NCBI GenBank assembly: GCA_018829445.1
Contig: JAHJTV010000025.1
Coordinates: 18,587 to 82,586, forward strand
Direction of reading: 5' to 3'
DNA: 64,000 nucleotides
From: a bacterium
GTDB lineage: Bacteria; SAR324; XYD2-FULL-50-16
Both the position numbers and the translations under genes were made by a program. Shown in pieces: positions 1-64,000 of the stretch. Position 1 is the stretch's first letter. Each line of letters starts with the position of its first letter. The notes under the pieces are model-generated. The model worked only from the letters and a program-made list of their open reading frames with translations, made no database searches and was not told the origin of the DNA.

Positions 1-4
1 AAAT

Positions 5-994
5 ATGCTTGAAAAAAATAAAGTCTTGTTGGAAGTTAAAAACATTGTCAAATATTATCCTATTCTAGGTGGGGTGTTTCTTAAAGAGGTGGGTGCTGTT
101 CAAGCAGTTGATGATGTAAGTATCTCTATAATAGAAGGAGAGACACTGGGACTGGTTGGAGAATCAGGTTGTGGAAAAACAACTCTGGGCAGAGCCATAT
201 TAAGACTGGAAGAACCCACCTCCGGAGAGGTGCTGTTTGAAGGTGAAGATATCCTCAAATATGACCAGCAACAGATACGATCGCTCCGTAAAAAAATGCA
301 GATTATTTTTCAGGACCCTTTTTCCTCTTTAAATCCTCGAAAAACAGCAGGGAGTATTATAGCTGAACCCCTAATTATTCACGGGGTTAAGAGCAGAAAC
401 GAACGCAACGACAGGGTTCAGAAGCTGCTTGAGGTTGTCGGCCTTAAAAAAGAGCACATGAAGCGTTATCCCCATATGTTTTCCGGGGGCCAGCGACAAC
501 GGATCGGAGTTGCCAGGGCATTGGCGTTAAATCCTAAACTGATTGTCTGTGATGAGGCTGTTTCCGCTTTGGATGTATCCATTCAGGCACAGGTTTTAAA
601 CCTGTTAAATGATCTGCAGAGTGAGTTTGGATTAACCTACCTGTTCATTTCCCATGACCTGCATGTTGTTGAACATATAAGCGACAGGGTAGCAGTGATG
701 TATTTGGGTAAAATAGTTGAGGCTGCCGGAAGTGAAGAGTTATACAAAAAACCATTTCATCCTTATACTCAAGCCCTTTTATCTGCATCTCCCATGCCTG
801 ACCCCAAGAGTAAAAAGAAACGAATTATTCTGAAAGGGGATGTACCCAGTCCGATTAATCCCCCTTCAGGTTGTCGATTTCATCCCCGCTGCTTGTTTGC
901 CAAGGATATTTGCAGCCAGCAGGAGCCTGAGACCAAAGAGATTCTGACTGGTCATCAAGTGGCTTGTCATTTTGCAGGTGAGGTTGGTTTATAA
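5..994 (+). CDS. Oligopeptide/dipeptide ABC transporter ATP-binding protein (OppF/DppF type)
   Basis: ATPase subunit that powers peptide or related solute import at the inner membrane. The protein has 329 residues, the usual family length. Visible motifs in order are Walker [10 protein letters not shown] (about 53-61), the ABC signature [14 protein letters not shown] (about 160), Walker [13 protein letters not shown] and the H-loop FISHDL. The C-terminus carries the oligopeptide-transporter extension [15 protein letters not shown], which in this family often holds an Fe-S cluster. The ATG at position 5 matches the usual OppF start (charged residues, then LLEVKN), but the window begins only four bases upstream, so a slightly earlier start cannot be excluded. 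The permease, binding-protein and OppD genes would lie upstream, outside the window. The substrate cannot be inferred. Confidence 0.93.
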
Positions 995-1032
995 TCTGAA
1001 GATATTCGGCATCCTGTTCGGATATCTTCAGA
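995..1032 (+). terminator. Hairpin immediately after the ABC ATPase gene
   Basis: Perfect 11-bp inverted repeat TCTGAAGATAT / ATATCTTCAGA with a 16-nt loop, beginning on the base after the TAA stop. There is no clear T-run after it, so it may act as a 3'-end stabilising hairpin rather than a classical intrinsic terminator. Confidence 0.55.
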
Positions 1033-1190
1033 GTAGCCTGCTCCGTTTGGATATATCCTGCCCCCATCTTCGGCCTATCGGCTTCCTTCAATATTGCAGA
1101 ATACCACCGTCAATGGTATAATCAGGCATGCATTCAATTCAAGTTAATCCTTGCCGAAAAAACAAAACAGTACCTTGATATCGGTTCCAG

Positions 1191-2591
1191 ATGAATCTAC
1201 ATTCGCCCGGTTGGTTAAAACGATATATCAATTTTAGACGCGAAAACCCGCTTTTAATCTGGATGGAATCCCCCCATCTGAAAGAACGATATGAAAGACG
1301 TTTTTTTTCTTCGGATTATTCCCTGCTTGACAGGCGGCTTTATCAAACCACACGGGAGAATGGCGTGTTGTTCGGATGTCATCTGTTAAATTCGGATTTG
1401 ATAAATAATCACCAGGAACTTAAGACTCTTTCTCCGGAAGATCGGATCACGTTTATAAACCTGGAAACATTGTTTGAATGCCTGATGCGGGAAATTTTTC
1501 TGCTGGTTCCCCATCTAAAGGAATATGACACTTATCTGGCAAGAGTTCTGATAAGGATTATTCAGTTCTACCTGGGAACCGAAATCAAAACCAATCTTTT
1601 TTCCTACAGCTGCGAAAAACTACTGGCTGATTCCGCCTTTATCAACCTGATGAGCAGATTTGAAGAGAGGTTCAGCAAGCGGATAACGATTACAAAAAAA
1701 TTCAATATTGTAACCTCTTTACAAAATAGTTTTATTTTTCTTGAGGTATATGGATTGGTGCGCTGGAATCGGCTATTCCATCAACAAAGTTTGCCTCCAA
1801 TTCACTTTCTTCAAAGAATAGAAACCTTACATCTAACCCTGCAAAAACAGCTGGCTCTTATTCTTGCCGGATTGATCTGGCTATCGCACGAAGAGAGTCA
1901 ACACCGACAAAGCTTATCTGTCGATTCATCCAAATCTGCTGGAAATGCATTGCGAATCTTCCCAAAGAAGATGAAGATGCTTGAACGCTACATCGCGAAC
2001 TCACGGTTACCGAAAAACGAAAAGAAAAGTCTGAAAAGAGTGGTAAGATCTCCTGTAACCATTGAAACAATAGAAATTCTGAAAACCGATGAGGTTATTA
2101 ACAAGTTTCTGCTGGAGCAGGCGATACTATTGTCATTAATGGACGGTGAGATAAAACCGGCTTATGTGAACTACATACATGAACTGGGAACGAGATTAAC
2201 TGTAGGCGAGAAAGAGCTTCAGGCCAGCCTCAGCTCGGTCGCAGAGTTTTTCCATCAAAACGAAGAAAGATTTGATTTTCTGAGGGAAAACATCGGATTT
2301 TCCTATCTTCGGATGCGGATTCAAAGTCAGATAGCTCTGGTAGTTAATAAGAACCTGGATCGCATCATGAAGGAGATAAAGCGAACAGGTCAATTGTACT
2401 CCCTGCTGGTAAAGTCTAGTGTCGATGAATTGACAGAGGAGGAGAAGCGGTTTATCCGTCAACAACTATTAAGCATAGCCAAGACAATTCCTGCCCTGGC
2501 TATTTTCTGTCTGCCAGCCGGGGGTATGGTGTTAGCCATCCTGGTAAAGGTATTGCCGTTTAACATCCTGCCCAATTCTTTTGCGGAATAA
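1191..2591 (+). CDS. LETM1-like domain protein with a TerB-like helical segment
   Basis: Uncharacterised protein of 466 residues. The last 35 residues (AIFCLPAGGMVLAILVKVLPF, then NILPNSF) resemble the membrane-inserting LETM1 motif, in which a hydrophobic helix is followed by FP-x-LPS-F. The stretch around residues 305-345 (ALLSLMDGEIKPAYVNYIHE-like, with acidic residues in a helical pattern) resembles TerB/co-chaperone-like helical domains. LETM1-related bacterial proteins have been linked to biofilm or ion homeostasis, but no function is established for this one. It is the only plus-strand gene between the transporter and the minus-strand operon that ends two bases downstream. The ATG at 1191 has only a weak ribosome-binding site. 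Confidence is good that the gene is real and moderate for the family. Confidence 0.65.
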   Translation: MNLHSPGWLKRYINFRRENPLLIWMESPHLKERYERRFFSSDYSLLDRRLYQTTRENGVLFGCHLLNSDLINNHQELKTLSPEDRITFINLETLFECLMREIFLLVPHLKEYDTYLARVLIRIIQFYLGTEIKTNLFSYSCEKLLADSAFINLMSRFEERFSKRITITKKFNIVTSLQNSFIFLEVYGLVRWNRLFHQQSLPPIHFLQRIETLHLTLQKQLALILAGLIWLSHEESQHRQSLSVDSSKSAGNALRIFPKKMKMLERYIANSRLPKNEKKSLKRVVRSPVTIETIEILKTDEVINKFLLEQAILLSLMDGEIKPAYVNYIHELGTRLTVGEKELQASLSSVAEFFHQNEERFDFLRENIGFSYLRMRIQSQIALVVNKNLDRIMKEIKRTGQLYSLLVKSSVDELTEEEKRFIRQQLLSIAKTIPALAIFCLPAGGMVLAILVKVLPFNILPNSFAE

Positions 2592-2592
2592 G

Positions 2593-3009
2593 CTAGGTCT
2601 TTTCCACGTAAATTCGGACGCTATCACCACTGGCGCTGGTAATATTCAGAATGTCATCGTCAACTTCATCGACCATGGTCGATATATTCGTGAGAATTTC
2701 CCTGAGATTCACACCATCCTGATCAAACTCGGTGATCTTATCTTTTGGTATCATCTTTAACGCCAGATTTGCCAGTTTCAGGGGCAGTTTGATTTTGACG
2801 TTCTCACCTTTTGAACTTTGAATATCAATAATAATTTTTCCTGAAAACGGTGATGATCCCTTGATCTTTTCGGCAAACTTGACAAGGTGATTACTTTGCC
2901 TTTCAGTTGAACGGGCTTCATTGATTGCCTTTAACAGCTTTTCCGCGTCTTCGACACTGATTTTGCCGTCAGCCACCATTTTTAAAATCTTTTCCTTATC
3001 TGACATCAA
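2593..3009 (-). CDS. Small protein with N-terminal SHOCT-like helical motif
   Basis: 138-residue protein opening with KEKILKMVADGKISVEDAEKLL, the short 'GKIS-x-E-x-A-x-x-L' helix-turn-helix-like motif found in SHOCT-like and YvlB/LiaX N-terminal domains. The rest (VKIKLPLKLANLALKMIP, then DDDILNITSASGDSVRIYVE) is predicted to form beta strands. This resembles the DUF4097-type proteins involved in envelope-stress sensing in Firmicutes. It is the last gene of a three-gene minus-strand operon, 13 bp after the DUF4097 gene, and ends two bases from the convergent LETM1-like gene. Its function is unknown. The repeated motif across the operon suggests that the three products interact or are regulated together. 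Confidence 0.7.
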   Translation of the reverse strand: MMSDKEKILKMVADGKISVEDAEKLLKAINEARSTERQSNHLVKFAEKIKGSSPFSGKIIIDIQSSKGENVKIKLPLKLANLALKMIPKDKITEFDQDGVNLREILTNISTMVDEVDDDILNITSASGDSVRIYVEKT

Positions 3010-3022
3010 CTCGCTCCTCTAA

Positions 3023-3952
3023 TTATTTTTTCCCTAATGCTTTTATAAGCTTTTCAGCCTCTTCGGCAGAAATTTTTCCCTGTGAAAGCATCTCCAGAAT
3101 CATCTTTACATTGTCATCATCATCCGGAACTGTCTCTGCATGCACCTCTACTTCATCATCATCCTTTGACATGGAGAAAAAAGAGGCACAGGTATTCTTC
3201 ATGGAAGGGAAAAATGATTTGAACGGGTGATTCTTCAGGAACGGCATCCGACGTTTGATTTGCACCGCATCCTCCGGAAAATCTCCAATGACATCCGGAT
3301 TGCCACTCATGGTACTCACCAGTATCATTGCCTCTCCCTTAAAACTCATAATGTTCAGGTGAATATCACCGGAAAGTGTGTTTACCTCCCCCTCGTTTTC
3401 CAATTCAAAATGACCGGCCAACCTGACATCGCCGGTAACGCCTCTTATGGACAAATCTTTGAATACCCCCTCTTCAACAACAATTTTACCGGCCATGGAT
3501 TTTGTTTTTAAAACTCCCTCAAACCTATCAATTCCGATATTACCGCCAACATTCTGAATGTCGGCTCCATCTGAAATCAAACTTTTAATTCCGATTGTTC
3601 CCATAACCGTTTTTATCTTTCCGCAGAAGTTCAATCGATCAGCTGTGATATCTCCTTTTAAAGACGAAATTGTCCCCGATAGCAAAGTCTGAGCCGGAAT
3701 TTTCAATTTAAGATCACTACTCCATCCTGAATTGAAGAGCGTATCAAACATGGGAGAGTTTCTGGGGGATCGCTCTTTGATATACAATCGATTATTCCTG
3801 AAACTGATATTAAAGACCTCATCCACTGTTTTTTTTCTCAAACCGGTGAACTCAATTTCCGCAGTCTCCTCTGCTGTTTCAATAATCTCAATACTCGATT
3901 TTGAGAGGGATAGATCCAGTCTTAACTGTTTATCCTGAATGGTGAATTTCAT
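3023..3952 (-). CDS. DUF4097-family beta-helix protein with C-terminal SHOCT-like motif
   Basis: 309 residues from the chosen start. The centre is a run of short repeated beta strands of the type 'SGTISSLKGDITADRLNFCG', typical of DUF4097/DUF4098 adhesin-like beta-solenoid domains. An acidic linker (DDDEVEVHAETVPDDDDN) leads to a C-terminal helix MLSQGKISAEEAEKLIKAL, nearly the same motif as at the N-terminus of the next gene. An upstream ATG (3985) is in frame, but ATG 3952 is preceded by GAGGAAG at proper spacing and starts the conserved domain, so it is preferred. There is no signal peptide. Second gene of the operon. In Firmicutes related proteins act with membrane-stress regulators (LiaX, YvlB); a similar role here is only an inference. 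Confidence 0.75.
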   Translation of the reverse strand: MKFTIQDKQLRLDLSLSKSSIEIIETAEETAEIEFTGLRKKTVDEVFNISFRNNRLYIKERSPRNSPMFDTLFNSGWSSDLKLKIPAQTLLSGTISSLKGDITADRLNFCGKIKTVMGTIGIKSLISDGADIQNVGGNIGIDRFEGVLKTKSMAGKIVVEEGVFKDLSIRGVTGDVRLAGHFELENEGEVNTLSGDIHLNIMSFKGEAMILVSTMSGNPDVIGDFPEDAVQIKRRMPFLKNHPFKSFFPSMKNTCASFFSMSKDDDEVEVHAETVPDDDDNVKMILEMLSQGKISAEEAEKLIKALGKK

Positions 3953-4002
3953 AATGACTTCCTCTGTAAAAAACGTTGAATGCAATTTAATCTGAACAAA
4001 AA

Positions 4003-4359
4003 CTATTTCCGCAACTGCTTCAAGGCGTCTTCGACATCAATCTCCCCACTATCCAAACGATCAATCACACTGATATTCTGACTCGTTTTCTCATCCTGAA
4101 TGCCTAATGCGGTTTTGGTTTTTTTCAACAGATTCTTAATCTTTGGATAGGAACAATTCAGCATCTTTTCGGATTGCTTGATATTGCCCTCCGCATAAAT
4201 AAAAATCTTGATAAAATCTATAATCTCCCTTTCCAAATCCAGATGACCAACCGGCACGTCAAACTCTCCGGATATTTCTGTTCTACAGGCAGTGCACTTA
4301 AAAGCCTTGATAAAAAGCTTATCCGAACAAACGGGACATTGTTTTAATGGTTTTTGCAT
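4003..4359 (-). CDS. DUF2089 zinc-ribbon/HTH putative regulator
   Basis: 118 residues. The N-terminus is a zinc ribbon (CPVC, then CTAC), followed by GEFDVPVGHLDLEREIIDFIKIFIYAEGNIKQSEKMLNCSYPKIKNLL, the DUF2089 signature. The latter part looks like a helix-turn-helix. The C-terminus ends with LDSGEIDVEDALKQLRK, the same short motif that occurs in the next two gene products. The frame is open to an ATG at 4383, but ATG 4359 has GAGGTG just upstream. A strong promoter (TTGACA, 17 bp, TATAGT at 4390-4418) would place the transcript start close to 4383, which also favours 4359. First gene of the operon and probably its autoregulator (inference). Confidence 0.78.
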   Translation of the reverse strand: MQKPLKQCPVCSDKLFIKAFKCTACRTEISGEFDVPVGHLDLEREIIDFIKIFIYAEGNIKQSEKMLNCSYPKIKNLLKKTKTALGIQDEKTSQNISVIDRLDSGEIDVEDALKQLRK

Positions 4360-4389
4360 GTTCACCTCATTTTTAAAAATCATGATTCA

Positions 4390-4418
4390 ACTATATGGGC
4401 ATAGATAATACTTGTCAA
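4390..4418 (-). promoter_or_regulatory. Sigma-70-type promoter of the DUF2089-DUF4097 operon
   Basis: On the minus strand the -35 box TTGACA (4413-4418), a 17-bp spacer and the -10 box TATAGT (4390-4395) lie about 30-60 bp upstream of the DUF2089 start codon. The surrounding 4,400-4,500 is extremely AT-rich. Confidence 0.6.
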
Positions 4419-4569
4419 ATAAATTTATTAATATAATTAACATTAGTTAAATAAATATTAACTATATTAATATATCAACACGTCAATATAATATTTGCCG
4501 ATCAATACCAGCGCCTAAAACTTGATAAGGATGTTGAGTAGAGTTGTTATTGGGGTTGGTTGGGCGGGC

Positions 4570-4590
4570 TAGCTGCGATCAACGCAGCTA
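4570..4590 (-). repeat. 8-bp hairpin downstream of the ABM gene
   Basis: Inverted repeat TAGCTGCG-ATCAA-CGCAGCTA lies 58 bp past the stop of the minus-strand monooxygenase gene. There is no T-run, so its role as a terminator is uncertain. Confidence 0.4.
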
Positions 4591-4648
4591 TGGCCGTTGA
4601 GGAGGTATTGTTGACACCACAGAAATGGTAATCCAACACCGGATCAAT

Positions 4649-4936
4649 CTATCTCGAGTAGTAGAGCTTATAAACACTCTCCCGACCCAGGATTTGATCA
4701 ACCTGATAGCGAATCTGTTTGGGTTCATTTGATTCCAGAAAATTTTCCCAATCATCCCTGGATTCCCATGAGCTTATAATTAGTTGATCTTCAAGATTTT
4801 CTCCGCTGATTAATGATTCGCCGGAGATATAGCCTTTTGATTTAAGAGCAAATTTTCGCAACTCTTTTAAAAGGGGGCGCACCACGGTTTCCTGATCATC
4901 AGAGATGGTTCTGTATATTAATATCTTTACCGCCAT
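4649..4936 (-). CDS. Antibiotic biosynthesis monooxygenase (ABM)-fold protein
   Basis: 95-residue protein with the ABM dimeric alpha/beta-barrel pattern: VKILIYRTIS near the start, then LRKFALKSKGYISGESLISGENLEDQLIISSWESRDDWENFL. The ISSWES-DDW segment is characteristic of this superfamily, which includes heme-degrading, quinone-modifying and other small monooxygenases. The substrate cannot be told from the sequence. It is a single-gene unit, separated by about 170 bp from the hybrid kinase gene upstream. Confidence 0.8.
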   Translation of the reverse strand: MAVKILIYRTISDDQETVVRPLLKELRKFALKSKGYISGESLISGENLEDQLIISSWESRDDWENFLESNEPKQIRYQVDQILGRESVYKLYYSR

Positions 4937-5109
4937 AATGTATCTCCTGAAGTATGTTATAGAATCTAGCCTTATTGGAGAACTCTAGGCATCAGTTGAG
5001 AAAATATACAAATGGATAATGACATGAGGGACTGTTTTTCACTGCTATTCAGTCAATAAAATTATAACTCATTTCAGCAATAAAAACTAACTATTATTTT
5101 TCTTCTCCA

Positions 5110-7671
5110 TCACTGGTACCGCCTGGATAACTGTCCCTCAATTGCGGTAATCAATTTGTCACGTTCTATTGGTTTACTAACATAGTCATCCATTCCAACC
5201 TCAAGGCATTTTTCCCGATCACCTTGCATGGCATTGGCAGTCATAGCTATAATCGGGGTGTGTTTTCCCCGATCCTTTTCTAATTCACGGATAGCTTTTG
5301 TTGCCTCAAAACCGTCCATTTCCGGCATTTGACAATCCATTAGCACCAGGTTGTACCGAGATGATTCTTTTATAATATTAAGAGCTTCCAGTCCATTGTT
5401 CGCAATGTCACAACTGAAGCCAAGTTTTTTCAGAACCTTAATTGCCACCCTCTGGTTAATGAGGTTGTCTTCTGCCAAAAGGATCCTGATTTTTTGGCGT
5501 TCTGCCATATTAAGGGAGATCTGAATTCCGATTTCCCGTTCTTTCTCAGTTCTGCTGTCAATCAGGACTCCCATCGATCGAAGCGCTTTTATATAAAGAT
5601 CAAGTTGTTTGATTGGTTTTGTCAGATAGTCACAGAATCCCTGTTCAACAATACTCTTTGCTACATTGCGTTTCCCTTTGGGTGTCAAAAAAACGATGGG
5701 AATTTCGGCAATGGTTTTTTCGTTTTTTATCCGTTTCACTGTCTCGTCCGGTTTGTTTGAGCCCAGGAGGAGATCAATCAAAATTAGATTCACCTTGTTG
5801 CGTTTCTGTTCTAGCAGGGAAATGGCGGTTTCCAGATTATCAGATTGAATCACAGTACAGCCCAGAGCTTCCAGATAATGCATCAGCACTGTTTGAGTGG
5901 CTGGACAGTCATCAATGGTTAGGATTGTTTTGTTTTTCAGAATTTCAGCGTTATATTTTACATTCGGCTGCATGGTTGTCGGTTTTTTTAGAAGGACTGT
6001 GAACCAGAATGTAGATCCCACGTTTTCCTTACTTTCAAAACCGATCTCTCCGCCCATCGCTTCACAAAGCTGTTTTGAAATTACCAATCCAAGTCCTGTA
6101 CCTCCAAATTTCCTGGTAGTCGAGACATCCACCTGGGAAAAGCTTTTGAAGAGACGATCCATCCTATCGGTTGGAATACCGATTCCGGTATCTTTCACTT
6201 CGAACCTGATTTTAACGCCATCATCCAATTCCTCCAACAATCTGGCATTGATTGAAATCTCCCCTTCGTATGTAAACTTCAGGGCATTATTCAACAGGTT
6301 TAATAACACCTGACGAATCCGTCCCGGATCTCCTTGTAATATGGCGGGTATGGACAGCTCCACCAGACAGTTTAATTCCAGCCCCTTCTCTTCAGCCTTT
6401 AACGCTAAAAGATCCACAGCTCTTTCAACGGCTTCCCTGATATCAAAATCTATGATCTCCAGTTCCAATTTACCAGCTTCAATTTTGGAATAGTCAAGAA
6501 TATCATTAATGACCGTTAGCAATGCAGCCGCTGATGATCGAATGGCTTCTGTGAACTCTCTCTGTTCATCATCCAGATCCGTTTCAACCAACAGATCAGA
6601 CATGCCTATAATTCCATTCATCGGTGTCCTGATCTCATGGCTCATGTTTGCCAGGAACTGGCTCTTGGTGGCGTTAGCCATTTCAGCCTGAAGCATTGAC
6701 TCTTTTGCAATGGTGGTTTGTTCGATAAGATGGTTGTTTACCTCCTGCAGAGTCTCTTCCATTTTTCGTCTACGGGTGATGTCTCTTACCACTGAAAACA
6801 GGGTAGGCTGGTTTTCCAGCTCGACCACACGCGAATTGATTTCAACGGGGATGCTCTCTCCTGACTTAGCTACATATTTACTTTCAATGATAGCCCTCTT
6901 TTCCTCCTTGCATTGTAGAAACTGTTGATTAAGATGCTCAGAATGATCCAGCGGACTGATCTTGAACAGGGTCAAACCTTTTAACTCCTGGATTGAATAT
7001 CCCAGCATCCTGCAGGCTTCTTCGTTGGCGTCCAGGATATTGCCATCGAAATCATGTAGAAACATCGCATCAGCTGCGTTGTCAAACAGCGCCTTAAATT
7101 TTTCCTCACTCTTTTCTAAATCCAACCGGGCTGCTTTGGATTGATTCAGGGCTTTTCTAAGTGACTCTTTGCTCAGTTCAAGATTTCTGTTCGTAATTTC
7201 GTTCTGTCTTGCTTTTGAAATGGTTTGCCTGAGTTTATCCGTCAATCCCGATGCAAAAAGACGATAGAGGTGATACCCATGGTTCGCCTTCTCGTTAGTA
7301 ATTATTTGTCTAAGAATATTACTGCTGATACAGCACACTTGACACTCTTTCGTATCAACCGTCACCGTGTTCGAAGCAGGTGCTTCGCCGACTATTGCCA
7401 TCTCACCAAAAATATCACCCTTCCTCCCCAGTTCAATAATTGCCTCTCCCTTGAAGGACACGATTACCCGCCCCTTCATCAATAAGTAAATCTGGTTCTC
7501 TTTGCTGCCCTCAACCACAATTTTATCTCCCGATTGAAAGGTCTTAAACTCAGCAAAGGGCAATAGAAATTCCAGAAAGGATTCGGAAAAGTGTTTTGAG
7601 AGGCGGCTGTGCAGGAAGTATTCTATCAGTCTTTTTCGATTCTCAATAATGCCTGTATGTTTGGTTATCAT
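5110..7671 (-). CDS. Hybrid sensor histidine kinase: cNMP-binding, PAS, HisKA, HATPase, two REC domains
   Basis: Cytoplasmic hybrid kinase of 853 residues. Domain order: a CAP-ED cyclic-nucleotide-binding-like domain (about 30-140, with KGDIFGEMAIVGEAPASNTV), a coiled coil (160-200), PAS (about 195-305), HisKA with phosphoacceptor His346 in MSHEIRTPMNG, HATPase_c (DTGIGIPTDRMDRLF, then FGGTGLGLVISKQL), a first receiver (LTIDDCPA, then ILIDLLLG) and a second receiver (LLAEDN, then VLMDCQMPEMDG, ending in TAN-x-KP). No HPt domain is seen, so the phosphorelay must use another protein. A TTG start at 7704 is possible, but ATG 7671 is preferred; neither has a good ribosome-binding site. No membrane segment is visible, so the signal is probably intracellular. 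Confidence 0.92.
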   Translation of the reverse strand: MITKHTGIIENRKRLIEYFLHSRLSKHFSESFLEFLLPFAEFKTFQSGDKIVVEGSKENQIYLLMKGRVIVSFKGEAIIELGRKGDIFGEMAIVGEAPASNTVTVDTKECQVCCISSNILRQIITNEKANHGYHLYRLFASGLTDKLRQTISKARQNEITNRNLELSKESLRKALNQSKAARLDLEKSEEKFKALFDNAADAMFLHDFDGNILDANEEACRMLGYSIQELKGLTLFKISPLDHSEHLNQQFLQCKEEKRAIIESKYVAKSGESIPVEINSRVVELENQPTLFSVVRDITRRRKMEETLQEVNNHLIEQTTIAKESMLQAEMANATKSQFLANMSHEIRTPMNGIIGMSDLLVETDLDDEQREFTEAIRSSAAALLTVINDILDYSKIEAGKLELEIIDFDIREAVERAVDLLALKAEEKGLELNCLVELSIPAILQGDPGRIRQVLLNLLNNALKFTYEGEISINARLLEELDDGVKIRFEVKDTGIGIPTDRMDRLFKSFSQVDVSTTRKFGGTGLGLVISKQLCEAMGGEIGFESKENVGSTFWFTVLLKKPTTMQPNVKYNAEILKNKTILTIDDCPATQTVLMHYLEALGCTVIQSDNLETAISLLEQKRNKVNLILIDLLLGSNKPDETVKRIKNEKTIAEIPIVFLTPKGKRNVAKSIVEQGFCDYLTKPIKQLDLYIKALRSMGVLIDSRTEKEREIGIQISLNMAERQKIRILLAEDNLINQRVAIKVLKKLGFSCDIANNGLEALNIIKESSRYNLVLMDCQMPEMDGFEATKAIRELEKDRGKHTPIIAMTANAMQGDREKCLEVGMDDYVSKPIERDKLITAIEGQLSRRYQ

Positions 7672-7950
7672 CTTTAGCAAACGAATCTTAAAACAATTAA
7701 ACAAAGTAGAGATTGGCTCGAATATTAAAGATAAAGCTTAGCATCATACGATTAAAAGTAAAACTGAATAAGAAGTGGGAGGATTCTTGATAACCACCAA
7801 TCTCTTTTTTGCTGTTATGGTAATAGTCCGTTTATTGGATGAGATAGTGGATCTGTTCAGGTATGAGAAGCTACGGAAGCAGCTTAGTATAAGCCGACGC
7901 TGCCAGAACATCGGCTTTTGGAGAGAATAACGGATTTATTATTCTTAAGT

Positions 7951-8616
7951 TCAGGTATGTGAGACCGCTGAAATTACGTTGTTCATTTTGGTCTTTACCT
8001 CCGCGGCCACAGGTAACAAATCATTTCGTCCAACGACGGATAACAATTTTAAGGGATTAACTGCTGATACCTGGTATTCATTTTCTCCCACTTCCCTTAC
8101 GACTATATTACAGGGGAGTAACAAGCCTAAATCCTCTTCAGCCTGTAAAGCCTGGTGGGCAAAACCCGGATTACATGCACCTAAAATGACTTGGCCGGGA
8201 ACATCAACCCCGATCTTTTTCTTTAAGGTTTTTTTCACATCAATCTCGGTCAAGACCCCGAATCCTTCCGTTTTTAGTGCCGATATTGTTTTCTCGATCA
8301 CCTCTTCATAAGTACCCTTGATGAGGGTACTTAATCCATATTCATTGGAAGGCAACCTTTTCTGATCCCCTGTCCCATATGTGTTATCCAGGTATTCAAT
8401 GATAGCAGCGCTTTCTGCAATTACCTTCCCATTGTCTACTAAGACCGGCACCGATTTCTGCCCACTGACCCTGATTAATTCTGTTCGATCCCCTCCTCTT
8501 TCTTCCACCGGAATCAACAAAACAGATAGATTGAGTAGTTCCAGCTTTTTTCGGACAATCTGGCAATAGGGACACGCTTCACGCTGGTAAAGGATGACCG
8601 GATTTTTATTTTCCAT
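7951..8616 (-). CDS. Glutaredoxin/GST-N domain fused to a DUF302 domain
   Basis: 221 residues. Residues 1-80 form a thioredoxin-fold glutaredoxin/GST-N domain with the redox motif CPYC (about 15-18) and the cis-proline motif SVPVLVDNGKVIAES. From about residue 95 the protein is a DUF302 domain (YEEVIEKTISALKTEGFGVLTEIDVKKTLKKK, then ILGACNPGFAHQAL), a fold often found in redox and heavy-metal contexts. The ribosome-binding site AAGGGA lies 8 bp before the ATG. It lies 26 bp downstream of thioredoxin on the same strand, so the two are probably co-transcribed from the sigma-54 promoter at 9041-9055. The fusion suggests thiol-dependent reduction of a DUF302 ligand, but no reaction is known. Confidence 0.82.
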   Translation of the reverse strand: MENKNPVILYQREACPYCQIVRKKLELLNLSVLLIPVEERGGDRTELIRVSGQKSVPVLVDNGKVIAESAAIIEYLDNTYGTGDQKRLPSNEYGLSTLIKGTYEEVIEKTISALKTEGFGVLTEIDVKKTLKKKIGVDVPGQVILGACNPGFAHQALQAEEDLGLLLPCNIVVREVGENEYQVSAVNPLKLLSVVGRNDLLPVAAEVKTKMNNVISAVSHT

Positions 8617-8642
8617 GATTCATTCCCTTATTAATGATTCTG

Positions 8643-8969
8643 TTAAGCTGCCGTAGCAACTGCATTCTTGATTTTGGCCGGATCTGCACCGACTATAACT
8701 TCCTTTTGTTGACCATTTTCAAAGAGAATCAAGGTGGGAATTCCCCTTACACCGTATTTCATTGCAGACTGTCCGTTTTGATCAACATCCAGCTTGGCAA
8801 CGACCACTTTGTCCTTATACTCGTCTGCCAACTCATCAAGATATGGCGCAATCATTTTACAGGGACCACACCAATTGGCAAAAAAATCAACTAAAACAGG
8901 TTTATCACTCTTTAAGACTTTCTCATCAAAATCACTGTCTGATAAATAGATTACATTTTCACTAGCCAT
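8643..8969 (-). CDS. trxA: Thioredoxin
   Basis: Small cytoplasmic dithiol-disulfide oxidoreductase of 108 residues with the canonical active site FANWCGPCK (Cys about 33 and 36), the cis-proline RGIPT, and an overall thioredoxin length. ATG 8969 is preceded by AAGGAG with 7-bp spacing, so it is chosen over a TTG two codons upstream. A textbook -24/-12 sigma-54 promoter lies about 72 bp upstream (9041-9055, minus strand), which is unusual for a housekeeping thioredoxin. The next gene is a glutaredoxin-DUF302 fusion, making a small redox operon that an enhancer-binding activator would switch on. Confidence 0.95.
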
Positions 8970-9039
8970 GATCAATCTCCTTAATAGTATATTGCGATTA
9001 CAGGTTTAATCTGAGTTTAAAATCAAGTAACTCTATTAT

Positions 9040-9055
9040 TGCATTGGCTGTGCCA
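9040..9055 (-). promoter_or_regulatory. Sigma-54 (-24/-12) promoter of trxA
   Basis: Minus-strand sequence TGGCACAGCCAATGCA has GG and GC separated by exactly 10 bp, as the RpoN consensus TGGCAC-N5-TTGCA requires. It is about 72 bp upstream of the thioredoxin ATG. Confidence 0.75.
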
Positions 9056-9125
9056 TGACTTTTTAAAATCGTAAGTGCATGTAATTATGAATAATTATCA
9101 TATTGAGATTCTTAAAGTGAAATCG

Positions 9126-9177
9126 GCAACCGTTACTGGTTGCGTTATCCGTTACTACAGCAAACAAGTGGCGTTAC
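9126..9177. promoter_or_regulatory. Candidate enhancer site: inverted repeat and CGTTAY repeats upstream of the trxA promoter
   Basis: The inverted repeat GCAACC-GTTACT-GGTTGC (9126-9143) and four copies of CGTTAC/CGTTAT (9131, 9143, 9150, 9172) lie 70-120 bp upstream of the sigma-54 promoter. That is the usual distance for an activator-binding enhancer. The binding protein is unknown. Confidence 0.4.
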
Positions 9178-9264
9178 CGTTCCCTCAAATCGGTTTAGTC
9201 ACAATCTAATCACAGCATGCTTGACACCGGAAAACCAAATTTGTTGGAATCAGACATTATACCA

Positions 9265-9292
9265 TTGACATTGTACGGTTTTTAAGTATAGA
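9265..9292 (+). promoter_or_regulatory. Candidate sigma-70 promoter of the binding-lipoprotein gene
   Basis: TTGACA (9265-9270), a 16-bp spacer and TATAGA (9287-9292), plus strand. The remaining ~290 bp before the start codon would form a long leader in which no known riboswitch or leader peptide was recognised. The rest of the 8,970-9,586 gap holds the sigma-54 promoter and repeats described separately. Confidence 0.45.
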
Positions 9293-9586
9293 CAATACAC
9301 ACTTACGATTTATTCATTGTTGTATTCGATAAGGTGATCCTTTTTAGGCCTAAAAGCTGAACGCGGAGGATGAGTGTTTTTAACCTAATCTTAAAAAGGA
9401 GCACATTCCACTGCAATCTCACTTGTAAAGAATCCGTTTAATTGCATATTTCCCTCTGGAGCAAAACTGGAGAAGCTCCCCTTGATATGAAGCATTCAGC
9501 TTTGGTTTAATTAACTCTTCTCACAATATAAAAAGTGATACTATTAATGAATACATTTTTTCCCAAAATTTAAATTGGAGGACGTT

Positions 9587-10774
9587 TTGAAACCAATCAA
9601 TAAAAAGATTACTTGTTTCATCTTGGTTTTGGCATTTTTATCACTCATTTTCTCATCATGCGAACTGGGACAAACGGAACAGAAGTCAAAAATCTACAAG
9701 ATTGGGGCAATTTTATCGCTCACAGGCGGCGCATCCTTTTTAGGTGATCCGGAAAAGAAGACTCTTGAGATGTTGGTAGAGAAAGTAAACCTTGAGGGAG
9801 GGGTAAACGGTCACCCTCTGAAGCTGATTATTATGGACTCAAACAGTACTTCTCCGGCAACCGTTGCAGCTTTTAATAAACTAGTTTCTGAGGAGAAAGT
9901 CCTGGCTATAATAGGACCTTCGACCAGCGGGACAACAATTGAGATCTTACCGTTAACCATGAAGCATGAAATTCCGCTCATCTCCTGTGCTGCCAGTCAT
10001 AAAATCGTGCAACATACCTACACCAAAACACCATACCCCTGGGTGTTTAAAACCGCACAAAGTGATAGTATGGCGGTCGAAGCCATGTATTCCTTCATGC
10101 AGTCCAAGGGAATCAAAAAAATAGCAGTAATGAACATAAATAGTGGATACGGTTATAGCGGTCTAAAAGAAATTGAGCGATTGGCTCCTGTTTATGGAAT
10201 CGATATCATTGGTAAAGAGGTATATGCTCTCCAGGAAAATGATATGAAACTCCCTTTAACGAGGATCAAAGCGCTGAATCCTCAAGCTATTATCAATTGG
10301 TCTATTGGCCCCAGTCAGATTGCGGTCGTTCAAGCCTGGAAAGAGCTAGGCATGGACAAAATAAAGCTATTTCAAAGTCATGGATTTGGCAGTTTGAAAA
10401 ATGTCCAGTTAGCAGGCGGGAGTGCAGAGGGGGTCTATTTACCACTTGGTGCCGTAAATGTTGCCGATGTTCTGCCAGCCAACCACCCACAGAAGCAAGT
10501 GACCACACAATACGCTAAAGAATATAATGAAAAATACCAGGAGCCGGTGAGTTCCTTTGGGGGGCATGCCTGGGATGCTTTTTATCTGTTGGTTAACGCG
10601 TTGGAAAAAGCAGGTGCCGACAGAGCCAAAATCCGAGATGAGATCGAGAATACAAAGGGGTTTGTTGGCCAAGGAGGCATATTTAATATGTCAGTGGTTG
10701 ATCATAACGGATTGGACAAGACAGCATTCAAAATGACTGTCGTTAAAAATAATACCTGGGCACTAGCGGAATAA
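9587..10774 (+). CDS. Branched-chain amino-acid-type ABC transporter substrate-binding lipoprotein
   Basis: Periplasmic binding protein of the LivJ/Peripla_BP_6 family, 395 residues. A TTG at 9587, just behind GGAGGA, gives the N-terminus MKPINKKITCFILVLAFLSL followed by the lipobox IFSSC. That is a complete lipoprotein signal peptide, and so this start is chosen over a TTG four codons upstream. Family features are IYKIGAILSLTGGASFLGDPEKK, LIIMDSNSTS, IIGPSTSGTT and FGGHAWDAFYLL. No LivHMGF permease or ATPase genes are nearby, so it is an orphan that must use a transporter encoded elsewhere or act as a sensor. The ligand is not predictable; the family also binds aromatic acids and amides. Confidence 0.88.
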   Translation: MKPINKKITCFILVLAFLSLIFSSCELGQTEQKSKIYKIGAILSLTGGASFLGDPEKKTLEMLVEKVNLEGGVNGHPLKLIIMDSNSTSPATVAAFNKLVSEEKVLAIIGPSTSGTTIEILPLTMKHEIPLISCAASHKIVQHTYTKTPYPWVFKTAQSDSMAVEAMYSFMQSKGIKKIAVMNINSGYGYSGLKEIERLAPVYGIDIIGKEVYALQENDMKLPLTRIKALNPQAIINWSIGPSQIAVVQAWKELGMDKIKLFQSHGFGSLKNVQLAGGSAEGVYLPLGAVNVADVLPANHPQKQVTTQYAKEYNEKYQEPVSSFGGHAWDAFYLLVNALEKAGADRAKIRDEIENTKGFVGQGGIFNMSVVDHNGLDKTAFKMTVVKNNTWALAE

Positions 10775-10851
10775 CTCTTATTGCGAACGAGAAGAGTTTT
10801 ACCTGTTGCTCTAATCACCTTAAATTATCCGCAATAAAGATGTGGAAACAG

Positions 10852-10891
10852 AAAACGCAACCCAATCCATTTAGGTTGGGTTGCGTTTTTT
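10852..10891. terminator. Bidirectional intrinsic terminator
   Basis: Perfect 14-bp inverted repeat AAAACGCAACCCAA / TTGGGTTGCGTTTT with a 10-nt loop, ending in a run of six T. It lies between the convergent binding-lipoprotein gene and ftsH and overlaps the ftsH stop codon. Confidence 0.85.
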
Positions 10892-12851
10892 AGGCGGCTT
10901 GGTGTTCTGTTCCCAAAAAGGAGTTAAAGATCTCGGCATCCATTACTTCGATTTCCAACAATCGTTTTGCTATTTTGTGCAGCAGATCCAACTTCTTTTT
11001 CAACAGGTCGAGGGTTCGTTCATATCTGTTATTGATTGTTTTTGCAATTTCCTCGTCAATATAATTCTGGGTTGATTCCGAATACTCCTTTCTTTCTGAA
11101 GTTTGCATTCCACCCAGATACGAGGTTTGGTTGCTCCCCAAGTAAACATTCTTAAACTTATCACTCATTCCGTATTCGGATATCATCTTGCGGACAATGT
11201 CTGTCGCCCGTGATAAATCGTTCGAAGCTCCATTTGAAACCCTGCCAAAAATGATCTGTTCTGCGGCTCGCCCTCCAAGTAATACATCAACTCTTCCCAG
11301 GAGTTCCTCCTCATTAATCAAATAGCGATCCTCTGAAGGCATTTGCATGGTATATCCAAGTGCTGCCAGCCCCCTGGGCACGATTGATATTTTCTGCACC
11401 GGATCAGCATCAGGCGTAAAGGCTGCCATCAAGGCATGACCGGTTTCGTGATAGGCAACAATCTCTTTTTCCTTCTCATTCATCACCCGGCTTTTTTTCT
11501 CCAAACCGGCCACAAGCTTTTCGATAGCCTCGGAGAAGTCAGCTTGCATTACTTTCTTTCGATTGTTACGGACTGCCAGGATTGCAGCTTCATTTACCAG
11601 ATTTGCCAGGTCAGCACCAGAAAACCCTACTGTAGCTGCTGCAATTTTTCCCAATTCAACCTTCTCATCAACCTGAACATTTTTTGAGTGTATCTCCAGA
11701 ATAGCTTTTCTTCCTTTCAGATCCGGTCGATCGACAAGTATCTGTCTGTCAAACCGTCCCGGTCTTAAAAGCGCAGGATCAAGGATCTCAGGCCTATTGG
11801 TAGCAGCCAGTATAATGACACCGCCTTTGGAATCAAATCCATCCATCTCGACCAAAAGCTGATTAAGGGTTTGTTCACGTTCATCGTTACCGTTAATGGA
11901 TGCTCCCCTGCTTTTACCGATGGCGTCCAATTCATCGATAAAGATGATACAGGGAGCATTCTTACGGGCTTCTTGAAACAGATCCCGAACTCTTGCGGCT
12001 CCAACACCAACAAACAGCTCGACAAAATCTGCTCCGCTCATTTTAAAAAAGGGAACTCCCACTTCACCGGCAACAGCTTTTGCTAGCATTGTTTTGCCGG
12101 TACCCGGAGTACCGATTAGAAGTACACCTTTAGGGATCTTTCCTCCTATTTCATCAAACTTGGTAGAATTCTTCAGAAAATCCACTACTTCCACCAACTC
12201 CTCTTTCGCTTCATCTGCTCCCGCCACATCTTTAAAGGTTACTCCGGTATCCCCTTCCGAAACCAGTTTTGCCTTGTTTTTACCGAATGACATCACACCA
12301 CCGGCGCCACCTTTTAATCGAAATGATAAGAACCACCAGAGTCCCATCATCAATCCAAAGGGTAAAATCCAAGTCAAGAACACGTTGCCGAACATTTCAC
12401 CAAACGAGACAGGTCGGGTGTAGTATTCAACCCTATTGGCATCCAGAAGTCCAATAAAACCGGAATCATTCACCGGAATGGTGCGGTATACTTGTGTCGA
12501 ATTCCCGAGCTGCTGATTGCCCTGCTGATCTGCCTGTACTAAAGAAGAACCAACATAGTATTTATCTCCCAGCTCTACTCTTTTAATCTCCCCACTGATC
12601 ACTTTTTGTTTGAATTCGCTGAATTCAATGGTTTGAGGTTTCTCCCCCAAAAAAGTATTGACCATAGATATCAGAAGGAAAAAACCCACAAAGTACCAGA
12701 GATTTAACCTGAACCGATTCTGATTGTCGGGTTTTTTAATCCCGGATTTTTGCGGATCTTCCTTTCCCCTACCCTTTACCAGTTGTGAGATTGACTCACG
12801 TCTGACATCAGTTTGATCGTTTTGTTGAGAGGGCTTGATTGTTTCTTCCAT
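10890..12851 (-). CDS. ftsH: ATP-dependent zinc metalloprotease FtsH
   Basis: Membrane-anchored AAA+ protease that removes misfolded and short-lived membrane and cytosolic proteins. The 653-residue protein has a hydrophilic N-terminal extension of about 48 residues, TM1 (about 51-68), a periplasmic segment, TM2 (about 157-177), Walker A GTPGTGKT (247-254), Walker [11 protein letters not shown] (301-310), the second region of homology around 360, and the zinc site HETGH (468-472). The stop codon falls within the terminator hairpin shared with the convergent gene. Three hsp20 genes lie just upstream on the same strand, separated by 330 bp with two large hairpins, so this is a protein quality-control neighbourhood. 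The long N-terminal extension before TM1 is unlike E. coli FtsH. Confidence 0.97.
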
Positions 12852-13018
12852 GCTATCTCCAAATGGTAATAAAATGAGTTAACAAACCAGGGTTTGTGAT
12901 ACGTTGATCTTGATAGTCCTGGAATCTGGCTGCTTGCCTGACAATTATCTCCTGTTTTTAAAACTGACCGTGTCAGACATGAGGTTTTCTTACAAAACAG
13001 GTTGGCTTATAAATAAAA

Positions 13019-13097
13019 ACAGGTTTGGTAAGGATGACAAAGTAAGTGTGCGGGGGAAGCAGCCCACAAAAAGCCATCCTTAACAAGCCAAACCTGT
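13019..13097. repeat. Large imperfect hairpin between hsp20 and ftsH (I)
   Basis: ACAGGTTTGG+TAAGGATG (13019-13036) pairs with CATCCTTA+ACAAG+CCAAACCTGT (13075-13097), leaving a 5-nt bulge. A smaller stem TGTG(C)GGG / CCCACA lies inside the loop. The element has no coding potential and sits about 170 bp upstream of ftsH. Confidence 0.6.
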
Positions 13098-13109
13098 CGG
13101 GGTAATATT

Positions 13110-13166
13110 AGCACCTTATAATTTTTTTTCTGCGTTTTTTGGCAGGAAAAAATCTGTTAAGGTGCT
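13110..13166 (-). terminator. Long hairpin after the hsp20 gene (II)
   Basis: Outer arms AGCACCTTA / TAAGGTGCT are perfect. Inner arms, a T-run with CTGC against GCAGGAAAAAAT, extend the pairing with one or two bulges. It lies 17 bp past the hsp20 stop on the minus strand and probably ends that transcript. Confidence 0.55.
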
Positions 13167-13183
13167 TATCCAGTTTATCTGGG

Positions 13184-13690
13184 TTAGGCTGCCTTTACTT
13201 CAATTCGGCGAACCTTTTTTTGTGCACTCTCTGATTTTGGCAAGGTTACCTGGAGCACGCCGTTTTTAAATGAAGCCTTGATCTTATCCACCTCAATCTC
13301 ATCAGGAATTTGAATCGATCTCTGGAATGAACCAAAACTCCTTTCAACTTTGTAGAACTCTTTTTCCTCTTTCTTCTCTTCACTTTTCTTTTCACCTTTG
13401 ATAGTAAGAACCCGGTTTTTTAAAACCACCTCAATATCTTTTTCTTCCATTCCGGGGAGTTCTGCAGATACTTCAATGGATTTTTCACCTTCGCTGACAT
13501 TAATACTGGGTGAAAAAGATGAGAACCTGTCCTTACCGAAAAAGGTAGAAGGGAAGCTACCAAAATCACCAAATACTTCATCAAACATACGATTTACTTC
13601 TCTATGGAATGAATCAAATGGGCTTAGTGAATCTCTTTTTTCAATAGCATTGTTTTTTCTATTCCAAAGAACCAGATCTTTAAGTGCCAT
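13184..13690 (-). CDS. Hsp20/alpha-crystallin small heat-shock protein (1)
   Basis: ATP-independent holdase chaperone of 168 residues. The alpha-crystallin domain spans about residues 55-150 (SPSINVSEGEKSIEVSAELPG, then VLTIKGEKK and ASFKNGVLQVTLPK), and the tail RRIEVKAA contains the I-x-V anchoring motif. The N-terminal arm has F-rich segments (SPFDSFHREVNRMFDEVFGDFG) typical of class A bacterial Hsp20. The acidic-lysine loop EKKSEEKKEEKE is longer than usual. It is the third of three hsp20 genes on this strand (gap 105 bp to the second) and may share the sigma-54 promoter upstream of the first. Confidence 0.95.
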   Translation of the reverse strand: MALKDLVLWNRKNNAIEKRDSLSPFDSFHREVNRMFDEVFGDFGSFPSTFFGKDRFSSFSPSINVSEGEKSIEVSAELPGMEEKDIEVVLKNRVLTIKGEKKSEEKKEEKEFYKVERSFGSFQRSIQIPDEIEVDKIKASFKNGVLQVTLPKSESAQKKVRRIEVKAA

Positions 13691-13795
13691 GGTTACCTCT
13701 CTATTTAAATATGGTTTTACTTTTACTTGTCTTTAATTGGATCAGCTTTGCTGCCTGCCACTAAAAAGCAAGCAGCAAAGCATCTATTACAGTTA

Positions 13796-14197
13796 CTAAT
13801 TTATTTGAATGGTTCTGGGTTGCATCTCCGGCGCCTTGGGCAATACCAGTGACAGCACTCCGTTTTCCATTCTGGCTTCAATCTTTGACTGATCTATTTT
13901 ATTTGACAGCTCAAACTGTCTTGAATAATTCCCAATATTATACTCGGAATATAGTGGTTTCAGATCGGAGTAAGGTGTTGTCTCAACCAACCCATCAATC
14001 TTGATTACATTTTTCTCCAGTTTGACAGTTATATTGTCCTTACCAACACCCGGCATATCCATGAAAACCATTAACTCTTTATCTGTCTCAACAATATCCG
14101 TAGCAGGAACATAACGTTTCAAAGGCGTCGTGTGTTCCTTTTTTGCTTCAATCTCTTTTTTCTCTTGGGTTACAAGATCTTTTTTTTCATCGTTCAT
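13796..14197 (-). CDS. Hsp20/alpha-crystallin small heat-shock protein (2)
   Basis: 133 residues from ATG 14197, which has GGGAG at 7-bp spacing; the ATG two codons upstream is too close to that site. The alpha-crystallin domain covers most of the protein (YVPATDIVETDKELMVFMDMPGVGKDNITVKLEKN, then ARMENGVLSLVLPKAP) and the C-terminal IQI motif is the last recognisable element (RTIQIN). The N-terminal 25 residues are very rich in Lys and Glu. The sequence differs strongly from its two neighbours, so the three are old paralogues rather than recent duplicates. Middle gene of the chaperone operon. Confidence 0.94.
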   Translation of the reverse strand: MNDEKKDLVTQEKKEIEAKKEHTTPLKRYVPATDIVETDKELMVFMDMPGVGKDNITVKLEKNVIKIDGLVETTPYSDLKPLYSEYNIGNYSRQFELSNKIDQSKIEARMENGVLSLVLPKAPEMQPRTIQIN

Positions 14198-14259
14198 CTT
14201 CATTCTCCCTATTTTTTAAGTTGTTTAATTATTTATAACAGACACAAAAACAATGTCTC

Positions 14260-14685
14260 TTATGCGACCTTGATCTGCTTAGGCTTATCACTTTCAGCCC
14301 TCGGCAGTTTAACCTTTAAAACGCCATTGATATATTCAGCTTTGACGTTGTTGCTATCGACTCTGATAGGAAGCCTGATCGTTCTGTCAAACTTCATATT
14401 TTGTCTTTCCACCCTGTGAATACTTGCCTTCTCAGGGTATTCAAGCTTTCTTTCACCATGAATTCGAAAGAGATTCTCCTTCACTTCGATATTGATATCC
14501 TCTCTTTTCACGCCAGGAATTTCTGCTGTTAAAACCGTATCGTCTCCATCTTGAAAAAGATCAACAAACGGAAAAGCACCTCTACAGGTTGTCCCCGTTT
14601 CAAAATATTCGTTTCTACGGGCAGCTTCTACAGCGTTTTGAACAGCAAAAAGAGCATCTATTGTATTTGAAAATCGACCGAACAT
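14260..14685 (-). CDS. Hsp20/alpha-crystallin small heat-shock protein (3)
   Basis: 141 residues from ATG 14685, which follows GGAGG by 5-6 bp. An earlier in-frame ATG at 14709 lacks such a site. The alpha-crystallin domain includes PFVDLFQDGDDTVLTAEIPGVKREDI, LFRIHGERKL and AEYINGVLKVKLPRAE, and the tail QIKVA supplies an I-x-V motif. This is the promoter-proximal gene of the hsp20 operon: a consensus sigma-54 promoter is 67-83 bp upstream and a 23-bp palindrome lies further up. Confidence 0.95.
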   Translation of the reverse strand: MFGRFSNTIDALFAVQNAVEAARRNEYFETGTTCRGAFPFVDLFQDGDDTVLTAEIPGVKREDINIEVKENLFRIHGERKLEYPEKASIHRVERQNMKFDRTIRLPIRVDSNNVKAEYINGVLKVKLPRAESDKPKQIKVA

Positions 14686-14751
14686 AATAACCTCCAAAAA
14701 AAAGTTCATCCAAAATAATAAAACAATTTAATTTAAACTTACTTTTTATAT

Positions 14752-14768
14752 TGCATCCGGTGTGCCAA
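14752..14768 (-). promoter_or_regulatory. Sigma-54 (-24/-12) promoter of the hsp20 operon
   Basis: The minus strand reads TTGGCACACCGGATGCA; GG and GC are exactly 10 bp apart. The predicted transcript start is near 14741, giving a leader of about 55 nt. Confidence 0.75.
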
Positions 14769-14793
14769 CTATTTTTCACCAATTTTTTCAGAT

Positions 14794-14838
14794 TGTTAAC
14801 CATCAAATGGTTAACACTAGGCCAAAATGGACATGTCC
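14794..14838. promoter_or_regulatory. Palindromes upstream of the hsp20 sigma-54 promoter (candidate activator sites)
   Basis: Arms TGTTAACCAT / ATGGTTAACA around a 3-bp centre (14794-14816) form a perfect 10-bp-arm palindrome. A second palindrome, GGACATGTCC, follows at 14829-14838. They are 26-70 bp upstream of the -24 element. The remainder of the gap up to 15,068 holds nothing recognised. Confidence 0.5.
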
Positions 14839-15068
14839 TGTCAATTAACCACCCAATTAATGGACCCATGATGACCGGTTTCGAATCAAAACGACCCATT
14901 TGAATAAATTACTGAACAAACCGATGTTTCGAGCGAAATAGATGTTATACGGAAAAAAGGGAGAATTGGAGCACCAAAGAATTGGAGCGGTGAAGGGAAT
15001 AAGACCTTGTGGAGGCAAACAACACTACAACTGTGGGAAAGGAGCCTGATGGGAAAGTATGAACAAAT

Positions 15069-15338
15069 CTAAGCAATATAGTAGTTGCCCGATTTCAGAG
15101 TGTCCATCAATTCCTGAAAAGAATTGAAAAGAGCTACACCAACGGTCATGGGTTTTACAGGCAGTTTTCTCAGGTATTTACCCTTACTGTCTCGGGTGCT
15201 TTTCAACCAGACAGACTCAGGATTTCCTTTGAGAGCGGCATCACCCATGAAGAGATTAAATTCTTCTTTATTCCCATTATCTAAATCTAATGTAACGATT
15301 AACCTATCTCTGTTTTTGATATTTGTTTCGATTTGCAT
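15069..15338 (-). CDS. Conserved-looking small protein of unknown function
   Basis: 89 residues from ATG 15338, which is preceded by AAGGA at 5-bp spacing. The frame is open to 15362. The sequence (RLIVTLDLDNGNKEEFNLFMGDAALKGNP, then RKLPVKPMTVGVALFNSFQELMDTLKSG) looks like a small soluble alpha/beta protein with no cysteines, signal peptide or membrane segment. The family was not recognised. It stands alone, and a hairpin-forming inverted repeat lies about 45 bp upstream. Confidence 0.6.
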   Translation of the reverse strand: MQIETNIKNRDRLIVTLDLDNGNKEEFNLFMGDAALKGNPESVWLKSTRDSKGKYLRKLPVKPMTVGVALFNSFQELMDTLKSGNYYIA

Positions 15339-15380
15339 GGTAATCCTTTTTAATTTGTTCAAATTGAAACATTCTTAAAA

Positions 15381-15440
15381 AGTCATTCCTGCTCTGATGG
15401 GAGCCTTTTTAAGGTTTCTCGCGTCGTTACAGGAATGACT
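15381..15440. repeat. MITE/REP-like inverted repeat
   Basis: Perfect 11-bp terminal inverted repeats AGTCATTCCTG / CAGGAATGACT enclose 38 bp. GTCATTCC-type termini are common among palindromic repeats of proteobacteria. The rest of the 15,339-15,729 gap shows no gene. Confidence 0.5.
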
Positions 15441-15729
15441 ATATTATTATTAGAAAACATTCAAGTTTTATTCCATTTTGATGCATGTAAATCTTTGTTA
15501 TAATTAAGCTAAAAAATAACTTTTTATGCCCTTTTTAGGGAAACCAGGCAATTTAATCACTATTTGGTAAAAAACACCTCACCATTTAATGAAGTTGTAT
15601 ATTCCAATTACAAGGAATCTTCATCAGGTTATCCATAATAGATAACAGATCACTTTTTTGCAGGGTATGGGCACAGCAGAAACAGATAGGACAGTATCGG
15701 ATGGAAAACAACCAGTCATCAAGATACTG

Positions 15730-16542
15730 CTATCTTTTACGTGGCTTATTCAGCATCTGGTTCATTGCATGAGCCGGGATTTCAGCGAACGGCTTTCCGA
15801 TGATTTTGGCAGGAACTCCGGCAGCAGTACTATGGGGCGGTATATTGGTTAGTACCACACTCCCTGCGGCAATTTTGCTGTACTCACCGATCTCAACATT
15901 TCCCAGAATCTTTGCACCTGCTCCAATCAGCACTCCCTTTCTCACTTTGGGGTGACGATCACCAACAATATTACCCGTACCACCAAGAGTCACTTCGTGG
16001 AGAATGGAAACATCATCCTCAATCACTGCAGTCTCCCCAATAACAACACTGGTAGCATGATCGATCAAGATCCCTTTCCCGATCTGCGCTGCAGGATGAA
16101 TATCAACTCCAAACAGTTCCGAGATCCTGTTCTGAAGGTGACTGGCCAGTCCTTTTCTTCCTGATTTCCACAACCAATGAGCCACGCGATAAGACTGTAA
16201 GGCATGGAACCCTTTGTAGTGTAAAAACGGTTCGGCGAAGTTGTAGGCTGCAGGATCTCGCTCATGTATTGCTTTTAAATCGGCTCTGAATTCTTCACCT
16301 ATCTTATTACTCTCACAAAAAGCCTGGTCAATTACTTCCCGCATTAACATGGGCTGCAGACTGGAGCTGGCCAATTTCCCCGCCAAGTGAAAAGCTAACG
16401 CTTCTTCCAGTGTTTTGTGGTTTAAAACGATGGCATAGAGATAGCTGGCCAGGATCGGTTCCCGTTTTGCCTCTTCTTCAGCCGCTTTATACAGTTTCAA
16501 CCACAGTGTATCTTCTACTGGTTCCTGTTTGCAATTTTTCAT
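15730..16542 (-). CDS. cysE: Serine O-acetyltransferase
   Basis: Transfers an acetyl group from acetyl-CoA to L-serine, the first step of cysteine synthesis in the cytoplasm. 270 residues. The N-terminal helical SATase domain (about 10-145) contains KAIHERDPAAYNFAEPFLHYKGFHALQSYR, and the left-handed beta-helix follows with FGVDIHPAAQIGKGILIDHATSVVIGETAVI and HEVTLGG. The catalytic His residues of DPA-x-HF and IDHATS-type motifs are present. The protein ends soon after the hexapeptide repeats and lacks the usual C-terminal CysK-binding 'GI'-type tail (ends NKPRKR), so complex formation with CysK is doubtful. It is a single-gene unit divergent from the ThiF/MoeB-type gene. Confidence 0.95.
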   Translation of the reverse strand: MKNCKQEPVEDTLWLKLYKAAEEEAKREPILASYLYAIVLNHKTLEEALAFHLAGKLASSSLQPMLMREVIDQAFCESNKIGEEFRADLKAIHERDPAAYNFAEPFLHYKGFHALQSYRVAHWLWKSGRKGLASHLQNRISELFGVDIHPAAQIGKGILIDHATSVVIGETAVIEDDVSILHEVTLGGTGNIVGDRHPKVRKGVLIGAGAKILGNVEIGEYSKIAAGSVVLTNIPPHSTAAGVPAKIIGKPFAEIPAHAMNQMLNKPRKR

Positions 16543-16754
16543 CAGAGTTCATCCGGTTTAATTTTTATTTTTTGTTATTCTCTTCAATAACAGAATTTAC
16601 GTTGACTAGCAGGGCGCAATTGTCTATTTAATATCTGACCATATCGAGTTTTTTAAGGGATGGTCAATGCACATTTAAGATATGAGATTCGAGTCCTTGT
16701 TGAAAGAATTTATCAGATTCCACCAAAGACAAACCTTTATTAATTGAGAGTATT

Positions 16755-17531
16755 ATGAGTTTATCCGAAGATCAGTTAAAACGCTATAATCGTCACATTT
16801 TGCTTAAGGAATTTGGAACCGAAGGACAAACCAAAATTGCTGAAGCGAAAGTGCTGGTAATAGGAAGCGGTGGTCTTGGGTCTCCAACTCTTCTATACCT
16901 GGCTGCTGCAGGAATAGGCACCATTGGTATTGCAGATGGTGACCAATTGGATGTCAGCAATCTTCAGCGACAGATCATTCACTCAACACCCGACATCGGC
17001 CGCTCAAAGGTTGAGTCAGCCGGAGATAGAATTAATGCTTTAAATCCCCATGTGAACCTTAACCTAATCCCCGGTGAGATAAAAGCACACAATATTCTTT
17101 CTGTTATCAAGGACTATGACTTTGTCATTGACGGAACAGATAACTTTTCCTCCAAGTTCTTGATAAATGACGCGTGTGTGTTATCAGGAAAGCCCTTTGT
17201 TCATTCAGGTGTTTTGCGATTTCACGGCCAGATCATCACGGTTGTTCCACCCTCTTCTGCCTGTTATCGATGCATTTTCATCGAAGCACCGACGGAAGGG
17301 ACAGTGCCTTCGTGCAGTCGAGTCGGAGTTTTAGGAACAGTGCCAGGAATACTGGGAACAATGCAGGCAACAGAATGTATAAAATATATTATTGGAAAAG
17401 GAGATTTATTAACCAATCGGCTCCTGGTTTTTGATGCGTTCACCATGACTTTTAACGAGGTCAAAATCAATAAAAACCCCAATTGCCCGGTGTGTGGAAA
17501 AAATCCTTCCATTACAAAGCCTGAAGATTGA
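16755..17531 (+). CDS. MoeB/ThiF-type E1-like adenylyltransferase
   Basis: Activates the C-terminus of a ubiquitin-like sulfur carrier (MoaD or ThiS type) by adenylation. The 258-residue protein has the nucleotide loop VIGSGGLGSPTLLYLAAAGIG (about 33-53), the catalytic-arginine segment DVSNLQRQIIH, two zinc CxxC motifs (CYRC, then CPVC) and the E1 cysteine region TEGTVPSCSRVGVLG. No rhodanese domain is attached. The choice between MoeB, ThiF and HesA cannot be made without the partner carrier, which is not in the window. The gene is divergent from cysE and converges on the selenoprotein gene 20 bp away; both neighbours relate to sulfur or selenium chemistry. Confidence 0.9.
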   Translation: MSLSEDQLKRYNRHILLKEFGTEGQTKIAEAKVLVIGSGGLGSPTLLYLAAAGIGTIGIADGDQLDVSNLQRQIIHSTPDIGRSKVESAGDRINALNPHVNLNLIPGEIKAHNILSVIKDYDFVIDGTDNFSSKFLINDACVLSGKPFVHSGVLRFHGQIITVVPPSSACYRCIFIEAPTEGTVPSCSRVGVLGTVPGILGTMQATECIKYIIGKGDLLTNRLLVFDAFTMTFNEVKINKNPNCPVCGKNPSITKPED

Positions 17532-17551
17532 AAATCCGCGCCCTGGATTAT

Positions 17552-18376
17552 CTATTTTCCGCAAACTTTACAGGTTACCAGTGGATCATTCGATTCGGTC
17601 AAATCAAGATCAATAATCTCACCGGGAACAACCATCTTCTCAAGAAACTCAAATACTAATCGAAGAATATTAATCTGGCGAAACGCCTGACCTGGGAATG
17701 AGAAGGGATGCCCAAGGGGAAAACCGGTATAGATCGAACGGGGTGGTTTTATTCTTTTAGAGATCTCTTTTGACAACGTAATCGATATGGTAACAATTCC
17801 AGCCTCTTCTATTTTCCGCTGTATCAATCCAACGGATTGATTACATAGCCCTCAGGCAGGGGATAGGACAACTATATCGACCTGTTCCTCTTTCAGACGC
17901 TTAATCAGGAGGGGGATGGAATGGTTTCGCAAAACATCCAGCTGATCCCCTAAAATATGCCCCATGAATGAAAAGTGGTATTGACTCAGCTCTCCAATTT
18001 CCCGGTTTCCCTGTAAATGCTGAACCCGCTCCAACGGAAAAATGATATTAATATCCTTGTCAGCATTCCTATGGTCATAATAATTGTGGGTAATCTTCAG
18101 TTCATTTATGGGAGTGTCGAAAGGAATTTCCCTGAAACCGGCATCTCCATTGGGATCAACCATGTCGAACGGTTCCTGTTTCTTCAGATGCACTCCTCCT
18201 GTTGTTACCAGTGCCAGTTTGGACTCGGCAACCGGCTTTTCCAGATTAACCCAGGGGACATCATTAAAAGCCAACGTTTCACTTTTCTTTTCCCAGGCTG
18301 TAAAAAGGGCAGGGTGACGGAGCAGGATTTTGGCAATCAGCTTATCCTTAGCCTGTCTGATCTTTGTTATCATCAT
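17552..18376 (-). CDS. GrdB-family selenoprotein (in-frame UGA read as selenocysteine)
   Basis: The frame runs from ATG 18376 through a TGA at 17852-17854 to the stop at 17552, making 274 residues with Sec175. Upstream of the TGA is LVTTGGVHLKKQEPFDMVDP, FREIP, HNYYDHRNADKDINIIFPLER and FSFMG, all signatures of the glycine/sarcosine/betaine reductase selenoprotein B family. After the TGA, in the same frame, comes GLCNQSVG, the conserved continuation after Sec in that family, giving a UxxC redox motif. A hairpin CAATCC-GTT-GGATTG begins 12 nt after the TGA, with its loop 18 nt from it and a G first in the loop, as bacterial SECIS elements require. The C-terminus CKVCGK adds two cysteines. A selenol-based reductase role is likely; the substrate is unknown. 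Confidence 0.88.
17822..17855 (-). promoter_or_regulatory. Predicted bacterial SECIS hairpin after the UGA codon
   Basis: The minus strand following TGA contains the stem ATCAATCC / GGATTGAT with loop GTT, extended by GTA / TAC past one bulged A. The distance from UGA to loop is 18 nt, inside the usual 16-37 nt range. It would recruit SelB to insert selenocysteine. Confidence 0.65.
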
Positions 18377-18456
18377 AGTCTGCTGTTTGAGGATTCACAT
18401 TAATCCCAAATGTTTGCTCAAGGGCATTTCAGTTCAAAGTATCCGTGTTTTTAAAT

Positions 18457-18515
18457 GGTAGGGTGTACATACATTGACTGCCGTTGAGTAATTCCTGGCG
18501 GGGATTTGACCCCGC
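18457..18515. repeat. Dispersed palindromic (REP/MITE-like) repeat, copy 1
   Basis: Starts GGTAGGGTG and ends with the hairpin GGCGGGGATTTGACCCCGC. It shares the phrase GCCGTTGAGT..CTGGCGGGGAT with the copies at 36402-36448 and 36500-36580, and GTAGGG with the copy at 45524-45570. It lies between the selenoprotein gene and the ECF sigma gene. Confidence 0.6.
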
Positions 18516-18611
18516 ACGATCATAATGTTGCCTGCAGTTAAATGTATTAGAAATCGCTGAATATCATAATTGAATATAAAATACTGTGCATTTTTATGAA
18601 ATCAAACTTAC

Positions 18612-18628
18612 AATAGAATCGTTCTATT
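18612..18628. promoter_or_regulatory. Palindrome upstream of the ECF sigma gene
   Basis: AATAGAA-TCG-TTCTATT, a perfect 7-bp-arm palindrome, ends 58 bp before the sigma factor start. It could be an operator or part of the promoter region. Confidence 0.35.
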
Positions 18629-18685
18629 AGCAAAGCACAAAGGGCAGATTAAAAGAAAACTCAACAGAGAGTGTCAAGGAAACAG

Positions 18686-19180
18686 ATGGGAGAAAAGATT
18701 TTTTCAGAGGATGAATATAATCAAGCATACAGGTACAGTATATCTCTGTGTGGTGACCAGGATGAGGCTTTTGACCTGTTGCAGACTTCCTTTGAAAAAC
18801 TATTAAAAAAGGGTGTAAAAGAGTTGGATAATCCCAAGCAGTATCTATATCGGATTATCCGAAACCAGTTTATTGATAATTATCGTAAAAATAAAAACTG
18901 GAAGTTCAACGAATTCAACGAAGAGTCCAATATTATTCACTTAAATTCAGATCGTTTCGATGATGTTCTGGCAACCGAAGATGAGGTCGCGCAGTTGATG
19001 AAGTCGATTTCACCTTCGGAAAGAGAGCTACTCTACCTTTCAGCAGTAGAAGGGTACAGTATCACTGAAATGTCTGAGTTGAGCGGTACACCAAGAGGGA
19101 CTCTACTATCAAAGCTGCATCGTTTGAAAATGCGAATCAAGAAACAGTTTCCAAACAATTCAGCGGAGCAAGCAGGATGA
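18686..19180 (+). CDS. ECF-type RNA polymerase sigma factor
   Basis: Alternative sigma factor of 164 residues. Region 2 (YNQAYRYSISLCGDQDEAFDLLQTSFEKLLK, then NPKQYLYRIIRNQFIDNYRK) and region 4 (SPSERELLYLSAVEGYSITEMSELSGTPRGTLLSKLHRLKMRIKK) are complete, and region 3 is absent as expected. ATG 18686 has AAGGA at 5-bp spacing, while a GTG five codons upstream has none. The stop overlaps the next start (ATGA), which indicates translational coupling to a single-TM protein, the usual layout for a sigma/anti-sigma pair. Its target promoters are not identifiable here. Confidence 0.92.
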   Translation: MGEKIFSEDEYNQAYRYSISLCGDQDEAFDLLQTSFEKLLKKGVKELDNPKQYLYRIIRNQFIDNYRKNKNWKFNEFNEESNIIHLNSDRFDDVLATEDEVAQLMKSISPSERELLYLSAVEGYSITEMSELSGTPRGTLLSKLHRLKMRIKKQFPNNSAEQAG

Positions 19181-19773
19181 CAACAAATCTGGAAGAATCC
19201 ACTGATAAGTATTTCAAATCGTTCAATCTGACGACCAGTCAAATGAGCGAATTGAAAGCCTTGGAAGAAAGTTATACAATGACCAAACCCTTCTTTAACA
19301 ACAAAATAAGATGGGTTTGGTCATTATCAGCAATCGTTGCGGGTCTTTTTATCGTATTTGTCACTTTGCAGGAGAAAGAAGAGATAAGCCCGGACGTCAT
19401 TGCCAATGAGATTGCCTATAATCATAATAAGACTCTTTCCGTGGAGTTTAAAGGCAATTCAATTAACGAAATTAAACCCCATTTTTCCAAACTGGATTTT
19501 AATCTGGTACCGTCCGATAGAAACAGGATATCCAATTTTCATATTGTCGGTGGACGGTACATCTCTATTAACAAAAGACTGGCAGCACAATTACAGCTCA
19601 AAAAACAAGATAACAAGGATATCGCAACCTGGTACCAACTGCCGCTCCCTGTAAACCACAGATTATTGGCAGTAGATCCTTTTAAAAAGGATCTTGAAGT
19701 ATACAGTAATGGTGTTAAGGTTATTATTTGGGAAGAGAAAGGTGTGCTGCACGGATTGGCTAGAAAACAGTGA
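19177..19773 (+). CDS. Probable anti-sigma factor, single-pass membrane protein
   Basis: 198 residues with a cytoplasmic N-terminus of about 48 residues, one transmembrane helix (about 49-66, WVWSLSAIVAGLFIVFVTL) and an extracytoplasmic domain of about 130 residues with the sequence SVEFKGNSINEIKPHFSKLDFNLVP and VGGRYISINKRLAAQLQLK. The size and topology resemble anti-sigma factors, but no zinc-binding ZAS motif is visible, so the assignment rests mostly on the 4-bp overlap with the ECF sigma gene. The periplasmic part resembles DUF3379/RsiW-type sensor domains only loosely. Confidence 0.65.
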   Translation: MTTNLEESTDKYFKSFNLTTSQMSELKALEESYTMTKPFFNNKIRWVWSLSAIVAGLFIVFVTLQEKEEISPDVIANEIAYNHNKTLSVEFKGNSINEIKPHFSKLDFNLVPSDRNRISNFHIVGGRYISINKRLAAQLQLKKQDNKDIATWYQLPLPVNHRLLAVDPFKKDLEVYSNGVKVIIWEEKGVLHGLARKQ

Positions 19774-19781
19774 TGCCCCCC

Positions 19782-19896
19782 AACCCCTGCCGGAAAAGTA
19801 TCAGCGGTCTTTTTCCTCCTTTTGCCCGTTGATCGGGGTGTTATAAGACACTCCAATCCAGACATGATTCCATATCATGGTTATTCGGCAGGGGTT
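19782..19896. repeat. 115-bp element with 11-bp terminal inverted repeats
   Basis: AACCCCTGCCG (19782-19792) and CGGCAGGGGTT (19886-19896) bracket 93 bp without a gene, starting nine bases after the anti-sigma gene. This could be a miniature inverted-repeat element or a large terminator. Confidence 0.4.
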
Positions 19897-19966
19897 ACAA
19901 CCCTTAGTCAGTCATACTTTTTTTATGATTGAGAAACAGGGAGTGAGAATCCTGAGGTCTCAATTC

Positions 19967-21526
19967 CTACATCACCAGATAACCTTCGGCCAATTGCTGG
20001 TAATCCTTCAGTTGCTGTTTCTTCCATCGTTTCCCAACGTCCAGTTCCTTCGCCATAATATCAGCCACAGCTGGAGCCATTTCCATACTGGCTTTGGCAT
20101 CAAGCAGTAAAGCCCTTGTTCGACGAGACAGAAAGTCCTCGAGGGTTCTTGCCATTTCATATCTTGCAGCCCAAACCACTTCCCCGGCTAACGTTGGAAA
20201 TTTGGGGGAAAGCCGTTGAGCGTAGTCTTTTTTCTCTCTTATTAAATCCTGTATTTTGGGAGCATCGGATCCATACAGAGCCAGATCTCCAAATTTTTCC
20301 GGATTTTTGTGGTAACCATGAATATGCAGGGTTTTTGTAATACATTCTTTCTCATCCAGGCGTGCGATCATCGCTGCCTGTTTGACTGTATCCTCGGCCA
20401 TTCTCCGGTAGGTTGTCCATTTACCCCCCGCAATCGTCACCAGACCTGAACGGGAAATGGTAAGTGAATGATCTCTTGACAAAGCAGCCGTATTCGCTTC
20501 CTCCTTTGCCTGGATTAAAGGTCTAAGACCAGCAAAGGCACTTAAGACATCTTTCCGCATCGGGTCTTTTGTTAAATATCGGGCAGCGTGGTTCAACAAA
20601 AACTGTAATTCCTCTTCAATAGGTCGGGGCTCCAATACCGCTGTTTTTACAGCTGTATCAGTCGTACCGACAATAACCTTGTTGTGCCATGGGATGGCAA
20701 ACAAAACTCTGCCATCATCTGTATGCGGTACCATAATGGCGCTGTCACCAGGAAGAAAGGACCTTTCAAGAACAATATGAACTCCCTGGCTGGGGCTGAT
20801 CAAATTTGGCGTTTGAGCATCATCCATTCGGCGAATGGAATCGCTGAAGACGCCAGTAGCATTAATTACGACCTTGGCATCAATTTCATATTCTGTTCCG
20901 GATTCCTTATCAACAGCGATCACACCGCAAACCTGGTCGTTTCTTTTACACAAACGGGTTACCTCAAAATAGTTCAACAGTGTCGCCCCTTGGTCAACAG
21001 CTGTTTGAGCCATATTGACCACCAGGCGCGAGTCATCAAACTGCCCATCGTGATAAATCACTCCACCCTTGAGTCCTTCTCTTTCAACCGTAGGAATATG
21101 ATCGATTGTTTTCTTTTTGGAAAGATTCTTTGAAGTTCCGAATCCTCTTTTTCCTGCCAGCATATCGTATACTTTCAGTCCGATACCGTAAAACGGCCCT
21201 TCCCACCAGTCATAGTTTGGAACAATAAACAAGAGATTGTGTACCAGATGCGGTGCATTCTGTAACAGCAATCCCCGCTCTTCAAGGGCTTCCAGTACCA
21301 GTGAAATATTTCCCTGCTGAAGATAACGAACCCCTCCATGAATCAACTTAGTGCTCCGACTCGATGTCCCCTTGGCAAAGTCACTTTGCTCCAGCAGTAA
21401 AACCTGGTAGCCACGCGAGGCAGCGTCAATTGCGACACCGACCCCAGTCGCACCACCACCGATGACAATCATATCCCATTGCCCGGAGTTGTCTTCCAGG
21501 CGTGATAGCATTTCATTACGTTTCAT
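19967..21526 (-). CDS. glpD: Aerobic-type glycerol-3-phosphate dehydrogenase
   Basis: FAD-dependent oxidation of sn-glycerol-3-phosphate to dihydroxyacetone phosphate at the membrane, passing electrons to quinone. 519 residues from ATG 21526, preceded by GAGGAAA; an upstream in-frame ATG (21583) is less likely. The FAD-binding Rossmann motif VIGGGATGVGVAIDAASRG lies at about 22-40, followed by GTSSRSTKLIHGGVRYL, and the DAO C-terminal domain closes the protein. Membrane association is peripheral. No glpK, glpF or glpR is nearby. It lies about 48 bp downstream of hgcB on the same strand, so the two may be co-transcribed by position alone. Confidence 0.95.
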   Translation of the reverse strand: MKRNEMLSRLEDNSGQWDMIVIGGGATGVGVAIDAASRGYQVLLLEQSDFAKGTSSRSTKLIHGGVRYLQQGNISLVLEALEERGLLLQNAPHLVHNLLFIVPNYDWWEGPFYGIGLKVYDMLAGKRGFGTSKNLSKKKTIDHIPTVEREGLKGGVIYHDGQFDDSRLVVNMAQTAVDQGATLLNYFEVTRLCKRNDQVCGVIAVDKESGTEYEIDAKVVINATGVFSDSIRRMDDAQTPNLISPSQGVHIVLERSFLPGDSAIMVPHTDDGRVLFAIPWHNKVIVGTTDTAVKTAVLEPRPIEEELQFLLNHAARYLTKDPMRKDVLSAFAGLRPLIQAKEEANTAALSRDHSLTISRSGLVTIAGGKWTTYRRMAEDTVKQAAMIARLDEKECITKTLHIHGYHKNPEKFGDLALYGSDAPKIQDLIREKKDYAQRLSPKFPTLAGEVVWAARYEMARTLEDFLSRRTRALLLDAKASMEMAPAVADIMAKELDVGKRWKKQQLKDYQQLAEGYLVM

Positions 21527-21573
21527 AACTCTTTTTCCTCTATTGGAGTTGTTCCGGACTATTGGTAAATCAC

Positions 21574-21861
21574 TCAACAACAATCACAGCCACAGGAAGC
21601 GTTCTCTTTTCCCTTTATCCAGGAACTCAAAATGTAACTTGCGCATCCCACACCGGGCGTAACCTGAATAGCGTTGTCTTTACAATTCAGCACACAAGCT
21701 CCGCATTCCATGCATCCATTTAAGTCAATAATTGTTGCTTTTTTTTCTGTCATACCAAGCACCCCATGTGGGCAAACTTCCAGGCAGATCTTACATCCGG
21801 TGCACTTTTTTATGTCCAGAGTAAGGGTTGATACATTTTTTAAATAAAAAAAAGACTTCAT
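21574..21861 (-). CDS. hgcB: HgcB, ferredoxin of the mercury-methylation pair
   Basis: Two-[4Fe-4S] ferredoxin that is required with HgcA to convert Hg(II) to methylmercury and is thought to reduce the corrinoid. 95 residues from ATG 21861, with motifs C20-x2-C23-x2-C26-x3-C30-P and C50-MEC-GAC-x3-C60. The CMECGAC segment is the diagnostic HgcB variant of the second cluster site. A third conserved cysteine sits in TPGVGCASYI and the C-terminus is a Cys cluster (CGCDCC), both family features. The frame is open to 21951, but that extension is hydrophobic and not family-like. It follows hgcA by 65 bp. Confidence 0.93.
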   Translation of the reverse strand: MKSFFYLKNVSTLTLDIKKCTGCKICLEVCPHGVLGMTEKKATIIDLNGCMECGACVLNCKDNAIQVTPGVGCASYILSSWIKGKENASCGCDCC

Positions 21862-21926
21862 ACGATTCATTAAATTGAAATAGTTGACAGTTCTCAGCAA
21901 ACAACCTGGCAAGTAAATTATTAATA

Positions 21927-23120
21927 TTATAGAAAAGGTGAGATCATCCACAAAGCCAATGCTGTTAATACTCCAAATACCTGCACGGGAATTCCGATTC
22001 TCATCTCTTTTTCTACGCCGGAAGGCGAAGTATAAGGTGTTGAACCGGTGAAATTCATGGCGAGAAAAGAACTTAACATGACACTGAATAGAAGCAAGGC
22101 AACTGTTTCATAAAGAGATAAATGAACAAAAACTGTATTAACAGATAACACTCCTGTAATACTTCCTATCCCGATCCCTTTTAAGAAAAACGCCCGAAAA
22201 GGGATCCAGGGAAGAACCAACGGTGTGAGCACCGTACCTGACAGAATTCCGATCAAGCCTGCCATCAAAACATTAGTTCCCCTGGCAAATAAGGCATCTA
22301 TCGAGAACAGATCCGGTCCGATACCCGACAGAAGGCCCAAAAAAACCAGAAGAAGACCTGCCGGTTTTAGCAGGTTCTTAATCTCAACGGGAATCAGCAC
22401 CATTCGATCAATAAAAGTAAACCTGATTCGCCTCATATCCGGTCCGGTTTTTCCGTGGGATGCAAGATAAGGTTTTATATCTGATGCGCGAATCGGCCCC
22501 CAACATACCTTAAATCCGCTCTCCTCTTTCACCAAATGTCCCGATACTCCTGTGGCAGATAATTGAGGCAAAATAAGCTTACGGTGACTCACAATTTTGG
22601 CCAGTTCGACCGCTTTGATTTGATGTAACAATTCATTTGTAGCAAAGGTTCCTTTTCCGGCCGCACACCATACATTCACACCTTTGGTGTCTAAAACCAG
22701 AATCCAGGCATCAACGTCACTTAATTCCTTGCGCAGCGCATCAAAACTTAACTTGTAATTTGCCGTTACCAGAACAGGAGATTTATCATCAGGAGATCCT
22801 ACACAATACAGCCCGGGATCAATGGCATAGCAGTCTCGATTGATCCCCAATCTTGTCAGAATGCTCCCCCAAACGTCTTGATAGGATAATACGGTGTCCA
22901 CCTTAGTTACCTCACCAACTGCAGTGTGGTGCTTCCCCAGGATTTTTTTTACATCCAACGCGGTCTCAGAATGCAATTGATTGTCTAAAGCCGCACCACA
23001 ACATTTATTTGACGGGCTTACGTCTGTTCCATTTTGTTGAGAACATTCGCATTCCAACTTTTCTGTTTTCTTTTCGGATTTAGACTGGCAACAGTCAGTA
23101 TTCTTGGTTAGTTTTTCCAT
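21927..23120 (-). CDS. hgcA: HgcA, corrinoid protein of mercury methylation
   Basis: Membrane corrinoid protein that transfers a methyl group to Hg(II). 397 residues. The cap-helix motif TKGVNVWCAAGKGTFAT places the cobalt-ligand Cys152 inside N-V-W-C-A-A-G-K, the signature that separates HgcA from the CdhD corrinoid subunit. The corrinoid domain spans about 75-225. Five transmembrane helices follow (about 251-268, 282-303, 309-328, 336-355, 376-394). An unusual N-terminal extension of about 60 residues is Cys-rich (CC at 10-11, CEC at 24-26, CC at 40-41) and polar. ATG 23120 has AAGGA at 6-bp spacing. hgcB follows directly. Confidence 0.96.
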   Translation of the reverse strand: MEKLTKNTDCCQSKSEKKTEKLECECSQQNGTDVSPSNKCCGAALDNQLHSETALDVKKILGKHHTAVGEVTKVDTVLSYQDVWGSILTRLGINRDCYAIDPGLYCVGSPDDKSPVLVTANYKLSFDALRKELSDVDAWILVLDTKGVNVWCAAGKGTFATNELLHQIKAVELAKIVSHRKLILPQLSATGVSGHLVKEESGFKVCWGPIRASDIKPYLASHGKTGPDMRRIRFTFIDRMVLIPVEIKNLLKPAGLLLVFLGLLSGIGPDLFSIDALFARGTNVLMAGLIGILSGTVLTPLVLPWIPFRAFFLKGIGIGSITGVLSVNTVFVHLSLYETVALLLFSVMLSSFLAMNFTGSTPYTSPSGVEKEMRIGIPVQVFGVLTALALWMISPFL

Positions 23121-23156
23121 CGGTGATCCTTAATTAAATGTTCCCAGTTCCTATAA

Positions 23157-23183
23157 ATTATATCTTTTAAAGATCCCTGACAA
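23157..23183 (-). promoter_or_regulatory. Weak candidate promoter of hgcAB
   Basis: Minus strand TTGTCA, a short 15-bp spacer, and a perfect TATAAT (23157-23162), 37 bp upstream of the hgcA start. The spacer is shorter than optimal. Nothing else was found in the rest of the gap to 23,435. Confidence 0.35.
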
Positions 23184-23435
23184 ATACTCAAATCATTTAA
23201 GGTGTCATTGGACGAAAATCCCGGATATATCTGAAGTCGTTTGATCATCGAAAAAAAATCATTCCAGGGATGGGAAAATTGTATTCCGATGAAAAGTTTG
23301 CCTATCAGCTAATATAAGGTGGGAAACAGGAGTATATCTTGAGAGCAGGAACAAAGAGATTGAACGACTGGAAAATCTTGATATTTAAATGTTCCGTTGA
23401 ATGGTCTTCACGCGTTCACTTGCGAGCCCTGATAT

Positions 23436-24218
23436 TTAATCAATTGATTCCCTGATGTAAAACTGGCGTTTCATTTTAGCGATTTTAGAAGAGTTTTGCA
23501 TTAAAAACAAATTTAATTCTTTTATAATATCAGGGTGTGTGACGGTTGACAGATGAAAAGAGGCGATCAGGTGAGGTAAATTAGGGTCCATTAACAAAGC
23601 ACCCTGCTTGTCAAGTAGACGGAGATGGTAATTGGCCACGGACAGTTCCACATCGGCTCCATCTATTCGTCCCATTAAAGCTTGGAGCAACAATCGGCCG
23701 ACATCGGTATCTTCATGGATAATTATTTTCTTTGATTCGATCAAATCAGCCCAGTGAAAGGGGGTAAATCCCAGTACTGTTCCCAGTGTTTTAAACGAAT
23801 CAATGCCTCGCCCTACATTTTCCGGCAGTACCATTGTGCCGGCTACAATGTTGACGACCGGTTTGCTGTAGATTACTTTGACATTTTTCTTTATCTCCTT
23901 TTGCCACAGTGGGTGATCCGGATATTTAAAATCAAGTTCTAATGAAACGAATTCGGAAAATAATCGTTTGACCGGTAATGGTCTATATTTAAAGTGATAA
24001 TTTTTGGATTGAGCAAATAGATCCAAAATCCTTTTGGCCACTCCCTTATTCTCTTTGGTAAAATCGTAGTGTGGATAATACTCAATATTTTCTACTCCAA
24101 CAATGAACTCTCTATTCTCTGCACTGGCAAACGTTGCCATCATATAAAATGAAATAATGAAAAATCCTATAATAAACTTAAAATTGACATTATCAGCTGA
24201 AATACATGGTCTTTTCAT
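23436..24218 (-). CDS. Periplasmic solute-binding protein, SBP_bac_3-like
   Basis: 260 residues with a hydrophobic export signal in the first 33 residues (FIIGFFIISFYMMATFASA, cleavage after ASA). The mature part contains VGVENIEYYPHYDF, DLFAQSKNYHFKYRPLPVKRLFSEFVS and GRIDGADVELSVANYHLRLL, as in the amino-acid-binding/transporter-substrate-binding-like family (SBP_bac_3 and related orphan sensors). No permease or ATPase genes are nearby. It lies 315 bp upstream of hgcA on the same strand, and a functional link is not shown. Its ligand is unknown. Confidence 0.7.
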   Translation of the reverse strand: MKRPCISADNVNFKFIIGFFIISFYMMATFASAENREFIVGVENIEYYPHYDFTKENKGVAKRILDLFAQSKNYHFKYRPLPVKRLFSEFVSLELDFKYPDHPLWQKEIKKNVKVIYSKPVVNIVAGTMVLPENVGRGIDSFKTLGTVLGFTPFHWADLIESKKIIIHEDTDVGRLLLQALMGRIDGADVELSVANYHLRLLDKQGALLMDPNLPHLIASFHLSTVTHPDIIKELNLFLMQNSSKIAKMKRQFYIRESID

Positions 24219-24534
24219 AAGTGACTCCCGTGATCCCTCAATGGTTAAATAGGCGTAAAATCCTTTTTCTCTGTGGTGTTTATGAGATTATCATTTTTAA
24301 ATAAAGATCTCAAAGTTTAATTCACACTTATTGTCGATTCAGATTGAACTTCAAAACCTCTCCTTCCACTTTTACTGAATAATAGCTAATCATTACAGTT
24401 CCGCTTCAACAATCGAGACTGAACAAATCAGGCGGATTGACCGAACCTGACCCTATCGTTATTATTGATATATCAACCGTATTAAATACTAACTTTCCTA
24501 TTTTAAAGGAATCGCCCAATCCAGGATAAAAGGC

Positions 24535-26262
24535 ATGGAAAAACTTCGACTGGCATTAGCCCAGATCAATACAACAGTAGGTGATTTTGCAGGTAATTTT
24601 GAGAAAATCAAATCCGGAATCAAACAAGCCGGCAAGGTGGAAGCGGATATTGTTCTTTTTCCTGAATTGTCCATTTGCGGCTACCCGCCTGAAGATCTTT
24701 TGTTGAAACCCGATTTTATAAATGCCAATCAAACCTATCTTGAGAAGTTGATCCCACTCTGTAAAAATCTAACAGCTGTTATCGGATTTGTTGAAACAAC
24801 AGACGATATCTATAATTCAGCAGCAGTAATTCAAAACGAAAAGCTGTGCGGAACCTACAAAAAGTATCTCCTGCCTAATTACGGCGTATTTGACGAGGAA
24901 CGTTACTTTAAAAGAGGGATAAATCAAGCCATTTACAGTCTTAATGAAATCCCATTCGGAATAAGCATTTGTGAAGATATCTGGTATCCGGCTGGTCCGC
25001 CTGAGAATCAAGCTTTCAATGGAGCCCGGATATTGCTCAATATATCAGCTTCTCCCTTCCACGAAGGCAAAATCCTGGAACGTGAAAGAATGATGACGAC
25101 CAGGGCTGCGGACAATGTTGCGGTGGTCGCATACTGCAATCTTGTCGGCGGTCAGGATGAACTGGTATTTGACGGTTCCAGTGTAATCATTAACGAAAGA
25201 GGAGATATTATCGCCCGTGCGAAATCGTTTGATGAGGATTTCCTTGTTGCTGATGTTGATCTGGCCGGTATTTTCAGGCAACGCTTGCGTGACCCCAGGC
25301 GCAGGAAAAGTCGTTTTGAATCAAACTCAGCTTTGGCAATCGATACCATTCCCCTGCAGAAAATAAAAACAGATATTAAGAAAATCCATCCGCAAACCAT
25401 AATCCATCCTCATCGAACGGATATCGAGGATATTTACAGCGCTTTGGTACTCGGTACCAGGGATTATGTAAGGAAGAACGGTTTCAGTAAAGTGACCCTC
25501 GGTTTATCCGGAGGTATTGATTCAGCTTTAACGGCAACCATAGCTGTCGATGCACTGGGCAACGATAACGTAATTGGCGTTTCCATGCCTTCCCGGTACT
25601 CTTCGGATCATAGTAAAAGCGATGCTCAACAGCTGGCAGAAAATCTTTTAATCCGCTATGAAGTTATTCCCATTGAAACTGTTTTTCAATCCTATCTGGA
25701 TACGTTTCAAAATCTGTTTTCCGATACCAAACCGAATGAAGCCGAAGAAAACCTGCAAAGCAGAACCAGGGGCAATATTTTGATGGCACTCAGCAATAAA
25801 TTCGGATGGATGGTATTAACCACTGGAAATAAGAGTGAGATGTCCGTTGGATATGCAACACTGTATGGTGACATGGCCGGAGGGTTTGCGGTTATCAAAG
25901 ATGTTCCCAAGCTCCTGGTTTATGAACTCTGTTCTTATCGTAATCAATCAGGCGAAATCATCCCCAACAATGTCCTGGTAAAACCTCCGTCAGCCGAACT
26001 AAGAGAGAACCAGCTGGATACCGATTCTCTTCCCGATTATGAAATACTTGATGCAATATTAAAAGCGTATGTGGAAGAGGATCGTCGCTTTGACGAAATT
26101 GTTGACCAGGGATTTGATGAAGCCATGGTGAGAAGAATCATCAAACTGGTCAATCAAAATGAATATAAAAGACGACAATCTCCTCCTGGCGTCAAAATCA
26201 CCAGTAAAGCATTTGGAAAAGACAGGAGACTGCCCATTACCAATCGCTATTCCATTATCTGA
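24535..26262 (+). CDS. nadE: Glutamine-dependent NAD+ synthetase
   Basis: Makes NAD+ from nicotinate adenine dinucleotide, ATP and glutamine-derived ammonia in the cytoplasm. 575 residues in two domains. The N-terminal nitrilase-type glutaminase carries the triad Glu (FPELSICGYP, about 43), Lys (YKKYLLPNYGVFDE, about 110) and Cys (ISICEDIWYP, about 146). The C-terminal synthetase carries the PP-loop LGLSGGIDSALTATIA (about 321) and the ATP-binding TTGNKSEMSVGYATLYGDMAGGF. The length and architecture match the two-domain bacterial enzyme. It is a single-gene unit; a large AT-rich hairpin lies 150 bp downstream. Confidence 0.97.
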   Translation: MEKLRLALAQINTTVGDFAGNFEKIKSGIKQAGKVEADIVLFPELSICGYPPEDLLLKPDFINANQTYLEKLIPLCKNLTAVIGFVETTDDIYNSAAVIQNEKLCGTYKKYLLPNYGVFDEERYFKRGINQAIYSLNEIPFGISICEDIWYPAGPPENQAFNGARILLNISASPFHEGKILERERMMTTRAADNVAVVAYCNLVGGQDELVFDGSSVIINERGDIIARAKSFDEDFLVADVDLAGIFRQRLRDPRRRKSRFESNSALAIDTIPLQKIKTDIKKIHPQTIIHPHRTDIEDIYSALVLGTRDYVRKNGFSKVTLGLSGGIDSALTATIAVDALGNDNVIGVSMPSRYSSDHSKSDAQQLAENLLIRYEVIPIETVFQSYLDTFQNLFSDTKPNEAEENLQSRTRGNILMALSNKFGWMVLTTGNKSEMSVGYATLYGDMAGGFAVIKDVPKLLVYELCSYRNQSGEIIPNNVLVKPPSAELRENQLDTDSLPDYEILDAILKAYVEEDRRFDEIVDQGFDEAMVRRIIKLVNQNEYKRRQSPPGVKITSKAFGKDRRLPITNRYSII

Positions 26263-26415
26263 TTCGATTTATCTACCTGGCAGCAATCCCTGGAATTTAG
26301 CGGATTTTCAGGTGTTGCTTCCCGAAACTGCGGACATAAAATCCTACCAAACAAAATATAGTCCCCCTTATCTCACCCTTCCCCCTGATTAGACCTAGCC
26401 CAGATAAACCGGATA

Positions 26416-26472
26416 AGAACCTCATAAGTTATTTTCTGCCAAAAAAACGTAGAAAATAACTTATAAGGTTCT
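26416..26472 (+). terminator. Large AT-rich hairpin downstream of nadE
   Basis: 22-bp arms AGAACCTCATAAGTTATTTTCT (26416-26437) and its complement (26451-26472) match with a single mismatch around a 13-nt loop. No T-run follows, so it may be a MITE-like palindrome instead of a terminator. The remaining 26,263-27,132 sequence (about 870 bp) contains no gene that I could support. Confidence 0.5.
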
Positions 26473-27132
26473 AAATACAAAATCTGTTGAGACAAATCAA
26501 AAAAGAAATACCAGAAGAATTTTCCCGATTGTTATATGTCAATGGCACAAGAAAAATCAAATTAGTATTGGTGAATTTACTTGAAGAGCAAACGCTCTCT
26601 ATATAATATTATGTGGAATCGTTTATAGGCAGGTGTTAAAGAGAGCCGTCAATTGAAATTGTCAAAAGACTTTAATAGCAGCAGATTAGATCTGGAAAGC
26701 TTATTTCTTCTGCTCTTTTTATTGACAGGTCTCAGGGGTCGCAAAATCATTGTTCCTCTTAGATTAAACAGTGAATTTGGTACCGGAAACCTTAAACGCT
26801 TACTATTAACGACGATTTATATACCAGAGGTACGTATCGAGTAGATACGAGTGATCATGCCAATGTATTCTACTCGTTGTAAATCAGGTCGAAAAGGGCG
26901 AATTCATAAAGCTTGGACACCCAATGGTGTATGAGTGAAGCCGATGTCAGAGAATATGATGAGGTTTTCAATATGAAATGGGCAAGGGGCATAACAGGCA
27001 TATGCTCTGTCGTTTCCTTTTTTCGTATGATTTTTGGGTCATGCGAGATTGTTTAAAAATACACACTGCATTCTAAACGGAAACTAGGAGGCAGTTCGGG
27101 CGAACTATTTATGTTTTAATACCACGGAGAAA

Positions 27133-28089
27133 ATGATGAGGAAAGATTTGAAGTGGCTTACCATATCAACGATTGGCATATTTTTGGTGATGTTCCTGGC
27201 ATCCACCGGATTTGCCGATACGTCTATTTCTGAAGCAATGCCAGGTGATCATGCATGGTGGTACTGGCCAATAGTGTTGTTTTTTGTAACATTTGTTATG
27301 GGTATATTTGCTGTACTGGGAGGCGTCGGTGGCGGTGTTCTTTACGTTCCCATTATCAGCGGATTTTTCCCATTTCACCTTGACTTTGTCAGGGGAGCAG
27401 GTCTTTTGGTAGCCCTGTCAGGTGCTTTAGCAGCCGGACCAGGGTTGTTAAAATCCAACCTGGCAAGTCTGAGACTGGCCATCCCTGTTGCATTGATCGC
27501 TTCAAGTTGTGCTATCGTGGGAGCCATGATAGGCCTTGCTTTGCCGACAAATATCGTTCAAATTGCTTTGGGGGCAACAATACTGGGGATTTGCGCGTTA
27601 ATGCTGACAGCTAAAAAATCGGAAATCCCGGATGTTCCCAAGGCGGATAACCTTTCAACTGCTTTGAGAATTTATGGTGTCTATCGAGAAGACAGCACCG
27701 GTGAAACAATTAACTGGAAAATCCATCGTACTCCAGTAGGATTGTTTTTGTTTATCGGTATCGGTCTCATGGCCGGAATGTTCGGGTTGGGAGCCGGTTG
27801 GGCCAATGTTCCGGTATTAAACCTGGTAATGGGTGCTCCTCTAAAAATCAGTGTGGCAACCAGTAAATTCCTCCTTTCGATTACTGATACCTCTGCAGCC
27901 TGGGTTTATCTGAATCAGGGATGCGTAATCCCCTTGATGGTTATCCCCTCTCTGGTTGGAATTATGCTCGGTTCCTTCATAGGCGTCAGGGTATTGAAAG
28001 TTGCAAAACCGACATTCATCAGATGGATGGTGATTGCTATTCTGGTTCTAGCAGGTCTGAAAGCCCTATCTAAAGGATTAGGTTTCTAA
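27133..28089 (+). CDS. TSUP-family (TauE/SafE) sulfite/organosulfonate-type exporter
   Basis: Inner-membrane permease of 318 residues. After a hydrophobic N-terminus that resembles a signal (TISTIGIFLVMFLASTGFAD) come about eight transmembrane helices. The two TSUP half-repeat signatures are visible: GGVGGGVLYVPIISGFFPFHLDFVRGAG near residue 60 and GLGAGWANVPVLNLVMGAPLKISVATSK near 215. The family exports or imports sulfite, sulfoacetate, taurine-derived sulfite and similar anions; the substrate here is unknown. Two adjacent ATGs (27133 and 27136) are possible, and GGAG is better spaced for the second. It forms an operon with the small membrane protein 60 bp downstream. Confidence 0.88.
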   Translation: MMRKDLKWLTISTIGIFLVMFLASTGFADTSISEAMPGDHAWWYWPIVLFFVTFVMGIFAVLGGVGGGVLYVPIISGFFPFHLDFVRGAGLLVALSGALAAGPGLLKSNLASLRLAIPVALIASSCAIVGAMIGLALPTNIVQIALGATILGICALMLTAKKSEIPDVPKADNLSTALRIYGVYREDSTGETINWKIHRTPVGLFLFIGIGLMAGMFGLGAGWANVPVLNLVMGAPLKISVATSKFLLSITDTSAAWVYLNQGCVIPLMVIPSLVGIMLGSFIGVRVLKVAKPTFIRWMVIAILVLAGLKALSKGLGF

Positions 28090-28149
28090 AATAAAAAAAT
28101 GTTTGATTCAATACAGATCGAAACCTTGGTTTTATCAGGAGGAAGATAG

Positions 28150-28578
28150 ATGAGTGAAAATAACAATATCACGTTGGAAGCGACCCCGGAACAGGTAATA
28201 TATGCAAGCCTGCTGGGTAAGGGTATGCTGATCGGGTTGGCCATGCTGTTTGCCACCTTCGCAATTTATGTTTTCGGTATTATGGACCCCTACATACCGG
28301 TGGAGGAGTTATCCAATTATTGGGGAATGGGCGTTCAGGAGTATCTTCAGACAACCAATATTCCTGCAGGTTGGGGATGGGTAAATATGCTTCAATATGG
28401 CGATTTCCTCAATTTTCTAGGTGTCGCTGTTTTGTCGGGAATCACAATTCTGTGCTACCTGGCAATCATCCCAACTTTGTTGAAAAACAACGATAAAGTA
28501 TACGCGTTAATTGCGATTCTGGAAGTTATTGTTCTATCATTGGCTGCCAGTGGAATTCTCTCTGTGGGAGGTCACTAA
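28150..28578 (+). CDS. Small three-TM membrane protein paired with the TSUP transporter (DUF1634-like)
   Basis: 142 residues with three hydrophobic segments (about 23-45, 88-110 and 116-138), GKGMLIGLAMLFATFAIYVFGIM and YALIAILEVIVLSLAASGIL among them. The size, topology and position next to a TauE/SafE gene are as described for DUF1634 proteins, but the sequence match is by eye and weak. AGGAGG lies 8 bp before the ATG. It could be an accessory subunit of the transporter. A strong hairpin terminator follows 7 bp after the stop. Confidence 0.65.
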   Translation: MSENNNITLEATPEQVIYASLLGKGMLIGLAMLFATFAIYVFGIMDPYIPVEELSNYWGMGVQEYLQTTNIPAGWGWVNMLQYGDFLNFLGVAVLSGITILCYLAIIPTLLKNNDKVYALIAILEVIVLSLAASGILSVGGH

Positions 28579-28580
28579 CA

Positions 28581-28612
28581 CAAAAAAATCCGGGTAGTTG
28601 ATACCCGGATTT
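28581..28612. terminator. Bidirectional intrinsic terminator
   Basis: Perfect 11-bp stem AAATCCGGGTA / TACCCGGATTT with loop GTTGA (28586-28612). The adjacent A-run (28582-28588) becomes a U-tract for the minus-strand ZraP-like transcript, so it terminates that gene best and may also end the TSUP operon. Confidence 0.85.
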
Positions 28613-28658
28613 CTCACCATTGGATTTCTTCTGTTAATTGGTGCCTAAATTGTCACTG

Positions 28659-29150
28659 TTAATTTTGCTGCCCATAGCCACAGAAACCACGACCTTTACC
28701 ATAACCCCTACCTTGACCCCTCATTCCTGATCTGGGGCCGAAAGGACCGTCTTCCATCCGCTTGAGCATAACATCAGCCTGATCCTGCGTTATTTTCCCA
28801 TCTGCGACAGCCTGTTTAACAACGTTGCTTGTCTTGTCATGCATTTTTGACTGAAAGTCGGAATAGTCCACTTTATAGTCATCAAGAACTGCCCACATGG
28901 GTTTATATTGGATCTTTGCCCTGATATCCTCTTTGGATTGCCCCGCCAATTCCGCCAAGACTTCAATACGGGCTTCAAACATTTCAGATCTGAGTACTCT
29001 TCCCGGTCCGGGATTGAACTGTTGCTGTTGTGCATAACGTGGTGTTCTATTAGCATTTCCACCGCCCCAACCTTGAGCGAACACTGCACTGACTGAGATC
29101 AAACTAATACTGATCAAGGCTGCCGTTACTATTTTTTTAAACCGTTTCAT
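28659..29150 (-). CDS. ZraP/Spy-like periplasmic protein
   Basis: 163 residues. An export signal ends after SVSAVFAQ (about residue 26). The mature protein is helical, rich in Gln, Gly and Arg (GWGGGNANRTPRYAQQQQ), with FEARIEVLAELAGQSKEDIRAKIQYKPMWAVLDDY and AVADGKITQDQADVMLKRMEDGP in the middle, and a Gly/Arg tail RGYGKGRGFCGYGQQN. The 'ADGKIT-QAD' segment is also seen in DUF2680-type proteins. A GGAGG site favours ATG 29150. It is divergent from a ZraS-like kinase and ZraR-like regulator, and a consensus sigma-54 promoter precedes it, the same layout as zraP-zraSR. Metal binding is not shown: His is nearly absent, so zinc buffering is doubtful. Confidence 0.72.
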   Translation of the reverse strand: MKRFKKIVTAALISISLISVSAVFAQGWGGGNANRTPRYAQQQQFNPGPGRVLRSEMFEARIEVLAELAGQSKEDIRAKIQYKPMWAVLDDYKVDYSDFQSKMHDKTSNVVKQAVADGKITQDQADVMLKRMEDGPFGPRSGMRGQGRGYGKGRGFCGYGQQN

Positions 29151-29230
29151 AGTATCCTCCAAATATCCTGTTTTTACTTATCCTGCTTGAACCGATTACA
29201 GATTCATGAATTGAACTTGATATTCTCTAT

Positions 29231-29247
29231 CGCATGCAATGTGCCAA
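29231..29247 (-). promoter_or_regulatory. Sigma-54 (-24/-12) promoter of the ZraP-like gene
   Basis: The minus strand reads TTGGCACATTGCATGCG; GG and GC are exactly 10 bp apart. The transcript start would be near 29220, 70 nt before the start codon. Confidence 0.75.
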
Positions 29248-29366
29248 AACATGTTTTAGAAAAACAGAACTCAACGTAAATTAATGTTTTTATTTGCATA
29301 TTTTTTTATTTCAAGGATTCCAGGCATCCAAAAATAAGAAAATTCTTGATCCGCAGATTTAAAAAA

Positions 29367-29415
29367 TGGATACTTAGTATCCACGGGAGGCGGATAATAA
29401 AGTGCCAGTGGATAC
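29367..29415. promoter_or_regulatory. Palindromic candidate binding site of the ZraR-like activator
   Basis: Palindrome TGGATACTTAGTATCCA (29367-29383) has 8-bp arms around one base and lies 120 bp upstream of the sigma-54 promoter. A half-site TGGATAC follows at 29409-29415. It sits between the divergent ZraP-like gene and the kinase gene. The rest of this intergenic region, to 29,656, contains only small stems near 29575-29610. Confidence 0.55.
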
Positions 29416-29656
29416 AAATTAGCCATTTCAAATGGAATATAATCCCTTTACCGAATTCTTTGCAACCCGGACAAACGCTGAAATCACTCCTATCTCCGGG
29501 GACTACGAATCGATAGCTGAGTCTTAATACAAGTCAGAAACATGGGTACAAGGTTTGCAGATAATAAAAGGGATGGCAGTGAAACCTGCCGCTGATCCAA
29601 TCCGGATCAACCAAAAAGATATGTGAGTAAACCATTTTTATTCAAAAAAAACCTAA

Positions 29657-31426
29657 ATGAACACATCAATTTCCAGGCGGTTATCCATTCCTCCTTACAT
29701 CATAATCGGGGCTCTTCTTATTCTTCTGCCCATCTTTATATTTGTGACCCTGCAGAATATTAAAAGACAGCAAGCCAATACAACCTTTTTGCTCCTGGAA
29801 AAAGGAGCCGCCCTTATCAGGTCATTTGAAGCAGGAACACGGGCGGGGATGAGGGGACGTCTCTGGGGAAATCGCAAACTTCAGCAATTGTTGGAAGAAA
29901 CCGCCCAACAACCGGATATCGCTTACCTGATTGTGGCAGATGATGAGGGAACTATTCTGGCACATAGTGATATTACTCAATTGGGGAAAAAACATGGTGC
30001 CGGATTGGATATGAAAAAAGTTGCCATTTCTCCCGATTTGCTCTGGAGAGTGGTGAATCTTGGTGACAATAAACGGATCTTTGAGGTTTTCAGACAGTTT
30101 ATTCCAACGGGAGTTCCCGGGAATCCTGCGATGCAAGGTAGAATGTTGCGTCAGCAGGGAAGGGCTGTCCATAATGGCCCCAGGAATATAGGGGAGGGAG
30201 CTCAGGTCATTTTTATAGCTCTGGATATGAGTTCTCTGGATGAAGCAACAAACGCAACGATCAACAACTCAATCCTTACGGGGATACTCCTTTTTCTGGC
30301 TGGTTCAGCAGGTATTGTCTTGTTATTTCTTTACCAGAATTATCGCAGCACCCGAACCTCGCTTTCCAGAATCAAAGCTTTTTCCGACAACCTGGTTAAT
30401 AATATGCCCATTGGCTTATTGGCCCTGGATACGGATAAAAACATCACAGCTGCAAATATTGGAGCTGAAGAGATATTGGGTCTTTCACAAAAGGAGATGA
30501 TGGGAAAACCTGTTTCGGGGGTACTGCCCGGAAATCTTTTAGGATTATTGAACAGAATTGAATTGGCTGGAAAAGTGATAGGAGAAGAATTACCCTGTAC
30601 AATCAAGCCGGGTAGAATTACTCCCCTGGAGATCAGTCTTTCAATAATCAAAGATGAACAGGAGAGATCTATCGGGTATGCCTTTCTATTCAAGGACCTC
30701 TCAGAAATACATGAACTGAGAAAAGAAGTGGCTCGAAGCCAAAGATTGGCGTCTATTGGGAGGCTGGCTGCCGGCGTTGCTCATGAGATCCGCAATCCGC
30801 TCAGCTCCATCAAAGGTTTTGCCACCTACTTCAGAGAACGATACAAAACGGTTCAAAAGGATCAACAGATAGCCAATATAATGATCAGCGAAGTGGAAAG
30901 GCTGGACAGGGTGGTAGGACAATTACTGGAGTTGGCAAGACCGGTCAAAATAGTGGTACAGGAAACCAATCTTGCGGACTTTCTTCAAAACTCCGCCCGT
31001 TTGATAGAGCAGAAAATTGCAGAAAAAAATATCTCCGTACAGTTCCATCTTCCAGATGAACCCTGCAATTTCGGAATCGATCGAGACAAACTGAATCAGG
31101 TTTTATTAAACCTCTACCTGAATGCAATCGATGCCATGGAACCGGAAGGTACACTTGAGCTGGGATTAAACTGTCATCCGACTGAAAGAAAAGCAACCAT
31201 AACAGTTGCCGATTCCGGGCACGGAATTCCGGAACATCATCTCACGAAGATTTTCGATCCCTATTTTACCACTAAATCCACGGGAACCGGCCTCGGACTG
31301 GCCATTGTTCATAACATTCTGGAAGCCCACCAGGGAACAATCAGAGCAGAAAACAGATCTCAGAACGGGGTTGTTTTTACCATAACCATTCCCGACTTAA
31401 CAAAGGAAACAACAGATGCAACCTAA
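29657..31426 (+). CDS. Membrane sensor histidine kinase (ZraS/HydH-like)
   Basis: 589 residues. TM1 (about 13-32) and TM2 (about 203-222) enclose a periplasmic sensor of about 165 residues with DIAYLIVADDEGTILAHSD, a CACHE/PAS-like pattern. A PAS domain (about 240-345), HisKA with phosphoacceptor His in AAGVAHEIRNPLSSIKGFA (about 375) and HATPase_c (NQVLLNLYLNAIDAM, DSGHGIPEHH, GTGLGLAI) follow. The 3' end overlaps the response-regulator start by 11 bp. Divergence from a ZraP-like gene with a sigma-54 promoter supports a role in sensing envelope or metal stress, by analogy with ZraS. Confidence 0.92.
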   Translation: MNTSISRRLSIPPYIIIGALLILLPIFIFVTLQNIKRQQANTTFLLLEKGAALIRSFEAGTRAGMRGRLWGNRKLQQLLEETAQQPDIAYLIVADDEGTILAHSDITQLGKKHGAGLDMKKVAISPDLLWRVVNLGDNKRIFEVFRQFIPTGVPGNPAMQGRMLRQQGRAVHNGPRNIGEGAQVIFIALDMSSLDEATNATINNSILTGILLFLAGSAGIVLLFLYQNYRSTRTSLSRIKAFSDNLVNNMPIGLLALDTDKNITAANIGAEEILGLSQKEMMGKPVSGVLPGNLLGLLNRIELAGKVIGEELPCTIKPGRITPLEISLSIIKDEQERSIGYAFLFKDLSEIHELRKEVARSQRLASIGRLAAGVAHEIRNPLSSIKGFATYFRERYKTVQKDQQIANIMISEVERLDRVVGQLLELARPVKIVVQETNLADFLQNSARLIEQKIAEKNISVQFHLPDEPCNFGIDRDKLNQVLLNLYLNAIDAMEPEGTLELGLNCHPTERKATITVADSGHGIPEHHLTKIFDPYFTTKSTGTGLGLAIVHNILEAHQGTIRAENRSQNGVVFTITIPDLTKETTDAT

Positions 31427-32789
31427 CATATCCATATTAGTCGTTGACGATGATCCCGGGCACCGAACCATGCTGGTTACCCTCCTGGAGGATTGGGGGT
31501 ATGAAATATTTGAGGCGGATGATGGCTCCACTGCCATAGAAAAGGTAAAAGCCAGGGCTTACGATTTGATACTGATGGACAACCGGATGTTAAAACTGAC
31601 AGGTCTTGAAGCCCTGGAAGAGATAAAAAAAATCAATGCAGCCATCCCTGTTATCATCATGACAGCTTACTCCTCCATTGAAATTGCCGTGGAAGCGATT
31701 AAAAAAGGAGCATACGATTATCTGACCAAACCCTTGGATTTTGATAAACTTAAGCTGATAATGCAACGGGCGGTTGAACATGTGCAGCTGAAAGAGGAAA
31801 ATCGTTTGCTCAAGGAAAATCTGGGAAGACAGTTTGATGATCGCAATATCATCGGCAACAGTCCGATCATGAGAAATCTACTGGAGACGGTAGCTCAAGT
31901 TGCCCCCTCTGAAGCAACTGTCTTGATCAACGGAGATTCCGGCACCGGAAAAGAGCAGATAGCAGGAGCTATTCATTACAACAGCCCAAGAAGGGACAAA
32001 GCTTTTATCAAAGTGAATTGTGCTGCCATCGCGGAAACGCTTTTGGATTCCGAACTATTTGGTCATGAAAAGGGGGCTTTTACCAGTGCTGATCGTCGTA
32101 AAGATGGAAAATTCATTCAGGCAAGTGGCGGCAGTCTGTTTCTGGACGAAATCGGGGAGATGCCCTTATCCATGCAGGCGAAGCTGCTCAGAGTTTTACA
32201 GGAAAAAGAACTCACACGGGTGGGCGGAGAACAGGTGATCAAGGTGGATGTCAGGGTAATAACGGCAACCAATCGAAACCTGTCCGCCATGGTGCAGGCA
32301 GGTGAATTCAGGGAAGATCTGTTTTACCGTCTGAATGTTGTCATGCTGAATGTCCCCCTGCTGAAAGAAAGAAGAGAGGATATTCCCCTGCTGGCTCAAC
32401 ATTTCCTTAAAATCTTCTCGGAGAAGAACCGAAAGCCGGTGAAGGGCTTCACACCCGGCGCTATGGAATACCTGATGAGCCACAACTGGCCTGGTAATGT
32501 CAGGGAGTTGATGAACACCATCGAAAGAGGAATCGTTCTTTGCCGCAATGAATTATTGGATGAAAGTGATTTTACCCTCCCGGGAAAAAACATGGATTTT
32601 GATTCCACTCCGATTCATCCGCATGGGAGCCAAGATGGAGCAATTATTCCATTGGAAGAGGTGGAGAAATCAGCGATTCTGATTGCGTTGGATGCCAACG
32701 AAGGAAATAAAAGTGAAACTGCAAGGAAACTGGGAATTACAAGGAGAACACTTCATCAGAAACTGAAAAAATACGGCGTCATGCCTTGA
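31416..32789 (+). CDS. NtrC-family sigma-54-dependent response regulator (ZraR/AtoC-like)
   Basis: 457 residues in three parts. The REC domain (about 1-120) has Asp at ILMDNRMLKLTG and Lys at LTKPLD. The AAA+ sigma-54 activation domain (about 135-380) has Walker A GDSGTGKE, the sigma-54 loop GAFTSA in place of the usual GAFTGA, and Walker B GGSLFLDEIGEM. A Fis-type HTH closes the protein (KSETARKLGITRRTLHQKLKKYG). It is co-transcribed with the upstream kinase. Targets are probably the divergent ZraP-like gene and possibly the other sigma-54 genes in this window. Confidence 0.95.
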   Translation: MQPNISILVVDDDPGHRTMLVTLLEDWGYEIFEADDGSTAIEKVKARAYDLILMDNRMLKLTGLEALEEIKKINAAIPVIIMTAYSSIEIAVEAIKKGAYDYLTKPLDFDKLKLIMQRAVEHVQLKEENRLLKENLGRQFDDRNIIGNSPIMRNLLETVAQVAPSEATVLINGDSGTGKEQIAGAIHYNSPRRDKAFIKVNCAAIAETLLDSELFGHEKGAFTSADRRKDGKFIQASGGSLFLDEIGEMPLSMQAKLLRVLQEKELTRVGGEQVIKVDVRVITATNRNLSAMVQAGEFREDLFYRLNVVMLNVPLLKERREDIPLLAQHFLKIFSEKNRKPVKGFTPGAMEYLMSHNWPGNVRELMNTIERGIVLCRNELLDESDFTLPGKNMDFDSTPIHPHGSQDGAIIPLEEVEKSAILIALDANEGNKSETARKLGITRRTLHQKLKKYGVMP

Positions 32790-32937
32790 GATTGCCGTGT
32801 TGACTGCAAATTGATGTCGGCAAAGAAGAAAACAAATGAAACGCTTGCCGACCGGTTGTAGAACAGATAACACTAAACCATTATGGTTAAAAACAATCTT
32901 CACTTTTTTTGCTAATTTTTCTTTATTGAAGTGTGAT

Positions 32938-33585
32938 ATGACGGATGAGACAAAAATTCTGGTAATTCGCCATGGAGAGACACAATGGAATATTGAAGGC
33001 CGATGGCAAGGTCACTTGGACAGCCCTTTGACAGAAAACGGGAATCGACAAGCCCAGGCTGTTGCAAACAGCCTGGTTGAACTTAAGTTTGAAACCTTAT
33101 ACAGCAGCGATCTGGGCAGGGCTCTCGAAACTGCGGTATATATCTCCAAAGCAACAGGCAAAACAATAATCGAGGACAAAAGAATACGTGAAAGAGGTCT
33201 GGGAATTTTCGAAGGACTCACCACCACAGAAATGAAAAAAAAGTACCCACAGGAGTTCGAGGCTTTCATGAATTTTGAAAAAACTGATCCTGATTTTGCT
33301 GTGGAAGGCGCTGAGAGTATTCGACAACGTTTTGATCGCAATGTGTCTTTTTTCAATGATATTGCAGGGCAGCATCCGGGGAAAACAGTTGTGGTGGTTT
33401 GCCACGGGGGAGTTGTCGACAGCCTGTTCAGATACGTGATTGGCATTCCCCTTATTATCCCCAGAAATTACAAAATCTGGAATTCGGGTAAAAGCCTGTT
33501 TTCCTGTTTCAATGGGAAGTGGCAGCTTCAAACATTCGGAGATATCAGCCACCTCAGCCATTTAAAAACACTTGATGATGTTTAA
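32938..33585 (+). CDS. Histidine phosphatase (phosphoglycerate mutase-like, PhoE/CobC type)
   Basis: 215 residues. The histidine-phosphatase signature ILVIRHGETQWNIEGRWQGHLDSPLTENG is near the N-terminus, with the catalytic His in RHG and the acid SSDLGRALETA later, and the second His in VVVCHGGVV. It is a member of the wide branch-1 family, which includes alpha-ribazole phosphatase, so the substrate cannot be named. ATG 32938 starts just before the domain and is chosen over ATG 32836, which would add 34 atypical residues. It stands about 150 bp after the ZraR-like gene; no coupling is evident. Confidence 0.86.
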   Translation: MTDETKILVIRHGETQWNIEGRWQGHLDSPLTENGNRQAQAVANSLVELKFETLYSSDLGRALETAVYISKATGKTIIEDKRIRERGLGIFEGLTTTEMKKKYPQEFEAFMNFEKTDPDFAVEGAESIRQRFDRNVSFFNDIAGQHPGKTVVVVCHGGVVDSLFRYVIGIPLIIPRNYKIWNSGKSLFSCFNGKWQLQTFGDISHLSHLKTLDDV

Positions 33586-34042
33586 GGTGTAATGGTGGGA
33601 TAACCTTCCAAAAACCTATTATTTGGATGAGGCAGCAGAAGGAGAGGGTTGAGATGAGCAACAGTCATCTCGATCTCACGCGGTTTATGCCAGCTTGGCA
33701 ACATCAACAATCCTTTCTACGGGTAACCTACCCGAACTTCTTGAGTTTCAGGGCAATTTCCGCTTTCTGGTCGGAGGGCAATCCGAAAAAAATCCGCAAC
33801 TGCTGAGTAAAAGGATTCCAGTCAGGATTAGCAGGAGACGTTTGGCATATTTTATTTTAAACCCCATAACAGTTCACTTTTTAGTACTGGTTAAGAAAAC
33901 AACCCAAAATTCATCCATTTTCAGGTTCTACCAATCAAGCTAAAATCAGTAATGCATTCTGCATTCCAATACTTTTTCATCTCCAAAATACCCTCTTCCC
34001 TCTCAGTATTAAGGATCATTCCAAACGATTACGGGTACTATC

Positions 34043-34807
34043 TTACTGATGACTGAACAGGCGATCAACGCACTGCCTGACAGCTTTCATAGATTGAGTT
34101 TCCCCCATCTCCAACAGACTTTTCCCTTCGATATCAAACTGCCTCAACAGATCATCTTCGGAGAGCCAACCGAATAGATCCAGGTTTATTTTTGAGGTTA
34201 AAAGGCTCAACTCCTCCTGTTTGACCCGGTTGAAAAAAATCCCTTTTGCTTCGTGTTTAATCGACTTATCTGCCACCGCTGCGATGGTGTGAGCCACATT
34301 GATCCCTTTTTGAGACCCATCGGATACCAGCAGAAGATGCGTAACCGATTCCATTACCCGGCGATTAACCTGCTCTATGCCAGCTTCGCCATCGATAACA
34401 ACAAAATCGAAATTCCGGGAGAGAGATGCTATTAAATCCCGCAAAATCGCGTTAACCTGACAATAGCATCCCTCTTTTTCCGGCCTGCCAATGGCTAAAA
34501 ACGCCAGATTTTCCCGTTCCTCTATCGCCTCCAGCAAGTCATAATCCAGTTGTTTTGTTATCTGAGAAGAGTCGCCTGCAGTTCTTTTTTTCAAGCGGTC
34601 AATCAGTTCATTGCGAATATTGTCGACCGAATTCCCGATTTTAAAACCAAGCGAGGTGGCCAGGCCGATGGCCGGATCTGCATCAATGGCCAATATCCTG
34701 TTGGATCTGTTTTCCATCAGAACTCTTGTTATCAAGGCTGACAGGGAGGTTTTTCCAACTCCACCTTTACCGCATAGAGCTACTATCTTTGGTTGTTTAT
34801 CAATCAT
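34043..34807 (-). CDS. CooC-type nickel/metal-cluster maturation ATPase
   Basis: MinD/CooC-family P-loop ATPase of 254 residues. The deviant Walker A CGKGGVGKT (about 12-20) and GEAGIEQVNRRVM lie as expected, and IGRPEKEGCYCQVN contains the CxC metal-binding motif (Cys114, Cys116) that CooC uses to bind metal between two subunits. CooC inserts nickel into CO dehydrogenase; AcsF does the same for acetyl-CoA synthase. No CODH genes lie here, but the next gene upstream encodes an acetyl-CoA-synthase-like fragment, so the client is probably that protein or a reductase component. It is the last gene of the nine-gene cluster, with 1 bp between it and its neighbour. Confidence 0.85.
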   Translation of the reverse strand: MIDKQPKIVALCGKGGVGKTSLSALITRVLMENRSNRILAIDADPAIGLATSLGFKIGNSVDNIRNELIDRLKKRTAGDSSQITKQLDYDLLEAIEERENLAFLAIGRPEKEGCYCQVNAILRDLIASLSRNFDFVVIDGEAGIEQVNRRVMESVTHLLLVSDGSQKGINVAHTIAAVADKSIKHEAKGIFFNRVKQEELSLLTSKINLDLFGWLSEDDLLRQFDIEGKSLLEMGETQSMKAVRQCVDRLFSHQ

Positions 34808-34808
34808 T

Positions 34809-35540
34809 TCAGGCGGAGTCCTCTTTCATTTTCTGTTTGCGCATGATCCGCAGTTCCTCAACATCCCTGCAAATATCACTGTAATCACAGGTATCACAAT
34901 CAACCAGGGCTTCGTTGAGCATTTTATTCATGGCCTCGATGATTCGTAACACCCGGGCAGCGATGGGCAAGAATCTGTCCAGCAATTCCGGGGAGGTTAT
35001 AAAGACAATCTCTATGGCTTTGACATATTCCAGGTTCCTGTACTGGCGTATTAACACGTTGCCCAATGTACGAAAGGAAAATCCCTTGTCCATGGCGTCG
35101 TTGCTGATTCTGCTCCACTCGCGAAGAAACTGTGAAGCGCCGCGCTTCATATATCCCTTCAAGTCGGTTTGATACTTAACCTCCTCCAATTCCCTGAAAA
35201 GCTGATAATCACTTTTTTGATCGGAATTCTCCAATTCCAGCAAGATCACCTGGCCAAAAGGGATACTCATTCCTTTCGATTCCCGCAATGACGGTCCAAA
35301 AACGGAAATAGTACCGTCGTTTACTTTACCCGGTTTATCGGTCCAGACCATAAAGGAAGCTGACCTTGTTTTCGGACTGCCCAATTCGACGGCAGTATCC
35401 TGTTTTAAAACGAAGTTTGCACCTCCACCCTTTGGCCAGATGTCAGTTGGTGAATATAGACAACGATCAACAACCTCCTCGACAAGTTCCGTTTTGAGGA
35501 GGTTGGACAGATCGACAAGCGGTTTATCGAAGATGGACAT
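34809..35540 (-). CDS. Truncated acetyl-CoA-synthase (CdhC/AcsB)-like protein with a Cys triad
   Basis: 243 residues that resemble the middle domain of the CO dehydrogenase/acetyl-CoA synthase beta subunit: VELGSPKTRSASFMVW, then DGTISVFGPSL, IPFGQVILLEL, EWSRISNDAMDKGFSFRTLGNVLIRQY and AIEIVFITSPE. After this, C215-DT-C218-DYSDI-C224 stands where ACS has its A-cluster cysteines (CTLC-x8-C). The protein then stops, lacking the downstream CGC nickel motif and the rest of that domain. An [4Fe-4S] cluster is plausible, but acetyl-CoA synthesis is not. It is directly adjacent to a CooC-type gene and to two dehydratase activases. Confidence 0.7.
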   Translation of the reverse strand: MSIFDKPLVDLSNLLKTELVEEVVDRCLYSPTDIWPKGGGANFVLKQDTAVELGSPKTRSASFMVWTDKPGKVNDGTISVFGPSLRESKGMSIPFGQVILLELENSDQKSDYQLFRELEEVKYQTDLKGYMKRGASQFLREWSRISNDAMDKGFSFRTLGNVLIRQYRNLEYVKAIEIVFITSPELLDRFLPIAARVLRIIEAMNKMLNEALVDCDTCDYSDICRDVEELRIMRKQKMKEDSA

Positions 35541-36317
35541 CTATACTCTCTCTTCTGCCAGAAGAGCGGCTCCGATGGCACCGTTAACCTGGGGATCGAT
35601 ACCACTAAGCCTTTTCAATTCCAGATTCAGTCCCTGCGAAAGAGCTTTAAAAACACCACTGTTTTTCGCCACACCACCGGTCATCACAATATCCTGATCA
35701 ACCCCGATACTTTTAGCCAACGAGGCAACCCGGTTTGCCAGCGCAATGTGCAGGGCTTTGACAATGTCACAGGTTTCTTTGCCTTCGTTTTGGAGTGAAA
35801 CCACTTCTGTTTCAGCGAAGATAACACACTGATTGGAGATGATAAGCTTTTCAGTGGAACGATCACCGATCTCTCCCATCTTTTCCAGTTCAATTTCCAG
35901 GGATTTGGCCATTACCTCCAGAAAACGTCCAGTGCCCGATGCACATTTATCATTATAGATATAGCGAATTACCTTTCCCTGCTCATCAAGGCGGATTGCC
36001 TTTGCATCCTGCCCTCCGATATCGATCACCATACGAGTCGATGGTAAGTTCCACCAGGCTCCTTTAGCATGGCAAACAATCTCCGATTCCACTTCGTTGA
36101 CAAAATCGATTCTCTCCCTCCCATAACCGGTTCCGATGGCAAAGGAGATATCGCTCATCTTCAGGGAAGCTTTTTCCAGGGCAAGCTGCATCACTTTCCT
36201 GGCAGATTCTTCCGGTTTCGCATGGGCGGGGATCACCACCTGTGATAAAATCCTTCCCTGCTCCAAAATGGCTGCTTTTGCTGTAAGTGATCCGACATCA
36301 CATCCTGCTACTGGCAT
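35541..36317 (-). CDS. BadF/BadG/BcrA/BcrD-type ATPase, dehydratase activase (2)
   Basis: 258 residues of the ASKHA-fold activator family that uses ATP to inject an electron into 2-hydroxyacyl-CoA dehydratases or benzoyl-CoA reductase. The nucleotide motifs AGCDVGSLTAKAAIL, VIDIGGQDAKAI and MTGGVAKNSGVF are present. The cluster ligands are Cys125 (NDKCASGTGRFLE) and Cys164 (SNQCVIFAETEV), two per subunit, so that a dimer shares one [4Fe-4S]. ATG 36317 has AGAGG at 6-bp spacing, while the frame is open to a TTG at 36335. It abuts the ACS-like gene downstream and is separated from the first activase by 362 bp with repeat copies. Confidence 0.92.
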   Translation of the reverse strand: MPVAGCDVGSLTAKAAILEQGRILSQVVIPAHAKPEESARKVMQLALEKASLKMSDISFAIGTGYGRERIDFVNEVESEIVCHAKGAWWNLPSTRMVIDIGGQDAKAIRLDEQGKVIRYIYNDKCASGTGRFLEVMAKSLEIELEKMGEIGDRSTEKLIISNQCVIFAETEVVSLQNEGKETCDIVKALHIALANRVASLAKSIGVDQDIVMTGGVAKNSGVFKALSQGLNLELKRLSGIDPQVNGAIGAALLAEERV

Positions 36318-36401
36318 GTTAATCCTCTGGTTCAATTTGTAAAATAACCCAAAAGGGGTGACTTTTTTTAATACAAAATCATGAAAGCTAATGGTTAGGA
36401 G

Positions 36402-36448
36402 ACTTTACATCGCAGCCTTAGAGTTAATACAGGCAAGGATGTAACCCC
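36402..36448. repeat. Dispersed palindromic repeat, copy 2 (divergent)
   Basis: TTTACATCGCAGCCTTAGAGTT..CAGGCAAGGATGTAACCCC parallels the first two thirds of the copy that follows at 36500. It lies inside the operon, between the two activase genes. Confidence 0.55.
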
Positions 36449-36499
36449 ATAAACACTTAAATAAGGATATTTTTGATGCAAAATCCAGTTTTTCAAAAC

Positions 36500-36580
36500 G
36501 GTAGGGTGGCCTTACATGGCCGCCTTTGAGTTGGTTCTGGCGGGGATGTAACCCCGCCCTACCGTAATCCTTGCTCTTGG
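36500..36580. repeat. Dispersed palindromic repeat, copy 3 (complete)
   Basis: Terminal inverted repeats GGTAGGGTGG / CCGCCCTACC enclose the stem GGCGGGGATGTAACCCCGCC, followed by GTAATCCTTGCTCTTGG. The last phrase recurs in the copy at 45524. The remaining 36,318-36,679 sequence has no gene. Confidence 0.65.
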
Positions 36581-36679
36581 TAATATTTGTTTAAGTAAGC
36601 GTTTATGGGACGTAAACCCGCTCTTCCGTGTTCTTTACGCCAGCAAACTGGCAACCTGACTATGCTGTTGTTCTAATGT

Positions 36680-37468
36680 TTATGCTGACAGCAGTTTTTC
36701 CTGTGCAAACAAAGCTGCCCCTATGGCGCCTGCTAACTGGGGATCGCTTTTTCTGATCTTTCTGATACGGCATCCCATCAACTGTTCCAAGAGAGACATC
36801 ACTCCCTGGTTTTTAGCAACGCCGCCCGTCATACAGATATCATTCTCAGGCTTGATCGAATTGGCCAAGGTGGCAATTCGTTTTGCCATGGCTAGGTTTA
36901 TTCCCGCTCCGATATCTTCAATGGGAACACCCGAATTAATCTGTTTGATCACATCTGCCTGAGCCCAAACCGTGCAGGTGGATGCCAAAGTCACCGGGGA
37001 TTTTGACCGGGAGGATTGTTGTCCCAGTTCACTGATATCGATTCCCAGAACCTGTGCCATCACTTCCAAAAAACGACCGGTTCCCGAAGCGCATTTGTCA
37101 TTGGTGACAAACCGGGTGGCCGTTCCTGATTCATCAATTTTAATCACCTTACAATCCTGTCCGCCGATATCGATAATAGTTTTCACTGAGGGTAGCAGCC
37201 ATTTTGCTCCTTTTCCATGGCAGGCAATTTCAGATTTGACTGCATTGACAAAAGCGAGTTTTTCTCTTCCATAGCCGGTACCGACGCAATACTCCATCTC
37301 TTTTTCCGAGAGGTCGGCTTTGGCAAATAACTCCTCCATGGCAATTCGGGCGGATTCCTGTGGCTTGGCTTTTGATCGAATCAGACTGGTGCTGATCAAC
37401 CGATTGTCTTTTAATAACACTGCTTTTGTGGTCAAAGACCCCACATCACACCCTGCCACTATTGTCAT
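36680..37468 (-). CDS. BadF/BadG/BcrA/BcrD-type ATPase, dehydratase activase (1)
   Basis: 262 residues, a paralogue of the second activase with clearly different sequence. ASKHA motifs are GCDVGSLTTKAVLL, IIDIGGQDCKVI and MTGGVAKNQGVM; cluster cysteines are Cys126 (NDKCASGTGRFLE) and Cys165 (STCTVWAQ). Two unlike activases in one cluster suggest a heterodimer, as for BcrA/BcrD or BzdP/BzdQ of ATP-dependent benzoyl-CoA reductase, instead of the homodimer of HgdC. Its ATG overlaps the stop of the 466-residue subunit by 4 bp, which indicates translational coupling. Confidence 0.92.
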   Translation of the reverse strand: MTIVAGCDVGSLTTKAVLLKDNRLISTSLIRSKAKPQESARIAMEELFAKADLSEKEMEYCVGTGYGREKLAFVNAVKSEIACHGKGAKWLLPSVKTIIDIGGQDCKVIKIDESGTATRFVTNDKCASGTGRFLEVMAQVLGIDISELGQQSSRSKSPVTLASTCTVWAQADVIKQINSGVPIEDIGAGINLAMAKRIATLANSIKPENDICMTGGVAKNQGVMSLLEQLMGCRIRKIRKSDPQLAGAIGAALFAQEKLLSA

Positions 37469-38865
37469 AATAATCCCCTGATAGATAAAAACTCTTCCAA
37501 TCGGTTAACCGTGCTTTCCCATGATTCAACCCGATCATCAAAGGCATCGCCATTCATAATGTGAACCGGGAACCCTGCCTTTTCCACCTCCCTGGCAAAC
37601 GGTTTGACCATACCCCAGGTATTTCGACAGCCAGGTGTGCCGTTATAGACAACGCAATCCGCATGATAGAGGCGTGCCAGGGAAATGGATTCTTCCAGCC
37701 ACATATTGGGTTTATCAAAGGGGCCCCGAATGGACCGAACCATGGGAAGGGTGGCATTCATCTCCGACAGGCTTGTCAACATCGTTTCAAAGGTGCTGGT
37801 ATCAATGCCGTAGGTCGATTTCTCAAGTTCTGAAGCATAGCGGGTGTTATCCCGAAAATTTCTCGACAGAATTCCCCCGAGATGACTGATTCCCCGTCGA
37901 TTAAGCCAGTCGAAAAAGTCAAGATTCAAGGTGTAATGATCAATATAGCACATAAACACCCTGGCTTTCTCCTGCTCGAAATGCAAACCGGTAATACCCT
38001 TTTGAGCATTCTGCTGAACCTTTTCCAGCATCAGCTCCAGCAATTCTGTGTATTCGGGAAGACCCGCCGAGATAAACCGTCCAATGTAGATGAACAGGTT
38101 GAAGATAACCGGAATCGGATTGGGAACCAGGCAATAAAAGTCCTCGATTTCGGCTAAAATGTCATCCTGTTTATCAACCTCTTTCAAAACCTCTCTCAGG
38201 CGATCCACATCCAGATCTTTTCCAGTCTGCTCCTTTAAAAAAGTTATGAGATCCTTGTAATCGTCCAGGTGATACTTCCTGGTCTTCTCATCACCAATAG
38301 TCTGAGGGTAATTCAACTGAAAAAAGGGTTTCTCCATAAAGGTAGATGCAAAAGCAAAGGCATTAGCATTGGTATCGCACACACCCGGGGTATCACACAC
38401 CAGAAAATCGATCTCTTCGCCTAATCCGGCCAGGTAAGCCCCCAAAGCTCCCCGCTGCGAGGAACAGGAAGTCTCGGTAAATCCAAGTTCACACCCGTAA
38501 TCCAGGTAATCATAAGCTCCCCTTTTCCAGAGCAATCCTGCCAATCCCGTCATGACCTCCAGCGTTACCGGAACAATATTCATGGCGTGAAACAGCGCCG
38601 GGGACAAGCAGAAAGTGATGGCCGAAATCTTTTTACTGTTTTGATGGGCTGTAAGGATGTTATCAAAGTATTTATCCAGCAGTCGAATAAAGCAGGTACC
38701 CACTTCGCCTTCCCTGAGCAGGACACTCAGGGTTCCCTTGAAATAGGGAATATAGTTAGTGAGATACTGAATCTCCTTTTCCGAACTATTACCGATTTCG
38801 GAGGCAACCTTCAGCAGACTTCCCAGCATCCAATCATAGTTATATTCCTTGATCTCCGGTCTCAT
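37465..38865 (-). CDS. 2-hydroxyacyl-CoA dehydratase/benzoyl-CoA reductase-like subunit, large
   Basis: 466-residue member of the HgdB/BcrB/BzdO-like D-component family that carries a [4Fe-4S] cluster for ATP-driven one-electron chemistry. Recognisable positions are NIVPVTLEVMTGLAG, ETSCSSQRGALGAYLAG, DFLVCDTPGVCDTN and CVVYNGTPGCRNTW, each with a conserved-looking Cys, and HYTLNLDFFDWLNRRGISHLGG late in the protein. Its size is close to BzdO. Whether it acts on an aromatic ring or a 2-hydroxyacyl-CoA cannot be decided from the sequence. It is 14 bp after the 379-residue partner subunit. Confidence 0.85.
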   Translation of the reverse strand: MRPEIKEYNYDWMLGSLLKVASEIGNSSEKEIQYLTNYIPYFKGTLSVLLREGEVGTCFIRLLDKYFDNILTAHQNSKKISAITFCLSPALFHAMNIVPVTLEVMTGLAGLLWKRGAYDYLDYGCELGFTETSCSSQRGALGAYLAGLGEEIDFLVCDTPGVCDTNANAFAFASTFMEKPFFQLNYPQTIGDEKTRKYHLDDYKDLITFLKEQTGKDLDVDRLREVLKEVDKQDDILAEIEDFYCLVPNPIPVIFNLFIYIGRFISAGLPEYTELLELMLEKVQQNAQKGITGLHFEQEKARVFMCYIDHYTLNLDFFDWLNRRGISHLGGILSRNFRDNTRYASELEKSTYGIDTSTFETMLTSLSEMNATLPMVRSIRGPFDKPNMWLEESISLARLYHADCVVYNGTPGCRNTWGMVKPFAREVEKAGFPVHIMNGDAFDDRVESWESTVNRLEEFLSIRGLL

Positions 38866-38879
38866 ATATTTTCCCTGTT

Positions 38880-40019
38880 TTATGAAATACGTTCCAGAAA
38901 GGCATCAATCCGCATTTTGATACGCCCGGTTTCCGTCAGAGGGCCGTACTCCCGCTCCAGTTTGAGACAGGGCACGCCCACTTTTTCCAAATCTCTTTCA
39001 AAAAGTCCATTTTCCGAGCCATGGAGATCACAGAATCGGATATTCTGCAGAATGACCCCATCCACTTTGCAGGTCTCTATCTTTTTTTTCATCAGGGTCA
39101 ACCGTTCTCCGTATTTTCCGAACATCCGGGGACAGGTCGACTCTCCCAGGTAAAACCGGGCCAGAGCCCTGAGCGGATCATCATTTATTGAAATTTCATT
39201 CTCCTCCTGACGTACACCGAAACAAAGGTTATCCGCCACCACCACTGCCTTGTTATTGCTTTCAACCAGGCTGACCAGCTCAATATCATCACTGATGCTG
39301 CCGATCAGCATCAACCTTTTTTTATGTTTGTGGGTATCGGTAGCGTTGGTTTTGAGATTCTCCACATACTGCTTCAACTCGTTATTAAAATCATCTCTCC
39401 ACATGACTGTGCCTGCCACTGCTACGGCAAAGGCTTCACTCCCGGAGAGGGGAACCGATTCTTTCCTGCGAAGCCCTTCCAGCTCATCCATCAGCCTGCG
39501 ACCGGTATTATACACTTCAATTGATGCGTTGATTTTATCTTGGTCAAGCCGGAGATTATACTTTTCCTCAACTGCTATTTTCAGGGCGGTGATCTCATCC
39601 ACAAACCAGTCGATCCGATGGGAAACCGTTTTATGGGGCACATCCAGGTAATGGAAAAAACCCGGAACAATACCGTCATAATCTTCACCCGCCTTCTGCC
39701 AGCATTCATATAACCGTCGCATGGAGTCACATCCCGGGGTAATGACAACACCATCCAATATGGAAAACTTGCCATGCCCGGCCAGTTGCAGAATACATTT
39801 GGGAAAAGAGCAGATATAAGGGCCAAAATAGGAGTCCCCAATCTCCATCCCTTCCGTTTCAATGCCCCTCAGACGCATTGAGAGGATACCGGCAGCATGG
39901 AATATCTCCGAGGGAACATAGGAACAGCTGTATCCGATGACGGGTTTTCCTTCATCTTTCCACTGCTCCAGATCGGGAAAATTTATACTGGTTGCTGCCT
40001 GCAAGAATCTTGAATTCAT
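38880..40019 (-). CDS. 2-hydroxyacyl-CoA dehydratase/benzoyl-CoA reductase-like subunit, small
   Basis: 379 residues, the expected length for HgdB/BcrC/BzdN-like subunits. Conserved elements are KPVIGYSCSYVPSEIFHAAGILSMRL near the N-terminus, YICSFPKC, TPGCDSMRRLYECW, and the late DGVILQNIRFCDLHGSE-x-x-LFERDLEKVGVPCLKLEREYG. Several of these cysteines occupy the cluster-ligand positions of the family. The start ATG overlaps the stop of the preceding 479-residue protein (ATGA). With the large subunit and two activases it forms the core of an ATP-driven reductase or dehydratase. Confidence 0.88.
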   Translation of the reverse strand: MNSRFLQAATSINFPDLEQWKDEGKPVIGYSCSYVPSEIFHAAGILSMRLRGIETEGMEIGDSYFGPYICSFPKCILQLAGHGKFSILDGVVITPGCDSMRRLYECWQKAGEDYDGIVPGFFHYLDVPHKTVSHRIDWFVDEITALKIAVEEKYNLRLDQDKINASIEVYNTGRRLMDELEGLRRKESVPLSGSEAFAVAVAGTVMWRDDFNNELKQYVENLKTNATDTHKHKKRLMLIGSISDDIELVSLVESNNKAVVVADNLCFGVRQEENEISINDDPLRALARFYLGESTCPRMFGKYGERLTLMKKKIETCKVDGVILQNIRFCDLHGSENGLFERDLEKVGVPCLKLEREYGPLTETGRIKMRIDAFLERIS

Positions 40020-41455
40020 AATTGCCCCTCATTGCCCAATAACAAGAATCGTAAAGCCTTTCTGGCTTCCGCCGCCTGATCTTCAAATTCATCCTCCTCC
40101 GGTTTCAAGATTTCGCAAACCCCCATGACCAACCTGGGCAAAATGGCCCTGCCCAAGGGTTTGATGGCACCTTCCAACCCGGTGCCAAGATTCAAAACCA
40201 TCTCCTGCAACTGCACAAGATCCACCTGCTGAACAATCTGGTTGCTGAAAGCTGCAAGCAAATCAGGTTGCGCTAAGGAGATCCTTTCAAGCAGACGAGC
40301 CGATGATTCCACCACTTCCGACAGCTCTTGCTTGTCCAGGTCTGTCATCATTGATTGCAGCAGTTTATCGAACTCCTGATCCTGCAGGTCTTCTATCACC
40401 TTTAGCTTTTGGTTAAGGGACTGCAGCCGACTATTGGATCTGGCTGTTCGATAGGACAGATGCTGATGCAACCGCTCCGGCTCCGAAAAAAGAGTTTCAA
40501 AGAGGTGAAACTTGATTTTATCCCAATCCTTGAGTAGTGCCAGCCGGGCTTTTATCATTATCGTTTCATCCAGGCCGCTTAAAACGGAGGTTAACAAACT
40601 TGAAACATCCGCCGCTAACCTGGGTGTACCAGGGTCTCCCACAAGGGCACTACCGGTTTCTATTTTTCTTGCAAGTTCAAACAGATTGTTGAGGGAATCG
40701 GAGACATCATCAGGGTTAATCTCTTTAATCAGAGAGAGCACGATATCTGCAACAAGATCGGGAGGGGCTTGATTAAAACCGGAAAGAATCACCGTCAGGC
40801 TCTTCAACAGGGTATTTGAGCAAAAGGGGACAAAGGAGAGCAGTATCACCAGTTTCGCCGGGTATTTCCAGATGAGGCTGTTGCACGCTTTGACAGCCTC
40901 AATCATACTGTCCTGTGATGTTTCAAGCAGCTCCTTCAACTCACCAAAATCCACCTTGGTAATCCAATTGGAAACCATGGATTCAACCAGGCGGGGCAGA
41001 AAGTGCTTATCTGCTGTCTGGACTGTTTTGAGCAACCCCACAATAGATCCGAAGATTTCACCGGTTTGTGCGGTAGCCAGACTATTCGCAAAATTGGTGA
41101 GAGTCGCAATTTTCAACTCCGGGGATTGTTTCTCAAATTCTCTGAAAAAGGTTTCCAGCAAACCGATGGTGCCCTGTATCACATTTGGGATCTGCCCGGT
41201 CAGAAGTTTCATGAACTCCGGATCCTTAAAAAGGCTCTGTACCCCGGTTGCTGCTGTTTCATCGGTGCTTAAAAGGTTCTCAACTCGATTGGTGAGGAAT
41301 CCTGCAGCTTTTTTTCTGATTGCTTTTTCACCAGCCCATGAGTCTAGAATCTCACCGGTAAATACCCTGGTAAACTTCTTCATTTCAGCTGTTTTCATAA
41401 TCTCAGCCAGGATGATACCCATGGTTTCACTTCCCTTATTGATAGATGCCTGCAT
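40016..41455 (-). CDS. All-helical protein of unknown family within the dehydratase cluster
   Basis: 479 residues with no recognised family. It appears entirely alpha-helical with amphipathic repeats of about 35-45 residues (for example LPRLVESMVSNWITKVDFGELKELL and LSQLDEQ-type segments SNQIVQQVDLVQLQEMVL), which suggests a HEAT/ARM-like solenoid. It has three cysteines only, no signal peptide and one mildly hydrophobic stretch (KLVILLSFVPFC). It is embedded in the operon, 29 bp after the GMC oxidoreductase and overlapping the small dehydratase subunit by 4 bp, so it is likely a structural or assembly partner of that enzyme. GGAG precedes the ATG by 9 bp. Confidence 0.8.
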   Translation of the reverse strand: MQASINKGSETMGIILAEIMKTAEMKKFTRVFTGEILDSWAGEKAIRKKAAGFLTNRVENLLSTDETAATGVQSLFKDPEFMKLLTGQIPNVIQGTIGLLETFFREFEKQSPELKIATLTNFANSLATAQTGEIFGSIVGLLKTVQTADKHFLPRLVESMVSNWITKVDFGELKELLETSQDSMIEAVKACNSLIWKYPAKLVILLSFVPFCSNTLLKSLTVILSGFNQAPPDLVADIVLSLIKEINPDDVSDSLNNLFELARKIETGSALVGDPGTPRLAADVSSLLTSVLSGLDETIMIKARLALLKDWDKIKFHLFETLFSEPERLHQHLSYRTARSNSRLQSLNQKLKVIEDLQDQEFDKLLQSMMTDLDKQELSEVVESSARLLERISLAQPDLLAAFSNQIVQQVDLVQLQEMVLNLGTGLEGAIKPLGRAILPRLVMGVCEILKPEEDEFEDQAAEARKALRFLLLGNEGQL

Positions 41456-41484
41456 CTTTTTTCTCTCCGGATCTCACTCCTGAT

Positions 41485-42777
41485 TCAATTCTTATCCAAA
41501 ATGTGTCTGGCCAGTCTTTTTCCCAGGGCAACCAGTGAAAACGTGGGCGGTAGCCCCCAGGCTTCCGGGATCACCGAACAGTCACAAACATAAAGATTTT
41601 CGGTTTTTGTCTGCAGGTTACTATCCACCACCTCCCCGATTTTAACCGTTCCACCCGGATGAGCCGCCAGATACATACTCCTGTAAATATCCCTGGCCCC
41701 TGCCTTTTTTAAAATCTCCCTCGCCCGTTCAAATCCTTTGTTAAGCTTGTTTTTGTCTTCCTGGCTGATCCGTTTTTTAACTCCACCGCGCCGGGTTAAG
41801 CTCCCCCCCAGATCATCCCTGGCTTTCACCATAATCGTGAGGGTTCTGTCATGGGAAAACAATCTCTGCGGTTTTAAAGCCCCCACATTAAAGGCTCGAA
41901 ACAAGGTTCCGGTCATGGTCATATCTGTCATAAGATATCCCTCCTCCTCCATATGAATGCCCGTGGCCATTGGAATTTCCCTGCCACCCCCCGGAATTCT
42001 GTCGGTTGTGCCCATTACAGCTATCAGGGGATCAAAGAAAAAATCTTTCCCCGTGCCCTCAATGCCGCTATTATTAAGAATTACCGGAGAGCCGATGCCG
42101 CCTGCTGAAATAACCACCAATGGTGCTTCGATCCGGCTTTTTCTGCCATTTTTTTTGATTTCAACCCCAACCACTTTTCCATTTTCGATCAAAACCTTTT
42201 CCACCCTGGTACCGGGAATCAGGTCTGCCCCATTCTCCAACGACTGTTCCACAAAAAGCCGACCGCTCCATTTGGCACCATGAGGACAGCCATAACTGCA
42301 ACGCCAGCATTCAGTCTTACACTTATCCTGGTAAATGAATTTGGGCAGCTTCTTCCAATCGTAGCCCAGTTCCCGGGCACTGTGCATGATCTTCATAGCC
42401 ATGGGGCCCACCAAAGAGTCATCCAGGGGTTGAGTGGGAAGCTCTTTTCCGACCTCCATAACCTCTTTGGAGATATCCACGCCATACTTTTTAAAAAGCT
42501 CAATGGGAGGCTCAAAAGCCGTTCCATAATAAAAAACAGAACTACCACCGGAAATAATCCCTCTGAAAACCGCGGCAAAATCAGGCGTGAACAGCAAACT
42601 TTTACCAGGTATACCGATGGATAACACCGCTTGTATCATATTACCTTTCAGTGGCTTATGCCTCCCCCAATCAACAAGAGCTATCTTTTTACCTGCCTTG
42701 GAAAGCTCCCTGGTAACCGTAGCGCCGCCCGGTCCACTGCCAACCACTATTGCATCATAAGCTTCAGAATTGATCAT
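41485..42777 (-). CDS. GMC-family FAD oxidoreductase
   Basis: 430 residues. The FAD Rossmann motif IVVGSGPGGATVTRELSKAGKKIALVD is at about 11-37, and the C-terminus has the GMC signature DCSVIPEAWGLPPTFSLVALG with the active-site-adjacent AAHPGGTVKIG. A Cys-rich insertion CKTECWRCSYGCPHGAK (about 149-165) resembles an Fe-S or Zn site seen in anaerobic GMC relatives and is not a feature of classical glucose-methanol-choline oxidases. The likely role is oxidation of an alcohol or reduction of a C=C bond with electrons from the reductase system. Second gene of the cluster, 17 bp after the regulator, with a good GAGGGAAG ribosome-binding site. Confidence 0.86.
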   Translation of the reverse strand: MINSEAYDAIVVGSGPGGATVTRELSKAGKKIALVDWGRHKPLKGNMIQAVLSIGIPGKSLLFTPDFAAVFRGIISGGSSVFYYGTAFEPPIELFKKYGVDISKEVMEVGKELPTQPLDDSLVGPMAMKIMHSARELGYDWKKLPKFIYQDKCKTECWRCSYGCPHGAKWSGRLFVEQSLENGADLIPGTRVEKVLIENGKVVGVEIKKNGRKSRIEAPLVVISAGGIGSPVILNNSGIEGTGKDFFFDPLIAVMGTTDRIPGGGREIPMATGIHMEEEGYLMTDMTMTGTLFRAFNVGALKPQRLFSHDRTLTIMVKARDDLGGSLTRRGGVKKRISQEDKNKLNKGFERAREILKKAGARDIYRSMYLAAHPGGTVKIGEVVDSNLQTKTENLYVCDCSVIPEAWGLPPTFSLVALGKRLARHILDKN

Positions 42778-42794
42778 ACTTCCCTCGGATTGAG

Positions 42795-43451
42795 TTATTG
42801 TGTGTTTACCAGTTTTTTAGCAAACCGTTTCTCTGTTTGGGCGTACTCCCTGATCACCATTTCCGCCATCTCACCATTTCGTTTTATCACATACTCAGCA
42901 ACTCGCTGGAATAGTTTCACGTTTTCTTTCAAGTCGTCCTCACGCTGTTGTAGGGAAGCGAATTGGATTCTTCTGTTACTTGGCCAGAGATCTTTGATCA
43001 TTGATTCCAACAGAGGATTACCGGCTGCTTTCATCCCCGCTGCAGCAAATTTGAAAATATAATCATAATACCCTATGGTATCCCTGTTTTTAACGCAGCG
43101 CTCCATATTTGAAAGTGCCTGCTCAATGGCTTCGATATCTGCAACCGTATGATTTTCGGCAGCTCTCAGTGCCACCAGCGCGTATAATTGTTCAAAAATA
43201 TCATAAAACCACTCTATCTGGGCCTCCGATATTTCCGTTACCACAACTCCACGACGTGGAATCAGCTCCACCAGATGATTTCTCTCCAGAATCCTGAAAG
43301 CCTCACGGATGGGAGTGCGACTGATGCCCATCTCTTCAGCTAGCTTTGAATCATATATCCGGGTGCCGGGCTTAAACTCGTTTCTTATTATTTTTTCACT
43401 GATATAATGGGTCACCTGATCAACCAGATTTCCATTGGGTTGAAACGTCAT
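42795..43451 (-). CDS. GntR-family (FadR/FCD) transcriptional regulator
   Basis: 218 residues. The winged-helix domain (about 8-72) contains KIIRNEFKPGTRIYDSKLAEEMGISRTPIREAFRILERNHLVELIPRRGVVVTEI, the GntR signature, followed by an all-helical FCD ligand-binding domain. ATG 43451 has AAGAGAG upstream and starts just before the domain; the frame is open to an ATG at 43526. It is the first gene of the cluster, and a palindrome TTGTATACAA lies 120 bp upstream in the shared control region, so it probably regulates both this operon and the divergent DUF169-SDR pair. The effector is likely a pathway acid or CoA-related metabolite. Confidence 0.93.
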   Translation of the reverse strand: MTFQPNGNLVDQVTHYISEKIIRNEFKPGTRIYDSKLAEEMGISRTPIREAFRILERNHLVELIPRRGVVVTEISEAQIEWFYDIFEQLYALVALRAAENHTVADIEAIEQALSNMERCVKNRDTIGYYDYIFKFAAAGMKAAGNPLLESMIKDLWPSNRRIQFASLQQREDDLKENVKLFQRVAEYVIKRNGEMAEMVIREYAQTEKRFAKKLVNTQ

Positions 43452-43568
43452 AATCTCTCTTGTACTCAAAATACGGTTAAAATGAATAATCCGACCAGCT
43501 CCGGGTGTCGGCAGATATTTCAACAATTCCCTTCATTCATAAATTCCGGAATAAAAATCCTAAAATGA

Positions 43569-43591
43569 ATATTGTATACAAAACACAATAT
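43569..43591. promoter_or_regulatory. Candidate GntR operator between the divergent transcripts
   Basis: TTGTATACAA (43572-43581) is a perfect 10-bp palindrome typical of FCD-GntR sites. It overlaps the longer inverted repeat ATATTGT / ACAATAT (43569-43591). No other gene was found in the 43,452-43,852 gap. Confidence 0.55.
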
Positions 43592-43852
43592 ACATTTTTG
43601 AAAGTTTGTCAATTATTAATTTAATAAGTCCACTCCGATGACGTTTTTTCGAATAGCCAATAATCAATTGTTAATTAAAAACAACCAATGTTTTTTGATT
43701 GGGTAAGCCTGAAGGAAGTGCCAGGACATTCCTACTTTTTACTTAAAAGAGTGAAGCCTGTTCAGAATGATTCCTTCAGACTTTGCTTGACTCTGTTTCC
43801 GATCCCATATAGGGTTGGGAACGAATCCTTTTCAATTTAGCCAGGAGTTGTT

Positions 43853-44623
43853 GTGGACGCGGATTTTAAAAACAGATTTATAAGACTGTGGGATGACTAT
43901 TTCCCCGGCGCAGAACTTCCCATGGGATTTTACTATGCAGATCGGGATTGCGGAATAGAAAAAAAGAAAAAGACCGGAAACCATAGTTGTTTAATCGCCG
44001 ATCTTTCAGCTGTCCGTCGGGGAAAAGCTCTCTGTTTTAATAAGGAGTCAATCGGTTGTGTCGGAGGTGTTAGATGTTGCGGTTTTCCCTGCGATCAGAG
44101 ACCGGATTTTGAATACTTTCTTTCCTGCGGAATTCCCGGAAAAGTGGAAGGAATCAGATATAAAAAAACACCGCAACTGGTAAAAGAGACTCAGAATCGG
44201 CACCCCCCATTTTCCGCTCCCAAAAGTACAATTGTTTTTAAACGCTGGGACAGCTTTGAAGAGATGGATAACCCGGATGCCATTATTTTTTTTGCAGCTG
44301 CTGATGTCCTTGCCGGCCTGTTTTCCCTGGCAAATTTTGATGAAGGAGATCCGCAGTCGGTGATTGCACCCTCCTGCGCCGGTTGCGCCTCAGTTGTCCA
44401 ATATCCTTACCTGGAATCACAACAGCCTGTACCAAAATCTGTGATGGGTATGTTTGATATTTCAGCACGACCCTACTTGCGGGCAGATCTTTTAACCTTC
44501 ACCGTTCCGTGGAGTAAATTCCAACGTATGGTAAATCACATGGAAGAAAGTTTTTTGATTACCGATGCCTGGATTCGAATCCAAAAGCGACTTAAAAAAC
44601 GATTAACCGGGGATACAACCTGA
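43853..44623 (+). CDS. DUF169 family protein
   Basis: 256 residues starting at GTG 43853, with AGGAG at 5-bp spacing. The protein is Cys-rich: CGIEKKKKTGNHSCLIADL, CFNKESIGCVGGVRCCGFPCDQR, FLSCGIP and PSCAGCASVV. The arrangement 'C-x-x-L-x-x-(A/V)RRGK-x-x-C-x-x-x-x-x-x-C-x-GG-x-x-x-G' matches DUF169 proteins of anaerobes, which are widespread near redox and corrinoid genes but lack a proven function. A metal or cluster-binding role is plausible (inference). It is followed by an SDR dehydrogenase 61 bp downstream and is divergent from the dehydratase operon. Confidence 0.75.
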   Translation: MDADFKNRFIRLWDDYFPGAELPMGFYYADRDCGIEKKKKTGNHSCLIADLSAVRRGKALCFNKESIGCVGGVRCCGFPCDQRPDFEYFLSCGIPGKVEGIRYKKTPQLVKETQNRHPPFSAPKSTIVFKRWDSFEEMDNPDAIIFFAAADVLAGLFSLANFDEGDPQSVIAPSCAGCASVVQYPYLESQQPVPKSVMGMFDISARPYLRADLLTFTVPWSKFQRMVNHMEESFLITDAWIRIQKRLKKRLTGDTT

Positions 44624-44684
44624 AAAAAGTTTTTGCCTTAGTTTGTCTGCCTTATAGAAAAACACTTTAACCGAAGGAGATACC

Positions 44685-45437
44685 ATGGGACTATTATCCA
44701 ATAAAGTAGCGCTTATTACAGGATCAAGCAGGGGAATCGGCGCTGCGACCGCCAAATTGTTCGCCGAAAACGGGGCTGCTGTGGTTGTTAATTATGTGTC
44801 CAACTCAGAAGCGGCTGATCTGGTTGTTGCAGATATTGTTGAGGTCGGAGGAAAAGCGATCGCCATTCAGGCTGATGCGGCTGATCAAAATCAGGTAAAG
44901 AAGATGGTGTCAAAAGCTATCAATGAGCTGGGAAAGATAGATATCCTGGTACTGAACGCAAGTATTACGTTTCCGGTTGTCCCCTTTTTAGAGTTCAAGT
45001 GGGAAGATTTTGAGTATAAGCTGACCAGGGAGCTGAAAGCGGCTTTCTTCTGTTGCAAGGAAGTAGTGCCCGGTATGATTGAGAAGAAGAAAGGAACCAT
45101 CGTCGCAGTTTCAAGTGGCCTTTCCCGGCAGCCAGGCCCGGGGTTTATTGCACACAGCACAGCCAAATCAGGATTGGATTCGTTTGCAAAATCATTAGCC
45201 ATGGAACTCGGCCCCCACGGAATTAGAGTTAATGTCATTGCGCCGGGGCTTACCCTTACTGATGCCACAGCATTTCATCCCGAGGAGATAAAACAAATAA
45301 TAGCTGCCAATACACCTTTGCGCCGGCTTGCGAAGCCGGAAGATATCGCAGGTGCCATTTTGATGATGGCCAGTGATCACAGCGAGTTCGTTTCGGGTAC
45401 CTACACTCCGGTCAGCGGTGGCATGCAGATGGAATAG
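44685..45437 (+). CDS. Short-chain dehydrogenase/reductase (FabG-like)
   Basis: 250 residues, classical SDR length. The nucleotide motif ITGSSRGIGAATAKLF is at about 12-27, NASITFPV stands at the NAG position, and the catalytic Ser-Tyr-Lys region reads VSSGLSRQPGPGFIAHSTAKSGLD. The expected catalytic Tyr of Y-x-x-x-K is replaced by His (HSTAK), which is unusual and could change activity. It would normally reduce a keto or hydroxyl group with NAD(P)H. AAGGAG precedes the ATG. With the DUF169 gene it forms a plus-strand pair, probably under the same GntR operator as the dehydratase cluster. Confidence 0.9.
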   Translation: MGLLSNKVALITGSSRGIGAATAKLFAENGAAVVVNYVSNSEAADLVVADIVEVGGKAIAIQADAADQNQVKKMVSKAINELGKIDILVLNASITFPVVPFLEFKWEDFEYKLTRELKAAFFCCKEVVPGMIEKKKGTIVAVSSGLSRQPGPGFIAHSTAKSGLDSFAKSLAMELGPHGIRVNVIAPGLTLTDATAFHPEEIKQIIAANTPLRRLAKPEDIAGAILMMASDHSEFVSGTYTPVSGGMQME

Positions 45438-45523
45438 GTGGGCGGTTAAAAAAAATACGCCCGTAAGGGTCATAAGTGCGAACTTAATAGCATCTTTCTG
45501 ATAAAATTTATTTCCCCAAAACA

Positions 45524-45570
45524 GTAGGGCGACCTTACATTGGTAGCCCTACCATAATCCTTGCTCTTGG
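45524..45570. repeat. Dispersed palindromic repeat, copy 4 (internally deleted)
   Basis: GTAGGGCGACCTTACAT..CCCTACCATAATCCTTGCTCTTGG matches both ends of the complete copy at 36500-36580 but lacks its central hairpin. It lies in the 233-bp gap between the SDR and a kinase gene. Confidence 0.6.
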
Positions 45571-45670
45571 CAGGATATGGTTATGGAAACGCTTATGTCC
45601 GCCCTCCAGCCTTAATTGAAACCGATTTAGTGAATAACCGAAACAAGTAGGAAGAGCAAGCAAAGCAAGT

Positions 45671-47605
45671 TCAGACTTCGGCGATCTTGAATTTTATTGT
45701 AAATTTTGTTCCGTTTTTATTTATCATTTCAACCGACCCATCTAGTTGGTTCTCAGCAATGGCCTTGACCAGTTTCAGACCGAGACTGTTAACGGTATGC
45801 AAATCAAAATCCCCGGGCATGCCAACACCATTATCTGATATAACCAGTTCAACTTCGTTTTCTTTATTGGATTCCAGTTTCAGCACAATCTCCCCTTTTC
45901 TGCCTTTCGGAAAAGCATACTTCAAGGAGTTGGTTATCAGCTCATTTACAATCAATCCCAACGGCGATGCCTGATTAATCCCAATCATGAGATTACTGGC
46001 TTCGATCTTCAAATGAACATTGCTGCCGATTGAATAATTCTGTGTTACGTCACTGGCCAGCTTTGACAGATAGCCGTTCAGATCCACAGCTGAAAAGTTC
46101 TCGGACTGATAAAGGATTTCATGAATGACGGACATGGATTGCACCCGGGTCTGACAGACATTGAGAGCCTCTATCAGCCGTTCATCATCGGTTTTGTTAG
46201 CCTGTAGCATCAATAAGCCTGACACAACCGCCAGGTTGTTCTTAACCCGGTGATGAACCTCCTTAAGCAGGGTTTCCTTTTCCGCAAGATTGGCTTTGAT
46301 CTGCTCCTCAGCGATTTTACGTTCAGAGATCTCTCTTTCCAGATCAATGGTTCTCTTTTTGACCGTTTCTTCCAGGTGGAGGTGATTCTGCTTCAATTGG
46401 CTTTCCAGACGTTTACGCTTGGTAATATCCGTATGAACGGAAACCAGGACTTTCCCGTATTTGGAATATTCGAAGGCGGAAACATTGGCATAACACCAGA
46501 AGATTGTGGCATCTTTCTTCACGTTCTTAATCTCCCCCTGCCAGACACCTGTTTCAATTACAACTCTCATGATCTCATTGGCAGTTTCTTCCGGATGTTT
46601 ATCTGTCGGGGCATTCACGACAGATATGTGTTTCCCGTTCATCTCCTCAGCATCGTAGCCAAACATTGCTTCCATTTTTGGATTGGCATAGACAATGATG
46701 CCATCTTCAACACGCACCAGGAATACTCCTTCGGTCATGTTTGCCACAATTTCACTTTGGAGATTGAGATCTTCAATCGACTTTTTGAGCTGTTGAGACA
46801 TCTGGTTGAAGGCATTTGCCAGCCAACCGATTTCATCCCTGGACTTCACCGTTACCTGATGGTTCAGGTTCATTCTACTAAACTCAGCCACCCCTGATAT
46901 CAGCTTCTTTATGGAATCGTTGAGTGTTCTTGTCGAAAGATAACCAAATAGTCCGGCAACCAGAATCACACCCAGAAAAGTGATGGCAGTTGTCTTTAGA
47001 ATTGTGTTTTTTGTTACCCGGGATTCGATTAACATGGCAGAGGCATTGACGGCGGCGTAGTTCTTCAGGTTCCTCATTTTGCTATTTAATGCTTCAACAT
47101 GGGCCGCTCCTTTTCCCCTCGTAATGTCAATGGCATGCGCCCGGTTTCCGCTTTTTGTTAACGAGATCACCTCCTCGCGGATCGATTCCCAATCCTGAAA
47201 CAGTTTTACTGTTTCAGCCAGCAGCAAAGCACCCTCATCACCCAAAATCCACTTTTCTGCGATTCCCAGGTTCTCAAAAACCTCATTTTCATAAGTCTTA
47301 ACGGCTATAATGGCCGCTTCCAGTTCAGTCTCGGTTGAAGAGAGTGCAACATCCTTCATGCTACGGTGGATTTTCACTATGGCAGTGTCAGCGCTTAGCA
47401 CTGCTGTTGTCACTCTTAAGGGATGATTAAAAATTCTAGCTGTCAAGTCAGACAAGCGATTCATTTGAGAATACGAATAAATATCCCCAATGCCAGTCAC
47501 CGCCAAGATAAAAATCAACCCGAACAGAAGCTTCGCAAATATGCCTAACCCCTCTTTCTGTTGAATTAATCCCTGGTTTTTCACGGCTCTCTCCTGATTA
47601 TTCAA
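45671..47605 (-). CDS. Membrane sensor histidine kinase with HisKA_2 domain
   Basis: 644 residues. Two transmembrane helices (about 22-45 and 205-224) frame a four-helix-bundle-like periplasmic sensor. A HAMP domain (about 225-280), a PAS domain (about 285-400), a coiled coil, and the HisKA_2 motif EVHHRVKNNLAVVSGLLMLQ (phosphoacceptor His about 460) follow, then HATPase_c with NELITNSLKYAFP and SDNGVGMP. HWE/HisKA_2 kinases of this type often phosphorylate a separate receiver protein. No response regulator is adjacent, so it is an orphan here. The nearest receiver, a CheY-like protein, is 2.8 kb away on the other strand. Confidence 0.92.
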   Translation of the reverse strand: MNNQERAVKNQGLIQQKEGLGIFAKLLFGLIFILAVTGIGDIYSYSQMNRLSDLTARIFNHPLRVTTAVLSADTAIVKIHRSMKDVALSSTETELEAAIIAVKTYENEVFENLGIAEKWILGDEGALLLAETVKLFQDWESIREEVISLTKSGNRAHAIDITRGKGAAHVEALNSKMRNLKNYAAVNASAMLIESRVTKNTILKTTAITFLGVILVAGLFGYLSTRTLNDSIKKLISGVAEFSRMNLNHQVTVKSRDEIGWLANAFNQMSQQLKKSIEDLNLQSEIVANMTEGVFLVRVEDGIIVYANPKMEAMFGYDAEEMNGKHISVVNAPTDKHPEETANEIMRVVIETGVWQGEIKNVKKDATIFWCYANVSAFEYSKYGKVLVSVHTDITKRKRLESQLKQNHLHLEETVKKRTIDLEREISERKIAEEQIKANLAEKETLLKEVHHRVKNNLAVVSGLLMLQANKTDDERLIEALNVCQTRVQSMSVIHEILYQSENFSAVDLNGYLSKLASDVTQNYSIGSNVHLKIEASNLMIGINQASPLGLIVNELITNSLKYAFPKGRKGEIVLKLESNKENEVELVISDNGVGMPGDFDLHTVNSLGLKLVKAIAENQLDGSVEMINKNGTKFTIKFKIAEV

Positions 47606-47998
47606 AAAATCTCCAAACCGGTTGTTTTGAATTGATAGTTGTTAATCTTAAAATCCTCTTTTCTGTAAAGGTATCTAATTTTCAGTAGATTGTCACTGAT
47701 ATTGAAAAAAGGCCTTTAATTGAACTCCCTCTGGCGGTATATAATTCAGTGGCTGATTGCTTAAGCAGATTTTTGGTCAAAACGCTTCGAAAATGCTGTT
47801 CAATAAGATCAAAGTTTCTTATTTCAACCCTTTAAAAGACTAATCTCCCCGAACGATTACATCAATTTAACCCTTTGCTAACATCTGCTTAACAGAGCGG
47901 GCTTAGAGTCATCAATACAAGGAGAAAAACAATTTTCTATAAGGCAACCTCAGTATTCCGGGATATATCGACTTCAATTCGTTGTAAAACAATGGCAG

Positions 47999-50284
47999 AT
48001 GATGGGAAAGCAGGTAGAAGAGGAAAGATTGATTTTTAGATGGTTTAAACGTGTTGGGAGAAAAAAGATCTCCATGCAATATCATATCGATAGAAAAGAA
48101 TTTTCAACAACTACCGTGGAATCATCTCTGGAAGTTATCCCAATAAAAAATCCTGTGATAAATATTGATCAACAATCACACACAAATGACAAGGGAAACA
48201 AGAACCGATTTGAAGTTTCCCGGTCTGATCATAAAACGGATTTGGAAATAGGGGTAAATGACTCCAGTGATCCCCCGGTTTTATACTCTCCTGAAACTGT
48301 CATTGATTCCATTGAAGGAGTAGGAAACCGGGATATCCTTAAGGAGTTACAACCTATCGTGCCTGTGTATTGGAACATACCAATGCCTGATCTGCTTGAG
48401 GTATTCAAACAATATCCTCAATACACCTTTTTCCCGGTTGTTGACGATCTGATGCATCCACAGGGAATTATCAGGGAACAAAAACTCAAAAAATTTGTTT
48501 ATTCCAGATTCGGTGCTGCGTTACTTGAGAACCCTGATCTGAAAGACAAACTTACCGATTTTATTGAACCTTGCACCATCGTCGGAGTTGACGATAAAAG
48601 CGAAGAGATACTGAAAACATACTCGGAGTCGGGAACCACCGAGGGCATAATTGTTACCGCCGATTCAAAATACCTGGGAGTGATTTCGCTACGTTCACTT
48701 GTAAAAATGGGCCACGACAGGGAACTTAACCTTCAGGAATCGCACAACCGGATTCTTGAACAGAGAAACAAGGATATCAACCATATTCTTCGGAATATGA
48801 AACAGGGGATATTCACAATACAGGAGGATGGCACCGTCCACCACGATTACTCGGTACACCTGGAGACATTATTGGAAACAAACGAGATAGAAGGCAGACA
48901 CTATGTCGATCTTCTATTCCAGAATGCAAACCTGGAAAAAGATAAACTTTCACAAACACGCTCCGTTATCGAAAATTCAATGGGGGAAGATGTATTGACG
49001 TTTGAAGTCAATTCTCACTTATTAATTGAGGAATACCGGATCTGCTTTAGTGGAGAAAGGACAAAACACATTGAGTTGTTCTGGAATCCTGTTGTGGATG
49101 AAGATGATATCATCAGGCGTTTTATTGTAAACATTCGTGATAAGACTGAGATCGTTACTCTGCAAAATAATGCTTTTCAGCAACAAAAGGAGTTCAAAAT
49201 TATCACACAGGTACTTTCAATAACCCGTGACAGGTTCGAAGAGTTTATTAAGTCGTCCAACGAGTATGTTGAATCCTGCATTGCTCTTCTGGATGAAAAC
49301 AGTTTTTTTGAGATGTCTGTCATCGACCACATTTTTAGAAATCTCCACACCATAAAAGGTAATTCCAGGTTATATGGATTTGATGATCTTACCAACAGTG
49401 TACATGATGTTGAAGAGAGTGTTAATCAAGTTCGGTCACGAAATGCGGCTTATGATAGTCGAGAACTAAAGAGTGAGATTCTGAAGGTGGACTCTATGTT
49501 GAAGGAATACATAATGGTTACCGAAAAAAAGCTCAGTAGTTTTCAAGGAACAAAACAGAAAGGTGTTTTTTTGGACAATCAGCTTTATTCCGCACTGACA
49601 AATACCCTGATGAGTGAAAAACTGCACAATCTGCCAGATTCTATCCAAACGATAATCAAATCCAAAAAGATACTTAACGCTCTGAATACTGCCTCATTAG
49701 AGGATCTGTTCAGTGATGTTGGTGCAAGTTTGAAATCAATGGCCGAAATTGTGGGAAAACCAAAACCAAACCTTTTTATTACCAGCAATAACATAAGAAT
49801 TATTGAGAAGATCTCTTCAATACTAAATGTCATTATAATGCATTCAATTCGCAACTCCCTGGTTCATGGAATTGAAGACCCCCAAATGAGAAGAGCTTTG
49901 GGAAAACCGGCAGAAGGAAACATTCACCTGTTTGCCACCCTGACCGATGACCAATTTCGAGTAGAGTATTGGGATGATGGCACTGGGTTGGATCTAAAAA
50001 AGATAATGAGCAAAGCCCTTGATTCCGGACTTGTAAAGTTGAATAAACCCCTCCATGACAGGCAGATTGCCCAGTTCATTTTTTGCCCGGGGCTGAGCAC
50101 AACGAATGATATAACGGAAATGGCCGGTCGGGGTGTGGGGATGGATGCGATTCTCAAGGCAATAAAAAGTGTTGAAGGATCCATGGATATTATCTTTTTA
50201 GATAAAAAGGATGATAGTTCCTCAAAAAGACCTTTTAAATTTGTTCTTAATTTTCCAGGTGAATATGCTCAATTACTTAGTTAG
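47999..50284 (+). CDS. CheA-like histidine kinase with N-terminal CBS-like module and no CheW domain
   Basis: 761 residues. Residues about 115-250 form a CBS-pair-like module (VPVYWNIPMPDLLEVFKQYPQYTFFPVVDD, GIIREQKLKKFVYSRFGAALLE, EGIIVTADSKYLGVISLRSLVKM). A PAS-like region (270-390) follows, then an HPt-like helical domain with His in NLHTIKGNSRLYGFDDL (about 450). A CheA-type ATPase domain closes it (IMHSIRNSLVHGIEDPQMRRAL, YWDDGTGLD, GLSTTNDITEMAGRGVGMDAI). There is no P5/CheW-like domain, so it does not dock to receptors as CheA does. It is the first of four plus-strand genes: kinase, CheY, CheX-like, second kinase. The start has a weak ribosome-binding site. Confidence 0.85.
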   Translation: MMGKQVEEERLIFRWFKRVGRKKISMQYHIDRKEFSTTTVESSLEVIPIKNPVINIDQQSHTNDKGNKNRFEVSRSDHKTDLEIGVNDSSDPPVLYSPETVIDSIEGVGNRDILKELQPIVPVYWNIPMPDLLEVFKQYPQYTFFPVVDDLMHPQGIIREQKLKKFVYSRFGAALLENPDLKDKLTDFIEPCTIVGVDDKSEEILKTYSESGTTEGIIVTADSKYLGVISLRSLVKMGHDRELNLQESHNRILEQRNKDINHILRNMKQGIFTIQEDGTVHHDYSVHLETLLETNEIEGRHYVDLLFQNANLEKDKLSQTRSVIENSMGEDVLTFEVNSHLLIEEYRICFSGERTKHIELFWNPVVDEDDIIRRFIVNIRDKTEIVTLQNNAFQQQKEFKIITQVLSITRDRFEEFIKSSNEYVESCIALLDENSFFEMSVIDHIFRNLHTIKGNSRLYGFDDLTNSVHDVEESVNQVRSRNAAYDSRELKSEILKVDSMLKEYIMVTEKKLSSFQGTKQKGVFLDNQLYSALTNTLMSEKLHNLPDSIQTIIKSKKILNALNTASLEDLFSDVGASLKSMAEIVGKPKPNLFITSNNIRIIEKISSILNVIIMHSIRNSLVHGIEDPQMRRALGKPAEGNIHLFATLTDDQFRVEYWDDGTGLDLKKIMSKALDSGLVKLNKPLHDRQIAQFIFCPGLSTTNDITEMAGRGVGMDAILKAIKSVEGSMDIIFLDKKDDSSSKRPFKFVLNFPGEYAQLLS

Positions 50285-50374
50285 AACACGAGTTTCGATA
50301 CCTGAATACATCCATCCTGATTTGGAAAAGCAGTACAAACCGGTAACCCCTACACATAGTCAACAAAGGTCGAC

Positions 50375-50743
50375 ATGGCAAAAATTTTAGTCGTAGATGA
50401 TTCCGAAACCGTGAGACATCGATTGGTTCTGGATCTTCAAGCTGCAGGACATGAAGTTATAGAAGCGGAGGACGGTGTGAAAGGTCTTCAAACATTAAAT
50501 TCCAACCAGGATACAAATATTGTTATCAGTGATATCAATATGCCGGAAATGGACGGTATTACAATGTGTTCAAAAATCAATGAGAATGAACGATTTAAGG
50601 ATATCCATCTTTTTGTTTTAACAACTGAATTTGACTCGGACTTAAAAACAAAGGGCAAAAAAGCCGGCGTGAAGTTATGGATAACCAAACCGGTCAAAAT
50701 GGCCAAACTCACTGCAGTTATTCAAAAAGTGTTGGAACGTTAA
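50375..50743 (+). CDS. CheY-like single-domain response regulator
   Basis: 122 residues, one REC domain only. The acidic pocket is VVDDSE (Asp 8-9), the phosphoacceptor is in VISDINMPEMDG (Asp about 53), the Thr is in FVLTTEF and the Lys in WITKPVK. The typical receiver output surface is conserved. It sits between the two CheA-like kinases and beside a CheX-like protein, so it most likely is their phosphoacceptor, with dephosphorylation by the CheX-like product (inference). Confidence 0.94.
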   Translation: MAKILVVDDSETVRHRLVLDLQAAGHEVIEAEDGVKGLQTLNSNQDTNIVISDINMPEMDGITMCSKINENERFKDIHLFVLTTEFDSDLKTKGKKAGVKLWITKPVKMAKLTAVIQKVLER

Positions 50744-50808
50744 GCAAAACACATACTTTGCCAGCGCCTTGATTAGAAAATACCCAAACCAAAAATAAAA
50801 GGACGACC

Positions 50809-51423
50809 ATGCACACTAAAACTGCAGAAACACAACCAGGATCTCAATTATCCGGTTTTAAAAGTAAATTTGGAGAGATTATACGTCATGTGACACTCTC
50901 CCGTATACAACTCTATTCTGATCGTCAAGACTTTAAAATTGCAGAGCTTCAGGAAACTTCCCCACACGGTTACGTCTTTGCCAACAGCATGTCGATGATT
51001 ATAGTGGCGGGAAAATCAATTCGGATTATCCTCAAAACCCATTTTAACCATAAAGACTCAAAGCCTATTGCCAGACACCTTTATGGCTTGGAGCAGGTGG
51101 ATGACAACAAATCCTTTGATGTTATGAAAGAATACTGCAATTTATCAGCAGGTTTTTTGAAAAAAATCTGTATTGAACAGAATATTGCCGTTGGCATTAG
51201 TCTGCCTGTTGTGACCATGGGATTCAATGAAGTTTTTACCGATTTAAACGGACAAGAGCAAAAGATGATATTTGAGGACTGTTGGAAGTTGACATACGCC
51301 GAAGGGGATATCATCTGTAGTTGTCATGTTGATATTTTTGAACCGGAGATTCTTAATAATCTAATGGAGTTCGCTGCAACTGATTTGGATGAAGATAATG
51401 ATGAAGAGTATGAATTTTTATAA
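50809..51423 (+). CDS. CheX/CheC-like phosphatase domain protein
   Basis: 204 residues. The segment DVMKEYCNLSAGFLKKICIEQNIAVGISLPVVTMGFNEVF matches the CheX/CheC pattern E-x-x-N-x-x-x-G followed by a strand ending SLPVV-x-x-G, in which the Glu and Asn residues bind and dephosphorylate CheY-P. The acidic tail DLDEDNDEEYEFL has no equivalent. It follows the cheY-like gene by 65 bp and precedes the second kinase by 13 bp. The family call rests on the short motif and on the neighbourhood. Confidence 0.65.
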   Translation: MHTKTAETQPGSQLSGFKSKFGEIIRHVTLSRIQLYSDRQDFKIAELQETSPHGYVFANSMSMIIVAGKSIRIILKTHFNHKDSKPIARHLYGLEQVDDNKSFDVMKEYCNLSAGFLKKICIEQNIAVGISLPVVTMGFNEVFTDLNGQEQKMIFEDCWKLTYAEGDIICSCHVDIFEPEILNNLMEFAATDLDEDNDEEYEFL

Positions 51424-51436
51424 ACAGGGGAGATAG

Positions 51437-54079
51437 ATGGAATCCATAAACCACGACCTTCAGGCCTCATATGGCGTTATTAAACTGCTGGAGGGATCAA
51501 ATATAAACTCTGAACGGGTGTTTCAAAGTCTACCCGGAGTTTTCGCCATAATTAATGAAAACAACGAAATTCTTAGGGGAAACGAAACCGTCGCATCCTG
51601 CTTGGGAGTGCATAAGGAGGATATTCTTCGACAGCTGTTTTCCAACCTGTTTAACAAGGAAAGTTGGAACATATTTTCGGGTTTCCTGATGAAGCTCCGA
51701 GATCTGGCCCAACCTCTTGAAAGCACCAGTTTTGAATTGGGGATTAAAGATTCGGATATAATATCCGGTGAGAGAGCATATTCTTGGAATCTCCGCAGAA
51801 TGAATGTTCTGAGTAAGGCAGAAGGTGATCTGATTATTATTATAGGCGAGGATATCTCGCAACTCAGGGAATCGCAGCATAAGTTAAACGAGATTTTTTC
51901 CAGTATTCCCTTGGGGATTTTCTCCATAAACAGTATGGGCAAGATAGAAGAGATCCATTCCAATTACCTGGAATATCTTTTAGATGATAAAGAGTTCACA
52001 GGAAAATCCTTGCGTGAGGTTCTGTTTGAACCAACGATGAACTCCATGACCAGCGCTGAAAAAGACGGGGTTGTCAGTTTGGATTTTGTTTTAGGACAAA
52101 GCTCTACGACCTACGATATGCTGGAACCCTTTTTCCCGAAACAGATATTTTACCCAAAAGTCGGCCCAAAGGATGGAGGACTCTGGTTAAAAATAACTTA
52201 CCAGCCGGTCATATACAATGAAACCATTAAACGGCTGCTGATTATCCTGGAGGACAGATCTGAGATTGTCAGAGCCCAGGAAATGAGGAAAAAAGCGAGG
52301 TTACTGGAGGATCAAAGCGTACAGCGAATTTGCCAGTTAAAACAGATTGATAAAAATGGACTACATTTGTATATCAGTGAGTTGAACAATCTGGTAATAC
52401 GTCTCCAGGAAGAGAAAAGAACAGATGCAGATAAAAAACAATTATTTGCAACTGTTCATGGCATAAAAGGTATTGCCCGAGTGGCAGGATTTACTTTTTT
52501 AAAAACCATCGCCAATGATTTGGAATCTGAATTTCAAAACTCATCACTTCAACAGACAAACGCCGAAGAGAAAAAAATTGAGGAACTGTTAAACGAATTT
52601 TACAATCTGAATGCTCTATACAATGCAGTTTATAAAAACGGGGAATCCATTGATGCCAAATCGGGATCACTCAATAAACTGCGGGTGGAAAACAATCAAT
52701 TGGGAGAGCTCTTTTCGCAGTATAACGCCCTTTTAAACTCACCAAGTTCGCTCAATAAGACTTTTCAAATTGATCAATTATTCTGGGGACTTCTCTCCCA
52801 CCACTATACCTTTGTACATACTCTGGAAGAGGGACTTGTCAACCAGTCCAGTGCCACTGCCGCAGCTCTTGGGAAAAAGGTTAAGATCCATTTTAACTGG
52901 GGTAATGTCCTCGTTAAAACACCAGTTTTATCCGCTTTAAATGAATGCCTGATCCACCTGATCAATAATGCCATTGATCATGGTATTGAGGCACCGGTAA
53001 CCAGAAAGGAGTTGGATAAAGATCCGTTTGGACATATTACCCTCTTTTTATCGGTAAAGGATTCCATTCTGGTATGTGAAATTACCGATGACGGGACTGG
53101 GATAAATAGTGGTAAAATAAGGGAAATGGCTGCTGAAAAAAAGTTGAAATCCGCCATGGAACTTGCGGAAATGGAAGAATCTGACATCCTGCAGCTCATC
53201 CTTCACCCCGGATTTTCAACGGCAGATAAGGTGTCGGATACGAGCGGTAGGGGAATCGGGATGGAAGCTGTTACAGCTAACCTGGAAAGATTCAGGGGGG
53301 CTATTCATATTGATTCCAGAATTGGAAGCGGCACAACATTTCAGCTCAGTTTTCAGTTGATTGGTCGAGATGACCTTCAGTTCATAAAACAGTGTTATCC
53401 CCTCTCCTACTTTCAAAAAGCAATAAAGGATTACATAGATTATATGGTAAAAGAAAATGATTTTTGCATTGAGATGAATTTTGAAGAAGGATTTGAGAAA
53501 GGCATTTTTTATGGAGATCTAGTCAAGGCCGTTGTTTGCTTTTCTTCCTTCATCGGCAATTATGCCGGCAAAGGGAGGTTGTCCATTGACTGGAGGCTGG
53601 TGACGGATTCTCACATCAACTGTTCCTGCAAAATAGTTGAACCGGCAGCGGTTTCCAGATCACTCATCCAGTTTTCAGCTCCGTTGCAACTCTGCAGATT
53701 CTTTATTCATCAAGACAAGGGCAGCATTGTGGAAAAGGAGGGGATACTGGAGATTCAGATTCCCGGTTTCTTTCACTCAAAAGGAGCTCCGGAATTATTT
53801 ATCGGTTATAGTTCCAAAATTAATCAGAAACAGGCCAAGTCCACCTTCAAAATGATCAAGTCGGTTGCTGCCGATCTTGATGTAAGTGTCACATTTTCCG
53901 GGGATAAGGAAAAAGTTAATATGCTGATCTATCCCTCCATAACCAAAAGCTGTGAAAAAAGAGTATTGCCGTATCCGGGAATTACTGTTTCCTCATCCAG
54001 AAAAAAAATTCAACAGGATTTGCTCAAAGGTATGGAGCAACTGGTCACAAGGAAAAGAGCACCTATCGGGAAAATTTAA
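51437..54079 (+). CDS. PAS-PAS-HPt-CheA-like histidine kinase without CheW domain
   Basis: 880 residues. Two PAS domains (about 25-140 and 145-290) are followed by a helical HPt-like domain with His in FATVHGIKGIARVAGFTFL (about 342), then a CheA-type ATPase (NECLIHLINNAIDHGIEAPVTRKEL, EITDDGTGINSGKI, GFSTADKVSDTSGRGIGMEAV) at about 490-650. The last ~220 residues are a separate domain of unknown type (FIKQCYPLSYFQKAI to the end) that resembles neither CheW nor a receiver. GGAGA stands 5 bp before the ATG. It is the second of two unlike CheA-type kinases in this locus. Confidence 0.85.
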   Translation: MESINHDLQASYGVIKLLEGSNINSERVFQSLPGVFAIINENNEILRGNETVASCLGVHKEDILRQLFSNLFNKESWNIFSGFLMKLRDLAQPLESTSFELGIKDSDIISGERAYSWNLRRMNVLSKAEGDLIIIIGEDISQLRESQHKLNEIFSSIPLGIFSINSMGKIEEIHSNYLEYLLDDKEFTGKSLREVLFEPTMNSMTSAEKDGVVSLDFVLGQSSTTYDMLEPFFPKQIFYPKVGPKDGGLWLKITYQPVIYNETIKRLLIILEDRSEIVRAQEMRKKARLLEDQSVQRICQLKQIDKNGLHLYISELNNLVIRLQEEKRTDADKKQLFATVHGIKGIARVAGFTFLKTIANDLESEFQNSSLQQTNAEEKKIEELLNEFYNLNALYNAVYKNGESIDAKSGSLNKLRVENNQLGELFSQYNALLNSPSSLNKTFQIDQLFWGLLSHHYTFVHTLEEGLVNQSSATAAALGKKVKIHFNWGNVLVKTPVLSALNECLIHLINNAIDHGIEAPVTRKELDKDPFGHITLFLSVKDSILVCEITDDGTGINSGKIREMAAEKKLKSAMELAEMEESDILQLILHPGFSTADKVSDTSGRGIGMEAVTANLERFRGAIHIDSRIGSGTTFQLSFQLIGRDDLQFIKQCYPLSYFQKAIKDYIDYMVKENDFCIEMNFEEGFEKGIFYGDLVKAVVCFSSFIGNYAGKGRLSIDWRLVTDSHINCSCKIVEPAAVSRSLIQFSAPLQLCRFFIHQDKGSIVEKEGILEIQIPGFFHSKGAPELFIGYSSKINQKQAKSTFKMIKSVAADLDVSVTFSGDKEKVNMLIYPSITKSCEKRVLPYPGITVSSSRKKIQQDLLKGMEQLVTRKRAPIGKI

Positions 54080-54086
54080 CCTTAAA

Positions 54087-54133
54087 ATCACTTTTCCGGT
54101 TTATATGGGATGGTATTCAGGAAAAAAAGTGAT
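54087..54133. terminator. Hairpin between convergent genes
   Basis: ATCACTTTTCC (54087-54097) pairs with GGAAAAAAAGTGAT (54120-54133) with a small bulge. It lies between the kinase gene and the convergent YibE/F gene. Confidence 0.45.
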
Positions 54134-54146
54134 GTAAAAGAATAAG

Positions 54147-55355
54147 TTAGAATAATGCTTCAACAGGGCTGGAACCGCCCTCCTTGATTACTATCTGATC
54201 TTCTTCTGTCAGAACAGTTTTTCCCTTATTCCTGGTAAAAACATATGCTCCCAATATTGCGGTAAAGGGTGCGACCATTACCAGTCCAAAACTGCCAACC
54301 AATACTTTCACAACCTCTGCGGAGACATACACCAGATTCAATATATTGGTAATGGGGATTCCCTGGGCCATAAAAGCCATGAGCATGGTGACATATCCAC
54401 CGGAATAAGCAAATAGAAGTGTGGTAGTCATGGTTCCCACAACAGCTCTGCCGACAAACAAGCCCGACTTTGCTGCCTCGGAAAAGCCGATGTCCGGCTT
54501 TTTGTCCACAACTTCTTTCATACTGGCAGAAACATCAATCGCAATATCCATTACAGCTCCTGAAGCTGCAATAAAAACAGCGCTCACATAAATGCTGGCC
54601 AAATCGAGATGTCCAAATCCTGAATAGAGAAGTGTTTCGGAAAAAGGTAAAATGGCACCATGAATGTGGATCAGATTTGTGAATATCTGCGCCAGCACAC
54701 AGCTGGTAGTTGTCCCCAGACAAGCCCCCAAGAATGCAACCAGTCCCATCCTGGTCAAACCGGCCACCAGGAATATAATAGCGGCGCTTAATAAAAAAAC
54801 AATCCCCACCGAGTAGAGAATTGGGTTTAATCCGGCCAGTAAAATAGGCACCAAAACTTTCCACAGTGTCATCACAGCAAAAACAAAAGACAGAATAGCC
54901 TTTGCTCCGGTCCAGCCACCAAAAATGATCAGCAGAGTTATAAATACCCCCAGTAAAAGTAATTCATAGCCCAAACGGTAGTGTTCCTGGGGATTGACAA
55001 ACAATATCCTGTTTTCTTCATCCAATGATAGAACAACAAACGCAATATCACCTTTCACAAAAATCTTATCACGATCCAATCGCCCCAGTAGCTGGTTTAA
55101 GCCTTGAAGAATTTCTCCTTGATATGGGCCGTCCAGAAGCCTAAGTGTCACCGTCTGGGAGCCTTTCTTGAGCATTCCCAGCTGCATTAATTCCGAGTTG
55201 TCAATCTCAATAACTTCGCCCTTGCATCTGACCGATTTATTCACATTCCTTTTCTCGTAACCGGTCGGAATAAAATATAAGACAAAAGACAGAACCGTAA
55301 ACAGCATTACAAGGGTCACATTGGCCCTTTTTGATAAACAGATTTTTGTTTTCAT
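54147..55355 (-). CDS. YibE/F family multi-pass membrane protein
   Basis: 402 residues. An N-terminal signal-anchor (about 15-30) is followed by an extracytoplasmic segment of about 100 residues (VRCKGEVIEIDNSELMQLGMLKKGSQTVTLRLLDGPYQG) and then by seven or eight transmembrane helices. ASGAVMDIAIDVSASMKEV and GRAVVGTMTTTLLFAYSGGY match the YibE/F signature. The function of the family is not established; some members have been linked to transport. It is a single gene followed by a 180-bp gap to the alkaline phosphatase gene. Confidence 0.9.
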   Translation of the reverse strand: MKTKICLSKRANVTLVMLFTVLSFVLYFIPTGYEKRNVNKSVRCKGEVIEIDNSELMQLGMLKKGSQTVTLRLLDGPYQGEILQGLNQLLGRLDRDKIFVKGDIAFVVLSLDEENRILFVNPQEHYRLGYELLLLGVFITLLIIFGGWTGAKAILSFVFAVMTLWKVLVPILLAGLNPILYSVGIVFLLSAAIIFLVAGLTRMGLVAFLGACLGTTTSCVLAQIFTNLIHIHGAILPFSETLLYSGFGHLDLASIYVSAVFIAASGAVMDIAIDVSASMKEVVDKKPDIGFSEAAKSGLFVGRAVVGTMTTTLLFAYSGGYVTMLMAFMAQGIPITNILNLVYVSAEVVKVLVGSFGLVMVAPFTAILGAYVFTRNKGKTVLTEEDQIVIKEGGSSPVEALF

Positions 55356-55537
55356 CGGATTACCTGCGTGGAATCGGTTGGTTGATTAAATGATAGGCAA
55401 CATGTTTATGAAGTGTTGCTTTTCGGATATGACTCGAATTGTGTTTTGAAGGCTTTGATTCGGTGAAAGGCGAGCAGAGCTGCTCGCCCGGGAGGGGAGG
55501 AGAGATAACTTGATAAACTTGCTTTCTCCGAAGATAG

Positions 55538-57016
55538 TTAAAGCTTATACTTTTTTTCCGCCATTAGGCCCATGGCAGCTTTCAGTTTCAGTGCTATATC
55601 GGTATTGTCATAGAAGCCACTGAAGAGCTCTTCTCCGGCACCGATTGCTGAAGTGCTAATCGGGACGCCAGTATGCGAGTAGGAGGTCCATCCCAAACCT
55701 GCTTTTTGGTTTAAAACATGGGTCAAAGTCACTGTCAGGGGTTCATAACCACCATAAAGGAGTTGGTTTTCAACAGTTTCATCAACCTTTTTTTCCATAC
55801 TTTGATTAAATGCTTTTTCGATCATTTTCTTTTCAAAATCGTTAAGAACCAACTGATCTTTCTTTGGGTCACCCTGGAATTTCAGGCCAAAGTTTGTTGT
55901 TATCACATCTTTAACCTGCTCGAATGTGATAGTGCTTCTGGCGTGTTGCTCTTTGATTTTTTTAACCGTTTCATCCGAGAATTTCTGGAATGACACCTTT
56001 TGGTTTTTAAGAATGCTAAAGTTGGTATCATAAACTGTTCCCGCAAATCCCAATGTTAATCCACCACATTCATGATCACCTGTTACCACGATCAGGGTTT
56101 CATTCCAATGTTTTTTATAGAATTCCAGTGCTTTGCCGATTGCCTCATCAAATGCAATATTATTTGTAATAGTTGCAGCGGCGTCATTCGCATGAGCTGC
56201 CCAATCTATTTTCCCACCTTCTACCATCATAAAAAAACCTTTTGGATTGTCCAGCAGCTCAATCGCTTTTTCAGTAAATTCGGATAAAGTGATGTCTTCA
56301 GGCCCCATATCCATAGCATACGGCAATGCTCCTGCATCCTGCAGCCAGGCATTCCAGGCCAGAATTTTGCCTGAGTTCTTCCCCAACGACATAAATTCGG
56401 TTTTGTTGTTAACAATGCGATAACCGTTTTGTTTTGCCAACTCCAATGCGTTACCCATGGGCGCTTTGGATTTCTTGCCGGTAGGATCCATCAACCCGCC
56501 ACCTCCAAAGAAATCAAAACCACTTTTGGCCAGATCCATATCGATCTCATGCAACATTTTCCTCGTTTTTACATGGGCATAAAAAGCCGCCGGGGTAGCA
56601 TGATCGATGGAAACGCTGGAAATGATACCCACTTTCATCCCCAATTCCTTGGCTTCTTCGGCAATGGTTTTAACCGGGCGGAAATCGGGATCAACGCCAA
56701 CATAATTTATATTGGTTTTAAATCCGGTCGCCAGAGCAGTTGCGGAAGCTGCCGAACCGGTGATAAAACGGTCGTTGGCATATGTCGTAGTAATTCCTTG
56801 AATCGGAAATTCATCCATCAACAACTTACGTCCCATGTAGTTGTTTGTGGCAGCTCGTTGGGGAATCCCCATTCCATCACCGATAAACAGAAAAACGTAT
56901 TTGGCTTTCTGTAACGGTTCTTTGGCAACAATATTACCGGTAAAACTGATTATCATGCAGATAATCAAGAAAAACCATTTCATTGCGATGATTTTAAGAG
57001 TATTATCTTTTTTCAT
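55538..57016 (-). CDS. Alkaline phosphatase family protein
   Basis: Periplasmic metal-dependent phosphomonoesterase of 492 residues with an export signal in the first ~32 residues (WFFLIICMIISFTGNIVA). Metal and catalytic motifs are FLFIGDGMG (metal Asp), ITGSAASATALATG with the nucleophilic Ser, SVDHATPAAFYAH, VVTGDHECGGL and SYSHTGVP. The Asp normally before the nucleophile (DSAA) is Gly here, a natural variant that may affect arginine positioning. AAGGAAG precedes the ATG. It lies upstream of and divergent from the small protein and REC-kinase. No Pho box was recognised. Confidence 0.93.
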   Translation of the reverse strand: MKKDNTLKIIAMKWFFLIICMIISFTGNIVAKEPLQKAKYVFLFIGDGMGIPQRAATNNYMGRKLLMDEFPIQGITTTYANDRFITGSAASATALATGFKTNINYVGVDPDFRPVKTIAEEAKELGMKVGIISSVSIDHATPAAFYAHVKTRKMLHEIDMDLAKSGFDFFGGGGLMDPTGKKSKAPMGNALELAKQNGYRIVNNKTEFMSLGKNSGKILAWNAWLQDAGALPYAMDMGPEDITLSEFTEKAIELLDNPKGFFMMVEGGKIDWAAHANDAAATITNNIAFDEAIGKALEFYKKHWNETLIVVTGDHECGGLTLGFAGTVYDTNFSILKNQKVSFQKFSDETVKKIKEQHARSTITFEQVKDVITTNFGLKFQGDPKKDQLVLNDFEKKMIEKAFNQSMEKKVDETVENQLLYGGYEPLTVTLTHVLNQKAGLGWTSYSHTGVPISTSAIGAGEELFSGFYDNTDIALKLKAAMGLMAEKKYKL

Positions 57017-57150
57017 CTTTCTTCCTTATATAAGATTTGGTTCAAAACAAAATTCTCTCAAGAATAATCAACTCAAATTGATTCACAACACATCAAAGAT
57101 TAATCGGGTTTATAAGCTCAAAAAAAAACTGCCTAATAACAACTGGAGGG

Positions 57151-57342
57151 TTAGCTTTGCTCATACCGTTGTTTCAACTGATTTGCGAATGCTTCGTTTT
57201 TATTATCCACTTCAAAAATAACGGTTTCACCATTGGGTCCGGCACCCAGAACCGTTTTGGTATAGGGGAGATGGTGCACTGTCTTGAATTTCTGGTTGGT
57301 TTTTTCGTTTCCAATAACATAAAATAATATGGACTTAGACAC
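57151..57342 (-). CDS. Putative small protein, unknown function
   Basis: 63 residues from GTG 57342; the frame is open to a GTG at 57375, and the conserved-looking part begins about residue 11. The segment FKTVHHLPYTKTVLGAGPNGETVIFEVDNKNEAFANQLKQRYEQS has clear protein-like composition and a GPNGE turn. It reads antisense to no gene except the first bases of the REC-kinase, whose start (57329) it overlaps by 14 bp. That overlap, and the lack of a good ribosome-binding site, are the doubts. No family name was recognised. It lies in the gap that follows the alkaline phosphatase gene. Confidence 0.5.
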   Translation of the reverse strand: MSKSILFYVIGNEKTNQKFKTVHHLPYTKTVLGAGPNGETVIFEVDNKNEAFANQLKQRYEQS

Positions 57343-58540
57343 ACATTTAGAGACAATAAAAAATATGGGGCTCACCTCGTTGCCTTCTTCAGAATCTAAC
57401 CGAAAAAAAAAGATCCTGGTTGTTGATGATGAGGAAGCAATCGTTGAATTGCTGAGGTATAATCTAAGGCAAAAAAACTATGACATTACAACTGCGTTTG
57501 ATGGAAAACAGGCCTTGGATACCGCACGATTTGAAATGCCTGATTTAATTATCCTGGATTTTATGCTTCCGATCCTCAATGGTCCTGAAGTAGCCGAAAT
57601 TCTAAAGAGTATCCCCGTGACAGCCGATATTCCCATCATATTTCTTACAGCCAGGAACGATCAAGATAGCGTTGCAGCAGGATTTAGAACCGGTGCCAGT
57701 GACTATGTTACCAAACCGTTTAATATCGGTGAGTTATTGGCAAGAGTGGAAACACAACTAAAATTGAAGGAGGTCATAGACCAATTAAAGAAAACGGAAA
57801 ATGATTTGAGAGAAGCAAATTCAATAAAAGACAAGCTTTTTGCCGTTTTTATTCATGATATCAGATCCCCTTTCCATGCCCTCGGCGGATACATCAGTAT
57901 TCTACACCATCGATACGAACAATTGGGAATATCAAGGCAAAAGAAGATTATCGGGACAATCCAAAAAGGCTCAGTTCAGATTCAGGAACTACTGGAGAAT
58001 TTGCTGCAATGGTCTCGAATGGAATCTAATCTTTTTGAATTCAGACCTCGGAAATTTAATTTACTGAATGTAATAACCCGAATTCTTAACTTGTATTCTG
58101 CACAATTAAAAACAAAAGGGGTTGTTCCCATAATCGAAATCGACCATTCCGTTAATATTCATGCTGATGAGGTAATGACCGAATCCATCGTCCGCAATCT
58201 GCTTTTGAATGCGATTAAATTCACCCCGGATAACGGTACTATCAAGATTCAATCCAGATCCCTTGGGGATTTTGAAGAAGTATCAATTTCTGATTCAGGC
58301 GTCGGTATCAGTGAAGAAAACCAAAAAATGATCTTCAACAAAGAGCATCGGTTCACAAAGTTGGGATTGAATGGTGAAACAGGCGCTGGATTAGGGCTGA
58401 TTCTATGTAAAGAGTTCATTCAAATCAACGGAGGTGAGATATCTGTTAACAGTATTGAGGGCAAAGGTTCAAATTTCCGGTTCACCCTTCCCAGGTCAGG
58501 ATACTTCAAAACAGCAACTTCAATTAAAAAGGGAGAATAG
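57329..58540 (+). CDS. Receiver-histidine kinase (REC-HisKA-HATPase)
   Basis: 403 residues. An N-terminal receiver (about 27-145: VVDDEEA, then IILDFMLPILNG with the phosphoacceptor Asp, TKPFN) is followed by a coiled coil and HisKA with phosphoacceptor His in FAVFIHDIRSPFHALGGYI (about 172). HATPase_c follows (NLLLNAIKFTPDNG, SDSGVGIS, GAGLGLILCKEF). No transmembrane segment is visible, so it is cytoplasmic and probably takes phosphate from another kinase at its own receiver. The next gene, an EAL-CBS-GGDEF protein, starts 2 bp after this stop and is co-transcribed. ATG 57329 overlaps the small minus-strand gene, and a later ATG (57365) is possible. Confidence 0.9.
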   Translation: MDLDTHLETIKNMGLTSLPSSESNRKKKILVVDDEEAIVELLRYNLRQKNYDITTAFDGKQALDTARFEMPDLIILDFMLPILNGPEVAEILKSIPVTADIPIIFLTARNDQDSVAAGFRTGASDYVTKPFNIGELLARVETQLKLKEVIDQLKKTENDLREANSIKDKLFAVFIHDIRSPFHALGGYISILHHRYEQLGISRQKKIIGTIQKGSVQIQELLENLLQWSRMESNLFEFRPRKFNLLNVITRILNLYSAQLKTKGVVPIIEIDHSVNIHADEVMTESIVRNLLLNAIKFTPDNGTIKIQSRSLGDFEEVSISDSGVGISEENQKMIFNKEHRFTKLGLNGETGAGLGLILCKEFIQINGGEISVNSIEGKGSNFRFTLPRSGYFKTATSIKKGE

Positions 58541-58542
58541 AA

Positions 58543-60399
58543 GTGAACACAGCTAATATTAAACCAGAAAATAGAATAGATCTCGAAAACGCGATTACTG
58601 TCCTCGATTATGCATTTCAACCGATAGTTAATATTCACACCGGGATTTGCTATGGTCATGAAGCGCTGTTGCGTTATACTGATAAAATTGGGTTTAAGAC
58701 GATAGATGCCTTTTTCGATTACCTGTATCTTGACGGATGCTTACACGAAATTGAATTGGCATTACAGGAAAAAGCCATCACCAAATTTTCCTCCTTACCT
58801 GCCAATCGAAAAACCAAGCTATTTTATAATCTGGATAGTCGTCTTTTTCATTCCGAATCTGACTTCACAATAGAGACGCAGACCATTCTTGAAAAGAATG
58901 ATCTTAGCTGGGAGAACATCTGTTTTGAAATATCTGAAAAGAATGACCTCCCGGACATTAAAACATTAAGGAAAAATCAGGAAATTTTCCGTACCAGAAA
59001 AATAAAAATTGCAATCGATGACTATGGAATCGGTTTTTCTGGTCTGCAAAAGCTCTATGATACGGAACCCAACCTGATCAAGATTGATCGTTTTTTTATT
59101 CGTGATGTTTCGACAGATAATAAAAAACGTCTGTTTGTGACCATGATCGTCAATCTGGCGCATATGATGGGGTGCCTGGTTGTGGCGGAAGGGGTCGAAA
59201 CCGAGAAGGAATACTTCAGTTGTCGGGATATTGGCTGCGATCTGGTGCAGGGGTATCTGGTACAAAGACCGGTTATTGATATCTCAGAACTTAAATCAAA
59301 TTATGATCTTATCCATCGTTTAGGAACGCAAGACCGCCGCACAATAAAGGAAAATGACCGAAAACTGATTCTTTCCGAGCTGGAATCCCTGAAACCGGCG
59401 CTCAATACCGAAAGAGTGGTGAATGCATTTGAAATGTTCAGAACACAGAAGGAAGGACTGTTACCCATCATCAACCAGACAGGAGAGCCAATAGGAATCA
59501 TTCGGGAAAGCATTTTTAAGGATTATGCCTATTCGAGATACGGCCGTGATCTGCTGGAAAAAGTGTCCCGAAACCAGTCGCTTGAAGACTTCATCACCTA
59601 TTTCCCAATAGCTGAAATTCGAACGCCCATCGAGAAAGTACTGGAAATATACTCTCTGAACGAGAATATCGAGGGTATTATCATCACTGAAAATCAGGAG
59701 TATCTTGGATTTTTAAGCGCTCAGTCCCTGTTAAAAGTCCTGAATGACAAGAACCTGGCAATTGCCCGTGATTTGAATCCATTAACCAGGCTACCGGGCA
59801 ATACCCTGATTCATGAATACATCTCCAATTCGTTACAAACTCTCGACACGCAATACAGCCTTATCTATTTCGATTTTAATGATTTCAAGGCTTATAATGA
59901 TCGATACGGATTCCGACAGGGAGATCGGGCCTTGCATCTCTTTGCCCAGATTCTCAAGCGCAAAGCCAGTATGCCGAACTATTTTACCGGTCATATCGGA
60001 GGCGACGATTTTTTTATGGGGATTAAGGACGAAATGACGGAACATATTCTGGGATTGGTTCTGGATATTGTTTACACATTTAAAAAAGACGTGGAAAGTT
60101 TTTACGATAGAGAGACCCTCGAAAAGGGTTATATCAAAGCCAAAGACAGGTATGGAAAAATGCGATCTTTTCCCCTCATGGCTATCAGCTCAGTGTTGAT
60201 CACTCTTCCGTCAAACCGAACCCGTGTCTTTTCATTCGAAGATATCAGCAATACCATGGCCGTGATGAAAAAAAGGTCCAAAGCTTGTGAAACCGGAATC
60301 TGCCACTTGAATCTGGGATGCATTGAAGACCAGCCCACTCTTGGTTTTGACTTCATTGATGATTACCTAACTCAGGTTGGCAATGAAATCTATAATTAG
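58543..60399 (+). CDS. EAL-CBS-GGDEF cyclic-di-GMP protein
   Basis: 618 residues. The EAL domain (about 15-255) keeps HEALLR, the metal and catalytic segment KIAIDDYGIGFSGLQKL, PNLIKIDRFFI and VVAEGVETEKEY, so phosphodiesterase activity is plausible. A CBS-pair-like module (about 290-410) has GIIRESIFKDYAYSRYGRDLLE and EGIIITENQEYLGFLSAQSL. It resembles the module at the N-terminus of the 761-residue CheA-like kinase. The GGDEF domain (about 420-560) has GHIGGDDFFMGI, in which the catalytic GGDEF is GGDDF, so cyclase activity is uncertain. GTG 58543 has GGAG at 7-bp spacing. Co-transcribed with the upstream REC-kinase. Confidence 0.93.
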   Translation: MNTANIKPENRIDLENAITVLDYAFQPIVNIHTGICYGHEALLRYTDKIGFKTIDAFFDYLYLDGCLHEIELALQEKAITKFSSLPANRKTKLFYNLDSRLFHSESDFTIETQTILEKNDLSWENICFEISEKNDLPDIKTLRKNQEIFRTRKIKIAIDDYGIGFSGLQKLYDTEPNLIKIDRFFIRDVSTDNKKRLFVTMIVNLAHMMGCLVVAEGVETEKEYFSCRDIGCDLVQGYLVQRPVIDISELKSNYDLIHRLGTQDRRTIKENDRKLILSELESLKPALNTERVVNAFEMFRTQKEGLLPIINQTGEPIGIIRESIFKDYAYSRYGRDLLEKVSRNQSLEDFITYFPIAEIRTPIEKVLEIYSLNENIEGIIITENQEYLGFLSAQSLLKVLNDKNLAIARDLNPLTRLPGNTLIHEYISNSLQTLDTQYSLIYFDFNDFKAYNDRYGFRQGDRALHLFAQILKRKASMPNYFTGHIGGDDFFMGIKDEMTEHILGLVLDIVYTFKKDVESFYDRETLEKGYIKAKDRYGKMRSFPLMAISSVLITLPSNRTRVFSFEDISNTMAVMKKRSKACETGICHLNLGCIEDQPTLGFDFIDDYLTQVGNEIYN

Positions 60400-60887
60400 G
60401 AGACCGGGGCTTGCATCCTGGTGTTAATGGCCATCGCGATTTTGTGCAAATGTGCAAGCCCTTTCCGGTTGTTAAAATTTTAGTATGAAGCTGTTCAAAC
60501 AAAGCAGCAAAGTCCTCAAAGGAGAACAATTGAATTAATCCTGAAACCACCACCTCCGGTTAACTCCCGAAAACCAGTCTTTTCTCCACCCTTTGACAAA
60601 TGCTCAAATTTGATTGTATGATCCCCCTATTTAAGGATGATCAATTGAATTATCCAGAGTTTTTTCCATGACCGATCAAACGTCATTTTTACCCCTAAAA
60701 ACGAACAATGAAGCCAAGTGCCAACGCTAAGATAAGATAGGATCATATACTGGCATGCTACAACATTTATTTTTCATCAATACCTCTTAAACAACCATTA
60801 ACAAAGTCACCATCTAAAACCGCTTTTCGATTTATATCTTCAAATAGCGGTATAATAAAAAGTTTGGGGCATATTTATAAAGTTGAA

Positions 60888-61373
60888 ATGATAAGAGAAG
60901 TAAGCATTAAAGATGCTGACCAAATATGCAAAATTTACAACCACTACATTGAAAATACTATTGTGTCCTTTGAGGAACAACCTGTATCTACCCTTGATAT
61001 GGAGGAACGGATAGCGAAAGTTATTTCATCCAATCTTCCTTGGTTGATAATGGAAGATAAAAATTCAGTTGTAGGATATGCTTATTCTTCCCCTTGGAGC
61101 GAAAGAGGTGCTTATCGCCACTCAGTTGGAGTTACAATTTATCTTTTGCATGATCACACTGGCAGAGGACTTGGGTTTGAGCTTTATAGTGCATTATTTG
61201 ATAAACTCAGATCTTTAAACGTTCATTCACTAATTGGTGGAATTGCATTACCGAACCCCGGAAGTGTCGCTTTACACGAAAAAATGGGCATGATAAAAGT
61301 TGCTCATTATAAAGAAATAGGTTTTAAATTTGGTGACTGGGTTGATGTTGCATTTTGGCAACTCATAATTTGA
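60888..61373 (+). CDS. GNAT-family N-acetyltransferase (phosphinothricin-acetyltransferase-like)
   Basis: 161 residues. REVSIKDADQICKIYNHYIENTIVSFEEQPVS near the N-terminus and the acetyl-CoA loop HDHTGRGLGFELYSALFDKL (about 95-114), followed by GGIALPNPGSVALHEKMGM, match the Pat/Bar-like branch of GNAT enzymes, which acetylate small amines. ATG 60888 is chosen over a TTG at 60864. Its ribosome-binding site is weak. It starts an accessory segment of unrelated single genes. The 488-bp gap before it (60,400-60,887) shows no gene or strong structure. Confidence 0.88.
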   Translation: MIREVSIKDADQICKIYNHYIENTIVSFEEQPVSTLDMEERIAKVISSNLPWLIMEDKNSVVGYAYSSPWSERGAYRHSVGVTIYLLHDHTGRGLGFELYSALFDKLRSLNVHSLIGGIALPNPGSVALHEKMGMIKVAHYKEIGFKFGDWVDVAFWQLII

Positions 61374-61504
61374 TCCTATTAAATATCTGGAGTCGGCGCT
61401 AGTCGCCTTGGATGAGTTCAAATTTTATAGTTTTTGGCAGCATTATCTTTAATCAACTACCGTCGCAGCCGCGGCTCATAATTGCGTTGGTGTAAAAAAA
61501 TTAC

Positions 61505-62026
61505 ATGCGAAAGATAGAAGTCGTCGAATATGATCCCTCCTGGCCAAAGCACTTTGAATCTGAGAAAACGCTCTTGCTGAACACCTTGGGATCAATCGCC
61601 ATCGAAGTGTATCATGTCGGGAGTACGGCGGTTCCAGGTCTGGCAGCCAAGCTAACTATCGATATACTTGTCGAGGTTAGAGACCTGGCTGCACTTGATG
61701 ACCTCAATGGTGAGATGGAAAAAATCGGGTACAAGGTTAAAGGAGAGTTCGGTATTCCTGGCAGAAGATACTTTCAGAAAGGTGGTGATGACCGCTCACA
61801 TCAGGTTCACGCCTTTACGGACCGTGATGATAATGTTTTTAGGCACATTGCTTTTCGTGACTATTTACGTTCAAACCAGGCTGTTGCGCTCGAGTACGCT
61901 GCTTTAAAGAAAAGAGTCGCCAGGCAATGCAATAATGACATTGATAAGTATTGTTGCGGTAAAGATGCCTTCGTGAAACACCATGAAGAGATTGCAGTGA
62001 AACTAAAAGCATTTCACCCAGAATAG
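61505..62026 (+). CDS. GrpB family protein (UPF0157)
   Basis: 173 residues. IEVVEYDPSWPKHFESEKTLL, then IEVYHVGSTAVPGLAAKLTIDILVEVRD, and later HQVHAFTDRDDNVFRHIAFRDYLR, are the signature segments of GrpB, a member of the nucleotidyltransferase superfamily with no assigned reaction. It is complete and of normal length. It follows the GNAT gene by 131 bp and precedes a methyltransferase by 25 bp. Genes of this type frequently travel on mobile or accessory DNA. Confidence 0.92.
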   Translation: MRKIEVVEYDPSWPKHFESEKTLLLNTLGSIAIEVYHVGSTAVPGLAAKLTIDILVEVRDLAALDDLNGEMEKIGYKVKGEFGIPGRRYFQKGGDDRSHQVHAFTDRDDNVFRHIAFRDYLRSNQAVALEYAALKKRVARQCNNDIDKYCCGKDAFVKHHEEIAVKLKAFHPE

Positions 62027-62051
62027 AAAAAGGGGGGCAAAAACCCGAGAT

Positions 62052-62816
62052 ATGGAAAAAGTAAATTATGACAATGTGGCTGAAGTATATGAATATCGAT
62101 ATCAGAGTGCATACTCTATCGACGGAATTCCGCATAAGCTGCAGAATATTGAAAAAAAGTACAATATCAAAACTGTTCTTGAAGTTGGGTGTGGAACAGG
62201 TCATTGGCTGAACGTTTTTAAGAACGACCCATTTGTTATTGGCATTGATGCTTCTCCTGCTATGCTGTCAAAAGCAAACACACCGGAATCGTCCTGTTAC
62301 CTGGTTCAAGGCCTCGACAATCGGCTACCAATTAAAAACAACTCTATTGATTTCATTTATTGTGTCAATGCTATCCACCATTTCGAAGATCCGGAGAAAT
62401 TCATTCACGAATGCAAACCCATTCTGACTCAAAACGGGATATTATCAATAATCTGTATGAATCCTCATGCTGGTTTGGATAATTGGTTTATCTACGATTT
62501 TTTTAGTGGGACGCTGGAAAAAGATTTACAGCGCTATCCTTCACCCGTTGATTTTGAAAGATGGCTTCATAAAGCTGGATTTACGGAAATAACACTTCAA
62601 ATTGGTGAAAGATTGCAAAACAGAATTATTGGAGAAGATATTTTCCCATTGCCAAAAGAGTATACTTCGCAGCTTTCTTTAATGAATGATCACGAATATG
62701 AAATGGGAATCAAAAAAATTCGAGATTTTATGGATTTTACATGTTCAAAGAATAAAATACCTGAATTCAATGTCGATATATCACTTTCAATGGTGACAGC
62801 CAGAATTTCTAGATAG
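62052..62816 (+). CDS. Class I SAM-dependent methyltransferase
   Basis: 254 residues. The SAM-binding motif I is VLEVGCGTGHWLNVF (about 40-54), motif II reads VIGIDASPAMLSKA, and the post-motif IDFIYCVNAIHHFEDPEKFIHECKPIL (about 97-123) is typical of the methyltransferase type 11/UbiE-like group. The substrate is unknown. It follows the GrpB gene by 25 bp and may be co-transcribed. A 293-bp gap with nothing recognisable separates it from the toxin gene. Confidence 0.9.
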   Translation: MEKVNYDNVAEVYEYRYQSAYSIDGIPHKLQNIEKKYNIKTVLEVGCGTGHWLNVFKNDPFVIGIDASPAMLSKANTPESSCYLVQGLDNRLPIKNNSIDFIYCVNAIHHFEDPEKFIHECKPILTQNGILSIICMNPHAGLDNWFIYDFFSGTLEKDLQRYPSPVDFERWLHKAGFTEITLQIGERLQNRIIGEDIFPLPKEYTSQLSLMNDHEYEMGIKKIRDFMDFTCSKNKIPEFNVDISLSMVTARISR

Positions 62817-63109
62817 TTCCAATCTCCAAATGCATTCAGTCGACCATCCCTGCTGCTCTGGGGCTGACGAGTAATGCCGATGTTAGCTTCATCCTTACAA
62901 TCCAATTTGGTGTTCTCCATTTGAGAGATACTGACACGTGGTGAAAAAGAATGAACCGTGGAAAAAACAAGATTTGAAATTCCAACGGGAGCGGGGAAGA
63001 AATCAGAATTTATAAGAAGAAAATAAATAACTTGCAGACAAATTGCTAAAGATCGACCCGTTCAGCCGCTTGCGTGTCAAAACCGGTGGTTTGTAACGGC
63101 ATTGTGCTT

Positions 63110-63532
63110 TTACTCAATATAAGTGACTTCAATACCTAGTTTTTTTGCAGATTCTGCAAATTTGATATCAGCGGTTAGTAATGGAGTTTTATTTGATGCA
63201 GCAATTGCCAGATGCAATGCATCCAGAGTTCTGAGAGGTAGGTTGAATTCGGCAATCCAATTCATTGCTGTCGAGAAGTGCTTTGGCTGAATAGGCAGGT
63301 ATGTAAAGCTCTTTTTGTCAATATGAGTTCTAAATACAGACAAAACGGCTTTGCCATCTTCTTGAGACAAAGCTTTTTCTCTGATTTTTCGCGTAAGTGC
63401 AGAGGCTAATTCAACTTCGGTAAGCTGGCTAATTACAGGATTTGCAGTTTCAGTCAAAATGCTTTCGACTTGGTCACTATTTTTTTCTGGGCAGTAATAT
63501 GCTACCAGAACACTCGTATCAATATAAATCAT
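63110..63532 (-). CDS. PIN-domain toxin (VapC type)
   Basis: Predicted Mg-dependent ribonuclease toxin of 140 residues. The PIN acidic residues are MIYIDTSVLVAYY (Asp 5), SQLTEVELASAL (Glu about 41), TLDALHLAIA (Asp about 98) and LLTADIKFAESAKKLG (Asp about 117). The start abuts the last base of the antitoxin stop, with 1-bp overlap, which gives coupled translation. The partner is a Phd/YefM-like antitoxin instead of a VapB one, a common combination. Confidence 0.92.
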   Translation of the reverse strand: MIYIDTSVLVAYYCPEKNSDQVESILTETANPVISQLTEVELASALTRKIREKALSQEDGKAVLSVFRTHIDKKSFTYLPIQPKHFSTAMNWIAEFNLPLRTLDALHLAIAASNKTPLLTADIKFAESAKKLGIEVTYIE

Positions 63533-63768
63533 TAGTAGCGCTCTTCTTCTCTATGATCTATTACGGTTTGACTGAGTGATTTTCCTTTAACACTAATTTT
63601 ACTTCTAAATTGCTTTAAACTCTGTAAGGGGTTAGGTTTAGTATCAATATTAGAAATACGGGCAACACGTTTTCCTCTACGTGTGATAATAATTTCTTCC
63701 CCTTTTTCGACTTTATCAAGGATAGAACTAAGATTGTCCCTGACTTCTTTCACATTGATTTCAAGCAT
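63532..63768 (-). CDS. Phd/YefM-family antitoxin
   Basis: 78 residues. The N-terminus INVKEVRDNLSSILDKVEKGEEIIITRRGKRVARI is the Phd/YefM DNA-binding domain, and the C-terminal tail binds and neutralises the PIN toxin. AGGAGGT precedes the ATG by 6 bp. The gene comes before its toxin, as in most such pairs. A promoter (TTGACA, 17 bp, TACTCT) and an overlapping palindrome lie directly upstream, so autorepression is likely. Confidence 0.92.
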   Translation of the reverse strand: MLEINVKEVRDNLSSILDKVEKGEEIIITRRGKRVARISNIDTKPNPLQSLKQFRSKISVKGKSLSQTVIDHREEERY

Positions 63769-63784
63769 GATTACCTCCTGTTAT

Positions 63785-63823
63785 GTACACTTGAAGAGTA
63801 CCCTTAGTGTTGCCCTTTGTCAA
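63785..63823 (-). promoter_or_regulatory. Promoter and operator of the toxin-antitoxin operon
   Basis: Minus strand -35 TTGACA (63818-63823), 17-bp spacer, -10 TACTCT (63795-63800). An imperfect palindrome GTACACTT-G-AAGAGTAC (63785-63801) overlaps the -10 box, the expected place for repression by the antitoxin complex. Confidence 0.55.
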
Positions 63824-63970
63824 GACAACATTACATTTTCATAAAATATTGGTTTTAAACAGCAATGTCCGGTTAGGTTATTGCAACAATAACGAGAAAC
63901 GGCTTTCAAAATAATGGAATGTACAAAGACGCCATTACTTTAACTTTAGCTATTATTTGTTTAGAAAAAA

Positions 63971-63996
63971 GTAGGATGGGCTACTCGTTGCCCATC
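63971..63996. repeat. Palindromic repeat fragment at window end
   Basis: GATGGGC-TACTCGTT-GCCCATC, 7-bp arms, preceded by GTAG. It resembles the ends of the dispersed repeats in this window and may be a REP copy cut by the window edge. No gene is seen in 63,824-64,000. Confidence 0.4.
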
Positions 63997-64000
63997 AATA

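What the first reader, a model, noticed from the sequence alone, without database searches (positions are those of the whole stretch)
34043..45437. ATP-driven dehydratase/reductase cluster fused with acetyl-CoA-synthase-type maturation genes
A co-directional block encodes regulator, GMC oxidoreductase, unknown helical protein, two 2-hydroxyacyl-CoA dehydratase/benzoyl-CoA reductase-like subunits, two unlike activases, an ACS-like protein and a CooC-type ATPase; DUF169 and SDR genes are divergent across a GntR operator. Four gene junctions overlap or are 0-1 bp apart. Heterodimeric activases suggest a BcrA/D- or BzdP/Q-like arrangement. The ACS-like and CooC genes are not part of the class I benzoyl-CoA reductase or HgdCAB operons I know of. 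This combination may be an undescribed low-potential enzyme system in which CooC and the ACS-like protein deliver or hold a metal cluster.
Basis: partly seen in the sequence, partly recalled or inferred. Interest (0 to 1): 0.9.

Follow-up and report, generated by a model that had tools for sequence, protein, structure and literature searches.

The report
ATP-driven reductase with truncated acetyl-CoA synthase
Many uncultured bacteria, most of them likely anaerobic, carry a conserved gene set that joins a predicted ATP-driven, strongly reducing enzyme related to benzoyl-CoA reductase to a shortened relative of acetyl-CoA synthase and its likely metal-loading ATPase; our literature searches did not find it described, and what it acts on is unknown.

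Summary
In detail: one minus-strand operon (GntR, GMC flavoprotein, helical protein, two HGD-D subunits, two activases, ACS-like protein, CooC) with four tight junctions. It is no chance grouping. In 43 loci from Desulfobacterota-like, spirochaete, SAR324-like and other genomes, an activase lies near the ACS-like gene in 34 of 39, HGD-D partners in 33 of 35 and 31 of 34, CooC in 36 of 42. Among 383 genomes all 14 with the ACS-like gene have an HgdB of this lineage, against 3 of 369 without. HgdA keeps all six double-cubane cysteines of BzdN; HgdB has the HadB/BzdO fold and three cluster cysteines. The ACS-like protein forms one group apart from ACS: domain A2 plus three cysteines aligned with the A-cluster's first three, without the nickel ligands. 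Best reading: an ATP-driven system built like class I benzoyl-CoA reductase, with a likely CooC-loaded Fe-S accessory subunit. The substrate is unknown and a dehydratase is not excluded. A metal site at HgdB C86 is not supported. New variant of a known kind.

The parts
34043..34807 (-). CooC-type P-loop ATPase (254 aa); GKGGVGKT Walker A and CXC (C114, C116)
   Evidence: Best solved match CooC 3kje, E 1.5e-13; C114 and C116 in 25 of 25 aligned; CXC in 36 of 36 CooC of these loci listed; 34% identical to one CooC of the genome's own Wood-Ljungdahl cluster
34809..35540 (-). ACS-like protein (243 aa): ACS domain A2 plus C-terminal CX2CX5C (C215, C218, C224)
   Evidence: PF03598 51 bits; profile-profile E 4.9e-10 to full ACS with the cysteines aligned; motif in 43 of 43 short forms outside the window; short forms one group, support 100/100, against 16 ACS rows
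35541..36335 (-). ActB, ASKHA activase (264 aa from TTG; conserved Met7 suggests a start at 36317)
   Evidence: PF01869 191 bits; TIGR00241 above cut-off; C131 and C170 in 22 of 22
36336..36679 (.). Insert between the two activase genes: a dispersed genomic repeat
   Evidence: At least 48 matches in the own genome, itself included
36680..37468 (-). ActA, ASKHA activase (262 aa), 49% identical to ActB
   Evidence: PF01869 194 bits; C126 and C165 in 18 of 18; identity
37465..38865 (-). HgdB, HGD-D protein of the active-site (HadB/BzdO) type with about 50 extra N-terminal residues (466 aa)
38880..40019 (-). HgdA, HGD-D protein with the six double-cubane ligand cysteines (379 aa)
   Evidence: PF06050 282 bits; C32/70/97/266/296/330 align with BzdN C36/73/100/263/293/327 (ligands from PMC11971306); all six in 67 of 69 A-type rows
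40016..41455 (-). Hel479, all-helical protein of unknown function
   Evidence: Model pLDDT 81, helices only; no PDB fold match with E <= 0.001; within 9 kb of the ACS-like gene in 20 of 33 loci with enough flank (L025 and L026 have it slightly further off)
41485..42777 (-). GMC-family flavoprotein (430 aa) with a CX3CX2CX3C motif (C153, C157, C160, C164)
   Evidence: PF00732 and PF05199; each of the four cysteines in 8 of 11; acyl-CoA dehydrogenase genes in its place in other loci
42795..43526 (-). GntR/FCD regulator (probable start at an internal ATG near 43451)
   Evidence: PF00392 and PF07729
43572..43581 (.). Palindrome TTGTATACAA upstream of the regulator, candidate operator (prediction)
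   Evidence: Single occurrence in the window; not found in that exact form upstream of GntR in L050, L052 or L018

Best explanation
The operon most likely encodes an ATP-driven, low-potential reductase built like class I benzoyl-CoA reductase, to which a truncated acetyl-CoA synthase has been added, probably as an iron-sulfur accessory subunit loaded by the adjacent CooC ATPase. Shown by sequence: a double-cubane-type subunit with all six BzdN ligand cysteines, an active-site-type subunit with three cluster cysteines, two different activases with conserved cysteines, and an ACS-like protein with a CX2CX5C site. Inferred electron path: ferredoxin or flavodoxin-ferredoxin, then the ActA/ActB [4Fe-4S] cluster with ATP hydrolysis, then the HgdA [8Fe-9S] cluster, then the HgdB [4Fe-4S] cluster, then the substrate, probably a CoA thioester. 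Inferred further: the GMC flavoprotein, or in other lineages acyl-CoA dehydrogenases, handles an oxidation step of the same pathway. Substrate and direction are not known.
For: HgdA-BzdN cysteine match and R49, R270, H333 conserved at BzdN R53, R267, H330, which contact the distal sub-cluster; BzdN R290 is not matched. HgdB fold nearest HadB and BzdO. Two activases beside the pair, as in BzdPQ. Electron carriers inside relatives' operons: two-cluster ferredoxin (L018), flavodoxin-ferredoxin (L039). An acyl-CoA ligase inside L026. ACS-like/CooC coupling: synteny and co-occurrence with this HgdB lineage, 14 of 14 genomes against 3 of 369. A-cluster cysteine homology of the ACS-like protein. BzdNO was produced in E. 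coli from its two genes, which argues against a pure delivery role.
Against: BzdO His131 is Asn166 in HgdB (by spacing from the cluster cysteine), so the active site is not that of benzoyl-CoA reductase. The six double-cubane cysteines also occur in unlinked paralogues, so they do not by themselves show a reductase. Glu103 of HgdB is lost in three linked loci (L084, L091, L092). L016 has the ACS-like gene alone and L038 has it only with CooC; L016, L017, L050, L084, L091 and L092 lack CooC nearby, the last two near contig ends. GMC and Hel479 are not universal. No complex, cluster or activity was tested.
Confidence: 0.5

Rival explanations
1. CooC and the ACS-like protein form a delivery pair that builds or inserts a metal cluster, possibly with nickel, into HgdA/HgdB and are not part of the working enzyme.
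For: CooC-type ATPases serve nickel-enzyme maturation (recalled); the CXC motif is kept; the ACS-like gene is near CooC in 36 of 42 loci; in L086 and L089 both genes lie away from HgdAB while those genomes hold related HgdAB and activase genes elsewhere (L096, L100), as a trans-acting maturase could.
Against: BzdNO, which has [8Fe-9S] and [4Fe-4S] clusters, was produced in E. coli from its own two genes (PMC11971306, passages; that E. coli lacks such a pair is recalled); HgdB C86, the candidate extra ligand, is Asn, Gly, Met or Leu in several linked systems; CooC is absent near the ACS-like gene in L050 and L084.
Confidence: 0.25
2. The pair is a 2-hydroxyacyl-CoA-type dehydratase in which one activated electron is recycled, with the extra genes serving its substrate pathway.
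Against: Two distinct activases rather than one; HgdA has the full six-cysteine set, two of which are not matched by cysteine in the HadC alignment; HadB and HadC model scores are 31 bits (HgdB) and 149 bits (HgdA) against cut-offs of 750 and 700.
Confidence: 0.15
3. Ordinary HgdAB genes with chance neighbours.
For: L016 has the ACS-like gene alone among unrelated genes.
Against: Recurrent neighbours in 43 loci and gene co-occurrence in 383 genomes, Fisher p 5e-23, not corrected for relatedness; the 14 genomes fall in seven families.
Confidence: 0.01

Closest known systems
Class I benzoyl-CoA reductase, BzdNOPQ / MbdONPQ
   Same: Double-cubane-type subunit plus [4Fe-4S]-type active-site subunit plus two activases; six and three ligand cysteines conserved
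   Different: Below every BCR equivalog cut-off; Asn in place of BzdO His131; extra ACS-like protein, CooC, Hel479, and GMC or acyl-CoA dehydrogenases
2-Hydroxyacyl-CoA dehydratase HadBC / HgdAB with its activase
   Same: Fold and three cluster cysteines of the active-site subunit
   Different: Two unlike activases; full six-cysteine set in HgdA; far below cut-offs
Double-cubane cluster protein DCCP with DCCP reductase
   Same: HgdA's best NCBIfam model (179 bits, cut-off 350); six-cysteine pattern
   Different: Two unlike subunits rather than a homodimer; HgdB has only four cysteines that are invariant in its lineage; extra partners
Acetyl-CoA synthase / CdhC
   Same: Domain A2; three cysteines aligned with the first three A-cluster cysteines
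   Different: Stops there: no later cluster cysteine and no Cys-Gly-Cys nickel ligands; separate group; not in a Wood-Ljungdahl cluster
CooC of carbon monoxide dehydrogenase
   Same: P-loop and CXC motifs; 34% identity to one CooC of the own Wood-Ljungdahl cluster
   Different: Encoded with an HgdAB/activase system, with no CO dehydrogenase gene in this operon

Membership tests
Class I benzoyl-CoA reductase | Six double-cubane ligand cysteines in the N/C subunit | tested here: met
   HgdA C32/70/97/266/296/330
Class I benzoyl-CoA reductase | Three [4Fe-4S] ligand cysteines in the O/B subunit | tested here: met
   HgdB C134/C163/C413, 74 of 75 B rows; equated with BzdO C95/C128/C380 by order and spacing, not by a residue-level structural alignment
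Class I benzoyl-CoA reductase | BzdO His131 near the cluster-bound water | tested here: not met
   Asn166 in HgdB, by spacing from the cluster cysteine
Class I benzoyl-CoA reductase | Equivalog score for BcrB/C or BzdN/O | tested here: not met
   HgdA 132 (BcrC) and 123 bits (BzdN), HgdB 28 (BcrB) and 19 bits (BzdO), cut-offs 421-487
Class I benzoyl-CoA reductase | ATP-dependent reduction of benzoyl-CoA | not testable with these tools
   Needs an enzyme assay
2-Hydroxyacyl-CoA dehydratase | Single (homodimeric) activase; feature recalled | tested here: not met
   Two activases, 49% identical, in the same operon
2-Hydroxyacyl-CoA dehydratase | HadB/HadC equivalog score | tested here: not met
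   31 and 149 bits against 750 and 700
Double-cubane cluster protein | NF040772 above cut-off | tested here: not met
   HgdA 179 and HgdB 32 bits against 350
Acetyl-CoA synthase | A-cluster nickel ligands (Cys-X-Cys) and the fourth cubane cysteine (roles recalled) | tested here: not met
   The protein ends before them; the own full ACS has C526, C593, C595
Acetyl-CoA synthase | ACS domain A2 | tested here: met
   PF03598 51 bits, cut-off 24; hhalign E 4.9e-10
CooC | P-loop and CXC motif | tested here: met
CooC | Nickel binding and action on a nickel enzyme | not testable with these tools
   Needs protein
Plasmalogen synthase PlsA type (features recalled) | Activase and HGD-D regions fused in one polypeptide | tested here: not met
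   Separate ORFs in the window. The genome's two large paired-activase ORFs match the window activases at 24-35% identity (stretches that do not cover the whole ORFs) and have no PF06050 hit; that these two are PlsA-like is not tested

The most novel reading that the evidence does not exclude
Half of the acetyl-CoA-synthase A-cluster has been recruited outside the Wood-Ljungdahl pathway: a CooC-loaded metal site (Fe-S, perhaps with nickel) on a truncated ACS works directly with a double-cubane, ATP-driven reductase, forming a third architecture for biological chemistry at potentials below ferredoxin, widespread in uncultured anaerobes.
Probability: 0.25. Interest if true: 0.92.

Novelty: new variant of a known kind. 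Interest (0 to 1): 0.72.

Why it matters
[quoted passage not shown] An HgdB lineage tied to an ACS fragment and CooC would add a branch with a testable new metalloprotein partner, in uncultured bacteria such as Smithella-titled genomes, and may be a catabolic step that databases now name only '2-hydroxyacyl-CoA dehydratase' or 'benzoyl-CoA reductase' subunit (names).

Tried and rejected
Extra metal site in HgdB through C86: rejected as a shared feature, because linked HgdBs have Cys, Asn, Gly, Met or Leu there. Extra HgdA cysteines C75, C106, C351: confined mainly to the core lineage. Replacement of HgdAB by a tungsten-type enzyme in L086/L089: the L086 neighbour is closest to aldehyde:ferredoxin oxidoreductases, with benzoyl-CoA reductase the weakest of the nine listed matches, and those genomes hold related HgdAB elsewhere, so it is only a lead. 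Split plasmalogen synthase: not supported. Sterol-carrier-like domain in the L090/L092 neighbours: guessed by eye, no Pfam hit. ACS Trp418-type CoA contact: not conserved by eye; numbering recalled. Viral contigs: none of 12 pattern matches encodes a relative. Hel479 fold: no match with E <= 0.001. HgdB tree (quick method): one branch (SH-aLRT 99) parts 14 unlinked proteins from 61 (54 linked, 7 unlinked); since every row comes from a genome that has the ACS-like gene, this is no independent test of coupling; one search is.

Papers: passages only of PMC11971306, PMC13416013, PMC7306483, PMC10418091 and PMC9031357; the last, a SAR324 survey, reports ACS missing in all its genomes, unlike this one. 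None of these passages describes the cluster. Paper searches listed no paper that I recognised as describing it; otherwise I saw listings only.

One HGD-D row of L097 that fits neither group was counted among the A rows. In one search, 39 of 383 genomes match at E <= 0.001; the 14 counted have a match at E <= 1e-30, the other 25 match more weakly and mostly through ORFs of ACS length. The 140-bit limit for the HgdB lineage was chosen after seeing the scores (the own classical paralogue scored 114.5). The three genomes over it without the short gene are 68-89% complete (G083, G137, G277). My notebook says 39 operon CooC with CXC; the recount gives 36.
Full report
WHAT IS THERE. The window holds one minus-strand operon: GntR/FCD regulator, GMC flavoprotein, a 479-residue helical protein (Hel479), two HGD-D proteins (HgdA, HgdB), two BcrAD-type activases (ActA, ActB), an ACS-like protein and CooC. 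Junctions are -4, -4, 0 and 1 bp at four places. The only large gap, between the activases, is a dispersed repeat with at least 48 matches in the genome. DUF169 and SDR lie divergently. The genome belongs to a group of which 52 genomes are held; the nearest named relative that I found is titled SAR324 cluster bacterium (L014). The genome has a separate Wood-Ljungdahl-type cluster with a full ACS and two CooC-like genes.

NOT CHANCE. A genome-contig scan found 30 loci with the ACS-like gene, all titled MAG. Where flanks sufficed, and within 9 kb on the same strand, an activase is found in 34 of 39, a B-type HGD-D protein in 33 of 35, an A-type in 31 of 34, CooC in 36 of 42, Hel479 in 20 of 33. 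Exceptions: L016 (ACS-like alone), L038 (with CooC only), L017, L086 and L089; CooC is missing nearby in L016, L017, L050, L084, L091 and L092, the last two near contig ends. Three pairs of loci share a genome (L015/L017, L018/L030, L083/L084). In a sample of 383 genomes, 14 have the short ACS-like gene at E <= 1e-30. All 14 also have an HgdB of this lineage at 140 bits or more, as do 3 of the other 369 (Fisher p 5e-23, not corrected for relatedness; limit chosen afterwards). Of the ten genomes of the window's own family, five have the gene; of the other 42 in the group none does (one further family member matches only through an ORF of ACS length). Protein searches listed 353 relatives of the ACS-like protein at E <= 1e-5 and 617 of HgdB at E <= 1e-20 (only part of the candidates was scored).

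THE ACS FRAGMENT AND COOC. The 243-residue protein matches ACS domain A2. Profile comparison carries the match into the A-cluster: C215, C218 and C224 align with the first three cluster cysteines of the genome's own ACS, with a three-residue deletion (E 4.9e-10). The chain then ends, so the fourth cubane cysteine and the Cys-Gly-Cys nickel ligands (roles recalled) are missing. All 43 short forms outside the window have CX2CX5C; seven have a further cysteine shortly upstream. Short forms are one group against 16 ACS rows (100/100). CooC keeps the P-loop and CXC motifs. Genome G365, 96% complete, has the short form and no other match to the ACS-like profile, which suggests that the pair does not depend on the Wood-Ljungdahl pathway there.

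CONTEXT. GMC occurs in 16 loci and acyl-CoA dehydrogenase genes on the operon strand in 8, never both (rows; tally); L028, with GMC, has a distant acyl-CoA-dehydrogenase-like gene on the other strand; 19 of the 43 show neither, several cut by contig ends. A number of loci add a second module, HgdA2-HgdB2-activase. Electron carriers occur inside relatives' operons: a two-cluster ferredoxin and a flavodoxin-ferredoxin fusion. L026 has an acyl-CoA ligase. Regulators are GntR or TetR-like by eye. These point, by inference, to an inducible catabolic step on a CoA thioester.

MECHANISM. I favour an ATP-driven reductase with an ACS-derived accessory subunit that CooC loads. The electron path and the role of the ACS-like protein are inferred. 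BzdNO was produced in E. coli from its two genes (PMC11971306, passages), which weakens a pure cluster-delivery role; C86 of HgdB does not track the ACS-like gene, which weakens a heterometal site there. A dehydratase is not excluded. The paper searches listed no paper that I recognised as describing the cluster; most subscription papers are not in that library.

Noticed in passing
window 36336-36679: The ActA-ActB gap is a dispersed repeat with at least 48 matches in the genome; in L050 and L052 the two activase genes are only 15 and 45 bp apart.
   Followed up: partly
L050:5728-9796: A glycyl radical enzyme (994 aa; the same protein was scanned as L014 and L050) and, by eye, its activating enzyme lie convergent to the operon where CooC is missing.
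   Followed up: partly
L054:9023-12523: The own genome's ACS is a 1166-aa ORF; its extra C-terminal part looks (by eye, recalled) like a corrinoid protein subunit fused to ACS; L047-L049 look alike.
   Followed up: no
L086:9436-12307 and L089:10303-13102: The ACS-like/CooC pair lies divergent from a ferredoxin-like gene, an aldehyde:ferredoxin-oxidoreductase-type gene (L086 tested) and a MoaD-like gene (by eye).
   Followed up: partly
L018:11441-14816, L027:11432-16300 and others: A second HgdA2-HgdB2-activase module follows CooC; HgdA2 also has the six double-cubane cysteines.
   Followed up: partly
G000:C44:79950-81422 and G000:C122:6449-7861: Two 1421- and 1494-aa ORFs with paired activase domains, possibly PlsA-like ether-lipid enzymes (recalled).
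   Followed up: partly
L088:4336-7242: A 968-aa molybdopterin oxidoreductase sits between HgdB and HgdA.
   Followed up: no
L039:3432-4572, L085:3547-4903: Small proteins that look like relatives of Hel479 precede it in loci with acyl-CoA dehydrogenases; no Pfam match for the two tested.
   Followed up: partly
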